Positions 1 to 38,030 of a stretch of DNA of 38,030 bases are shown here, in pieces; within the stretch, counting starts at the first letter, position 1; each line of letters opens with the position of its first letter. The stretch comes from Halorhabdus amylolytica (GTDB taxonomy: Archaea > Halobacteriota > Halobacteria > Halobacteriales > Haloarculaceae). The position numbers and the translations under genes were made by a program. The stretch lies in NCBI RefSeq assembly GCF_004944975.1, contig NZ_SPQG01000003.1:345622-383651 (forward strand). The letters run 5' to 3'. Under the pieces are notes generated by a model that ran no database searches, was not told the DNA's origin, and saw nothing but the letters and a program-made list of their open reading frames with translations.

Positions 1-1
1 C

Positions 2-295
2 TACTTCACGCTGGAACACACGGGCGGGGATGCGGCCAATCCGGACAACTTGGTCATAAGTGTCGATGGTACGGAACAGAGTTTCTCTCCGTCTGATTCG
101 GACGTGTATGGCATGTCCGATGAATTGACGGCCGGGACGACTATCGGCATGAATAGTTCTGCTGGCACTGGTTCTGGACTTCCCAGTCCAAACGTAACGA
201 TCGCCAACGACCCAGAAGGTGTCGACCAGCTACAACTCATCTGGGAGAACCCGGAAAGCGACCAGACTCAAGTCATCAGCGACTTCGACGGATAA
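2..295 (+). CDS. C-terminal part of a secreted pilin-like protein (5' end outside window)
   Basis: An open frame enters from the left edge and ends with TAA at 293-295; only the last 97 residues are visible. The fragment is acidic and rich in Asp, Ser, Thr and Gly, with pieces such as YFTLEHTGGD near its start and LQLIWENPESDQ near its end. That is how the C-terminal beta domain of haloarchaeal type IV pilin-like proteins (N-terminal pilin domain family) usually reads: a short statement about a charge or ordering vector followed by a solvent-exposed acidic tail. The diagnostic hydrophobic pilin signal would be upstream and cannot be seen, so the family is an inference. It could equally be another secreted haloarchaeal beta-sandwich protein. 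Confidence 0.6.
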   Translation, partial: YFTLEHTGGDAANPDNLVISVDGTEQSFSPSDSDVYGMSDELTAGTTIGMNSSAGTGSGLPSPNVTIANDPEGVDQLQLIWENPESDQTQVISDFDG

Positions 296-316
296 CGGCG
301 TAGCAGTCTTCTCGCG

Positions 317-325
317 GTTTTTATC
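317..325 (+). promoter_or_regulatory. AT-rich TATA-like box in a GC-rich gap
   Basis: The run GTTTTTATC stands out in otherwise GC-rich sequence between the pilin-like gene and the small membrane protein gene. It would suit a plus-strand start near 345-350. The only frame there begins with TTG at 349 and soon runs antisense to the membrane protein gene, so what it drives, if anything, is unclear. Confidence 0.25.
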
Positions 326-450
326 GCACGCCCGCGACCACTTGGTACTTGGTAGCCCGTGTCGCGCGGCCGGGACTCGCGGACGTGCCGGCGCTCCTCG
401 GCGAGTGCGCGCAGTACTCCGGGGGGCCGTCTGGGAGGGTCCCTCTGCTC

Positions 451-687
451 TCAGTCGGTCACGGACTCGTCCTCGACGGGTGCCGTGGCGGCGGCGACCG
501 CACTCTCGATGCCCCGAAACAGACCGTGGACCGCGACGAACAGCCCCAGCACGAAGATCGCACCGATGACGATGAGTTCGTCGAGGTAGTTGACCGTCGT
601 CGCAACGCCGTACGTCAGCAGGGCAACGACGGTCCCGATGACGACTTGCAGGGCAGGGAGGGCGTGGGACATGGACGTCCGTTCCAT
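451..687 (-). CDS. Small two-helix membrane protein, unknown function
   Basis: Reading leftwards from ATG at 685-687 gives a 78-residue protein; a second ATG at 670-672 would give 73 residues (MSHALPALQ...). The frame stays open up to 792, but the extra residues are basic and look non-coding. Two hydrophobic stretches are clear: LQVVIGTVVALLTYGVATTV and LIVIGAIFVLGLFVAVHGLF, followed by an acidic tail (APVEDESVTD). It is therefore probably a small integral membrane protein with both ends on the same side. No motif points to a function. It is transcribed towards the pilin-like gene and appears to stand alone. Confidence 0.6.
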   Translation of the reverse strand: MERTSMSHALPALQVVIGTVVALLTYGVATTVNYLDELIVIGAIFVLGLFVAVHGLFRGIESAVAAATAPVEDESVTD

Positions 688-845
688 CACGGGGACAAAG
701 ATGGTTGTGTTTGAGCGGCGTGTCGTGTGATCCGTCGTCTTGACCCGTCTGCTCGCTGAGCGTCCCGATACGTCAATATCGGTAGTTCCCACCGGGTCAG
801 CGGATAGTCACAACTGATGAGGTTACGTTCTCAGGAAGCGTCGGG

Positions 846-1529
846 ATGGGTGTTGTGAAATGTCTATACCATCCAGACACTATTCTTACGGCCGCGAACC
901 TTGAAACCTTAGCGCTTGATCTGCTCGCAGAGATACCGATCCCCGGAGTCGAAGGCTGCGGCTTCGACTCCGGAATCATCCGGCAGACACTCCTCCAAGC
1001 CGCTGTCGATACGAAGTCCATCAAGGCCGTCACCGATACCACTCGTGGAACGTACTCCGACGACTACACACTCGCACAGCTTCTCACCGTTCCACCCCAC
1101 GAACGCGAAGCCGTCGTCAACAGACTGTTCGCAAAGCAGGCTGCGATGACCCTCGGCCCCGGCCCGAGGATCATCTACCTGGACTTCGTCGATATCCACT
1201 ATCACGGCTGTCCACACGCTGATGACGGCGAACTCTGCAACACGAAACTCCGGGATGGCACCTGCCAGTGCCATCGTTACCTCGCTGGATTCGTCCTCTG
1301 TCGGGCGAGACCGCTTGTCGTCGCAGCCACGTCCGTCCGTGGTGACGAACCCAAAAGCGACGCGGTCGAGCGCCTGCTCGACCACGTCACAGTCCTCCCA
1401 TTCGATGTCGCTGGTCTTCTCGCAGACCGTGGCTTCGACGACGGCACGTCGATCGAACATCTGGATACGGTTTCACCAGTCGTTCTTCCGGTCATCCGCC
1501 GTGGCAAACAGATAGCCGAGATTCTGTGA
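846..1529 (+). pseudogene. ISH3-family (DDE) transposase, 3'-truncated
   Basis: The 227-residue frame looks like the N-terminal and central part of an ISH3-type transposase, enzymes of about 390 residues common in haloarchaea. The first catalytic Asp lies in IIYLDFVDIHYHG (about residues 108-120). The second lies in GLLADRGFDDGTSIEHL (about 190-206), followed by the strand VVLPVIRRGK typical of the family. A stop follows directly after RGKQIAEIL. The C-terminal third with the catalytic Glu and the YREK-like region is missing, and no continuation in another frame was recognised in 1530-1786. No clear terminal inverted repeats were found. It is therefore an inactive IS remnant. The match is from memory of the family, so the exact IS type is less certain than the DDE transposase assignment. 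Confidence 0.75.
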
Positions 1530-1786
1530 CGCGCTCAATACCCATCAAACCTGGAAACAGCGGCGAACTCACAACGTGCTCTCCATCTTCGATTAAACTC
1601 CCTCTTCGCACGCCAATTGGCCGCTTCCACTGGGATTCGAGAGTTCTCCGTCACGGGGGAGAAATACAACAAGAGATGAACAATTTCAGCAGTTACTAGT
1701 ATCGTGCCGACATAGTGACGAACAGAGCCGAGCGACGGGCAGAAACTGGCCCAGCGGTCCAGAAGTCGCCCGCCCCGGTACCATCC

Positions 1787-4036
1787 ATGACAGATCCAGA
1801 GACACCAATGGACGCGGCCGTACCGACGAGCGAGCGAATCGAGTCGTTGATCGACCGGCTCACGCTCGAAGAGAAGATCGACTTGATCCACGGCGGGATC
1901 GATCCGGACGGACTGGCGACCGGGTACGTTCCGCCAGTCGAGCGTCTCGGGATCCCGGCGCTGTCGATGGTCGACGGCCCGATGGGTGTTCGGGACGTGA
2001 CGGCGACCGCCTTCCCGGCCTCGATCGCGTTGGCCTCGGCGTGGGATACCGACCTCGCCTACGAACAGGGCGAGGCACTCGGACGTGAGGTGCTGGGCGC
2101 TGGCCACGACGTGTTGCTGGCCCCGGGATTCAACATCGTTCGCGTTCCCCAGTGCGGGCGGACGTTCGAGTACTACAGCGAGGATCCCCATTTGTCGAGT
2201 CGGCTGGCGACCGAGACCGTCGAGGGCGTCCAGGATGCGGGCGCGATCGCCACCGCAAAACACTACGTCGCAAATAATCAAGAGCAGGATCGTCACGCCG
2301 TCAGCGCGGAGGTGAGCGAACGTGCCCTGCGCGAGATCTACTTGCCGGCCTTCGAGGCCGCCGTCGAGGAGGCCGACGTGGGCTCGGTCATGGCTGCCTA
2401 CAACCAGATTAACGGAACCTATGCGACCGAGCACGAGTGGTTGCTGTCAGACGTGCTCAAAGACGAGTGGGATTTCGACGGGTACGTCGTCAGCGACTGG
2501 TGGGCGACGACCGACGGGGTCGCGGCCGCCAACGCCGGCCTGGACGTGGACATGCCGGGAGTCCCTCTCCACGAGTGGCACGTCGAGGGCAGTCCCGTGC
2601 ACGACCTGATCGGTACGCTTCCCGACAGCTTCCCCAAGGGAACGCTCGCGAAACTCGCCGCCAGTCCGTGGCTCCCCGAGGGTGCCAATCCGAACCTCTT
2701 CGAAGAGAGTGTCTTCGGCGAGAGTCTCCGTGAGGCGGTCGAACGCGGGAAAGTCCCGGAGACGACGATCGACGGGAAGGTCCGTCGTGTCTTCGGACAG
2801 ATGGAACGGTTCGGTATCTTCGACGACGACCAACCAGACGGGGCTCTCGACGCGCCGGAACATCACGACCTCGCGCGCCGCGTCGCCGAGCGCGGAGCGG
2901 TCCTCCTGCGGAACGAGGAGGCGACGCTGCCGCTATCTGAAGATCTCGACTCGATCGCCGTGATCGGACCGAACGCCGAGACAGCCAAGATCGGCGGCGG
3001 CGGGAGTTCCGAAGTAACCCCAGCAGCGTCGATCGGCCCCCTTTCCGGTATCCGGGAACGCGTCGACGGTGGGACGACGGTCGAGTTCGCCCGCGGTGTC
3101 GAGCGCATTGAAGATCCTCACGACGCCGAAGGGGGCATTCTGGACCTCGGTGTGTCGGCGTCCGACGGGCCGGGCCTGAACGACGACGGTGAGGTTCCCG
3201 AGATCGGGGACGCCGTGGCTGCGGCTCGACGGGTCGACGTGACGGTTGTGGTCGTCCAGGATGACGCGACCGAGAGCGAGGATCGCTCGCTGTGGCTCCC
3301 CGGCGATCAGGACGAACTCGTCGCTCGCGTCGCCGACGTCGCAGACCGGACCGTGGTCGTCTGTAACACCGGGGGGCCGATCCGGATGCCCTGGGCCGGT
3401 GACGTCGAAGCGATCGTCGAGACGTGGTACCCCGGCCAGGAGGACGGCCACGTCACCGCATCAGTGCTGTTCGGCGACGTCGATCCGGGCGGTCGTCTGC
3501 CAGTCACGTTCGGTCGTCGGATCGACGACTACCCGGCCGCGACCGAGGAACGATACCCCGGTGTGGGTCTCCAAGCCGAGTACGGCGAGGGTGTCTTCGT
3601 CGGGTATCGACACTTCGACGCCGAGAACGTCAAACCGGAGTACCCCTTCGGCCACGGCCTCAGTTACACCGACTTCGAGTACACCGACGTGTCCGTCAAG
3701 TCCGGAGACAGCCCCGAAGCGACCGTGGAAGTGACCGTCGAGAACGTCGGCGAGCGCGAGGGACGGGATGTCGTGCAGGTCTACGTCGGCCCGGAAGACC
3801 CAGCTACTCCGCGACCGCCGAAAGAACTGGCTGCTTTCGAATCCGTCGCCCTGGAGGCAGGTGGGCAGACGACCGTCGAGTTGGAGATCGAATCACGGGC
3901 GTTCGCCTACTACGACGAGGACGACGGTGCCTGGACGGTGCCCGATGGCGAGTACACGATTTTCGTCGGGCGGTCGGCCCGGAACGTTCTCGCCGAAGCG
4001 TCCGTCACAGTGTCGGAAACGACGCCCCTCGAGTGA
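1787..4036 (+). CDS. Glycoside hydrolase family 3 (beta-glucosidase-like)
   Basis: The 749-residue protein has the full three-domain GH3 layout: an N-terminal TIM barrel, a C-terminal alpha/beta sandwich and a fibronectin type III-like domain. Visible motifs are [12 protein letters not shown] near the start, the [13 protein letters not shown] segment with the substrate-binding Lys-His, and YVVSDWWA carrying the Asp nucleophile. Next comes [10 protein letters not shown] opening the second domain, with [21 protein letters not shown] opening the FnIII-like domain. There is no signal peptide, so it should act in the cytoplasm on imported beta-linked oligosaccharides, releasing terminal sugars. 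Substrate cannot be told from sequence. The frame is open from a GTG at 1715, but the added residues are not family-like, so the ATG at 1787 was chosen (another ATG is at 1808). No sugar transporter is adjacent. Confidence 0.9.
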
Positions 4037-4133
4037 GGACAGGAACAGGAGTCCGGTCGAAACCGCCCGCAGAACCGGCGAAGCGGTACCCCGGGGACAA
4101 CAACTATGCCGGTCGGGTCCGTCGCTTGCGGGT

Positions 4134-4523
4134 ATGGCGCAAACGTACGATCGCGGGGCCGTCGAGGACATCGGCCGCTGGCGGGAGTTTTCCGCAGGCA
4201 TGTGGGCCTGGGTGCTCCACAAGTTCACCGGCTGGGTCCTCGTCGGCTACCTCTTTACGCACATCGCCGTGCTCAGTACCGCGACCGGCGGGGCCGACCT
4301 CTATACAGGTACTTTACAGGGGCTGGAAGCACTGGTGGTCGTGCGCCTGCTCGAGGTCGGCCTGCTCGCGGTCGCCGTCTTCCACATCCTCAACGGGATC
4401 CGATTGCTGTTCGTCGACCTCGGACTCGGACTCGAACGACAGGATCAGACCTTCTACGCGTCGCTGGTCGTCACGGGGGCGATCGCCGTCGCCAGCGTCC
4501 CGACGTTCCTCGCGGGGGTGTGA
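4134..4523 (+). CDS. sdhC: Succinate dehydrogenase membrane subunit SdhC (cytochrome b556)
   Basis: This 129-residue membrane protein opens the sdhCDBA operon. Three hydrophobic helices are visible: [42 protein letters not shown] and a last one near [20 protein letters not shown]. The LHKFTG segment is the family signature near the quinone/haem site, and the His of YLFTHIAVL is a candidate haem ligand. SdhC and SdhD anchor the SdhA/SdhB head to the membrane and pass electrons to the quinone (menaquinone in haloarchaea). The gene starts at ATG 4134, 97 bp after the GH3 stop. The stop is followed after 3 bp by sdhD, so the four genes are almost certainly one transcript. Confidence 0.92.
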
Positions 4524-4526
4524 TCC

Positions 4527-4895
4527 ATGGCTGAATACTACTCTTCGTTCAGCAAGGGCGGTCGAATGTGGTTCCTTCAGCGGATCACTGCAGTGATCCT
4601 GATCGGAACACTCGCCTTTCACTTCTTCCTGTTGCACTTCGTCAACCACGCAGCCGAGATCACCTTCGCCGGCACGCAGGCCCGGATGAGCCAGGTGGGC
4701 TATTTCCTCACGATGATCGTCTTCCTGATCGCGGCGACGTTCCACGGCGTCAACGGCGTCTACAACGCCCTGGTCAATCAGGGCATCTCCGGGACGCCCA
4801 AACGCGTCGCCAGGTATGGCCTGGCGCTGGCGAGCTTGCTGTTGATCGCGCAGGGAATCCGCGTCGCCTTCGCAATGGCGGGGTTCAGCCTATGA
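4527..4895 (+). CDS. sdhD: Succinate dehydrogenase membrane subunit SdhD
   Basis: The 122-residue second membrane anchor has three hydrophobic helices. The first includes ITAVILIGTLAFHFFLLHFV, the second VGYFLTMIVFLIAATFHGVNGV and the third YGLALASLLLIAQGIRVAF. The opening FSKGGRMWFLQRITAV matches the usual SdhD N-terminus. His residues in helices one and two (HFFLLH, FHG) are candidate haem or quinone-site residues. The start ATG lies 3 bp after sdhC. The last codons overlap the sdhB start as ATGA at 4892-4895, which implies translational coupling and equal amounts of the two subunits. Confidence 0.9.
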   Translation: MAEYYSSFSKGGRMWFLQRITAVILIGTLAFHFFLLHFVNHAAEITFAGTQARMSQVGYFLTMIVFLIAATFHGVNGVYNALVNQGISGTPKRVARYGLALASLLLIAQGIRVAFAMAGFSL

Positions 4896-5860
4896 GTGCC
4901 GAAACCGACGCCGAGACGGAACCAGAGGCAAAAGCGGAAGTCGAGACAGAGCCAGAGGCGGAGGTCGACGCCGACGCCGGGACGGCAGCTGATCCCGAAC
5001 CGGCCGACACCGAACCGGAACCGTCCGTTCCCGACGCCGGCTCGGAGTCCCACCAGGAGCGACGGATGCGTGAAAAGGACGAACGGGCGCTTGCCCGAGA
5101 GGAGGCGGCCGCGGACGCGGCAGCCCAGGACATCGAGACCGTCGAGATCCGAGTCTATCGCTACGATCCGGAAGTCGAAGGCAAGACGACGCCCCGCTTC
5201 GACGCGTTCCACGTCCCCGTCGAAGAGGGGATGACGGTGCTCGATGCGTTGATCTACGCCCGCGACGAGTTCGACTCGAGTTTGACCTTCCGACACTCCT
5301 GTCGGCAGGGCGTCTGTGGCTCGGACGCGCTGTTCGTCAACGGCTCCCAGAGACTCGGTTGTCAGACCCAGATCGCGGATCTCGACACGCCGGTCCAGAT
5401 CGAACCGCTTCCCCACCGAGAGGTCGTCAAGGACCTCGTGGTGGACATGCAGCACTTCTACGAGCAGATGGACGCCGTCGAGCCCTTCTTCGATCCGGAC
5501 GAAGAACCCGACGACAGTTTCGAAGAACAACGCCAGACGCGGGAGAACCGCGAGAAGATCAAACTCTCGACGCGGTGTATTCAGTGTGGGGCCTGCACAT
5601 CGTCGTGTAACGTTGCCGCAGGAGACAACCAGTACCTCGGCCCGGCGGCGATCAACAAGGCCTATCGCTTTATCATGGACGAACGGGAGGGCGAACAACG
5701 TCGGAAGGAACGCTTAGAGATCGTCGAACAGGAACACGGCGTCTGGCGGTGTCAGACCCAGTTCTCCTGTACGGAGGTCTGTCCGAAGGACATCCCGCTG
5801 ACCGAGCACATCCAGGAACTGAAACGCGAAGCGATCAAGGAAGACATTAAATTCTGGTGA
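4892..5860 (+). CDS. sdhB: Succinate dehydrogenase iron-sulfur subunit SdhB, with long acidic N-terminal extension
   Basis: SdhB carries electrons from the SdhA flavin to the quinone through three iron-sulfur clusters. The plant-type [2Fe-2S] site is CRQGVCGSDALFVNG...C. The [4Fe-4S] site is CIQCGACTSSC, and the third cluster is formed by the last Cys of that group with C(5)C(3)C in CQTQFSCTEVCPKDIP. The protein has 322 residues. The family core begins only near residue 83 (ETVEIRVYRYDPEVEG). Before it lies an extension made largely of Glu, Asp, Ala, Pro and Thr, then a charged predicted helix (ERRMREKDERALAREEAAAD). The start at 4892 overlaps sdhD by 4 bp, so the extension is probably translated rather than a wrong start. 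A later start would have to lie well inside the frame. Confidence 0.93.
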   Translation: MSAETDAETEPEAKAEVETEPEAEVDADAGTAADPEPADTEPEPSVPDAGSESHQERRMREKDERALAREEAAADAAAQDIETVEIRVYRYDPEVEGKTTPRFDAFHVPVEEGMTVLDALIYARDEFDSSLTFRHSCRQGVCGSDALFVNGSQRLGCQTQIADLDTPVQIEPLPHREVVKDLVVDMQHFYEQMDAVEPFFDPDEEPDDSFEEQRQTRENREKIKLSTRCIQCGACTSSCNVAAGDNQYLGPAAINKAYRFIMDEREGEQRRKERLEIVEQEHGVWRCQTQFSCTEVCPKDIPLTEHIQELKREAIKEDIKFW

Positions 5861-5865
5861 TTACA

Positions 5866-7707
5866 ATGTACGAACACGACGTTATCGTCGTCGGCGCGGG
5901 CGGCGCGGGTCTCCGGGCGGCGATCGCGGCCGCCGAGGAAGGCGCGGACGTGGCCATCGTCACGAAGCTCCATCCCGTCAGGAGTCACACGGGCGCGGCA
6001 GAAGGTGGGATCAACGCCGCGCTTCAGGAGGACGATTCCTGGCAGGATCACGCTTACGACACCATGAAGGGCTCGGACTTCCTGGGTGACGCCCCGGCGA
6101 TCGAGACCCTCACGAAGGACGCCCGGGAGGACGTCATCCAGCTGGAACACTGGGGGATGCCATTCTCCCGCGAGGAGGACGGCACGGTCTCCCAGCGGCC
6201 CTTCGGCGGTCTCTCGTACCCCCGGACGACCTACGCGGGCGCGGAGACCGGCCACCACCTGCTGCACACGATGTACGAGCAGGTGGTCAAGCGGGGTATC
6301 GAGGTCTACGAGGAGTGGTACGTCACCGACCTCGCGGTGACTGACGAGGACGATCCCGAGGAACGGACCTGCCACGGCGTCGCCGCATACGACATCAAGA
6401 ATGGCGATATCGAGGGATTTCACGCCCGCGACGGCGTGATCCTGGCGACTGGCGGACTCGGCCAGGTGTTCGATCACACGACGAACGCGGTCGCCAACAC
6501 CGGCGACGGCCAGGCCATGGCCTACCGCGCCGGAGTCCCCCTAGAGGACATGGAGTTTGTCCAATTCCATCCCACGTCGTTGCCCTCGACAGGCGTGCTC
6601 ATCTCCGAGGCCGTCCGGGGGGAGGGCGGCATCCTTTACAATTCGGAGGGCGAGCGGTTCATGTTCGAGTACGGCTACGCCAACAACGAGGGCGAACTTG
6701 CTTCCCGTGACGTGGTCTCCCGGGCGGAACTCACCGAAGTCAACGAGGGCCGCGGGATCGAAGACGAGTACGTCCATCTTGACATGCGTCACCTCGGCGA
6801 GGAGCGTATCATGGATCGCTTAGAGAACATCCTCCACCTCGCGGCGGACTTCGAGGGCGTCGACGGCTTAGAGGAGCCGATGCCGGTCAAACCCGGCCAG
6901 CACTACCAGATGGGCGGCATCGAGACCGACGAGAACGGCGAGACCTGCATCGAGGGGCTGTACGCCGCCGGGGAGTGTGCCTGCGTCTCCGTTCACGGGG
7001 CGAACCGACTCGGTGGCAATGCCCTCCCCGAACTGTTCGTCTTCGGCAAGCGCGCGGGCTATCACGCGGCAGGTCGGGACATGAAGACGGCCGAGATCCC
7101 GACCGGTCCCTCCGCCCGGAGTGAAACGAGCGATGTAAGTCCGGCAGTCGAGCCCGGCGCGATCGAACCCGGTACTAACGGGACAAACGAGGACGCCGTG
7201 GCCGACGGCGGTGCCCTCGCCGATCCGGAAACGGTCGTCGAGCGGGAAGTCGAGGGCGAACGCGATCACATCGAAGGTCTCCTCGAACGGGACGGGACCA
7301 ACCACGCCGACATCCGGGCGGACGTCCAGGAGACGATGACGGAGTACGTCAACGTCTTCCGGACCGAGGAAGGGATCGAGACGGCGCTCGAAGACCTTCA
7401 GGAGGCCCGTCGCGACTATCAAGACGTCGCCGTCGAGGACCCTTCCCGGACGTTCAACACCGACCTCATCCACACCTTAGAGACGCGCAACATCATCGAC
7501 CTCGCGGAGACGATCGCGCTGGGTGCGCTGGCACGCACGGAGTTCCGCGGCGCTCACTGGCGGGCCGAACACCAGACCCGCAAGGACGACGAGTGGCTCA
7601 AACACACGATGATCGCCTGGAACGACGGCGACCTGGATCTCTATTACGTCCCTGTGATCCTCGAGGGCGAGGACAAGACCTACGAGCCGGTCGATCGGAG
7701 TTACTGA
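5866..7707 (+). CDS. sdhA: Succinate dehydrogenase flavoprotein subunit SdhA
   Basis: The 613-residue catalytic subunit oxidises succinate to fumarate in the citric acid cycle. The FAD-binding Rossmann motif VVGAGGAGLRAA is at residues 8-19. His41 in RSHTGAAEGGINAAL is the expected site of covalent FAD attachment. The dicarboxylate-site block is HPTSLPSTGVLISEAVRGEGG, and HGANRLGGNALPELFVFGKRAG closes the FAD domain. A low-complexity insert (about residues 410-470, rich in Glu, Pro, Thr and Asp) splits the end of the FAD domain from the C-terminal helical domain, as is common in haloarchaeal SdhA. ATG at 5866 gives the usual MYEHDVIVVG start, 5 bp after the sdhB stop. A GTG at 5857 is in frame but overlaps sdhB and is less likely. 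Confidence 0.95.
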   Translation: MYEHDVIVVGAGGAGLRAAIAAAEEGADVAIVTKLHPVRSHTGAAEGGINAALQEDDSWQDHAYDTMKGSDFLGDAPAIETLTKDAREDVIQLEHWGMPFSREEDGTVSQRPFGGLSYPRTTYAGAETGHHLLHTMYEQVVKRGIEVYEEWYVTDLAVTDEDDPEERTCHGVAAYDIKNGDIEGFHARDGVILATGGLGQVFDHTTNAVANTGDGQAMAYRAGVPLEDMEFVQFHPTSLPSTGVLISEAVRGEGGILYNSEGERFMFEYGYANNEGELASRDVVSRAELTEVNEGRGIEDEYVHLDMRHLGEERIMDRLENILHLAADFEGVDGLEEPMPVKPGQHYQMGGIETDENGETCIEGLYAAGECACVSVHGANRLGGNALPELFVFGKRAGYHAAGRDMKTAEIPTGPSARSETSDVSPAVEPGAIEPGTNGTNEDAVADGGALADPETVVEREVEGERDHIEGLLERDGTNHADIRADVQETMTEYVNVFRTEEGIETALEDLQEARRDYQDVAVEDPSRTFNTDLIHTLETRNIIDLAETIALGALARTEFRGAHWRAEHQTRKDDEWLKHTMIAWNDGDLDLYYVPVILEGEDKTYEPVDRSY

Positions 7708-7887
7708 GAGGGCACGGAGCACCTGTTTGTCGAACGTGCCTACCGAAGCGGAAAATGGCAGTGATGGCTAGGAGCATACGGAACTATTGTGAGAAGTCGA
7801 AGGGTGTCGGACACACACCACGACTCCACTGAGCGATCGGTGACACCACGAAGCACCTGAGGGACAATACCAGCAAAGGTCGGAGCT

Positions 7888-9366
7888 TCAAACAAAATCG
7901 CCAAGCCCGGTCTGTTCATCGTCGTCAGCTGCCTGGTCGTCGGCAGTCGAGCTATCGTCAGTCTCGCTTTTCCCACCTGGCTCCTCGTCCGCGCTCTCGG
8001 AAGCACTCGCAGCCGACTCGGTCTCGGTCGAGCCCCCGTCGTCGTTCATCCCCTCACCCGGTTCGAAGGCCCCTTCGGAAGCGTCGACGGCCGCTTGTTC
8101 CCGCAGTTGTTGGGCGTCCTCGACGATCGATTGGACCTTGTTGGTGTCCTCGCCGCTGCCCGTGACGAAGGCAACGTGTTCGGGTTCGAGATCGTAGCGG
8201 GCGGCCATCGCCACCGTCAGCTCGCGGTTCTTACAGTGGTGGGTCATCGTCTCCAGATAGGGGACGACCTCACGACGGGCCGTACTCATGCTGACACCGT
8301 TGGTCCGGGCGATCGCCCGTGCCACGTCGTCTCGCGTCGATCGTGCCCCTTTTGTCCGCCCGAGTTTCGACCAGTAACTCGGCGGGCCGTAACGCGTCCA
8401 GCCACCTTTCTCGCCGTCCCGCGCGGCGGCGACGCCGGCGGTCATGTTATCGGCGGCGTACCGCCAGAAGGAGTAGTTCTGGGTGGCCCGGACGCGGCCG
8501 AGCCATCGATCCGCCGTCGAGAGCGATCGGTACGCGTTCGCGAGCTCGGTCCCCTCGTAGTCCTTGGGCATGTTGTCCTCGATCCAGGAGATGAGATCGT
8601 CGGGCGTCTCGTCGACGTCGTAAGATTCCTCTAAGGCCTCCTGGGCGTCGGCTTCCTTGAGAACGGAGTCAAGATAGTCGAAGATACCAGTCGTCCGGTC
8701 GCGCTGGCCGGTGACGACGTCCTCGCTGGTCAGTGTCTCCTCGCCCTCGGCGATCGCCTGGAGGTCCTTGATCGCCCCGCGGAGATCGCCGCCGTTCATC
8801 TCGGCGATCTCTGTGAGGGCGTTATCCTCGAAATCGATCCCCTCCTGGCGACAGATGTCCCGCAGGACGGGTACGATCGACCGCGTGGAGATGTCCCGGA
8901 ACTCGATGTCACGGCAGGCGTTCCGGAGCCCTCTGCTCATCTCGTAGAACTCGTTGGCGATCAGGACCATCGGCTGGTCGGCCTCCTTGACGAGGGCGGT
9001 GATCGCCCGCGTCCCGCCCCGATCGACGTTGCCGTGGAGATTGTCGGCCTCGTCTAAGATAACGAGTCTTCGGCCTGCTCCGCCCTCCGTAAGCGTCCCG
9101 CTTTTGGCGGCCTCACCGGCCACCCGCTCGATAACGTCTTTCGTCCGGGTGTCACTCGCGTTGAGTTCGATTGTCGGCCACTCCAGGTCCGCCGCCAGCG
9201 CGTGGGCCGCGGAGGTCTTCCCGACGCCCGGCGAACCATGAAGGATGACCGCCTCACGGTGGTCGGGCCAGGACTCGGCCCATTCCTGGAATGCGTCGCG
9301 GGCCTTGTCGTTGCCACGCACCTCCGTCAGAGTCGAGGGGCGATGTTTCTCCGTCCAATCTGCCAT
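7888..9366 (-). CDS. rfcL: Replication factor C large subunit (clamp loader)
   Basis: The protein loads the PCNA sliding clamp onto primed DNA together with the RFC small subunit. It has 492 residues. The Walker A motif GSPGVGKT is at residues 44-51 and Walker B is LVILDEADN near residue 105. A sensor region follows, then the RFC collar domain (RSLSTADRWLGRVRATQNYSFWRYAADNMT). The last 80 residues are a Ser/Glu/Asp-rich tail ending in QTGLGDFV, a good PCNA-interacting (PIP) box (Q-x-x-L-x-x-F-V) at the extreme C-terminus, as in other archaeal RfcL. The MADWTEKHRPSTLTEVRGN opening is the family N-terminus, which fixes the start. It is transcribed towards sdhA (convergent, 180 bp apart). Confidence 0.95.
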   Translation of the reverse strand: MADWTEKHRPSTLTEVRGNDKARDAFQEWAESWPDHREAVILHGSPGVGKTSAAHALAADLEWPTIELNASDTRTKDVIERVAGEAAKSGTLTEGGAGRRLVILDEADNLHGNVDRGGTRAITALVKEADQPMVLIANEFYEMSRGLRNACRDIEFRDISTRSIVPVLRDICRQEGIDFEDNALTEIAEMNGGDLRGAIKDLQAIAEGEETLTSEDVVTGQRDRTTGIFDYLDSVLKEADAQEALEESYDVDETPDDLISWIEDNMPKDYEGTELANAYRSLSTADRWLGRVRATQNYSFWRYAADNMTAGVAAARDGEKGGWTRYGPPSYWSKLGRTKGARSTRDDVARAIARTNGVSMSTARREVVPYLETMTHHCKNRELTVAMAARYDLEPEHVAFVTGSGEDTNKVQSIVEDAQQLREQAAVDASEGAFEPGEGMNDDGGSTETESAASASESADEEPGGKSETDDSSTADDQAADDDEQTGLGDFV

Positions 9367-9391
9367 CGAACGCGACTACGAGTGAGCCCTG

Positions 9392-9397
9392 TTTAGT
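9392..9397 (-). promoter_or_regulatory. Likely TATA box of rfcL
   Basis: On the minus strand the sequence reads ACTAAA here, 26-31 bp before the rfcL ATG (9364-9366). That is the spacing expected for a leaderless haloarchaeal transcript beginning at or next to the start codon. Confidence 0.45.
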
Positions 9398-9506
9398 GGT
9401 TGCGCCCTACCGACGCCACTGATCAAGCCAGACGAGTTCGTGCGTCAGTTCTTCTGGGATAGACTGCGATCCTGGATGGGGGAAACGGATCAGCGACGAA
9501 TGCGGC

Positions 9507-10499
9507 TCAGAGGTACGACTGGCGTTTGAAGTACAGTACCATCAGTGCCGCGACGCCGGCCATGCCGAGCATGACGGCGGGGTAGCCGAACTCCCAGGCG
9601 AGTTCAGGCATGTTGTAGGGACTGTCAGCGAAGTTCATGCCATAGACGCCGACGACGAAGGTCAGCGGGATGAAGATCGTCGCGACGACAGTCAGGACCT
9701 TCATCACCTCGTTGGTCGACTGTGAGAGGGCATTGAGGTAGATGTCCCGTGTCCCGACCACCAGATCGCGATACGTTTCGAGGAGATCGACCAGTTGCAC
9801 CAGGTGGTCGTAGACATCCCGGTAGTACTTTTGGGTGTCCGCCTGGATCGCGCGAACGTCGCCGCGGGCGAGTACCGCCAGCGTCTCCCGGACCGGCCAG
9901 ACGACTTTCCGGAAGGACAGTAACTCGCGACGAACGCTATTGATCTCCCCGAGGAGGTCGGCGTCCGGGGACTCGACGACCTCGTCCTCGATCGCCTCGA
10001 TCTGTGCTTCCAGGTGTTCGAGGACATCGAAGTAACTGTCGACGAGGACATCGAGGACACGATAGGCAGTGAAGTCCGGACCGCGTTCGAGCAGGCGCTC
10101 GTCCCCGCGACGGACGGCCTCTTGAACCCGGGTGATCGACTCGGCGCTGCCGGTGGCGACGGTCACGAGCCAGTCCTCGCCGATGAAGACGCCGACCGGC
10201 TCGTCGTCGATCTCCTCCTCGAACGTCGTCTCGCCGCGTGTGAGTCGGGCGGTCTTGACCAGGGCAAAGGTGTACGTGCTGAACTCCTCGGCCTTCGCGC
10301 GGACGTCGTTGCGGACGTCCTCGATCGCCAGCGGGTGGAGATCGAACGCGTCGGCGACGGCGTCGATCTCCTCGGTTGTCGCCTCGTGGACGTGTACCCA
10401 GGTCGTTCCCGTCGCAGCCCGTGCCGCCGCGAGGTCATCGTAGGATTCGACGCCCGCCCCGTCGTAGACGAGTGCGTCGATCACGTCGGTCCACCCCAC
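9507..10499 (-). CDS. corA: CorA-type magnesium/cobalt transporter
   Basis: The 330-residue protein belongs to the CorA metal ion transporter family, pentameric channels for Mg2+ (also Co2+ and Ni2+). The long N-terminal part is the acidic cytoplasmic funnel with a helical coiled stalk (about residues 140-260, including HLEAQIEAIEDEVVESPDADLL). The signature YGMNF at the pore mouth follows the first transmembrane helix (VLTVVATIFIPLTFVVGVYGMNF). The second helix and a basic tail (FKRQSYL) end the protein. All family landmarks and the length are normal. The start ATG at 10497-10499 lies inside the end of the small upstream ORF, so the two are probably cotranscribed and coupled. Confidence 0.93.
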   Translation of the reverse strand: MGWTDVIDALVYDGAGVESYDDLAAARAATGTTWVHVHEATTEEIDAVADAFDLHPLAIEDVRNDVRAKAEEFSTYTFALVKTARLTRGETTFEEEIDDEPVGVFIGEDWLVTVATGSAESITRVQEAVRRGDERLLERGPDFTAYRVLDVLVDSYFDVLEHLEAQIEAIEDEVVESPDADLLGEINSVRRELLSFRKVVWPVRETLAVLARGDVRAIQADTQKYYRDVYDHLVQLVDLLETYRDLVVGTRDIYLNALSQSTNEVMKVLTVVATIFIPLTFVVGVYGMNFADSPYNMPELAWEFGYPAVMLGMAGVAALMVLYFKRQSYL

Positions 10500-10645
10500 G
10501 ACCCGCGTCCGATCACGACGAGCGTCAGCCCGACCATCATCGCCGTCAGCGAGAACGCCCGACCGGGATAGGCCAGAAGCGTACCGACGGCGTATCCACA
10601 GAGGCCGAAACCGGTAGTTACGACCCCGAGGAACAGTACCCGCAT
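10481..10645 (-). CDS. 54-residue two-helix membrane protein overlapping the corA start
   Basis: An ORF from ATG (10643-10645) to TGA (10481-10483) encodes 54 residues with two hydrophobic helices: LFLGVVTTGFGLCGYAVGTL and AFSLTAMMVGLTLVVIG, joined by a short loop containing YPGR. It overlaps the corA start by 19 bp in a different frame, an arrangement suggesting translational coupling. A T-run (CTTTTTTCG on the minus strand) lies 25-33 bp before its ATG, suiting a leaderless promoter. The opposite strand and other frames here give only implausible proteins. It could be an accessory peptide of the transporter or simply a neighbour; no family was recognised. Confidence 0.65.
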   Translation of the reverse strand: MRVLFLGVVTTGFGLCGYAVGTLLAYPGRAFSLTAMMVGLTLVVIGRGSWGGPT

Positions 10646-10668
10646 ATCCGCCCGCTCGTGGGCCGACG

Positions 10669-10678
10669 AAAAAAGCCT
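10669..10678 (-). promoter_or_regulatory. T-rich promoter element of the small membrane ORF and corA
   Basis: The minus strand carries a run of six T residues within CTTTTTTCG, about 25-33 bp upstream of the ATG of the 54-residue ORF. It is the most AT-rich point of the gap and the natural place for TBP to bind. The next gene on the other side is divergent, so this gap holds two promoters. Confidence 0.4.
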
Positions 10679-10830
10679 TCGCGTGGCACCGATCGTATCA
10701 GGTTCGATCGACGGAAACGTCGATCACGTTTCGGAGAACGCGGTCCGCGGGACTGTCGCTGTCTCCAGATTCGATCTGATCGGGCTCGGGGAGGGGTGTT
10801 CCTGTTTCCCTTCCGGATAGATCGGGAACA

Positions 10831-10836
10831 TTAAGC
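10831..10836 (+). promoter_or_regulatory. Likely TATA box of the PfkB-family gene
   Basis: TTAAGC lies 25-30 bp before the ATG at 10861, preceded by purine-rich GGGAACA that could act as the TFB recognition element. The spacing again fits a leaderless transcript and supports 10861 as the start. Confidence 0.4.
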
Positions 10837-10860
10837 GGAGGGGGGTTGAACCAGGTTGGT

Positions 10861-11796
10861 ATGAGTTCACTCGTCACCGTCGGCGAAACGCCGTTACGTG
10901 TCTCACCGCCCGACAATCGGCAGTTCGTCGACGCCCGAGAAGTCGGGCTGGCGGCGGCCGGAACCGAGAGCAATGTCGCAATCACCGCGGCCTGTCTGGG
11001 TGCGGACAGCGTCTGGGCGTCGCGGTTGCCGGCGACCCAGCTCGGGCGGCGAGTCGTCGCCGAGATCCGCGAATACGGCGTCGACCCCGACGTCACCTGG
11101 GCCCAAGAGGGTCGGGTCGGGTTAGAGTTCACTCAGCGCGGAGTTCCGCCCCGGGAGCCAATTGTCATCCAGGATCGCATCGAAGCGACGGCCGCCTCGA
11201 TGACGCCAAGTGACCTTCCGATGGAGCGCGTCCAGGCAGCCGACGGCACCTTCGTCTCCGGGAGTACCGCTGCGCTCTCTTCGATCACGATCGACACACT
11301 GGTAGCAGTCCTCGGGGCAGGGAGAGCCGATGGTGGATTAACAGTCTTTGATCTGGATTACCGACCCCGGCTCTGGGACGCCGAAGAGGCCCGTGAATCA
11401 CTCACCGACGTCTTCGAGGCTACAGACGTGTTGATCGCGAACGAGGACCAGTTGCGTACTGTCTTCGGCCGAACGGGTGATCCTCACCAGGTCGCCCACG
11501 GCGTCGCCTCACAGTGGGACTTCGAGATGTTAGCGATGACCCGTGGCGAACACGGCGCGCTGGTCATCCACGACAGTGTCCTGCACGAATGTGAGAGTAT
11601 CGACACCGAAACCGTCGACGCAGCTGGTCAACACGCCGCGTTCGTGGGGGCGTTCGTCCGGACGCTCCTCGAGGACGAGGGACCCGACAGCGCGCTGTAC
11701 GACGGTGTCGCCGCCGCGACCGTCGCACGGACGCTCCCCGGGCCGATCCCCGCCGTAGACCCTGATGACGTCCAGGACGTCCGGGCGAAGCTCTGA
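10861..11796 (+). CDS. PfkB-family sugar kinase-like protein lacking the catalytic Asp
   Basis: The 311-residue protein aligns by eye along its whole length with haloarchaeal 2-keto-3-deoxygluconate kinase-type PfkB proteins. The shared parts are the VGETPLRVSPP opening, GLAAAGTESNVAITAACLGADSVWASRLP, FDLDYRPRLWDAEEARESL and AMTRGEHGALVI. In active family members the C-terminal motif is DTxGAGDAF, whose GAGD forms the anion hole and supplies the catalytic base. Here it reads DAAGQHAAF: the second Gly is His and the catalytic Asp is Ala259. The rest of the fold is intact, with no stop or frameshift. It may therefore be a pseudokinase, a ligand-binding regulator or an enzyme with altered chemistry. 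The ATG at 10861 gives the family start; a codon at 10846 is also in frame. Confidence 0.8.
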   Translation: MSSLVTVGETPLRVSPPDNRQFVDAREVGLAAAGTESNVAITAACLGADSVWASRLPATQLGRRVVAEIREYGVDPDVTWAQEGRVGLEFTQRGVPPREPIVIQDRIEATAASMTPSDLPMERVQAADGTFVSGSTAALSSITIDTLVAVLGAGRADGGLTVFDLDYRPRLWDAEEARESLTDVFEATDVLIANEDQLRTVFGRTGDPHQVAHGVASQWDFEMLAMTRGEHGALVIHDSVLHECESIDTETVDAAGQHAAFVGAFVRTLLEDEGPDSALYDGVAAATVARTLPGPIPAVDPDDVQDVRAKL

Positions 11797-11880
11797 CGGA
11801 CGGTGAGTCCTGCGGTATGCGGTTGCCTCTCGAAAGCCCCGTTTTGGGTCCAATCTGATCCATCCAGTCGACCCGCTGGA

Positions 11881-11886
11881 TTTATC
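11881..11886 (+). promoter_or_regulatory. Likely TATA box of the GcvT-like gene
   Basis: TTTATC, 32-37 bp before the ATG at 11918, is the only AT-rich hexamer in the gap. The distance would give a leader of a few bases. Confidence 0.45.
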
Positions 11887-11917
11887 TCACCGTCCCCGCG
11901 AACTCGAAGGCAAGATC

Positions 11918-12934
11918 ATGACCGCCATTCCCGAGATTCACGAACGCTACGGGGGGCTTCTGACTATCAAAGGCGACCGTCGAGTCGTCGCCCACTACGG
12001 GCGTCCCGAGCGCACCTACGACGCGGTCCGTAACGTCGCCGGCGTCATCGAACACGGCGTCGGCGTCCTGAGTGTCGAGGGACCCAATCATCGCGACGGG
12101 CTCGCCGGATCGCTGACGAACGAACTGCCAGCGGAAGACAATGGGAACTACGGCTTCGTGCTTCGGGACGGACGGATCGTCGCCGACGTGTACGTCTTCG
12201 ACGTCGGCGACCGGATCCTCGGGTTCGTCCCGTCGGGCCGCATCGACGCGATCGTAGAGCGCTGGAGCGGGGACGGGCGAACGGTCACGGAGACGACCAG
12301 AGAAATGACTGTTTTCGGGGTCTACGGTCCGCAGGCGACCGAGAAGATCGCCAGCGTCTGCTCGGCGACGACACCGGAGACGCCGCTGTCGATCGCCCGC
12401 GGTGCGATCCGTGAGGCTGGCGTCACCGTTATCCGGAACGACGGCCTGGCCGGCGAGGAGGGATATCTCCTGGCCGTCGAAAGCGAGGAGGCTGAAGACG
12501 TCTTCGATGCGCTCGTCAATCGGGGGCTCAACGCCGCCCCATTCGGCTACGAGACCTGGGAGACGCTCACGCTGGAAGCGGGAACGCCGCTTTTCAGGAC
12601 GGAACTCCGCGATCGCGAACCGACAACGGTCGGAGTGACGAACGCGTTTCCGGACGACTCGGGTCCCGAACCGGCCGCTCAGCAGTTGTGTGGATTCACG
12701 GCCGAGCAAATCCCAGATCCGAACGCTACGGTCTACGCGAACGGCGAGAAAGTCGGCTCAGTCACGCGGAGCAAGGAGAGCCCAACAGTGGAAACAGCCA
12801 TCGGCTTCGCCGTCGTGGACCGCGATGTCGGCGACAAGTGGACGATCGGCGACGGAAACATCGACGCGAAGGCGGCGACGCTGCCGTTCGTCGAGGGATC
12901 CGAACGATCAGCACGGATCCCGTCGTTGCTGTGA
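11918..12934 (+). CDS. GcvT/YgfZ-like aminomethyltransferase-family protein
   Basis: The 338-residue protein resembles the T-protein of the glycine cleavage system and its relatives (GcvT, YgfZ/IBA57, sarcosine oxidase-like), which bind folates in a three-part barrel. Supporting segments are GVIEHGVGVLSVEGPNHRDGLAGSLTNELP (GcvT-like substrate loop), FGVYGPQATEKIASV, GLAGEEGYLLAVESEEAEDVFDALV (the GEDGYE-like segment) and the C-terminal beta-barrel KVGSVTRSKESPTVETAIGFAVV. It is shorter and more divergent than true GcvT, and no other gcv gene is near. The exact substrate is unknown; a folate-dependent demethylase or Fe-S maturation role is possible. An AT-rich TTTATC lies about 35 bp before the ATG. 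The gene ends with no gap against the convergent reductase gene. Confidence 0.75.
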   Translation: MTAIPEIHERYGGLLTIKGDRRVVAHYGRPERTYDAVRNVAGVIEHGVGVLSVEGPNHRDGLAGSLTNELPAEDNGNYGFVLRDGRIVADVYVFDVGDRILGFVPSGRIDAIVERWSGDGRTVTETTREMTVFGVYGPQATEKIASVCSATTPETPLSIARGAIREAGVTVIRNDGLAGEEGYLLAVESEEAEDVFDALVNRGLNAAPFGYETWETLTLEAGTPLFRTELRDREPTTVGVTNAFPDDSGPEPAAQQLCGFTAEQIPDPNATVYANGEKVGSVTRSKESPTVETAIGFAVVDRDVGDKWTIGDGNIDAKAATLPFVEGSERSARIPSLL

Positions 12935-14017
12935 TCATCGGGAGAACAGCGCCCGCAACTGCTCCCGGGAGAACAACGACGACGGCTCGTCCATGTGGAC
13001 CCCGATCTTTCCCGAGAACAACCGGAGACCGACCCGCTGGATCGCCTCCGGTAGCGAATATCCCCGTCTGACCCACGCGCCGAGGCGGATCTCCCGTCCA
13101 AGTTCCGAACGCCAGGCGTCCTCGTAGTCGGCGAGCGTCACCGGGCGGTCGGGATCGATCGTGCGCGCCGCGTGATCGGCCGCCGTCATGCCGTAGCGGA
13201 TGCCACCACCAGTGAAGGGCTTGGTCTGGGCGGCAGCATCGCCGAGCAGGAACACCCGTTCGCTCGTGACGGAATTTGGCGGGCCGATCGGGATGAGTCC
13301 CGAACAGCGTCGCTCGGTTTCGACGCCGTAGGCGTCGGTGAGCGTGTCGAACCGTTCGCCGACGGACTCACCCGGCGGCGTTGCGAGCCCGTACTCGACG
13401 CCGGCCGGCCCGCGCGGGATGCGCCAGGCGAAAAACCGCGGGACGTTCAGGTGGACGTCAACGAAGTCCCCGTCGTCGGGATCCGGATCGAACCCGAGCA
13501 CGCCATGCAGGAGTTCGTCCGGGTCCGGAAGTCCGACTGCGTCCCGGACGCGCGACTGTGGGCCGTCACAGCCCGCTACCAGCTTCGCCTGATGGGTCTC
13601 GGTGCCGCTATCTCCCTTGACTGTCACCGCAACATGGTCGTCACGCTCGTTGACGGCGGTAACCGTGTGGCCATCCCGGACTGTCGCCCCGTCGTCGCTC
13701 GCAGCGCCGGCGAGGACGCGATCGAGTTCGACGCGGTCGATGACCTGGGAGACGACGCCGTCCTTGTAGAATGGATAGGCACGACTGTTCGGACCGCCGA
13801 GGTGGAAGCGGGCGCCACGGATCTCGTTCTGGAGGAGGGTAGCGCGGTCTTCCTCGGGCACGTATTCGAGCACGTCGGTACTGACGTGGCCCGAACACGC
13901 CAGTGGTTCGCCGATCGTCCCCTGCTCGAATACGAGGACATCGAGGCCCTCCTGGGCCGCTCGGCGAGCGTAGCGACTGCCGGCAGGGCCCGCGCCGACG
14001 ACGATCACATCGCGCAT
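12935..14017 (-). CDS. Geranylgeranyl reductase-family FAD-dependent oxidoreductase
   Basis: The 360-residue flavoprotein begins with the dinucleotide-binding motif VVGAGPAGSRYARRAAQEGLDVLVFE. It has the CSGHVS segment (equivalent to the CxxG/S motif of the family) near residue 41. The GD motif is FLLGDAAAQTKPFTGGGIRYGM. These belong to the geranylgeranyl reductase/digeranylgeranyl-glycerophospholipid reductase family, which saturates isoprenoid chains of archaeal lipids, respiratory quinones or carotenoid precursors. Haloarchaea carry several paralogues, so the substrate here cannot be decided. A TATA-like CCTATAGT lies 24-31 bp upstream of the ATG, supporting the start. The stop codon directly abuts the stop of the opposite-strand GcvT-like gene. 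Confidence 0.85.
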   Translation of the reverse strand: MRDVIVVGAGPAGSRYARRAAQEGLDVLVFEQGTIGEPLACSGHVSTDVLEYVPEEDRATLLQNEIRGARFHLGGPNSRAYPFYKDGVVSQVIDRVELDRVLAGAASDDGATVRDGHTVTAVNERDDHVAVTVKGDSGTETHQAKLVAGCDGPQSRVRDAVGLPDPDELLHGVLGFDPDPDDGDFVDVHLNVPRFFAWRIPRGPAGVEYGLATPPGESVGERFDTLTDAYGVETERRCSGLIPIGPPNSVTSERVFLLGDAAAQTKPFTGGGIRYGMTAADHAARTIDPDRPVTLADYEDAWRSELGREIRLGAWVRRGYSLPEAIQRVGLRLFSGKIGVHMDEPSSLFSREQLRALFSR

Positions 14018-14040
14018 GTGTCTCCGGCAACGGCTCGCGG

Positions 14041-14048
14041 ACTATAGG
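14041..14048 (-). promoter_or_regulatory. Likely TATA box of the geranylgeranyl reductase-family gene
   Basis: The minus strand reads CCTATAGT here, 24-31 bp before the ATG at 14015-14017, the distance expected for leaderless transcription. Confidence 0.5.
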
Positions 14049-14101
14049 TCTTCACGATCGAAAGTGCCGGGTCGCCGATCGCTGACCATGCGTTCTGGGA
14101 A

Positions 14102-17100
14102 TTATGGGTCGGTCTCGAACTCGAAGCGGGCACCGCCCGCAGTACCCTCCGTCACCGACACGTCCCAGCCGTGGGCCAGCGCGATGTCCTCGACGATCGA
14201 GAGACCGAATCCGGTCCCGCCCTCGTTGGTCGTGACACCGTGGTCGAAGACCGTTTCGCGGCGCTCCGGCGGGATCCCGTCGCCGTCGTCTTCCACGTAG
14301 AAGCCCGAACGCTCGGGGAGTGGCCCGACAGTGATCCGGACGTCGGTGCCGCCGTGTTCGATCGCATTGCGAAACAGATTTTCGAGCAGTTGGGTCAGCC
14401 GTCCTGGGTCGCCGGCCACGATCGGTACGTCCTCGGCGACGGTGAGCGTCGCCGCATCTGTGTCGACATAGCCCCACGCTTCAGTCGAGAGGGGTTCCAG
14501 GGCGATCCGTTCGGCGTCTTCGACGGTGCTCTCGCCACGCGCCAGCGTGAGCAGATCGTCGATGAGCCGTTCGATGCGGTCGTGGGCCGACTCGATCTTC
14601 TCGAAGTGCTCGGGATCGCCCGTCTCCGCGGCGACGTCCAGAAAGCCGATGGCGACCGTGAGGGGGTTTCGAAGGTCGTGAGCGACGACGCTGGCGAACT
14701 GGTCTAAGCGTTCGTTCTGTCGCCGCAATTCTTCCTCTCGGGAGGCCCGTGCCAGGGCCGCCTCGACCGTCGCACCAAGGATTCGGAACAGGTCGACGTC
14801 AGTCTTCGAGAAGACGTACGAGGACGTCGATCCTGTCGAGATGAGGCCGTACTCCCCCAGCGGAATCAGGATCTCGCTTCTAATCTCCGTATCCACATTG
14901 TACGGCTCGTCGGCTTTCTGGATGTCGTCGTACCAGTGCAATTCGCCGGAGTCGAACGCCTCCCAGGCGAGGCCTTCGCCAGCCTCGAACTGCGGGGACT
15001 CGCCGAACAGATCGCGCGCTGCGGGGGTTTCGACGATCGGATCGAGCGTGTTTTCGCGCTCGTTGTACTCCCAGATGCCCGTGACTTCGAGATCCAGTAT
15101 ACGGGCGGCCGCGTCGACTGCGATGTCGCCGATCTCCTCGGTCGATTGTGCCCCACTGAGTCGCTGAGCGGTGTCTTGTAGGTCCCGAAGTCGTCGCTCG
15201 AGCCGTTTCTGGTCACTGATGTCTTCGAGGACGGCGAGAATGCTCGTCGGTTCCCCCTCGGAATCGACGATAGCCGTCACCGATAGCAGGAGGTCCAGCC
15301 GATCCCCGCATTTCGTTTCCCGCCTGATCTCTCTGCCCCGGATCTGTTCGCCGTCGAGGACTCGCTGGCGCAAGTCGGCGAATTCGTCCTGCTTATCGGC
15401 CGGAACGATCGGATTGAACTCGCCGAGGACTTCCTCGCGCGACCAGCCGAACATGTCCTCGGCACCCTGGTTCCAGCGGCGAACGGTCCCGTCAGGATCG
15501 ACTTCCATGATCGTCAGCGGGGCGGCATCGATGAGCGATTCGAGTCGCTGTTTCGTCCGTTCGAGTTCCCGTTCTCGCTTTACTTGCCCAGTCACGTTCC
15601 GGGCGATCCCGAGAATCCGGACGATCTCGCCCTCGACGGCGACCGGAGCCAGACTCGTCTCCCAGAAGCGCGCGTCCTCGGCCACCGAGAGTTCCTCCCG
15701 GTAGGAGATCGGTTCGCCCGCTTCCAGACAGCGTCGATAGTTCGCGGCGAGTTCCGCGCCGCGCTCCTCGCCGAAGACCTCACTCGGCGTCTTCCCCTTG
15801 ACTTCTGCCGTCGTGAGGCCGGTCTGGGTCTCGTAGCCGGGTGAGAGCCGGGTGAACCGGAATTCCGGGTCCGAATCCGCATTGTCCACGTCAAGCAGGA
15901 AGATCGCGTCACCGGACGTACTCAACAGAGCGTTGTACTCCTCGGCGAGTCGCTGTCGCTCTCGCTCGCGGTCCGTTCGCTCTGTAATGTCCCGTGCTAC
16001 GACGAGAACCTGCGAGTCCTCCTCGCCGCGAAACGGCGTCAGTCGAACGTCGAAGGTACCCGTCCCAGACGCGGCCTCGAGTTCTATCTGGAGTTCGATG
16101 TCGTCGCCCTCGGCATCGCTATCGTCGTCGAAGGTTCGAAACGTGTCTTCGACGGTCCGGGTGAACCGTGCCGCATCCGCCTCCTGGAGGAGTTCGTCGA
16201 CAAGCGTCTCGAGGGACGTTCCCTCGAGCGTGCCCGCGATCGAATCACTCATCGACGCGGTCGCGGCGGCGTTCGCGAACGCCACGGTCCGGTCCGCGTC
16301 GAGAACGATGACGGAATCCTGCACGTGCCGAAAGATAGTCTCGTCGCGTTGCAGTTCCCGCTGGCGTTCCCGTTGCTCGGTGATCTCCTGGGAGAAGACG
16401 GTCAGTCCATCCTCGTCTGGGAAGGCCCGCACCTCGACCCAGTACTCGAAGGGGGGACCGAGGCGCTGTTCGAACGAGACCTGCTGGCCGGTTTCCATCG
16501 CCGTGCGATACTTCGATTCGAGTTCCGTCCCGACGATCGAGGGGAACTCCTCCCAGAGGTTCGTCCCGATGACCGCCTCGCGATCGCGATCGACCCGGGT
16601 AGCCATCTTCTCGTTCATGTACTCGATGCGCCACTCGGTGTCGACGGCGTAGATCGCGTCGGTCGCCCGCTCGAGCGTCCGCTCGAAGCGATCGGTTACT
16701 CGCTGGGCCATCTCCCGTTCCCGTTTGGCCTCGACCAGCGTGTCGATACGGCGGGCGAGCAACTCGAAGCTCTCCGCGTTCGAACGGATCGGGATGTAAT
16801 CGGAGACATCCGCCTGGATCGCCCGACTGGCGATCCGTTCGCTCCCCCGTCCGGTGAACAGGATCGTCGGAACGTCCGATCGACGTGCCTGGATTGCCTC
16901 GAGGAGATCGATCCCGGTCCCCTCCGGGAGCGTGTAGGACGTGACCACGCAATCGATCGGGGTCGTAGAGACTGTCTCGATCGCCGCCTCGGCATCACGG
17001 ACTGTCGTGATCTCGATCGCGGGGTCGATTCGCGGGAGCTTCGTCCGAACGAGATCACCAAAGGCATCGTCGTCGTTCACGTAGAGGACTCGTTTTGCGC

Positions 17101-17125
17101 CCGAATCCTTCTCGACGTGCGCCAT
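14102..17125 (-). CDS. Soluble REC-PAS(x4)-GAF sensor histidine kinase
   Basis: The 1007-residue kinase has no transmembrane segments. Order of domains: a receiver-like domain (1-130), four PAS domains each closed by a PAC-type helix (EITEQRERQ, DITERTDRE, RNVTGQVKRE, EDISDQKRLE), a GAF domain, HisKA and HATPase_c. The phospho-acceptor His is His816 in VVAHDLRNPL. The ATP lid is GIPPERRETVFDHG...GTGFGLSIVEDIALAHGW, with the N-box in NLFRNAIEHGG. In the receiver, the strand-3 position normally holding the acceptor Asp is Ser63 (CVVTSYTLPEGTG), so it cannot be phosphorylated in the usual way. ATG at 17123-17125 gives the normal receiver opening; the frame is open further upstream but reads as basic non-coding sequence. 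An AT-rich stretch (CCTATCATAAAAG) is about 50 bp upstream. No partner response regulator is adjacent. Confidence 0.9.
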   Translation of the reverse strand: MAHVEKDSGAKRVLYVNDDDAFGDLVRTKLPRIDPAIEITTVRDAEAAIETVSTTPIDCVVTSYTLPEGTGIDLLEAIQARRSDVPTILFTGRGSERIASRAIQADVSDYIPIRSNAESFELLARRIDTLVEAKREREMAQRVTDRFERTLERATDAIYAVDTEWRIEYMNEKMATRVDRDREAVIGTNLWEEFPSIVGTELESKYRTAMETGQQVSFEQRLGPPFEYWVEVRAFPDEDGLTVFSQEITEQRERQRELQRDETIFRHVQDSVIVLDADRTVAFANAAATASMSDSIAGTLEGTSLETLVDELLQEADAARFTRTVEDTFRTFDDDSDAEGDDIELQIELEAASGTGTFDVRLTPFRGEEDSQVLVVARDITERTDRERERQRLAEEYNALLSTSGDAIFLLDVDNADSDPEFRFTRLSPGYETQTGLTTAEVKGKTPSEVFGEERGAELAANYRRCLEAGEPISYREELSVAEDARFWETSLAPVAVEGEIVRILGIARNVTGQVKRERELERTKQRLESLIDAAPLTIMEVDPDGTVRRWNQGAEDMFGWSREEVLGEFNPIVPADKQDEFADLRQRVLDGEQIRGREIRRETKCGDRLDLLLSVTAIVDSEGEPTSILAVLEDISDQKRLERRLRDLQDTAQRLSGAQSTEEIGDIAVDAAARILDLEVTGIWEYNERENTLDPIVETPAARDLFGESPQFEAGEGLAWEAFDSGELHWYDDIQKADEPYNVDTEIRSEILIPLGEYGLISTGSTSSYVFSKTDVDLFRILGATVEAALARASREEELRRQNERLDQFASVVAHDLRNPLTVAIGFLDVAAETGDPEHFEKIESAHDRIERLIDDLLTLARGESTVEDAERIALEPLSTEAWGYVDTDAATLTVAEDVPIVAGDPGRLTQLLENLFRNAIEHGGTDVRITVGPLPERSGFYVEDDGDGIPPERRETVFDHGVTTNEGGTGFGLSIVEDIALAHGWDVSVTEGTAGGARFEFETDP

Positions 17126-17255
17126 TACTCCACAAAGACGCTGGTCCCATTTGAGTGATCGGTTGCAGTTTTCTTTTATGATAGGCCGACTGAACGCCGA
17201 ATCCGATCCCCGAAAGACCACCGACCGGTACCGTCGCCGCTGAGTCGATGTCAAT

Positions 17256-18239
17256 TCATACGTCGAGAATCGCGATCCCGCGAGCGAGTGACTGAGTCCA
17301 CTCCTCTGGCCAGTCGACCAATTGATCCCAGTGAGCTTTCCCGATTCTACGTCGATAGAGTCCCCGATCGTTGGCCGCATAGAAGTGCCCGCCGTTCGAC
17401 GCCAGTACGGCGCGGGTCCTGTCCTCGGAGAGGCCCATCATATCCAATCGCCACTCACCATCGCCATCCCCATCACGCCGGTAGATGAACGACTCCCCGA
17501 TCCGGTGGGCCTGCCGTGCACCGGCGGCCGCCGAAACGACAATTCGGTTGGGGTCAGCGGGATCGACTGCGACGCTCCAGACGTACCGGTGATCCAGACC
17601 CACCTGTGGATATCGCCAGGTGTCTCCCCCATCCGCAGACTCGGCGAAGCCGTCGCCGGCCGCGACGGAGACCCGCCCCGGTGCGTCGGAATGGGTCGCG
17701 ATCATGTGGTTGTCCAGCCGCGCTCCGTCGGGACGGTCCTGCCAGGTTCTTCCGCCATCGTCGGTCCGGACGAGCGCGCCGGCCTCGATCGCGACGTAGA
17801 GTCTCTCGGGTTCGTGCGGATCGGGTTCGATCCAGCGGACGTGATGCGTGTCCGGTCGAGGTGGGAACGACCACTCGGCGGCCGAAGGAAGGTCTGTGAG
17901 ACCGGGACGGTGTGCCCAGGAGTCGCCGCCGTCCGTCGAGCGATAGACGCGGCTCGGTTCGGTCCCGGCCCAGATGGTGTCCGGATTGTGCGGGGAGACG
18001 GTGACGGCTGTCACGCGGTCGTCGATCGTGTCCGTCGCGACGCGCTGGAAATACTCGCCGCCGTCGGGACTCCGCTGGAGTCCGCGTTCGACCGTCCCGA
18101 CGAACACTCGATCCGTTCGATCCGGCGACGCGGCCAGACATTCGATCCGGTCAGCTTGCAACGTGACCGACGGCTCCCAGCCCTCGTCATCGCGTGCCTG
18201 GAGAACGCGCTCGTCGAGCGCGACGAATGCGGTGACCAT
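17256..18239 (-). CDS. BNR/Asp-box beta-propeller protein
   Basis: The 327-residue protein contains repeated Asp-box motifs (SxDGGxxW/Y): RSPDGGEYF, RSTDGGDSW, RTDDGGRTW and ESADGGDTW, spaced 40-60 residues apart. Between them lie repeated phrases such as VTVSPHNPDTIWAGT, IEPDPHEPERLYVAI and VAVDPADPNRIVVS. This is the architecture of seven- or ten-bladed propellers of the BNR/sortilin/photosystem-assembly-like class. No signal peptide or catalytic sialidase residues were seen, so it is probably an intracellular binding or scaffold propeller. Haloarchaea carry many annotated as glycosyl hydrolase-like. It follows the hotdog gene with 95 bp between and may be an independent unit. Confidence 0.75.
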   Translation of the reverse strand: MVTAFVALDERVLQARDDEGWEPSVTLQADRIECLAASPDRTDRVFVGTVERGLQRSPDGGEYFQRVATDTIDDRVTAVTVSPHNPDTIWAGTEPSRVYRSTDGGDSWAHRPGLTDLPSAAEWSFPPRPDTHHVRWIEPDPHEPERLYVAIEAGALVRTDDGGRTWQDRPDGARLDNHMIATHSDAPGRVSVAAGDGFAESADGGDTWRYPQVGLDHRYVWSVAVDPADPNRIVVSAAAGARQAHRIGESFIYRRDGDGDGEWRLDMMGLSEDRTRAVLASNGGHFYAANDRGLYRRRIGKAHWDQLVDWPEEWTQSLARGIAILDV

Positions 18240-18334
18240 GCCGGGGACTCGGTCGGAACGACAATGAAGGTCCCGACGGTATTCGTCAGGTGTCTCCAGG
18301 ATTCGGTCCCGTTGAGCAGGTCTGACAGAACAAC

Positions 18335-18724
18335 TCAGGACAGAACGTGTTCGGACGGCACGGCACAGTCGAACGTGCCCGAGAGGACGACCTCGCCGGA
18401 CTCGACCACTTCGGCGGTCACGTCGACACTCGGCCGCGGATCGCGGTCGGCGACGGTCGCGGTCGCGCGGACTGTCTCGTCGACCTGCGTCGGGTTCGGG
18501 TACGCGACGTCCGAGCCAGTCAGGACGACGGTCGGTTCGTTGACAGCGAGCATCGCGGCGTAGTCGGCCGCGCCGTAGACGAACCCACCGTGGACGAGTC
18601 CGGTCTCGTCGACGGCCATCTCCGCGGTCGTTTCCAGTTCCACGACGGCAGTCTCCTCCCCGATCTCGACCGGCCGTCCGACAAACGCCTCCGACGTCTG
18701 CTCGTGCGTTCGCTGATCGACCAT
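18335..18724 (-). CDS. Hotdog-fold thioesterase (PaaI-like)
   Basis: The 129-residue protein has the hotdog thioesterase layout: an N-terminal strand, then the helix-opening motif GLVHGGFVYGAADYAAMLAVN, equivalent to the HGG active-site region of PaaI-type acyl-CoA thioesterases, then VVLTGSDVAYPNPTQVDETVRATATV as the next strands. Such enzymes hydrolyse acyl-CoA or aryl-CoA thioesters in the cytoplasm; the substrate is unknown. It lies 48 bp downstream of uvrA on the same strand and could be read from the same transcript. Confidence 0.75.
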   Translation of the reverse strand: MVDQRTHEQTSEAFVGRPVEIGEETAVVELETTAEMAVDETGLVHGGFVYGAADYAAMLAVNEPTVVLTGSDVAYPNPTQVDETVRATATVADRDPRPSVDVTAEVVESGEVVLSGTFDCAVPSEHVLS

Positions 18725-18772
18725 CGTCGCCGGCTGATGGCCTGAAAGAGTTTCCGCCTGTCGATCCTCGCG

Positions 18773-21748
18773 TCAGTCGTCGGCCGCGGGCGGGGCGGCG
18801 AGTTCGCGATCGGCTCGCGGACCCTCCATGTCGATCGCCGGCAGGAGGTCACGCAGGTACTGGCCGGTGTAGGATTCGTCCGTCCGGGCCACGTCTTCGG
18901 GGGTTCCCGCCACGACGACCTGTCCGCCGCGTTCGCCGCCCTCGGGACCGAGATCGATGATGCGGTCGGCGTTCTTCACGAGGTCAAGTTCGTGCTCGAT
19001 GACGACGACCGTGTTGCCGTCCTCGGTGAGTCGGTGAAGCACGTCGATCAACTTGCGTTCGTCCTCGGGATGGAGCCCCGTCGTCGGTTCGTCGAGGAGA
19101 TAGAGCGTATCGCCGCTGTCCTTTTTGCCGAGTTCCTCGGCGAGTTTCACGCGCTGGGCCTCGCCACCCGAGAGTGTCGTCGAGGGCTGGCCGAGTTTCA
19201 TGTACCCAAGCCCGACGTCCTCCAGTAGTTCCAGCCGGCGGCGGATGCCGGAATGGCCCTCGAAGAACTCGTGAGCCTCGGCGACAGTCATTTCCAGAAC
19301 GTCCGCGATGGTCGCCTCCTTGTACGTCACGTCCAGGGTCTCGGAATTATATCGATCTCCCCGACACTCCTCGCAGGGCACCTCCACGTCTGAGAGGAAG
19401 TTCATGTCGATCGTGACGGTCCCCTGCCCGCCGCAGGCCTCACACCGGCCGCCCTTGACGTTAAACGAGAATCGACCCTTGTCATAGCCGCGCTGTTTGG
19501 CGAGTTTCGTCTCGGCGAACAGTTCCCGGATGTGATCGAAAACGTCGGTGTAGGTCGCGGGGTTCGAGCGCGGCGTCCGGCCGATCGGCGACTGGTCGAT
19601 CAGGCGGACGGTCTCGACGTTCTCGATCCCCTCGATGTCGTCGTGTTCGCCGGGGTTGACGTCGGTGTCGTTCATCCGCCGCACCAAGCCTTTATACAGC
19701 ACCTCGTGCATCAGCGTGGACTTGCCCGATCCGGAGACGCCCGTGATCGCAGTGAACGTCCCCAGGGGGAGCTCGACATCTAAGTCCGTCAGGTTGTGCT
19801 GGCGAGCCCCTTTGATCGTCAGCGTCCCCTCGGGATCCCGGCGCTGCTCGGGGACCGGGATCGAGCGCTCGCCGGCCAGGTACTCGCCGGTGATCGACTC
19901 CTCGCTGTCCAGGACGTCCTCCAGTGGCCCATTGACGACGATCTCGCCGCCGCGATTGCCCGGCCCTGGTCCCATGTCGACGATGTTGTCAGCCCGTCGC
20001 ATCGTCTCGGTGTCGTGCTCGACGACCAGCAGGGTATTCCCGAGATCTCGAAGCTCCGCCAAGGTGTTCAGCAGGCGGTCGTTGTCCCGCTGGTGGAGGC
20101 CGATCGAGGGTTCGTCGAGGACGTACAACACGCCGACGAGCCCGGATCCGATCTGAGTCGCAAGTCGGATGCGCTGACTCTCGCCGCCCGACAGTGTCGA
20201 CGCCTCCCGGTCGAGCGTCAGGTACTCCAGGCCGACTTCCTCCATGAACCCGAGTCTGGAGCGGATCTCCTTCAATATCTCCGTGGCGATGGTGGCGTCA
20301 CGCTCGCTCATCCCCGCCTCCATGTCCTCGAAGTGTTCGAGGGCGTCGCCGATCGACAGTTCGTTGACCTCGGTGATGGCGGTTCCCTCGACGAGGACGG
20401 CCCGCGATTCGGCCTTCAGTCGCGTCCCCTCACACGACGGACACGTCGTCGTGGCCATGAACTCCTCGATGTGCTCGCGGGCACGATCGGAGTCAGTCTC
20501 GACGTGGCGGCGTTCGAGATTCGGAATGACGCCCTCGAAGCGCTCGGTCTTCTCGCGGGTCCCGTTCTTGGTCCGCCACTGGAAGTGAACCCGATCGTCG
20601 GTACCATAGAGGAACTGGCGCTGGATCTCCTCGTCCAGCTCTTCGAAGGGCGTCGCCAGATCCACGTCGAAGTGCTCGGCGACGTTGTCCAGTTGCCGGG
20701 AGTAGTACGTCCGGTCGTAACTCCAGGGTTCGAAGACGTGCTTGAGCGGTTTCGAGGGATCAGTGATTACCAGATCCTCGCTGACCTCCTTGGTCTCGCC
20801 GAGGCCCTCACACTCCGGACAGGCGCCGTGCGGTGAATTAAACGAGAACGAGCGGGTCTCGATCTCGCTGATGTCGATACCACAGTGTGTACAGGCCAAA
20901 TCCTCAGAGAACTCGACGACGAGTCGGTCGTTGCTGTCTCCCTCGCGACCGTCGCTGTCTGTCTCGTCAGCGAGATCACCCGTCGAGCGTGCCGTCGCGC
21001 CGCCTAACTCCACACCCTCCGGCGGGTCGGGGACGATCACTTTGAGGGTCCCGTGGGCCTCCTCGAGGGCGGTCTCGACGGAGTCGGTGATGCGCGAACG
21101 GGCGTCGGGTGCGACCTGCACGCGGTCGACGATGACGTCGATCGTGTGGTCGTAGTTCTCGTCCAGTGCCGGGCGATCCAGCGTGAGATCGTATTCCTCG
21201 CCGTCGACCTCGACGCGGCTGTAGCCCTCGCCGACGAGTTCGTCGAAGCGATCCTCGAAGGCACCCTTCTGGTCGCGGACGATCGGCGCAGCGATCTTCG
21301 ATCTCGTTCCTTCGGGGAGTTCGAGGATGCGATCGACCATGTTCCCGGCGCTTTGCTCACCGACCTCGCGGCCACACTCCGGACAGTGTGGCGTCCCGAC
21401 GCGGGCATAAAGGAGGCGGAGGTAGTCATGGAGTTCCGTGACCGTCCCGACCGTCGATCGGGGGTTGTTGGCGGCGTTCTTCTGGTCGATCGAGATCGCA
21501 GGTGAGAGCCCTTCGACCGACTCGACCTGTGGCTTGTCCATCTGTCCGAGGAAGTTCCGTGCGTAGGCCGACAGCGATTCGATGTAGCGACGCTGGCCTT
21601 CGGCGTAGATCGTCTCGAAAGCCAGCGAGGATTTCCCCGACCCCGAGAGACCGGTAACCACCGTCAGTTCCTCGCGTGGGATCTCACAGTCGACGTCCTT
21701 GAGGTTGTGCTGTTCGGCCCCGCGGACCTCGATGACGTCCTTGCTCAT
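18773..21748 (-). CDS. uvrA: UvrABC excinuclease subunit A
   Basis: The 991-residue protein finds bulky DNA lesions and loads UvrB in nucleotide excision repair. Two ABC ATPase modules are present: Walker [10 protein letters not shown] near residue 35 and GVSGSGKST near residue 670, with signature segments [14 protein letters not shown] and [18 protein letters not shown]. Zinc-binding Cys pairs are visible at CPECG, CTHCG...CPECEG and CEACGGQG...CEECRG. A short, acidic haloarchaeal insert (near residue 260, rich in Asp, Gly, Glu) separates the first module from the UvrB-binding region. The start [20 protein letters not shown] is the family N-terminus. It is divergent from bop, with 131 bp between the two start codons. 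UV repair next to a light-driven pump is a plausible but unproven thematic link. Confidence 0.96.
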
Positions 21749-21821
21749 TCGAGATAGTCCATGGTCTGAACCAGTGAAACCCTGTCGGTACGCGCTCCCT
21801 CGATGTCTAGCGGCAGTTCTT

Positions 21822-21836
21822 ACCGAATAGATTGGG
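21822..21836 (+). promoter_or_regulatory. Candidate Bat upstream activating sequence of bop
   Basis: The 15-mer ACCGAATAGATTGGG matches every fixed position of the Bat UAS as recalled for the Halobacterium salinarum bop regulon (ACC, seven bases, TT, any base, GG). Its downstream edge is 43 bp before the bop ATG, about where the known bop UAS lies. No ordinary TATA box follows, as expected of an activator-dependent promoter. Confidence 0.7.
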
Positions 21837-21850
21837 TACGACCGTTACCC
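21834..21850 (+). repeat. Palindrome GGGTA-N7-TACCC at the bop promoter
   Basis: A perfect 5-bp inverted repeat with a 7-bp spacer overlaps the last three bases of the UAS and extends towards the TATA region, 30-46 bp before the ATG. It could be an operator for a dimeric regulator, or be chance. Confidence 0.4.
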
Positions 21851-21879
21851 GAGTTCCGAGCGAAGTCTTGACTCGTAGC

Positions 21880-22632
21880 ATGGCAAACCTAACCACGATA
21901 TCGCTGTGGGCAGGCACGGCAGGAATGTTCCTGGGAATGCTGTACTTCATCGCGACAGGATGGAACGTACGGGATTCCCGGCGAAAGAAGTTCTACGTCG
22001 TCACGACGTTCATCGCGGCGATCGCCTTCGTCAACTACCTGGCGATGGCGACGGGCTTCGGTCGGTTGCCGATCGAAGTCATCGAGAACATCCTCGGCAC
22101 GGAACTCAGCGGCGTTCCCGAGGAAATCTACTGGCCGCGATACACTGACTGGGTTCTGACGACGCCGCTATTGTTGTACGACATCGCGCTGCTCGCGGGC
22201 GCTGACCGCAACACAACCGGGACGTTGATCGGCCTCGACGTATTGATGATCCTCACCGGCGCGGTCGCGACCCTGACGTTCAGCGGGGCAGCCGGGATGG
22301 GCGTCGGGGGCGTCCGCATCCTCTGGTGGGGCGTCTCTACCGGCTTCCTGCTGGTGTTGCTTTACTTCCTGTTCTCGTCGCTGACGGCGAGGGCAGCGGA
22401 GTTGTCGCCCGACACCAGAAGTACGTTCAAACTCCTCCGGAACATGATCGCCGTCCTCTGGCTGGTCTACCCGGTCTGGTGGATCGTCGGGACCGAGGGG
22501 CTGGGCGTCATCGGGATCGGCCCGGAGACCGCCGGCTTCGCCGTACTGGACGTGACCGCGAAGGTGATCTTCGGGATCATCCTGCTGCGCAGTCACAACG
22601 TGCTCGACGACGCTTCGGCCTCGCCGAGCTAA
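21880..22632 (+). CDS. bop: Bacteriorhodopsin (light-driven proton pump opsin)
   Basis: The 250-residue protein has seven hydrophobic helices and all key residues of proton-pumping bacteriorhodopsin. In this numbering these are Asp90 (acceptor, D85 in H. salinarum), Asp101 (donor, D96), Arg87 (R82), Glu206 and Glu216 (release pair, E194/E204), Asp224 (D212) and the retinal Schiff-base Lys228 (K216) in [11 protein letters not shown]. The helix C block is [19 protein letters not shown]. The B-C loop (about residues 61-84) is longer than in H. salinarum BR and includes [14 protein letters not shown]. Chloride pumps and sensory rhodopsins differ at these positions, so a proton pump is the best call. 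It sits at the head of a carotenoid/retinal regulon. ATG at 21880 is preferred to a TTG at 21832. Confidence 0.93.
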
Positions 22633-22991
22633 CGACTGCAACGAATCCACGAACAATTTGTCTCCCTCATTTTGGCGAACACTGGGTGAAAGATAGGAGA
22701 GTGTCGTCGGTTAGCGGACTGTGCATCATTGACCGGGTAGCAGCGCTGATTTCCTGAGAGAAAGCAGTGGGGCCCATACTGACTCGTCTCGAATCAAGTA
22801 ACTCAGTGCCGTCTCTCGGTCAATTGTCCGTCGAATCAGTGCAAGATGGAAAGCGTATGTCTCAGACGGAGCCCCAGTTTGCGAGTGAGAAGATCCCCCA
22901 ATACAGCTCTGTTATCGAATCAATCAAATATAATTGGATTACACGCGACTTAGTTGGTTATTTATACGGGGAATGATACTGAAATCACACG
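22633..22991 (+). other. 359-bp gap after bop without a convincing gene
   Basis: The stretch is AT-richer than the rest of the window, especially from 22900 to 22970. It contains a T-rich run just after bop (AACAATTTGTCTCC...TTTTGG, 22650-22675) that could end the bop transcript. A 39-codon frame from ATG 22857 to 22976 (MSQTEPQFASEKIPQYSS...) has no recognisable family. The right end holds the promoter of the next gene. Confidence 0.5.
22961..22966 (+). promoter_or_regulatory. TATA box of the small membrane gene
   Basis: TTTATA, 26-31 bp before the ATG at 22992, in the ideal position for a leaderless transcript. It supports that start over an out-of-frame ATG at 22973. Confidence 0.6.
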
Positions 22992-23411
22992 ATGAGGTTG
23001 CCCCGCTCGATGACCGGCCACCGATATCACCCGCACGTTTTTGCTCTGGTCGGCGGAATCACTCTAACTCTCTTGATTTTGAGCTTCCTCGTTGAGGTGC
23101 GGATTATTGTCGAGAGTCCGGACTATGGTGATGTCACATCCATTAGTTCGACACTGTGGCAAACGATTCTCGGCCTCACAACGATTGGATCGTTCGTCCT
23201 TGCCGTCTACAACTATCGGGCCGAGATAGATAACTCAGACGGCCCTGCGACAGAATTCACCATTCGCGGACGGAACCACGACATCGATTTTCATCTTCAC
23301 GTCGCGGACGATGAACGCAAATCCGACAGAGAATCCCAAGACGTGGAATCAACAGAGCAACAAGAGGCTAAGGGGGAGAGCGAAGATAGCGACAGTCAGA
23401 AATCGAGTTGA
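22992..23411 (+). CDS. Membrane protein with two helices and an acidic tail, unknown
   Basis: The 139-residue protein has two clear hydrophobic helices, HVFALVGGITLTLLILSFLVEV and TLWQTILGLTTIGSFVLAVYNY. A cytoplasmic-looking region (TEFTIRGRNHDIDFHLHVADDE) follows, then a hydrophilic tail of about 40 residues made mainly of Glu, Ser, Asp, Gln and Lys. No family is recognised. The coding sequence is AT-richer than the chromosomal average here, and the gene has its own TATA box. Its last 16 bp overlap the end of the convergent gene at 23396, so the two are tail to tail. It sits between bop and crtY where a regulon gene might be expected, but nothing links it to rhodopsin; recent insertion is equally possible. 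Confidence 0.6.
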   Translation: MRLPRSMTGHRYHPHVFALVGGITLTLLILSFLVEVRIIVESPDYGDVTSISSTLWQTILGLTTIGSFVLAVYNYRAEIDNSDGPATEFTIRGRNHDIDFHLHVADDERKSDRESQDVESTEQQEAKGESEDSDSQKSS

Positions 23412-23719
23412 CGAGTGATCCACTCGCGGGCGGCGGCGGTGAGCATTGCTTCCCACGAGCTAAAGCCAGTGTGTGCGTCGATATAATCGTCAAACTCCGA
23501 TTCAGGGATTTGTTTGAAGTCCTCCTTGGTATCGAACTCCCATGGACTGCTATCGAAGAGTTCGTCAACCGAATCGAAGTCGGTATGCGTTCGCATGAAA
23601 CTGTCCGGGAAGAGTTCGTCCATCGGAATCTCATTCTCGCCACTTACACCTTCGAGATGTTGTTGGAGGTCATCCAAAGAATCGGCCAATTCTTCGAACC
23701 CCTCGATCTGGACGCTCAT
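23396..23719 (-). CDS. 107-residue acidic protein with a repeated HTxFxS motif, unknown
   Basis: The protein starts MSVQIEGFEELADSLDDLQQHLEG, a probable amphipathic helix, and contains two copies of a short motif: FMRTHTDFDSVDEL and YIDAHTGFSSWEAM, about 43 residues apart. It ends in AAREWITRQLDF. Small proteins with this FM-x-x-HTDFDS pattern are remembered from mobile regions of bacteria and archaea, but no function is known to me. The ATG at 23717-23719 is supported by a TATAAA/TTTATA box 25-30 bp upstream; the frame extends to 23740 without support. The 3' end overlaps the convergent membrane gene by 16 bp. Confidence 0.7.
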   Translation of the reverse strand: MSVQIEGFEELADSLDDLQQHLEGVSGENEIPMDELFPDSFMRTHTDFDSVDELFDSSPWEFDTKEDFKQIPESEFDDYIDAHTGFSSWEAMLTAAAREWITRQLDF

Positions 23720-23743
23720 ATTGATTACTCTGTGGCACAACGA

Positions 23744-23749
23744 TATAAA
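23744..23749 (-). promoter_or_regulatory. TATA box of the HTxFxS protein gene
   Basis: The minus strand reads TTTATA, 25-30 bp before the ATG at 23717-23719, the canonical position for a leaderless haloarchaeal promoter. From 23750 to 23952 nothing else was recognised. Confidence 0.6.
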
Positions 23750-23952
23750 CCTATCCAGCCTTCCGTAAGTAGTGATGCGAGTAATTCATCCAGTACAAGT
23801 AGCTGAAAAAACGAAGTCATCTTGCCGACTCCACGCTATCCACCCACCACGCCGACCGATCACAATATTACTGGGATCTCAGTTGTTTCGAGCAGTCCAA
23901 TAAGATCCTCTACGCCAATTGTTGGGGTTACTGGCTCGACTCGAGCAGTGAT

Positions 23953-24717
23953 TCATTTGGCTCGATCGACAGCCAGCCCATATACGTCAGCCACTGTTGG
24001 GATTGCATCACGCTCGACGACCCACCCGAGCAGAACCAGTCCCTGGACGAGAAAGACGTTCGTTACGAAGAAGAACAGCGCCTCCTCGATCGGGAGCCCC
24101 AGCAGCGCGATCCCGGTCGTCCGCTCCGACGAGAACGTCCACAACTCCAGCCCGATTGCCAGCCGGTCGATGGCCCAGAGGTACGCCGTCGGGACCGCAA
24201 GCGCAAGGGCGACCGACCGGCGCGCCCGGACGAGTACCGGCCAGCCAAAGCCCCACTGGAGGGCGAGAACGGGAGCTGCCCACGCGAGGATCGCCCCCAG
24301 GTACAGCGACGAGGAAGACGACAGGAAGGCGAGCCCGACGACGCCCACCAGCAGGCCCCCGGCGACGCCGACGAGGTGCTGTCGGCGGGTGACCGATGGG
24401 CCGCTCCCGTCCGGGCGAACGACGAGCGTGGTCCACAGCCCCGTCAGGACCGTCTGGGCGGCGACGAACAGCAACTCCTCGTAGGGGACGACACCCACGC
24501 GACCGACGAGCGTCGAGCCGTACGCCCAGACGCCGCTGCGGATCAGATAGCCGTCCCACGGCAGCGTGTACACTACCGCGACGACAACTAGCAGTCCCGT
24601 TCCGAACAGCCCCGCCCGGTTCCATCGTCCGGTCACGAGAAGTGCCCCAGCCACCACGAGGACCGGAGCGACCACGAACGCAAGTACGAAGGCGAGGTAG
24701 CTGATCGGCCCCATCAC
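23953..24717 (-). CDS. crtY: Lycopene beta-cyclase (haloarchaeal CrtY, fused CrtYc/CrtYd type)
   Basis: The 254-residue protein has about seven hydrophobic helices and two copies of the cyclase half-domain. Each copy has an aromatic stretch then a Pro-x-Glu-Glu turn: PWDGYLIRSGVWAYG then VPYEELLF (residue 78), and AIDRLAIGLELWTFSS then LPIEEALFFFVTN (residue 209). This is the membrane lycopene cyclase of haloarchaea, related to bacterial CrtYc/CrtYd and the fungal CarRA half. It closes both ends of lycopene to give beta-carotene, the substrate of Brp. It is the last gene of the leftward brp-crtI-bat-crtY series, 175 bp after bat. The start is MMGPISYL at 24717 or the next codon at 24714. Confidence 0.88.
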   Translation of the reverse strand: MMGPISYLAFVLAFVVAPVLVVAGALLVTGRWNRAGLFGTGLLVVVAVVYTLPWDGYLIRSGVWAYGSTLVGRVGVVPYEELLFVAAQTVLTGLWTTLVVRPDGSGPSVTRRQHLVGVAGGLLVGVVGLAFLSSSSSLYLGAILAWAAPVLALQWGFGWPVLVRARRSVALALAVPTAYLWAIDRLAIGLELWTFSSERTTGIALLGLPIEEALFFFVTNVFLVQGLVLLGWVVERDAIPTVADVYGLAVDRAK

Positions 24718-24850
24718 TCACCTCCACGACGGGAGGGACCGCCGTGGCTGATCGCTCTCCTCCGACGGTTGTGCGGTCTCCTCTTTCGATCCTTGGGGGG
24801 CCCGTCGATCATTCTCTGAAATTACGAGGGCGAGACGACTCAAAGCCGTA

Positions 24851-24865
24851 CCTATTCTGTTGGGT
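24851..24865 (-). promoter_or_regulatory. Near-match to the Bat UAS upstream of crtY
   Basis: The minus strand reads ACCCAACAGAATAGG, agreeing with ACC-N7-TTnGG at all fixed positions except the first T (A here). It starts 28 bp before the bat stop end and lies 134 bp before the crtY ATG, so a leader of about 100 bases would be needed. Confidence 0.4.
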
Positions 24866-24892
24866 TCCCCGGGCCGACAGCCGTAATGTCGC

Positions 24893-26896
24893 TCAGGATT
24901 CGAAGAACGCCCTGACCAGCTTCTTCTCGGCCGTTCGCAGGTGCTGGTAGTACGTCGAGGGGACCACATCCATCGCCTCAGCGAGGTCGTCGCCGTCGCT
25001 CTCGCGGGGCCACTCGAAGAAGCCACTCGCGTAGGCTGTCCGGAGGGCGGTCAGTTGTCTGTCGGTCAGTTCGGACTCGACAGCGGCTTTGAAGGCCTGT
25101 GGGGACGTCGCTTCGCTCTCTGTCTCGTGGTAAGCAAGCAGTTCGACGCCATCGTAGATCGATTCGAGTTCCTCGACGATCGATCGTCCATTCTGCTCGG
25201 TGGCGACCTGGAACCGGACCCGGATGCCGGTCGGCTCGACCGACATCGATTCGATCTCCGCGCCGTACGTCGTGAGTGCGTCGACAAAGGGCGCGCCCCG
25301 TGCGACCAACGCAAGGACGCGTTCGCCGTCAGTGCTCGACAGGACCGAGACGTCGGTGACGCCGTCGTAGCGGTCCGGTGCTGCCAGCAGGGTCTCCTCG
25401 TCGGCCGCGTCGACGGCCAGCAGGAACCGGACGGCCCCGTTGTCGCCGACGTGAATCCCGCGATACTCGATCGCTCCCGCGGTTCGACCGGCCAGATCGA
25501 TCAGGAACAGCGACGGGTCCGACAGTTCGGCCTCGACGGTGATCGTGACGTCGGCCGTGACTGTCCGCTTGCTGAGCACGTCGTTGATCGCCGATCCGAC
25601 GACCCGGCCCAGCGCCCCGAGGATCGTCCGCTCGGTCTCGTCGAACGCCTCGGCGTCGGCGTCGAAGACGGCGAGGACGCCGTAGGTCGTCCGTCGATAC
25701 GTCAGCGGGATCGCAATGCCCGCGCCATCGCACTCGTCTCCGTCGGTCGACTGGTCCAGGGCCAGTCCCGCCGAGAGGGGCTGTATCTCGGTCGTCTCGA
25801 TGGCTCGGTCGAGGGCGGACGTTGCGGGCCGATCGTCGTCAAGATCGATCGTCGTCGGCTCGCCGTCGCGGTCGCTGTACGCCACGACCGTCAGCGCGTG
25901 GGCAGTCGGATCGTACTCGCCGATCCAGGCCCGATCGAACTCCGTCCCCGAGTCGAAGCGCTCAGCTGTCAGTCGATGGATCTCCGGCCGATCGTCGGCC
26001 CGGACGAGGATCTCCGTGAGGTCGCTGACGAGGCCCTCGACGCGATCGAGCACACGCTGGAGGCGCTTGCGTTCCTCTCTGATCGCCGCCTCGGCCTCCT
26101 TGCGCTCGGTGATGTCCTGCTGGAAAGCGACATAGTTAGTCACCTCTCCCTTGTCGTCGCGGATCGGCGATATCGCCAGATTGTTCCAGAAAGTCGATCC
26201 GTCAGGTCGGTAGTTCAGTAACTCGACGGCCACCGACTCCTCGTTCTCGACGGCTTCCCGGACCTCGGCGACCGTTTCGGCGTCAGTGTCCTCACCTTGC
26301 AGGAAGCGACAGTTGACACCGATCGCTTCCTCCTTGTCGTAGCCGGTGACGTCTTCGAAGGAGTCGTTGACGTAGATCAGCGGCTCGTCCGGCCGGGTCG
26401 CGTCGCCGATCGTGATCCCGACCGGCGCTTCGTCGAGTGCCCGTTCCTTGAGGCGCTGTTCCTCAGTCGCCGTCCGATCGTGGATCGGCATCCGCACCTG
26501 ATCACCCCGACGCGTCGGGACCACGTCAACTAGCTCCTCGCGGACGGCGTCCGAGAGGTTCTCGACCGTCTGAGGGACGAAGGCGGTCACGTCGGCCCGG
26601 ACGGCCCGGCGACTCACGTCGCCATCGACCGTCTCGGGGAGTAGAATGACCGGAAACGAGGGCCGGGTTCGGCGGACGCTCTCGAGCAAGGAGAGTCCAT
26701 CGAACCCGGGTCCGTGTTCGACGATCGCGCAGTCGACATCGCCGGACTCGATCCGATCCAGCGCCGCCGCGAAGTCCCGTTCGGTCTCGACGACGACGTT
26801 CTCGGCGATCTCCCGCAACGCTTCCCCGGGGAACGGGTCGTCCGTCGGGTTCTCCCCGACCCGGAGGACGACCCGCGACTCCGCTCGCTCGCTCAT
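24893..26896 (-). CDS. bat: Bat: bacterioopsin transcriptional activator with a LOV domain
   Basis: The 667-residue regulator has the Bat layout: receiver-like N-terminus (1-125), PAS (about 145-270), GAF (about 280-440), the bacterioopsin-activator domain and a C-terminal HTH_10 domain (FKAAVESELTDRQLTALRTAYASGFFEWPRESDGDD). The PAS domain carries the full LOV signature: GVNCRFLQGEDTD with the flavin-adduct Cys196, NYRPDGSTFWNN and FQQDITERK. It should therefore bind a flavin and respond to blue light. The receiver acceptor position is Glu60 (CAIVEHGPG) rather than Asp. Length and order match H. salinarum Bat (about 674 residues), the activator of bop and carotenoid genes under low oxygen and light. 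Target-like sites lie before bop, brp, crtY and bat itself. Confidence 0.93.
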   Translation of the reverse strand: MSERAESRVVLRVGENPTDDPFPGEALREIAENVVVETERDFAAALDRIESGDVDCAIVEHGPGFDGLSLLESVRRTRPSFPVILLPETVDGDVSRRAVRADVTAFVPQTVENLSDAVREELVDVVPTRRGDQVRMPIHDRTATEEQRLKERALDEAPVGITIGDATRPDEPLIYVNDSFEDVTGYDKEEAIGVNCRFLQGEDTDAETVAEVREAVENEESVAVELLNYRPDGSTFWNNLAISPIRDDKGEVTNYVAFQQDITERKEAEAAIREERKRLQRVLDRVEGLVSDLTEILVRADDRPEIHRLTAERFDSGTEFDRAWIGEYDPTAHALTVVAYSDRDGEPTTIDLDDDRPATSALDRAIETTEIQPLSAGLALDQSTDGDECDGAGIAIPLTYRRTTYGVLAVFDADAEAFDETERTILGALGRVVGSAINDVLSKRTVTADVTITVEAELSDPSLFLIDLAGRTAGAIEYRGIHVGDNGAVRFLLAVDAADEETLLAAPDRYDGVTDVSVLSSTDGERVLALVARGAPFVDALTTYGAEIESMSVEPTGIRVRFQVATEQNGRSIVEELESIYDGVELLAYHETESEATSPQAFKAAVESELTDRQLTALRTAYASGFFEWPRESDGDDLAEAMDVVPSTYYQHLRTAEKKLVRAFFES

Positions 26897-26910
26897 GGCG
26901 TCGAGCTACG

Positions 26911-26941
26911 GGCAGGACTGTCCTAAAGGTCAGGGGTCGTC
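26911..26941 (-). repeat. Promoter-proximal copy of a 31-bp direct repeat before bat
   Basis: This 31-bp block recurs at 26978-27008 with one difference (T here, G there). On the minus strand it contains ACCCCTGACCTTTAGG (26922-26937), which fits ACC-N8-TTnGG, one base longer than the Bat UAS. It also contains CTTTAGGA, 22-31 bp before the bat ATG, where a TATA box would be. Confidence 0.75.
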
Positions 26942-26977
26942 CCTGCACTCGAGACGGCCACGTCCGGCCGTTCGCTC

Positions 26978-27008
26978 GGCAGGACTGTCCGAAAGGTCAG
27001 GGGTCGTC
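26978..27008 (-). repeat. Distal copy of the 31-bp direct repeat before bat
   Basis: This is the second copy, 67 bp from the first and ending 7 bp from the crtI stop codon. It contains ACCCCTGACCTTTCGG at 26989-27004. The single change alters the TATA-like CTTTAGG to CTTTCGG, so this copy could bind a regulator but is a poorer TATA box. Confidence 0.75.
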
Positions 27009-27014
27009 TCGGGG

Positions 27015-28595
27015 TCAGGCTCCGAGAACGGGCGCCAGCGGACTCTTCCCCTGGGCGTCTTCGACGACTGCGTTCGCCGCGTGCTCGCCACTGATGAACG
27101 CCATCGGGACGCCGATCCCCGGCGACGTGAATCCGCCGACGTAGTACAGCCCGTCCATCTTCCTCGCGCGATGGGATGGGCGCATCGGTCCGGTCTGAAA
27201 GAGCGTGTGTGCCAGCCCCAGCGCCGTTCCCTTGGGGTAATTCAGCCGTTCCGCGAAGTCCTCGACACACATCGACTCCTCGAGGACGATCCGATCGCGC
27301 AGGTCGACGCCGACGTTCTCGGCCAGGTCATCGAGGATCAGGTCACGGTATTCTCGACGCAGGTCCGGCGTGTCCGGCAAATCCGGCGCGATCGGCAGCA
27401 GGACGACGACGGCGTGGTGGTCGTCGGGGGCGACGGAATCGTCCGTCAGGGACGGGACGGCCAGATAGTAGGCCGGATCGTCCGGCCAGGCCGGTTCGTC
27501 GAAGATGGCCTCGAAGTGTGGGCCCCAGTCCTCGGGGAACACCAGCGAGTGATGTTCCAGAGGTCCGACATCGCCCTCGATCCCGAGATACAGCAGTAGT
27601 GCCGAGGGCGCATACGTCTGTTTCCTCCAGTGGTCGAGGCGATGGTCGCGCTTCGCGGGCGAGAGCAACTCGCGTTCGACGTGGGCCGGCGGCGCGTTCG
27701 CCACGACGCGGTCGGCTCTGCGTCGACCACGATCAGTCTGTATCGCCAGCCCCGTCGTCGTCGCCTGGATGTCGGTCACCTCGGTGTCCGTCCGGTAGGT
27801 GACGCCGAGTTCCTCGCCGAGGTCGACCAGTCCCTCGACGACGCTGTACATCCCGCCTTCGGGATAGTAGACGCCGAGGTCGAAGTCGACGTGGGCCATC
27901 AGGTTGTACAGTGCGGGCGTGTTCTTCGGCGCGCCCCCCAGGAACACGAGCGTGTACTGCAGCAGTTGCTGGAGCTTCGGGTTCTCGACGTACGTCGAGA
28001 CGTGGTCCTGCATCGAGCCGAGCATTGTCAACCCCGGTCCCAGTCGGATCACGTCGAGATCGAGCAGGTCACGGAAGCGCGAACGGTCCGCGTAGACGAA
28101 GTGTTCCATCCCGACCTCGTAGGTGTGTTCGGCCTCCGCGAGGTACCGGTCGAATGCCTTCCCGCCGCCACGCTCGTAAGCGGCGAAGGTCCGCCTGGTC
28201 CGATTCCGATCCGGCGTGACCGTCACCCAGTCACAGGGCGCGAGGTCGCTCCCGTACGGTTTGCCCGCTCCCGGAATGGGATCGCTGTCACGGTAAAAGA
28301 CCCGATACTGGGGATCGAGCTGCTTGAGCGTGTAGTACTCATCGGGAGTCCGCTCGAAGTGATCGAAAAAACGCTCGAAGACGTCGGGCATCAGGTACCA
28401 CGACGGCCCCGTGTCGAACCGGAACCCCTCGGCTTCGATGAGATTGGCCGCCCCGCCCAGCTGTGACTGCTGCTCTATGACAGTCACCTCAGCACCCGCG
28501 TCGGCCAGATACGCCGCGGTCGTCAGCCCGCCGAACCCGCCACCGATCACGTCGATCGACTCGCCCGCGAGTGGAGACCCGTCGAATCGAGTCAT
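27015..28595 (-). CDS. crtI: Phytoene desaturase-type carotenoid oxidoreductase
   Basis: The 526-residue enzyme belongs to the CrtI family. The N-terminal FAD-binding motif is VIGGGFGGLTTAAYLADAGAEVTVIEQ, followed by LGGAANLIEAEGFRFDTGPSWYLMPDVFERFF, a family hallmark. The C-terminal carotenoid-oxidoreductase signature is LYYVGGFTSPGIGVPMAFISGEHAA. It most likely introduces the double bonds that convert phytoene to lycopene, feeding CrtY. Haloarchaea also have CrtI/CrtD paralogues for bacterioruberin, so the exact step is inferred from context. Its start overlaps the brp stop by 4 bp (ATGA at 28592-28595), which means translational coupling with brp. bat begins 118 bp after its stop. Confidence 0.9.
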   Translation of the reverse strand: MTRFDGSPLAGESIDVIGGGFGGLTTAAYLADAGAEVTVIEQQSQLGGAANLIEAEGFRFDTGPSWYLMPDVFERFFDHFERTPDEYYTLKQLDPQYRVFYRDSDPIPGAGKPYGSDLAPCDWVTVTPDRNRTRRTFAAYERGGGKAFDRYLAEAEHTYEVGMEHFVYADRSRFRDLLDLDVIRLGPGLTMLGSMQDHVSTYVENPKLQQLLQYTLVFLGGAPKNTPALYNLMAHVDFDLGVYYPEGGMYSVVEGLVDLGEELGVTYRTDTEVTDIQATTTGLAIQTDRGRRRADRVVANAPPAHVERELLSPAKRDHRLDHWRKQTYAPSALLLYLGIEGDVGPLEHHSLVFPEDWGPHFEAIFDEPAWPDDPAYYLAVPSLTDDSVAPDDHHAVVVLLPIAPDLPDTPDLRREYRDLILDDLAENVGVDLRDRIVLEESMCVEDFAERLNYPKGTALGLAHTLFQTGPMRPSHRARKMDGLYYVGGFTSPGIGVPMAFISGEHAANAVVEDAQGKSPLAPVLGA

Positions 28596-29665
28596 GGAAC
28601 GTACCAGATGCCGCGCTCGCGGTCCAAAAACGATCCGACGACGACATGTGGCAGCGCGATGATACTGATCGCGACGCTCCAGAACGCCACACCGCCCGAG
28701 AGCAGTGGGGCGCCACCGAGCGGTCGCGTGGCCGCCAGATAGATCGCACCGACGACCGTTGCCGTCGCGATTGCGCCGACGATCAACACGCCCCAGGCTG
28801 TCATGGCCACGACGCGGAGATCGTCACTATCGAGCACCCCGGAGAGGATCCCGCCTTCCTCGGGCACGTCGTCCTCGACATCTGTCTGACGACCGACCTG
28901 GCGCGTCGAGTACCAAAGCGGGAAGTAAAGCCCCACGGCGACGACGACCGGGACCACCGCGAAGTACACGAGCAACAGTAGCGTCTCGACGCTGTCGACG
29001 AGCCATGAACCGCTCCCGTCCCGTCTGGCGTACCCGATTCCGAGGTGAGCGATCGCCAGCGTCGCGAACCCGACGCCAATCAGCGGACGTGTAACAGTGA
29101 AATACGACGTGATACGCCCCAGTCTACCGGGCTGGAAGATGGCGACCATGTAGGTACTGAACGTCTCGAAGGTGCCCGGCCAGCAGACGATCGGGACCGC
29201 CATTACCGAACCGCCCCGCACCAGTGCCGCGAGGTGACGCTGGACGTCCGACCGGAGATGACTGCTCCCTGTCACGGCATCCATGACGTGTAGGCCACCG
29301 TAGCCTCCCTTCAGGACGGCTATCGTGATCGCGAGCGCGAGACCGGCGATCGGGGCGGCGAGGAACAACGCGAGAAAGCCGGCGATCAGTGCGAGGTAGG
29401 CGACCACGTAACGCCCCTGGAAATCCAGTCCCCGCTGGCGGATGTTGTTGAAGTGTTCGTACCCACCGTGTGGGAGATTCAACGCGACCATCCCGAAGAG
29501 GTAGATCGCAGCCTGCATCTCCAGCCCGAGCCGAACGCCGAACGAAGCCGCGAGAACGAACGCTCCGGTCACAACGAGCAACGCGACCCGGGAAACGGTC
29601 ACAGGAAGATTTTCGCCCCGGAAGTCGAACCCCGTTCCAGGCCGTTCGTGTGCAATCTGTCCCAT
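28592..29665 (-). CDS. brp: Brp/Blh-family beta-carotene 15,15'-dioxygenase
   Basis: The 357-residue multi-pass membrane enzyme splits beta-carotene into two retinal molecules for the opsin. Family His residues, the expected iron ligands, are visible in NLPHGGYEHFNN, GLHVMDAVTGSSHLRSDVQRH and ALPHVVVGSFLD. About eight hydrophobic helices alternate with these motifs. The region VEDDVPEEGGILSG is a soluble acidic loop. ATG at 29663-29665 gives the start MGQIAHERPG; the open frame extends far upstream but crosses the Bat UAS and the divergent zinc-finger gene, so the longer version is rejected. It heads the brp-crtI unit and is preceded by a perfect UAS match. Confidence 0.9.
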   Translation of the reverse strand: MGQIAHERPGTGFDFRGENLPVTVSRVALLVVTGAFVLAASFGVRLGLEMQAAIYLFGMVALNLPHGGYEHFNNIRQRGLDFQGRYVVAYLALIAGFLALFLAAPIAGLALAITIAVLKGGYGGLHVMDAVTGSSHLRSDVQRHLAALVRGGSVMAVPIVCWPGTFETFSTYMVAIFQPGRLGRITSYFTVTRPLIGVGFATLAIAHLGIGYARRDGSGSWLVDSVETLLLLVYFAVVPVVVAVGLYFPLWYSTRQVGRQTDVEDDVPEEGGILSGVLDSDDLRVVAMTAWGVLIVGAIATATVVGAIYLAATRPLGGAPLLSGGVAFWSVAISIIALPHVVVGSFLDRERGIWYVP

Positions 29666-29702
29666 ACGATTGCGTACCGGCGAAGCCCGCCTCAATCGGC
29701 TA

Positions 29703-29717
29703 CCAAATATATGGGGT
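29703..29717 (-). promoter_or_regulatory. Candidate Bat upstream activating sequence of brp
   Basis: The minus strand reads ACCCCATATATTTGG, a match to all fixed positions of ACC-N7-TTnGG and also to the preferred C at position 4 and A at position 6. It ends 38 bp before the brp ATG, close to the 43 bp seen at bop. The same DNA lies 58-72 bp upstream of the divergent zinc-finger gene. Confidence 0.7.
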
Positions 29718-29743
29718 AGTGGAGATCGGTCTCCGGGCAGGAG

Positions 29744-29749
29744 TTTTAA
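29744..29749 (+). promoter_or_regulatory. TATA box of the brz-like gene
   Basis: TTTTAA is 26-31 bp before the ATG at 29775, fitting leaderless transcription, and lies close to the Bat UAS that serves the opposite gene. Confidence 0.55.
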
Positions 29750-29774
29750 CCGATGGCGATCGAAACAGACGACG

Positions 29775-29957
29775 ATGGGAATCGAAACGCTTGCCTGCCC
29801 CGAGTGTGGTGCTGAGGCGAAGATGGGGCTGCCACGGAGCGCTACGGTCAGATCGGTCGCCGTCAATCGGCACGAGGAACCCGCCGACGAGCGCATCAAG
29901 GTCCGGGAGAACGTCTGTCCCAACGACCACCGTTTTTTCGTTACCTTCGCGTTCTGA
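29775..29957 (+). CDS. brz: 60-residue CPxCG zinc-finger protein, Brz-like
   Basis: The protein is only 60 residues long. It begins MGIETLACPECGAEAKMGLP and ends VCPNDHRFFVTFAF. The paired CPECG and CPNDH knuckles supply three Cys and a His for one zinc ion. In H. salinarum a 60-residue zinc-finger protein, Brz, is encoded in the bop-brp intergenic region and regulates bop and carotenoid genes. The gene here has the same size, the same motif type and the same divergent position next to brp. Orthology is therefore likely although it rests on context and remembered features, not an alignment. An alternative is an unrelated member of the large haloarchaeal CPxCG family. Confidence 0.65.
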   Translation: MGIETLACPECGAEAKMGLPRSATVRSVAVNRHEEPADERIKVRENVCPNDHRFFVTFAF

Positions 29958-30053
29958 CGAGATCCGCTCGGGCCGAGATCCATTCCGTCCGACGAATTCG
30001 AACGATGACCCGGAGAACCTAGTTTCAACTTGGAGGGGGTCGACACCCGATCC

Positions 30054-30761
30054 ATGGAGCACGAGATCGAACATCGACCCTCCTACGCACTGTTGACAGT
30101 CGAACTCGGCCAGAGTGAGGAAATCCAGGCCGAAGCGGGAGCAATGGTCAGTCACACCGACGGTATCACAATCGAAACGGGCGCACAGGGCGGAATAGTC
30201 GACTCGCTGAAGCGCAAGGCCTTCGGCGGGGAGTCGTTCTTCATGAACACGTTCAGCGCCGAGCGACCGGGACACGTCACGCTCGCCCCGCCGCTCCCGG
30301 GCGATGTCGTGGACAAGGACCTCGAAGACGAACGATTGCTCGTCCAATCCGGGTCGTTTCTGGCCGCCGACCCGGGGATCGACATCGACACGAAGTTCGG
30401 CGGCGGGCGTACGTTCTTCGGCGGTGAAGGGCTATTCTTGCTCGAACTGTCGGGGACCGGCCGGACCTTCCTCTCTAGTTACGGTGCGATCGAACGCGTC
30501 GATCTCGACCCCGGCGAGACTTACACCGTCGACACCGGCCACATCGTCGCCTTTGAGGGATCGACGACCTTCGACGTCAGCAAGGTCGGCGGATTGAAGT
30601 CCACGCTTTTCAGTGGCGAGGGGTTGGTCTGTGAGTTCCAGGGCGAGGGCAGGGTCTGGTTGCAGACCCGCAGTACTGACGCCTTCCTGTCGTGGCTCAT
30701 CCCCAACCTCCCGAGCAACGGGGGCGGTGATCAAGATAGCGGATTCAGCGTGGACTTCTGA
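30054..30761 (+). CDS. AIM24/TIGR00266-family protein
   Basis: The 235-residue protein starts MEHEIEHRPSYALLTVELGQSEEIQAEAGAMVSHTDG, the usual opening of TIGR00266/AIM24 beta-prism proteins. Further family blocks are FFMNTFSAERPGHVTLAPPLPGDV, QSGSFLAADPGIDIDTKFGG and EGLFLLELSGTGRTFLSSYGAI. A Gly/Asp-rich tail ends the protein. The family is widespread and of unclear biochemical role; it has been tied to membrane or mitochondrial biogenesis in yeast. It is a single gene, with the start chosen at ATG 30054. It converges on the FAU-1-like gene with 38 bp between. Confidence 0.88.
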   Translation: MEHEIEHRPSYALLTVELGQSEEIQAEAGAMVSHTDGITIETGAQGGIVDSLKRKAFGGESFFMNTFSAERPGHVTLAPPLPGDVVDKDLEDERLLVQSGSFLAADPGIDIDTKFGGGRTFFGGEGLFLLELSGTGRTFLSSYGAIERVDLDPGETYTVDTGHIVAFEGSTTFDVSKVGGLKSTLFSGEGLVCEFQGEGRVWLQTRSTDAFLSWLIPNLPSNGGGDQDSGFSVDF

Positions 30762-30799
30762 CGGAACTGGGCGGGGTACTTCCCCTCACGTCGGCCGAC

Positions 30800-32203
30800 T
30801 CAAAGCGCGTTCTCGACCGCGCTCGCCACCTCGCGGGCCTTCTCGGCGAGAGGTTTGGGGACATGTCCCGCTTGGACGGCCACGTCGAGTTCGTCGTCGT
30901 CTACGCGTTTGACGGTTCCGTCAGCGTGTTTGACCACGTCGACGTGGAGGTCGACGTAGCGGATCTCACCCGGGAACACCTCGACGGGCGTACAGACGTT
31001 GACGTAGGTTCCGCGTGTGTTCCCATCTGCACTCCGGTAGACGGTAGGATACCACCACTTTCCCTCGGTGAACTTCGTGGCGGCCACGTCGCCGGCCTGT
31101 CGCTCGACTCCCAGCGCGTCGTAGGTTCCGCCGGGGGACATCTCGCGTTCGACCCGGACGGTGCCCTCGGGGTCGCGTTCGACCACCTCGCCGCGGCCCA
31201 GGCTGATCGTTCGACCGTCGGGTTTCCCGTGAGCGATCGCGATCTGATCCCCCTCTGTCGGGCCGAACTGGCGAGTCACCACGTCGAAGGGAAATTCGCT
31301 ATCGAGATCGGGTGTAAGCTCCTCGACGAAGTCGACCGCGGCACTCGCCCGTTCGTCGCCGGCCTTGATGCGGTGGTGGCCGGGCATCGTCACTGTCACG
31401 TCCCGGCGGTGCTCGTCAAGTGCGAAGCGGGACTCCCGACCGAACAGCACCCACACGGTTCCTTCCCCCGCATAGACCAGCCCAGTATCGACCTGTTCGT
31501 CGGCCTCCGCCAGCGCGGCATCGAGTTCCTCGGCACGCTCGACTTTGTGATCCAGCGCCGCCTCGAGGACGTCAAACCCAACGTCCTCGGCGTCGCGGCC
31601 CCAGGAGACGCGCCAGCCATCAGGAATCTCCACCGAGAGGACATCGAGCAGGTCCGGACCGCCGGTCCCGGCACGCGATCGTTCGCGGACCAGTGTCGCC
31701 AGTTCTCCGTCGACGGTCAGCGTCGTTCCCAGCTCGGCCCGATCGTCGCTCCAGGGTGCGGCGGGAGTCGTCACCTGTACGCGCAGGCGGTCGTCCGTCT
31801 CGATGTGAGCATCAGTCGCGCCGTAGGGGAGAAACCCTTCGCTGTCGCCGAGGTCGACGACCGCACCGCTGCCCAACGTTTCGGTGACGACACCCTCGAA
31901 GACCGCTCCGCGTGGTGTCGGATCACTCCAGAAGAGCGTGTCTCTGGCCACCTCGAACCGATCGCGAACCGCGTCGACGCTGTCAGGGTCGCCGACGAGT
32001 CCGACGCCAAGCCGGTCATCATCGGGAACGACCGAGACGTCGGCAGGCCCCGACGAGAACCCGCCGTCGAACCGGCGTTCGATCGGTGGTGACGCCTGAA
32101 CGATCTCGGAATCGTCCGCACTGTCAAGTAGCCGCGTCAATGCGGTGGCATAGATACCCCGACAGCGGACAGCGATCGGAGCGTCGGTTTCCGAGTCGGT
32201 CAT
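30800..32203 (-). CDS. FAU-1-like RNA-binding protein (RNase E/G S1 region plus DUF402)
   Basis: The 467-residue protein resembles archaeal FAU-1 (AU-1), an RNA-binding protein related to RNase E/G and reported to process rRNA precursors. An S1-like segment (GAVFEGVVTETLGSGAVVDLGDSEGFLPYG) is near residue 105. The DUF402 domain fills the C-terminus (GGTYDALGVERQAGDVAATKFTEGKWWYPTVYRS...FPGEIRYVDLHVDVVK). The central part includes HRIKAGDERASAAVDFVEEL, also typical. The start ATG at 32201-32203 overlaps the upstream gene's stop as ATGA. The frame is open to 32317, but that is the shadow of the upstream gene. Confidence 0.85.
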   Translation of the reverse strand: MTDSETDAPIAVRCRGIYATALTRLLDSADDSEIVQASPPIERRFDGGFSSGPADVSVVPDDDRLGVGLVGDPDSVDAVRDRFEVARDTLFWSDPTPRGAVFEGVVTETLGSGAVVDLGDSEGFLPYGATDAHIETDDRLRVQVTTPAAPWSDDRAELGTTLTVDGELATLVRERSRAGTGGPDLLDVLSVEIPDGWRVSWGRDAEDVGFDVLEAALDHKVERAEELDAALAEADEQVDTGLVYAGEGTVWVLFGRESRFALDEHRRDVTVTMPGHHRIKAGDERASAAVDFVEELTPDLDSEFPFDVVTRQFGPTEGDQIAIAHGKPDGRTISLGRGEVVERDPEGTVRVEREMSPGGTYDALGVERQAGDVAATKFTEGKWWYPTVYRSADGNTRGTYVNVCTPVEVFPGEIRYVDLHVDVVKHADGTVKRVDDDELDVAVQAGHVPKPLAEKAREVASAVENAL

Positions 32204-32577
32204 AGGGCGTCCCGATCGTGGGTGAAGCGTACCCGATCGTCGATCGTCGGGCCCAGCGACAGTTCGACGAGCGTTCCGTCTTCGAGGATCCGCCCGCCTT
32301 CGACGGGAACACCCCACCCTTCGAAGCGGATGTATCCCCGTATATCGGCGGCGTGCGTATAGAGATCGACATACTCGAGCGTATGCTCGGGATACCTCTC
32401 GTCGGAGTGGGCTCGGTCCATGTCCGAGATGACAGTGTCCACACTCTCGAAGAACGCTTCGAGGGCCGTTGCCTCCTCGCGAGTCGCTTCGACGACTAGC
32501 TCCGAGGCCGTCCGGAGCTCGGTCGTCGAGAGACCGACCTCGCGAAGCGCAGCTTGCGTTCGCGGATCGAAGTGCAT
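32200..32577 (-). CDS. Small haloarchaeal protein coupled to the FAU-1-like gene (possibly DUF7532)
   Basis: The 125-residue acidic protein starts MHFDPRTQAALREVGLSTTELRTASELVVEATREE and ends LGPTIDDRVRFTHDRDAL. It contains DRAHSDERYPEHTLEYVDLYTHAADIRGYIRF, with several His and acidic residues that could bind a metal. I recall a conserved haloarchaeal family of this type (DUF7532) next to FAU-1 genes but cannot verify the number. Its stop overlaps the FAU-1-like start by 4 bp, so the two are translated together and may act together on RNA. A TATA-like GTTTTC lies about 25-30 bp before its ATG. Confidence 0.7.
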   Translation of the reverse strand: MHFDPRTQAALREVGLSTTELRTASELVVEATREEATALEAFFESVDTVISDMDRAHSDERYPEHTLEYVDLYTHAADIRGYIRFEGWGVPVEGGRILEDGTLVELSLGPTIDDRVRFTHDRDAL

Positions 32578-32625
32578 GGAGTACGTTGTTGGGTGGCGCT
32601 TGAAAACCTCGTGGTCAGGCCCCGA

Positions 32626-32784
32626 TCAGACGACGATGTTCAACACGAGGACGAGCACGCCAAAGAGCGCTCCGAAGGCGACGATCGTCTTGGGATCGAT
32701 GCGGATCGCGTTGCTGTCCTCGGCGTCGAAGTACCGGACGAGACCGGCACTCGACATCAGGCCTCCACTGTCGTCGCTGCTCAT
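32626..32784 (-). CDS. Sec61-beta (SecG-like) translocon subunit
   Basis: The 52-residue protein reads [38 protein letters not shown] followed by a single C-terminal transmembrane helix ([14 protein letters not shown]). The [10 protein letters not shown] and AIxIDPKT pieces are the hallmark of archaeal Sec61-beta, a tail-anchored non-essential subunit of the SecYEbeta protein channel. The true start is ATG 32782-32784; the open frame continues upstream to 32889 but those residues are basic shadow sequence running into the repeats. It is monocistronic or read with the two genes that follow on the same strand. Confidence 0.93.
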
Positions 32785-32830
32785 ATTCGGCACTGGTCGG
32801 CGGATCCGCCTAAGCCTTTCGACACGTTCC

Positions 32831-32859
32831 TCGGAGCGGGAAGAACAGTCCCGCTCGGA
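32831..32859. repeat. 10-bp stem hairpin upstream of Sec61-beta
   Basis: TCGGAGCGGG and CCCGCTCGGA flank a 9-bp loop; 9 of 10 positions pair. It lies just left of the larger palindromic element and 47 bp or more upstream of the Sec61-beta start. Confidence 0.6.
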
Positions 32860-32868
32860 TCGTCTCTC

Positions 32869-32949
32869 ATACGGATTGCTCTCAGTCATTCCACATCGAC
32901 CGCCCCCAGTCAGGCGGTCGTAGTGGTAAACAGTGAGAGCAATCCGTAT
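32869..32949. repeat. 81-bp palindromic (MITE-like) element
   Basis: Perfect 16-bp inverted arms ATACGGATTGCTCTCA and TGAGAGCAATCCGTAT bound the element. Inside them a second inverted pair, CCACATCGACCGCC and GGCGGTCGTAGTGG (12 of 14 pairing), surrounds an 8-bp loop. The whole folds into one long hairpin. There is no ORF. Miniature inverted-repeat elements mobilised by an IS look like this, but no flanking target duplication was identified. Confidence 0.65.
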
Positions 32950-32961
32950 CAGTCAGGGGGA

Positions 32962-33019
32962 ACGACCCACGCACCCGATTCGTTATCGATACGACCCACG
33001 CACCCGATTCGTTATCGAT
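32962..33019. repeat. Perfect 29-bp tandem duplication
   Basis: Two identical 29-bp units (32962-32990 and 32991-33019) begin ACGACCCACGCACCC and end GTTATCGAT. The right copy contains the stop codon and final codon region of the minus-strand membrane winged-helix gene. The left copy therefore repeats the end of that gene plus its 3' flank. Confidence 0.95.
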
Positions 33020-33551
33020 TCAAGAGTGCACGCGCGTACAACCAGCGTCGCGACCAGAGTTGGTAGGCCGTCGAGACAGCCAGGACGAACAACAACACGG
33101 TCGCGAACACGAGAGTCTCACCGAGCGCGAACGGGGGCAGACCCGTCTCCGCCCCGACGATCGCGAAGAGACCGAAAACCCCCACCGTCCGGTAGTAGGT
33201 GCTCCAGGAGATGCCCAACCCCGTCACGACGTTCATGTAGGGTTCGATCTCTCTAGCTCGCTCGCGGAGTCGAACACGCTTTCGGTCCCTGTCGTACTGG
33301 ACGATGCCGAGCGAGTCCAACTTGGGTAGGTGTGTCTGGTGAAGCGAGTTGTAGACGCTCTGTCTGATGTTCGTCGGCGGCGGCGAGGAACCGGTCTCCC
33401 GGGACGCGATCCGCTCGGCCAGCCTCCGCAACGGTACCGGATCGATGTGCTGCTTGAGATACTCAAGCACCCGGCGGCGACGGTCGTTTCGGAGGACGTC
33501 GTGGACCTCCTCCGGATCGATACGTGTCTGTCTAACTGCGAGGGCTCCCAT
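33012..33551 (-). CDS. Membrane-anchored winged-helix protein (DUF7344-like)
   Basis: The 179-residue protein has an N-terminal winged-helix domain (about residues 12-100: IDPEEVHDVLRNDRRRRVLEYLKQH, then SVYNSLHQTHLPKLDSLGIVQYDRDRKRV, the recognition-helix and wing region). Two transmembrane helices follow (YRTVGVFGLFAIVGA and LVFATVLLFVLAVSTAY). Haloarchaea have many such proteins (remembered as DUF7344), often beside surface-protein genes, as here with the divergent SipW-type array. It may sense the membrane or cell surface and regulate its neighbours. The ATG at 33549-33551 follows a purine-rich GGGAGTGGGACACC. An AT-rich box at 33617-33630 gives a leader of about 40 bases. Confidence 0.8.
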   Translation of the reverse strand: MGALAVRQTRIDPEEVHDVLRNDRRRRVLEYLKQHIDPVPLRRLAERIASRETGSSPPPTNIRQSVYNSLHQTHLPKLDSLGIVQYDRDRKRVRLRERAREIEPYMNVVTGLGISWSTYYRTVGVFGLFAIVGAETGLPPFALGETLVFATVLLFVLAVSTAYQLWSRRWLYARALLNR

Positions 33552-33872
33552 GGTGTCCCACTCCCAATGTTTTACCTCACCCCAACTCGAGTGAGGCCCG
33601 AAGCAATGGTGAACCGTACCATATATAAAATCCCCTTATAGTTTGGCTAACAATTAATTAATGGGAGATGTCCCCGGACGAGGCCGGACAGCGGGGTTGT
33701 TCAATCGCTGATTCAGGCGGGCCGTGGAGTGAGTCGGAGAGATAAACGGGTCGTTTGAATGTCCGAACGTTCGATTCTGTGGAGATGATCCGGCGATTAG
33801 CTATGGGGGATGGGAACATGCGGTGTGATACGTTCGGCCCGCCTGGGGTGGGCGGGACGAACAGGAGAGACC
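33552..33872 (+). promoter_or_regulatory. Divergent promoter region between the winged-helix gene and the SipW array
   Basis: This 321-bp gap is the most AT-rich part of the window around 33615-33665. It contains ACCATATATAAAATCCCCTT (usable as a TATA box on either strand), CTTATAG, and AATTAATTAATGGG. From 33666 to 33830 no gene or site was recognised. The last 40 bp hold a hairpin and a Shine-Dalgarno-like GGAG. Confidence 0.5.
33832..33862 (+). repeat. Hairpin abutting the ribosome-binding site of the first array gene
   Basis: GTTCGGCCCGCC and GGCGGGACGAAC pair at 11 of 12 positions around a 7-base loop. The stem ends one base before AGGAGAGACC, so it leaves the GGAG exposed but could block it if extended. 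The ATG is 11 bp beyond the stem. Confidence 0.6.
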
Positions 33873-35774
33873 ATGTCAGAACGATACGAACTGTCCCGGC
33901 GAAAAGTGCTTGCGGGGTTGGGGACGATCGGCCTCGCAGGTGCCGGAGCCGGATTCGGTACGACGGCGTACTTCAGTGACGAAGAGACATACGAGAACAA
34001 CACGCTGACCGCGGGTGCGCTCGACCTGACGGTCGACTGGGAGGAACATTACTACAACGGCGTGGATACCGTTGACGTCGACGTCATGTACGACGAACCC
34101 GAAGATCCGGAGGGATACGTCGGCCTCCCTAACCCGAACAGTCCCTCCGTGTGGGTCGCGGCCGAGGACCTCGCTACGTTCATGGACGGGACGTCGATCG
34201 AGGCCTACCCGGACGACAACGACGACGGTGTCCAGGATCCTGTCCTCTACGGCGACACGACCGGGGAAGAAGAGCTCGAGTACATGCCGTGTGAGGACTT
34301 CGCACAGACGCCCGAGGATCTCGATCCGGACGGCGGTCGTGCGTTGCGGTCGCTCAACATGGATACGGTGGCGAACTGGCCCCTCGAAGAGGGCGAGGAC
34401 GCCGAACCCAAGCCACTCGTGAGTTTAGAGGACGTCAAACCGGGCGACTTCGGGGAACTCACGCTCAGCTTCCACCTGTGTGACAACCCGGGATACGTCT
34501 GGCTCACCGGCGAGCTGATCGAGGCGGCCGAGAACGGCCACACGGAACCAGAGGCCGAGGATCCCCAGGAAATGGGCGGGCCGAACACGTCGAACTCGAC
34601 CGGTAACGACGTCGAACTCATCGACGAGATCCAGACGATGCTGTGGTACGACGAAGACGGCGACAACGTCTACGAGCCAAGTGGCGAAGCCGGCGAGGCC
34701 GACATCGTGCTCGTCCTGGATCGCTCGGGTTCGATGAGCGGTGGTGGACTCTCGGCCGCACAAAGTGCGGCGATCAACCTGATCGATGCAGTCGGATCCA
34801 ACGCCCAGATCTCCGTGGTTTCGTTCGCCGACCAGGCGACAATGGACCAGTCGCTGACCGGTACCAAACAGGACGCGCGCGACGCCGTGAACGCGCTGTC
34901 TCCGGGCGGCGGGACCAACATCGAGGAGGCCATCGACATCGCTCACGAGGAACTCGACGGCCACGACGTTGCCACGACGTATTCCGCCAGCGGGAACAAT
35001 CGTAGCGGTGCCCAGCCGATCATCGTGCTCCTCACGGACGGCTCGCCGAACGAGAGCTACGAGAGTCAGGGACTCTCCGATCCGAGTCACGACGACGACA
35101 CCGACAGCGCGTCGACTGATTTCAGCGGGTTCGGGGATGCCAACCCGGCGGACAACGCCGAACACCTGAAAGAGAGCGTCCACGACGTGTCGATGTACAC
35201 TGTCGGGTTCGGGGGTATCTCCTCCGGGTCAACCAACGCCGCGCTGCTCAATTACATGGCGACCGACGACGCGCAGTCCTTCATCGGCGCCCAGAGCGAA
35301 CTGTTCGACATCTTCAGCCAGATCGCGCAGTCGATCGCGGGTGAAAAGGCGCTCTTCCAGGGATCGCTGCGCGAACTGCTGGACGAACTCGGGATGGGAA
35401 GTAACGGCATCCCGCTGGACGGCAACCGAACGTCGAACTTCGACGAGGTTCCCGGTGACGGACTGAACGACGAAGATCCGAGCGAGCAGGACGCGGATGC
35501 GAGGGACTGTTTCGTCCCCAGCACGACGAACGCCCTCGGACTCGCGTGGTGGCTACCGGTCGATCACGCCAACGAGATCCAGACCGACAGCGTGAGCTTC
35601 GATCTCGGGTTCTACACCGAACAGTGCCGGCACAACACCGGCAGTGGGATGGAGGCCGAGACGACGGCCATGGAGACTGAGACCGAGACAGCGACCGAAA
35701 CAGCGACCGTGACTGAGACCGAGACAGCGACCGAAACAGCGACCGCGACTGACACCACGACCACGCAGAGTTGA
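33873..35774 (+). CDS. SipW/TasA-type secreted protein with inserted vWA domain (array copy 1)
   Basis: The 633-residue protein begins MSERYELSRRKVLAGLGTIG. The leader combines an SRRK twin-arginine-like motif, a Gly/Ala-rich core and the SipW-type end TTAYFSDEETYENNTLTAGALDL. The first part of a TasA/camelysin-like beta domain follows, including VKPGDFGELTLSFHLCDNPGYVWL. At residues 277 to about 485 a von Willebrand A domain is inserted: MIDAS DRSGSMSG, the Thr of GGGTNIEEA and LLTDGSPN are all intact. The beta domain then resumes at ALFQGSLRELLDELG and WWLPVDHANEIQTDSVSFDLGFYTEQCRHN. The tail is a Thr/Glu/Ala repeat of about 45 residues. It is probably exported and bound to the surface or biofilm matrix, with the vWA domain binding a ligand through a metal. 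A GGAG sits 6-9 bp before the ATG. Confidence 0.85.
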   Translation: MSERYELSRRKVLAGLGTIGLAGAGAGFGTTAYFSDEETYENNTLTAGALDLTVDWEEHYYNGVDTVDVDVMYDEPEDPEGYVGLPNPNSPSVWVAAEDLATFMDGTSIEAYPDDNDDGVQDPVLYGDTTGEEELEYMPCEDFAQTPEDLDPDGGRALRSLNMDTVANWPLEEGEDAEPKPLVSLEDVKPGDFGELTLSFHLCDNPGYVWLTGELIEAAENGHTEPEAEDPQEMGGPNTSNSTGNDVELIDEIQTMLWYDEDGDNVYEPSGEAGEADIVLVLDRSGSMSGGGLSAAQSAAINLIDAVGSNAQISVVSFADQATMDQSLTGTKQDARDAVNALSPGGGTNIEEAIDIAHEELDGHDVATTYSASGNNRSGAQPIIVLLTDGSPNESYESQGLSDPSHDDDTDSASTDFSGFGDANPADNAEHLKESVHDVSMYTVGFGGISSGSTNAALLNYMATDDAQSFIGAQSELFDIFSQIAQSIAGEKALFQGSLRELLDELGMGSNGIPLDGNRTSNFDEVPGDGLNDEDPSEQDADARDCFVPSTTNALGLAWWLPVDHANEIQTDSVSFDLGFYTEQCRHNTGSGMEAETTAMETETETATETATVTETETATETATATDTTTTQS

Positions 35775-35888
35775 TCAGTCACTCGGTTCCGGCTTGACTC
35801 GCACGGGAGTGGGGTGATCGTCTCGGGGACGATCGTTGCTCGGCGGTTCGACTCCGCCGGCGAGTTCTCCCCAGGGAGGGGGTCAGGT
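35775..35888 (+). repeat. First 114-bp array spacer
   Basis: The spacer is exactly as long as the next one and nearly identical to it, including TCAGTCACTCGGTTCCGG at its start and CCGGCGAGTTCTCCCCAGGG near its end. The differences cluster in one hairpin loop (about 35823-35829), at two neighbouring bases (35836-35838) and in the last 15 bp. It contains the tRNA-like fold described separately and ends with GGAGG, 9 bp before the next ATG. Confidence 0.9.
35796..35866 (+). other. tRNA-like 71-nt structure in spacer 1
   Basis: The outer stem GACTCGC/GCGAGTT (7 bp, one G-U) encloses two hairpins. The first is GATCGTC-TCGGG-GACGATC; read as a 5-bp stem with a 7-base loop it shows CTCGGGG, a tRNA-style loop with U33 and a CGG triplet. 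The second is CGGCGG-TTCGACT-CCGCCG, a T-arm with the B-box GGTTCGACTCC. No D-arm fits the 13-14 bases available, so it is not a normal tRNA gene. Confidence 0.5.
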
Positions 35889-37820
35889 ATGTCAGAACGA
35901 TACGAACTATCCCGGCGGAAAGTGCTCGCAGGGTTGGGGACGATCGGCCTTGCAAGTGCTGGCACCGGACTCGGCACGACGGCGTACTTCAGTGACGAGG
36001 AGACTTACGAGAACAACACGCTCACGGCTGGATCGCTCGATCTCAAGGTCGACTGGGAAGAACACTACTACGACGGATCAGTCGAAGGGGTAACTCTAGC
36101 AGACGACCCCACGAACGCGGATTACGTCCTGCCGGCACTCGAACCCCTCCAAGCGCCGAACGTCCTACAGAACGGGGAGTATCGGAAGGATGCTCCTGTC
36201 GGAACACTACAGGTCAGTTCCCCGGACGATGCACTCCCCATCGCGCTGAACTTCGACGACAAAGACGCCTTTTGGGACACAACAGCGATCGAGGCCTTCC
36301 CGGACGTCGACGACGACGGTGTCCAGGAGGATTTCCATGAAACCTACGAGGTGGGCGAAGGCGAGATCACCGTCGGTCCAGCCTGTGAAGCGGGTGCCGA
36401 TACGCCGGCGGATCTCGATCCGACCGCCGATGGTGCGCTCCGAACGCAGAACGACGATACCGTCGGTGAAGAAAGTTGGAAGCCGCTCGTCGCGCTTGAC
36501 GACGTCAAGCCGGGTGATTTCGGCGAACTCACCCTGAGTTTCCACCTGTGTGACAACCCGGGGTACGTCTGGTTGACGGGCGAACTGCTGGAAAATGATG
36601 AGAACTCGGTGACCGAACCCGAGGGTGCCGATCCTGACGAGGACCAGACTGCGGACGATCCTGGGGACGACTTCGACGGCGAGCTGACCGACCACATCAT
36701 GACGAGGATCTGGTACGACGAGGACTGCGACAATCAGGTCGACGAAGAGACAAAGGAGCTGGATATGATGCTCGCGATCGACACGTCCGGGTCGATCACC
36801 GACACCGAGCAGACCCAAATGATCGACGGCATCAACGCGTTCATCGACGATCTCCCTGACGACGGCAGCACCCAGGTCGGAGTTCTGAGTTTCGGCGGTG
36901 GTGCGATCAACGATCTGCAAGCACTTGATACTCCAGGCAACATCTCTGTGCCGGGATTTTCCTTCGGAGGGAACACGCCGCTCCCGGCGGCCCTCGACAC
37001 CGCCGATCAGATCCTCCGTAACGATCCCAACGCGCGATCCGACGCACAGAAGACGATCGTGGTGTTCACCGACGGCGGTCCTAACTACCAGAACCAAGAC
37101 TACGCCGTCAACGGGTACACCGCTCCCCGGGACGATACGACTGATTGGTCAGCTGCAAGCGGGAACTCCGCCTACGACAACGCCGACGCGGCGTCCGGGA
37201 CGGTCAGCGAAGCCGAAATGGACGAAACAGCACTGGTCGCCGAGTCCGTCCGGAACATGACCACGCGGATCGCAACCGTGTTCGTCGGCGATGATGATTC
37301 GACGGAAGCGATGACCCAGGACGCCGAAGACGAGTACGACACACTGCCAGCGTTCCTGGGGAACGAGATCGCCTCGGTTGGATTCAGCTTTACCGTCGAC
37401 TTCTCCGACCTGGAAAATCTGGCTACACAACTAGAGCAGTCGATCGTCGTCGGCGAGGAAGTGTTTTTCCTCGGCACACTCGGACAGGCCTTGAGTCGTC
37501 TCGAAGAAGGAAACGGCGTCCCGCTCGATGGGGATCTCTCCACAGCCTTCGACGAGCTTACAGATCCCGACGACGATGCGGATCGGGAGTGTTTCGAGGC
37601 GAGTTCGACCCACTGTGTCGGCTTCGAGTGGTGGTTGCCGCTGAACCACTCGAATCAGATCCAGACGGACTCAGTGGGCTTTGATATCGGGTTCTACACC
37701 GAGCAGTGCCGGCACAACACCGGCAGTGGGATGGAGGCCGAGACGACGGCCATGGAGACTGAGACCGAGACAGCGACCGAAACAGCAACCGCGACTGACA
37801 CCACGACCACGCAGAGTTGA
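35889..37820 (+). CDS. SipW/TasA-type secreted protein with inserted vWA domain (array copy 2)
   Basis: This 643-residue paralogue of copy 1 has a nearly identical leader (MSERYELSRRKVLAGLGTIGLASAGTGLGTTAYFSDEE, differing at a few sites). It shares the block VKPGDFGELTLSFHLCDNPGYVWL, and the vWA domain (residues 292 to about 518) keeps MIDAS DTSGSITD, the Thr of GGNTPLPAA and VFTDGGPN. After it the beta domain resumes with VFFLGTLGQALSRLEEGNGVPLDG and WWLPLNHSNQIQTDSVGFDIGFYTEQCRHN. The vWA interior and the first 150 residues differ greatly from copy 1, whereas the two ends are almost the same at DNA level. The Thr/Glu tail is shorter by one 12-residue unit. A GGAGG lies 9 bp before the ATG. 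Confidence 0.85.
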   Translation: MSERYELSRRKVLAGLGTIGLASAGTGLGTTAYFSDEETYENNTLTAGSLDLKVDWEEHYYDGSVEGVTLADDPTNADYVLPALEPLQAPNVLQNGEYRKDAPVGTLQVSSPDDALPIALNFDDKDAFWDTTAIEAFPDVDDDGVQEDFHETYEVGEGEITVGPACEAGADTPADLDPTADGALRTQNDDTVGEESWKPLVALDDVKPGDFGELTLSFHLCDNPGYVWLTGELLENDENSVTEPEGADPDEDQTADDPGDDFDGELTDHIMTRIWYDEDCDNQVDEETKELDMMLAIDTSGSITDTEQTQMIDGINAFIDDLPDDGSTQVGVLSFGGGAINDLQALDTPGNISVPGFSFGGNTPLPAALDTADQILRNDPNARSDAQKTIVVFTDGGPNYQNQDYAVNGYTAPRDDTTDWSAASGNSAYDNADAASGTVSEAEMDETALVAESVRNMTTRIATVFVGDDDSTEAMTQDAEDEYDTLPAFLGNEIASVGFSFTVDFSDLENLATQLEQSIVVGEEVFFLGTLGQALSRLEEGNGVPLDGDLSTAFDELTDPDDDADRECFEASSTHCVGFEWWLPLNHSNQIQTDSVGFDIGFYTEQCRHNTGSGMEAETTAMETETETATETATATDTTTTQS

Positions 37821-37934
37821 TCAGTCACTCGGTTCCGGCTTGACTCGCACGGGAGTGGGGTGATCGTCTTGCGTACGATCGCTCCTCGGCGGTTCGACTC
37901 CGCCGGCGAGTTCTCCCCAGGGTGGGGGCACACA
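37821..37934 (+). repeat. Second 114-bp array spacer
   Basis: It is the same length as the first spacer and has the same fixed blocks. Its tRNA-like fold keeps the outer stem (37842-37848 with 37906-37912) and the B-box arm. The middle hairpin changes to GATCGT-CTTGCGT-ACGATC, preserving the stem while the loop differs. The ribosome-binding region is GGTGGGGG, weaker than in spacer 1. Confidence 0.9.
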
Positions 37935-38030
37935 ATGACGGAACGATACGAACTGTCCCGGCGGAAAGTGCTTGCGGGGTTGGGGACGATCGGCCTTGCA
38001 AGTGCTGGCACCGGACTCGGCACGACGGCG
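37935..38030 (+). CDS. Third array copy: SipW-type secreted protein, 3' end outside window
   Basis: The last 32 codons begin MTERYELSRRKVLAGLG, the same leader as the two complete genes, with Thr instead of Ser at position 2. Over the 96 bases shown it is almost identical in DNA to copy 2. It confirms that the array continues to the right; whether it also has a vWA domain cannot be seen. Confidence 0.85.
   Translation, partial: MTERYELSRRKVLAGLGTIGLASAGTGLGTTA

Follow-up and report, generated by a model that had tools for sequence, protein, structure and literature searches.

The window, meaning the whole stretch of 38,030 nucleotides analyzed here, belongs, as positions 345622-383651 of contig C20, to a 3.46-Mb haloarchaeal draft genome and ends in a tandem array of genes for TasA-like proteins, of which the first two carry a vWA domain. 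Its features are as follows, gene lengths being counted from the leader Met.

33012..33551, minus strand: DUF7344 winged-helix gene with C-terminal transmembrane segments, divergent from the array (PF24035, E = 2e-30)
33873..35774, plus strand: gene 1, SipW/Tat leader, TasA-like beta-sandwich with inserted vWA, and Thr/Glu tail; 633 aa
33873..33968, plus strand: gene 1 leader, residues 1 to 32, with the SRRK Tat motif and a predicted cleavage between TTA and YF (in TTAYFSD), Phe being P2'
33969..34694, plus strand: gene 1 TasA-like domain, first part, from the N-terminal strand (candidate donor strand YFSDEETYENNTLTAGALDL) to the WYDEDGDN loop
34695..35342, plus strand: gene 1 inserted vWA, residues 275 to 490 (PF00092, E = 2e-19; AlphaFold2; Foldseek)
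34719..34733, plus strand: gene 1 MIDAS motif DRSGS (D283/S285/S287)
34914..34916 and 35037..35039, plus strand: T348 and D389, completing the gene 1 MIDAS
35343..35636, plus strand: gene 1 TasA-like domain, second part, from GSLRELLDEL to NEIQTDSVSFDLGFYTEQCRHN
35637..35771, plus strand: gene 1 Thr/Glu-rich C-terminal tail, without hydrophobic anchor (sequence; low pLDDT)
35600..35900, plus strand: gene 1 end, spacer, and gene 2 start, near-identical to the junction of genes 2 and 3 (93% over 251 nt)
35889..37820, plus strand: gene 2, architecture as gene 1; 643 aa
36756..37454, plus strand: gene 2 inserted vWA, residues about 290 to 522 (PF00092, E = 3e-10)
36780..36794, plus strand: gene 2 MIDAS motif DTSGS
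37455..37718, plus strand: gene 2 TasA-like domain, second part
37935..38030, plus strand: gene 3 leader, first 96 nt, cut by the window end

The first-pass annotation had recognized two complete genes and the start of a third, all sharing a SipW/Tat-like leader and flanked by a divergent winged-helix gene, and had proposed to look for a SipW-type signal peptidase nearby outside the window. This gene anatomy is borne out by the reading frames of 633 and 643 aa and by the third one starting at 37935, and the tandem array stands, but it extends further than first described, and a vWA is absent from its third member. Past the window (window coordinates equal those of the cluster locus, L005, plus 30379), gene 3 (about 7556-9114) encodes a TasA-like protein devoid of vWA and with an additional C-terminal stretch. 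It is followed by gene 4 (about 9657-10289), encoding a small leader-bearing TasA-like subunit, and by the anticipated archaeal/SipW-type signal peptidase gene (10229-11344), located ~2.6 kb past the end of the window. The peptidase matched TIGR02228 (7.5e-28) and the SipW model NF046067 (8.7e-26). Its score against the latter, 90.7 bits, is far under the curated cut-off of 190, and "SipW" is thus used here in the sense of SipW-type only. DUF7344 is present in just 3 copies in the 3.46-Mb genome, which holds only four matches to the peptidase family, so that the flanking of the array by both is not due to chance. Directly 3' of the peptidase lies a gene for a small secreted protein (about L005:11337-11846) with a SipW-like start, GTYGFLTDSES, and a Thr/Pro-rich tail, for which no family match was found. 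A 10-N assembly gap (L005:7652-7661) splits gene 3 just past its leader, and the window stops at this gap.

The TIGR04088 cognate_SipW domain was matched by the leaders of genes 1 and 2 with 24.3 and 28.5 bits, over the curated cut-off of 19, and both leaders carry the twin-arginine motif SRRK. The arginine pair is kept in 236 of 239 family members and the Phe at P2' in 216 of 233. In TasA, the P2' Phe makes the cleavage site a substrate of the ER-type SipW and not of P-type peptidases (PMC10269814).

Beyond the leader, the relationship to TasA could not be claimed from Pfam, since the match of the window proteins to PF12389 (camelysin/TasA) is limited to the leader and the first strand; profile-profile and fold tests were needed. 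A direct sequence search of the core of the insert-bearing family against solved structures returned no significant TasA match, and only a set of simple TasA-type proteins from haloarchaea, which are about 200 aa long, were collected via PF12389, and were aligned over 140 columns (set A5), bridges the array family to TasA. Leaderless vWA-less array members aligned with this set in hhalign with a probability of 98.7 (pairwise E, 2.6e-16). The A5 profile in turn reached Bacillus subtilis TasA (5of1, 1.9e-6; 8aur, 3.2e-6), the alignment running along the domain as far as its last strand; AbpX was also among its matches, without significance (E = 1.1). As to the fold, the model of a vWA-less homologue (L055:11909-13021), of moderate confidence (pLDDT 70.6), gave the TasA fiber 8aur as the top match when searched by Foldseek against the PDB (E = 2e-3, probability 1.00). 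Two donor-strand fibers, the archaeal cannula protein CanA and the 0406 thread filament, followed in ranks 2 and 8. TM-scores of this homologue against TasA were low (0.29/0.44, with an rmsd of 8 A), and the similarity is accordingly a fold match that does not provide a detailed model.

The vWA was claimed initially to sit inside one beta domain of a TasA-like protein, and both parts of this claim passed the tests, TasA-like identity through the hhalign and Foldseek results above and the insertion through the hhalign profile alignment. In the latter, the vWA flanks are shown to be two adjacent parts of one TasA-type domain, the sequence preceding the vWA corresponding to columns 5-69 and that following it to columns 104-139, out of the 140 of the same A5 template. 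Alignment with a vWA-less paralogue places the insertion point between WYDEDGDN and GSLRELLDEL, and we infer that the TasA loop hosting the insert lies near TLLTVGKEGGNGYPKN. The AlphaFold2 model of gene 1 (pLDDT 78, pTM 0.78), a check suggested at the outset, has confident strands on either side of a confident vWA.

A complete vWA with intact MIDAS residues was likewise confirmed in both window genes by their PF00092 matches (E = 2e-19 in gene 1 and 3e-10 in gene 2) and by all five ligands, i.e., D283-x-S285-x-S287, T348, and D389 in gene 1 and D298-x-S-x-S, T363, and D395 in gene 2. The Rossmann-type fold with DxSxS, Thr, and Asp metal ligands by which vWA membership is defined is present. 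In gene 1, pLDDT is mostly above 90 across residues 281-360, and Foldseek returned vWA/integrin I-domain matches with E values down to 9e-12. Among 55 homologues, D283, S287, and the core residues beside them never vary, and S285, T348, and D389 hardly do, while DxSxS is kept in 106 of 108 vWA inserts across the family. The Thr/Glu stalk first described at the end of each protein fared less well: such a tail does exist in the window genes (pLDDT below 50 over residues 597-633 of gene 1), but it is no conserved stalk, family tails being about 20 aa long, Gly/Thr/Asp/Pro-rich, and in no case provided with a hydrophobic anchor.

The same arrangement recurs well beyond this genome. When 84,980 species genomes were scanned, the best 80 of 126 relative-encoding stretches were taken and gave 72 loci, all haloarchaeal; with only the best 80 of 126 stretches considered, rarer occurrences elsewhere are not excluded. 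Arrays hold 2 to 7 paralogues, in 66 of the 72 loci a divergent DUF7344-type gene lies no more than 1.5 kb from the gene that opens the array, and a same-strand signal peptidase is found within 6 kb downstream in 61, usually adjoined by a small leader-bearing subunit. Some of the DUF7344 and peptidase misses correspond to contig ends or to loci ordered differently. The first-pass annotation had suggested that the divergent winged-helix gene may control the array, and its identity (PF24035, E = 2e-30) and conserved placement agree with this; the DUF7344 protein is likely the regulator of the array, the control itself being inferred. The 10-N gap at gene 3 and the near-identical gene ends might raise the suspicion of an assembly artifact or of decaying duplicates. 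We find this hardly credible, given that the arrangement is repeated in 72 independent haloarchaeal loci with frames and MIDAS intact and that genes 1 and 2 come from different old lineages. In a phylum-wide sample, the core was detected in 24 of 158 genomes, and the matches outside the order are short open reading frames, mostly of 200 to 290 aa. Those of seven genomes of the same phylum (G139, G185, G068, G060, G081, G100, and G056) are insert-free and TasA-like, and such extra-order frames are often clustered by two or three. They likely represent the ancestral form.

The vWA is not the only domain carried by this scaffold. When insert types were grouped by clustering, 113 proteins had a vWA in the same core loop (106 by HMM and 7 by similarity), whereas in five proteins (L115:11614-13491, L087:11498-13363, L067:4884-6668, L048:2830-4584, and L038:8606-10564) this loop holds an apparent beta-propeller instead of a vWA, with Pfam SGL, DUF6923, and Reg_prop signals that all remain under the cut-off. 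A "VKGGxxANVYSYD" domain occupies the next loop in 16 proteins, and a few further insert types exist. One protein (L038:18076-20994) displays PKD-like repeats, identified by eye, and another domain in a third loop of the core. On a tree built from core columns only, inserts excluded, the insert label changes 20 times, gain and loss being indistinguishable; the vWA-bearing core of L052 stands beside the propeller-bearing core of L067 (support, 95%), and an L093 core beside the vWA-bearing one of the same locus (support, 98). A single vWA clade, i.e., one origin of the vWA insertion, was rejected on this tree (p-AU, 6e-65), and inserts have thus been repeatedly gained, lost, or swapped on one scaffold.

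Genes 1 and 2 themselves fall into different, old sub-lineages of the core tree. Their vWA interiors share only 32 to 59% nucleotide identity in blocks, whereas the two tails reach 99% identity, and the gene 1/2 junction (35600-35900) and the gene 2/3 junction (37650-38030) are near-identical DNA, with 93% identity over 251 nt. Near-identical tails, spacers, and leaders around diverged interiors suggest a recent gene conversion of the ends. Homogenization of leaders across whole arrays by gene conversion was weak overall (71% amino acid identity within loci versus 62% between loci); leaders are barely more alike within arrays, and we therefore make no claim of general concerted evolution and restrict conversion to the tails and spacers of the window. 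Close cores with unlike inserts, such as the L052 and L067 pair, the rejection of a single vWA clade, and near-identical gene ends enclosing divergent vWA interiors could also be the mark of a diversity generator, in which inserts would vary for the recognition of kin or mating partners or for escape from viruses, without any fixed ligand. We give this reading little credence: the strong conservation of the MIDAS points to a retained metal-dependent ligand binding, and the homogenization of leaders within arrays is weak.

We favor, with moderate confidence, the interpretation of the locus as a haloarchaeal TasA-like surface fiber system displaying exchangeable adhesin domains, in which fiber formation and adhesion are inferred. 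In the absence of fiber, expression, or phenotype data, donor-strand exchange, surface position, and regulation are inferences as well. The proposed model is based on the following: (i) subunits would be exported via the Tat-type leader, (ii) which would be cleaved by the dedicated ER/SipW-type peptidase encoded at the cluster end, before (iii) polymerization by donor-strand exchange of the N-terminal strand, as in TasA and the archaeal bundling pili. The N-terminal strand of array proteins has a conserved aromatic N-terminus resembling the TasA donor strand FNDIKSKDATFASGTLDL, by sequence similarity only. Donation of this strand to the next subunit would result in surface fibers, an inference drawn from the literature on TasA and archaeal fibers (donor-strand model, PMC9674648, PMC10903470, PMC11952670). 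Insertions are tolerated in the loop that follows the TasA strand "VxxWYDxDGDN" and in neighboring loops, and the vWA MIDAS of genes 1 and 2 would bind a ligand on a surface, in the matrix, or on a partner cell, so that adhesive heads would decorate the fiber or sit at its tip. Mg2+ is abundant in brine. Plain subunits, e.g., gene 3, would make up the fiber backbone, the small subunit whose gene precedes that of the peptidase would initiate or terminate the fiber, and control of the cluster would fall to the divergent DUF7344 protein. Metal-dependent ligand binding by the vWA is inferred from vWA biology and by analogy with Mfa5, RrgA, and GBS104, and a matrix or adhesion role of the array proteins is likewise an inference. 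The vWA subunits may line the fiber or only cap its tip, and the vWA could hinder polymerization.

Polymerization does not follow from leader and fold alone, and fiber formation being only inferred, array proteins could also be secreted or surface-associated monomeric adhesins that keep the TasA-type fold and leader without polymerizing, in keeping with the variable and anchorless family tails. This appears unlikely to us, as arrays of 2 to 7 paralogues, a dedicated peptidase, and an aromatic N-terminus like the TasA donor strand constitute the pattern of donor-strand fibers. We also rather doubt that the vWA is purely structural, as a spacer or a fiber-fiber cross-linker in the matrix without external ligand, even though an exposed loop mediates fiber-fiber contact in TasA (PMC9674648) and the mussel matrix protein PTMP1, among the Foldseek matches (4cn8/4cn9), uses a metal-bound vWA; the presence of a beta-propeller and other unrelated folds at the same site fits binding heads better. 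Along the line of a fiber with exchangeable heads, we propose more tentatively, and with slightly more doubt than belief, a haloarchaea-wide modular fiber, in which a TasA-type scaffold would accept in several loops unrelated heads swapped repeatedly by recombination within arrays. Every lineage would then expose a set of heads of its own (vWA, beta-propeller, PKD-like, and others) for adhesion or cell recognition.

Several known systems share part of this architecture. Membership in the TasA/CalY group of Bacillus (tapA-sipW-tasA; 8aur, 5of1) was judged by a SipW-cognate leader with an aromatic P2', a dedicated ER/SipW-type peptidase in the cluster, and a full TasA-type beta-sandwich core beyond the leader, each of which was met. 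The array proteins share with Bacillus TasA the KPGD...NxxQGDSVxxxFxFxxxQ core and a predicted beta-sandwich whose best fold match is 8aur, but differ by the Tat-type leader, the 2 to 7 paralogues, the loop-inserted domains, the divergent DUF7344 regulator, and a terminal subunit in place of a recognized TapA, and the haloarchaeal fiber is only inferred. The archaeal bundling pili AbpA/AbpX of Pyrobaculum and the cannulae of Pyrodictium have an archaeal TasA-like fold in common with the array, CanA being the second-best match. In the parts of the sources available to us, they are described as TasA-like donor-strand fibers, and inserted adhesin domains are not reported for them there (PMC9674648, PMC10903470, PMC11952670). 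As for the insert, Mfa5 of type V fimbriae, RrgA, and GBS104 carry a vWA between strands of a fimbrial beta-sandwich, thought to be an adhesive head, and a vWA with MIDAS inserted in this way is shared by Mfa5, RrgA, GBS104, and PitA with the array (PMC7835359); RrgA (2ww8), Mfa5, and PitA were among the matches to array proteins. These tip adhesins are single tip proteins with CnaA/IgG-like hosts and isopeptide bonds, relying on sortase or type V assembly, whereas in the haloarchaeal array the TasA-type domain itself acts as host in several paralogues, and its insertion site also accepts other domains. The CnaA-like Ig host defining the Mfa5/RrgA type is thus not matched: a vWA is inserted, but its host matches TasA-type proteins.

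The first-pass annotation knew of no described system of this kind. We found no description of vWA-bearing TasA-like archaeal proteins in open-access full texts, a corpus without subscription papers, and the closest annotated NCBI names are generic ("vWA domain-containing protein" and "SipW-dependent-type signal peptide-containing protein"). That claim stands in this respect, but not for the vWA within a beta-sandwich, which is known from bacterial tip adhesins (PMC7835359). Fiber type and vWA-in-beta-sandwich are each known; their combination in multigene haloarchaeal arrays with interchangeable heads is new. If the proposed model holds true, haloarchaea would possess a TasA-type fiber with adhesive heads that requires no chaperone-usher, sortase, or type IV machinery, the insertion of a vWA in a fiber beta-sandwich would have evolved independently in archaea, and the array would provide a natural example of a fiber subunit tolerating whole-domain insertions at a fixed loop. 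A single gene cluster opens cell-cell sticking and biofilm formation of haloarchaea beyond type IV pili to direct testing.

Simple haloarchaeal TasA/M73-type genes have the same leader and the same core and adjoin their own peptidase, but unlike the array they encode proteins of about 200 aa, without inserts and without a large array. The genome studied here has such a locus on contig C10 (L006:8201-10911), where two TasA-type proteins of ~200 aa are encoded together with an archaeal signal peptidase of their own. The Haloferax volcanii genome, searched as a control, gave no match to PF12389. In addition, the array leaders resemble a solved "Pilin" of 215 aa (PDB 9p0a, chain C; leader match alone, E = 0.012), which, from this sequence resemblance, could possibly be a member of another SipW-type archaeal fiber family.
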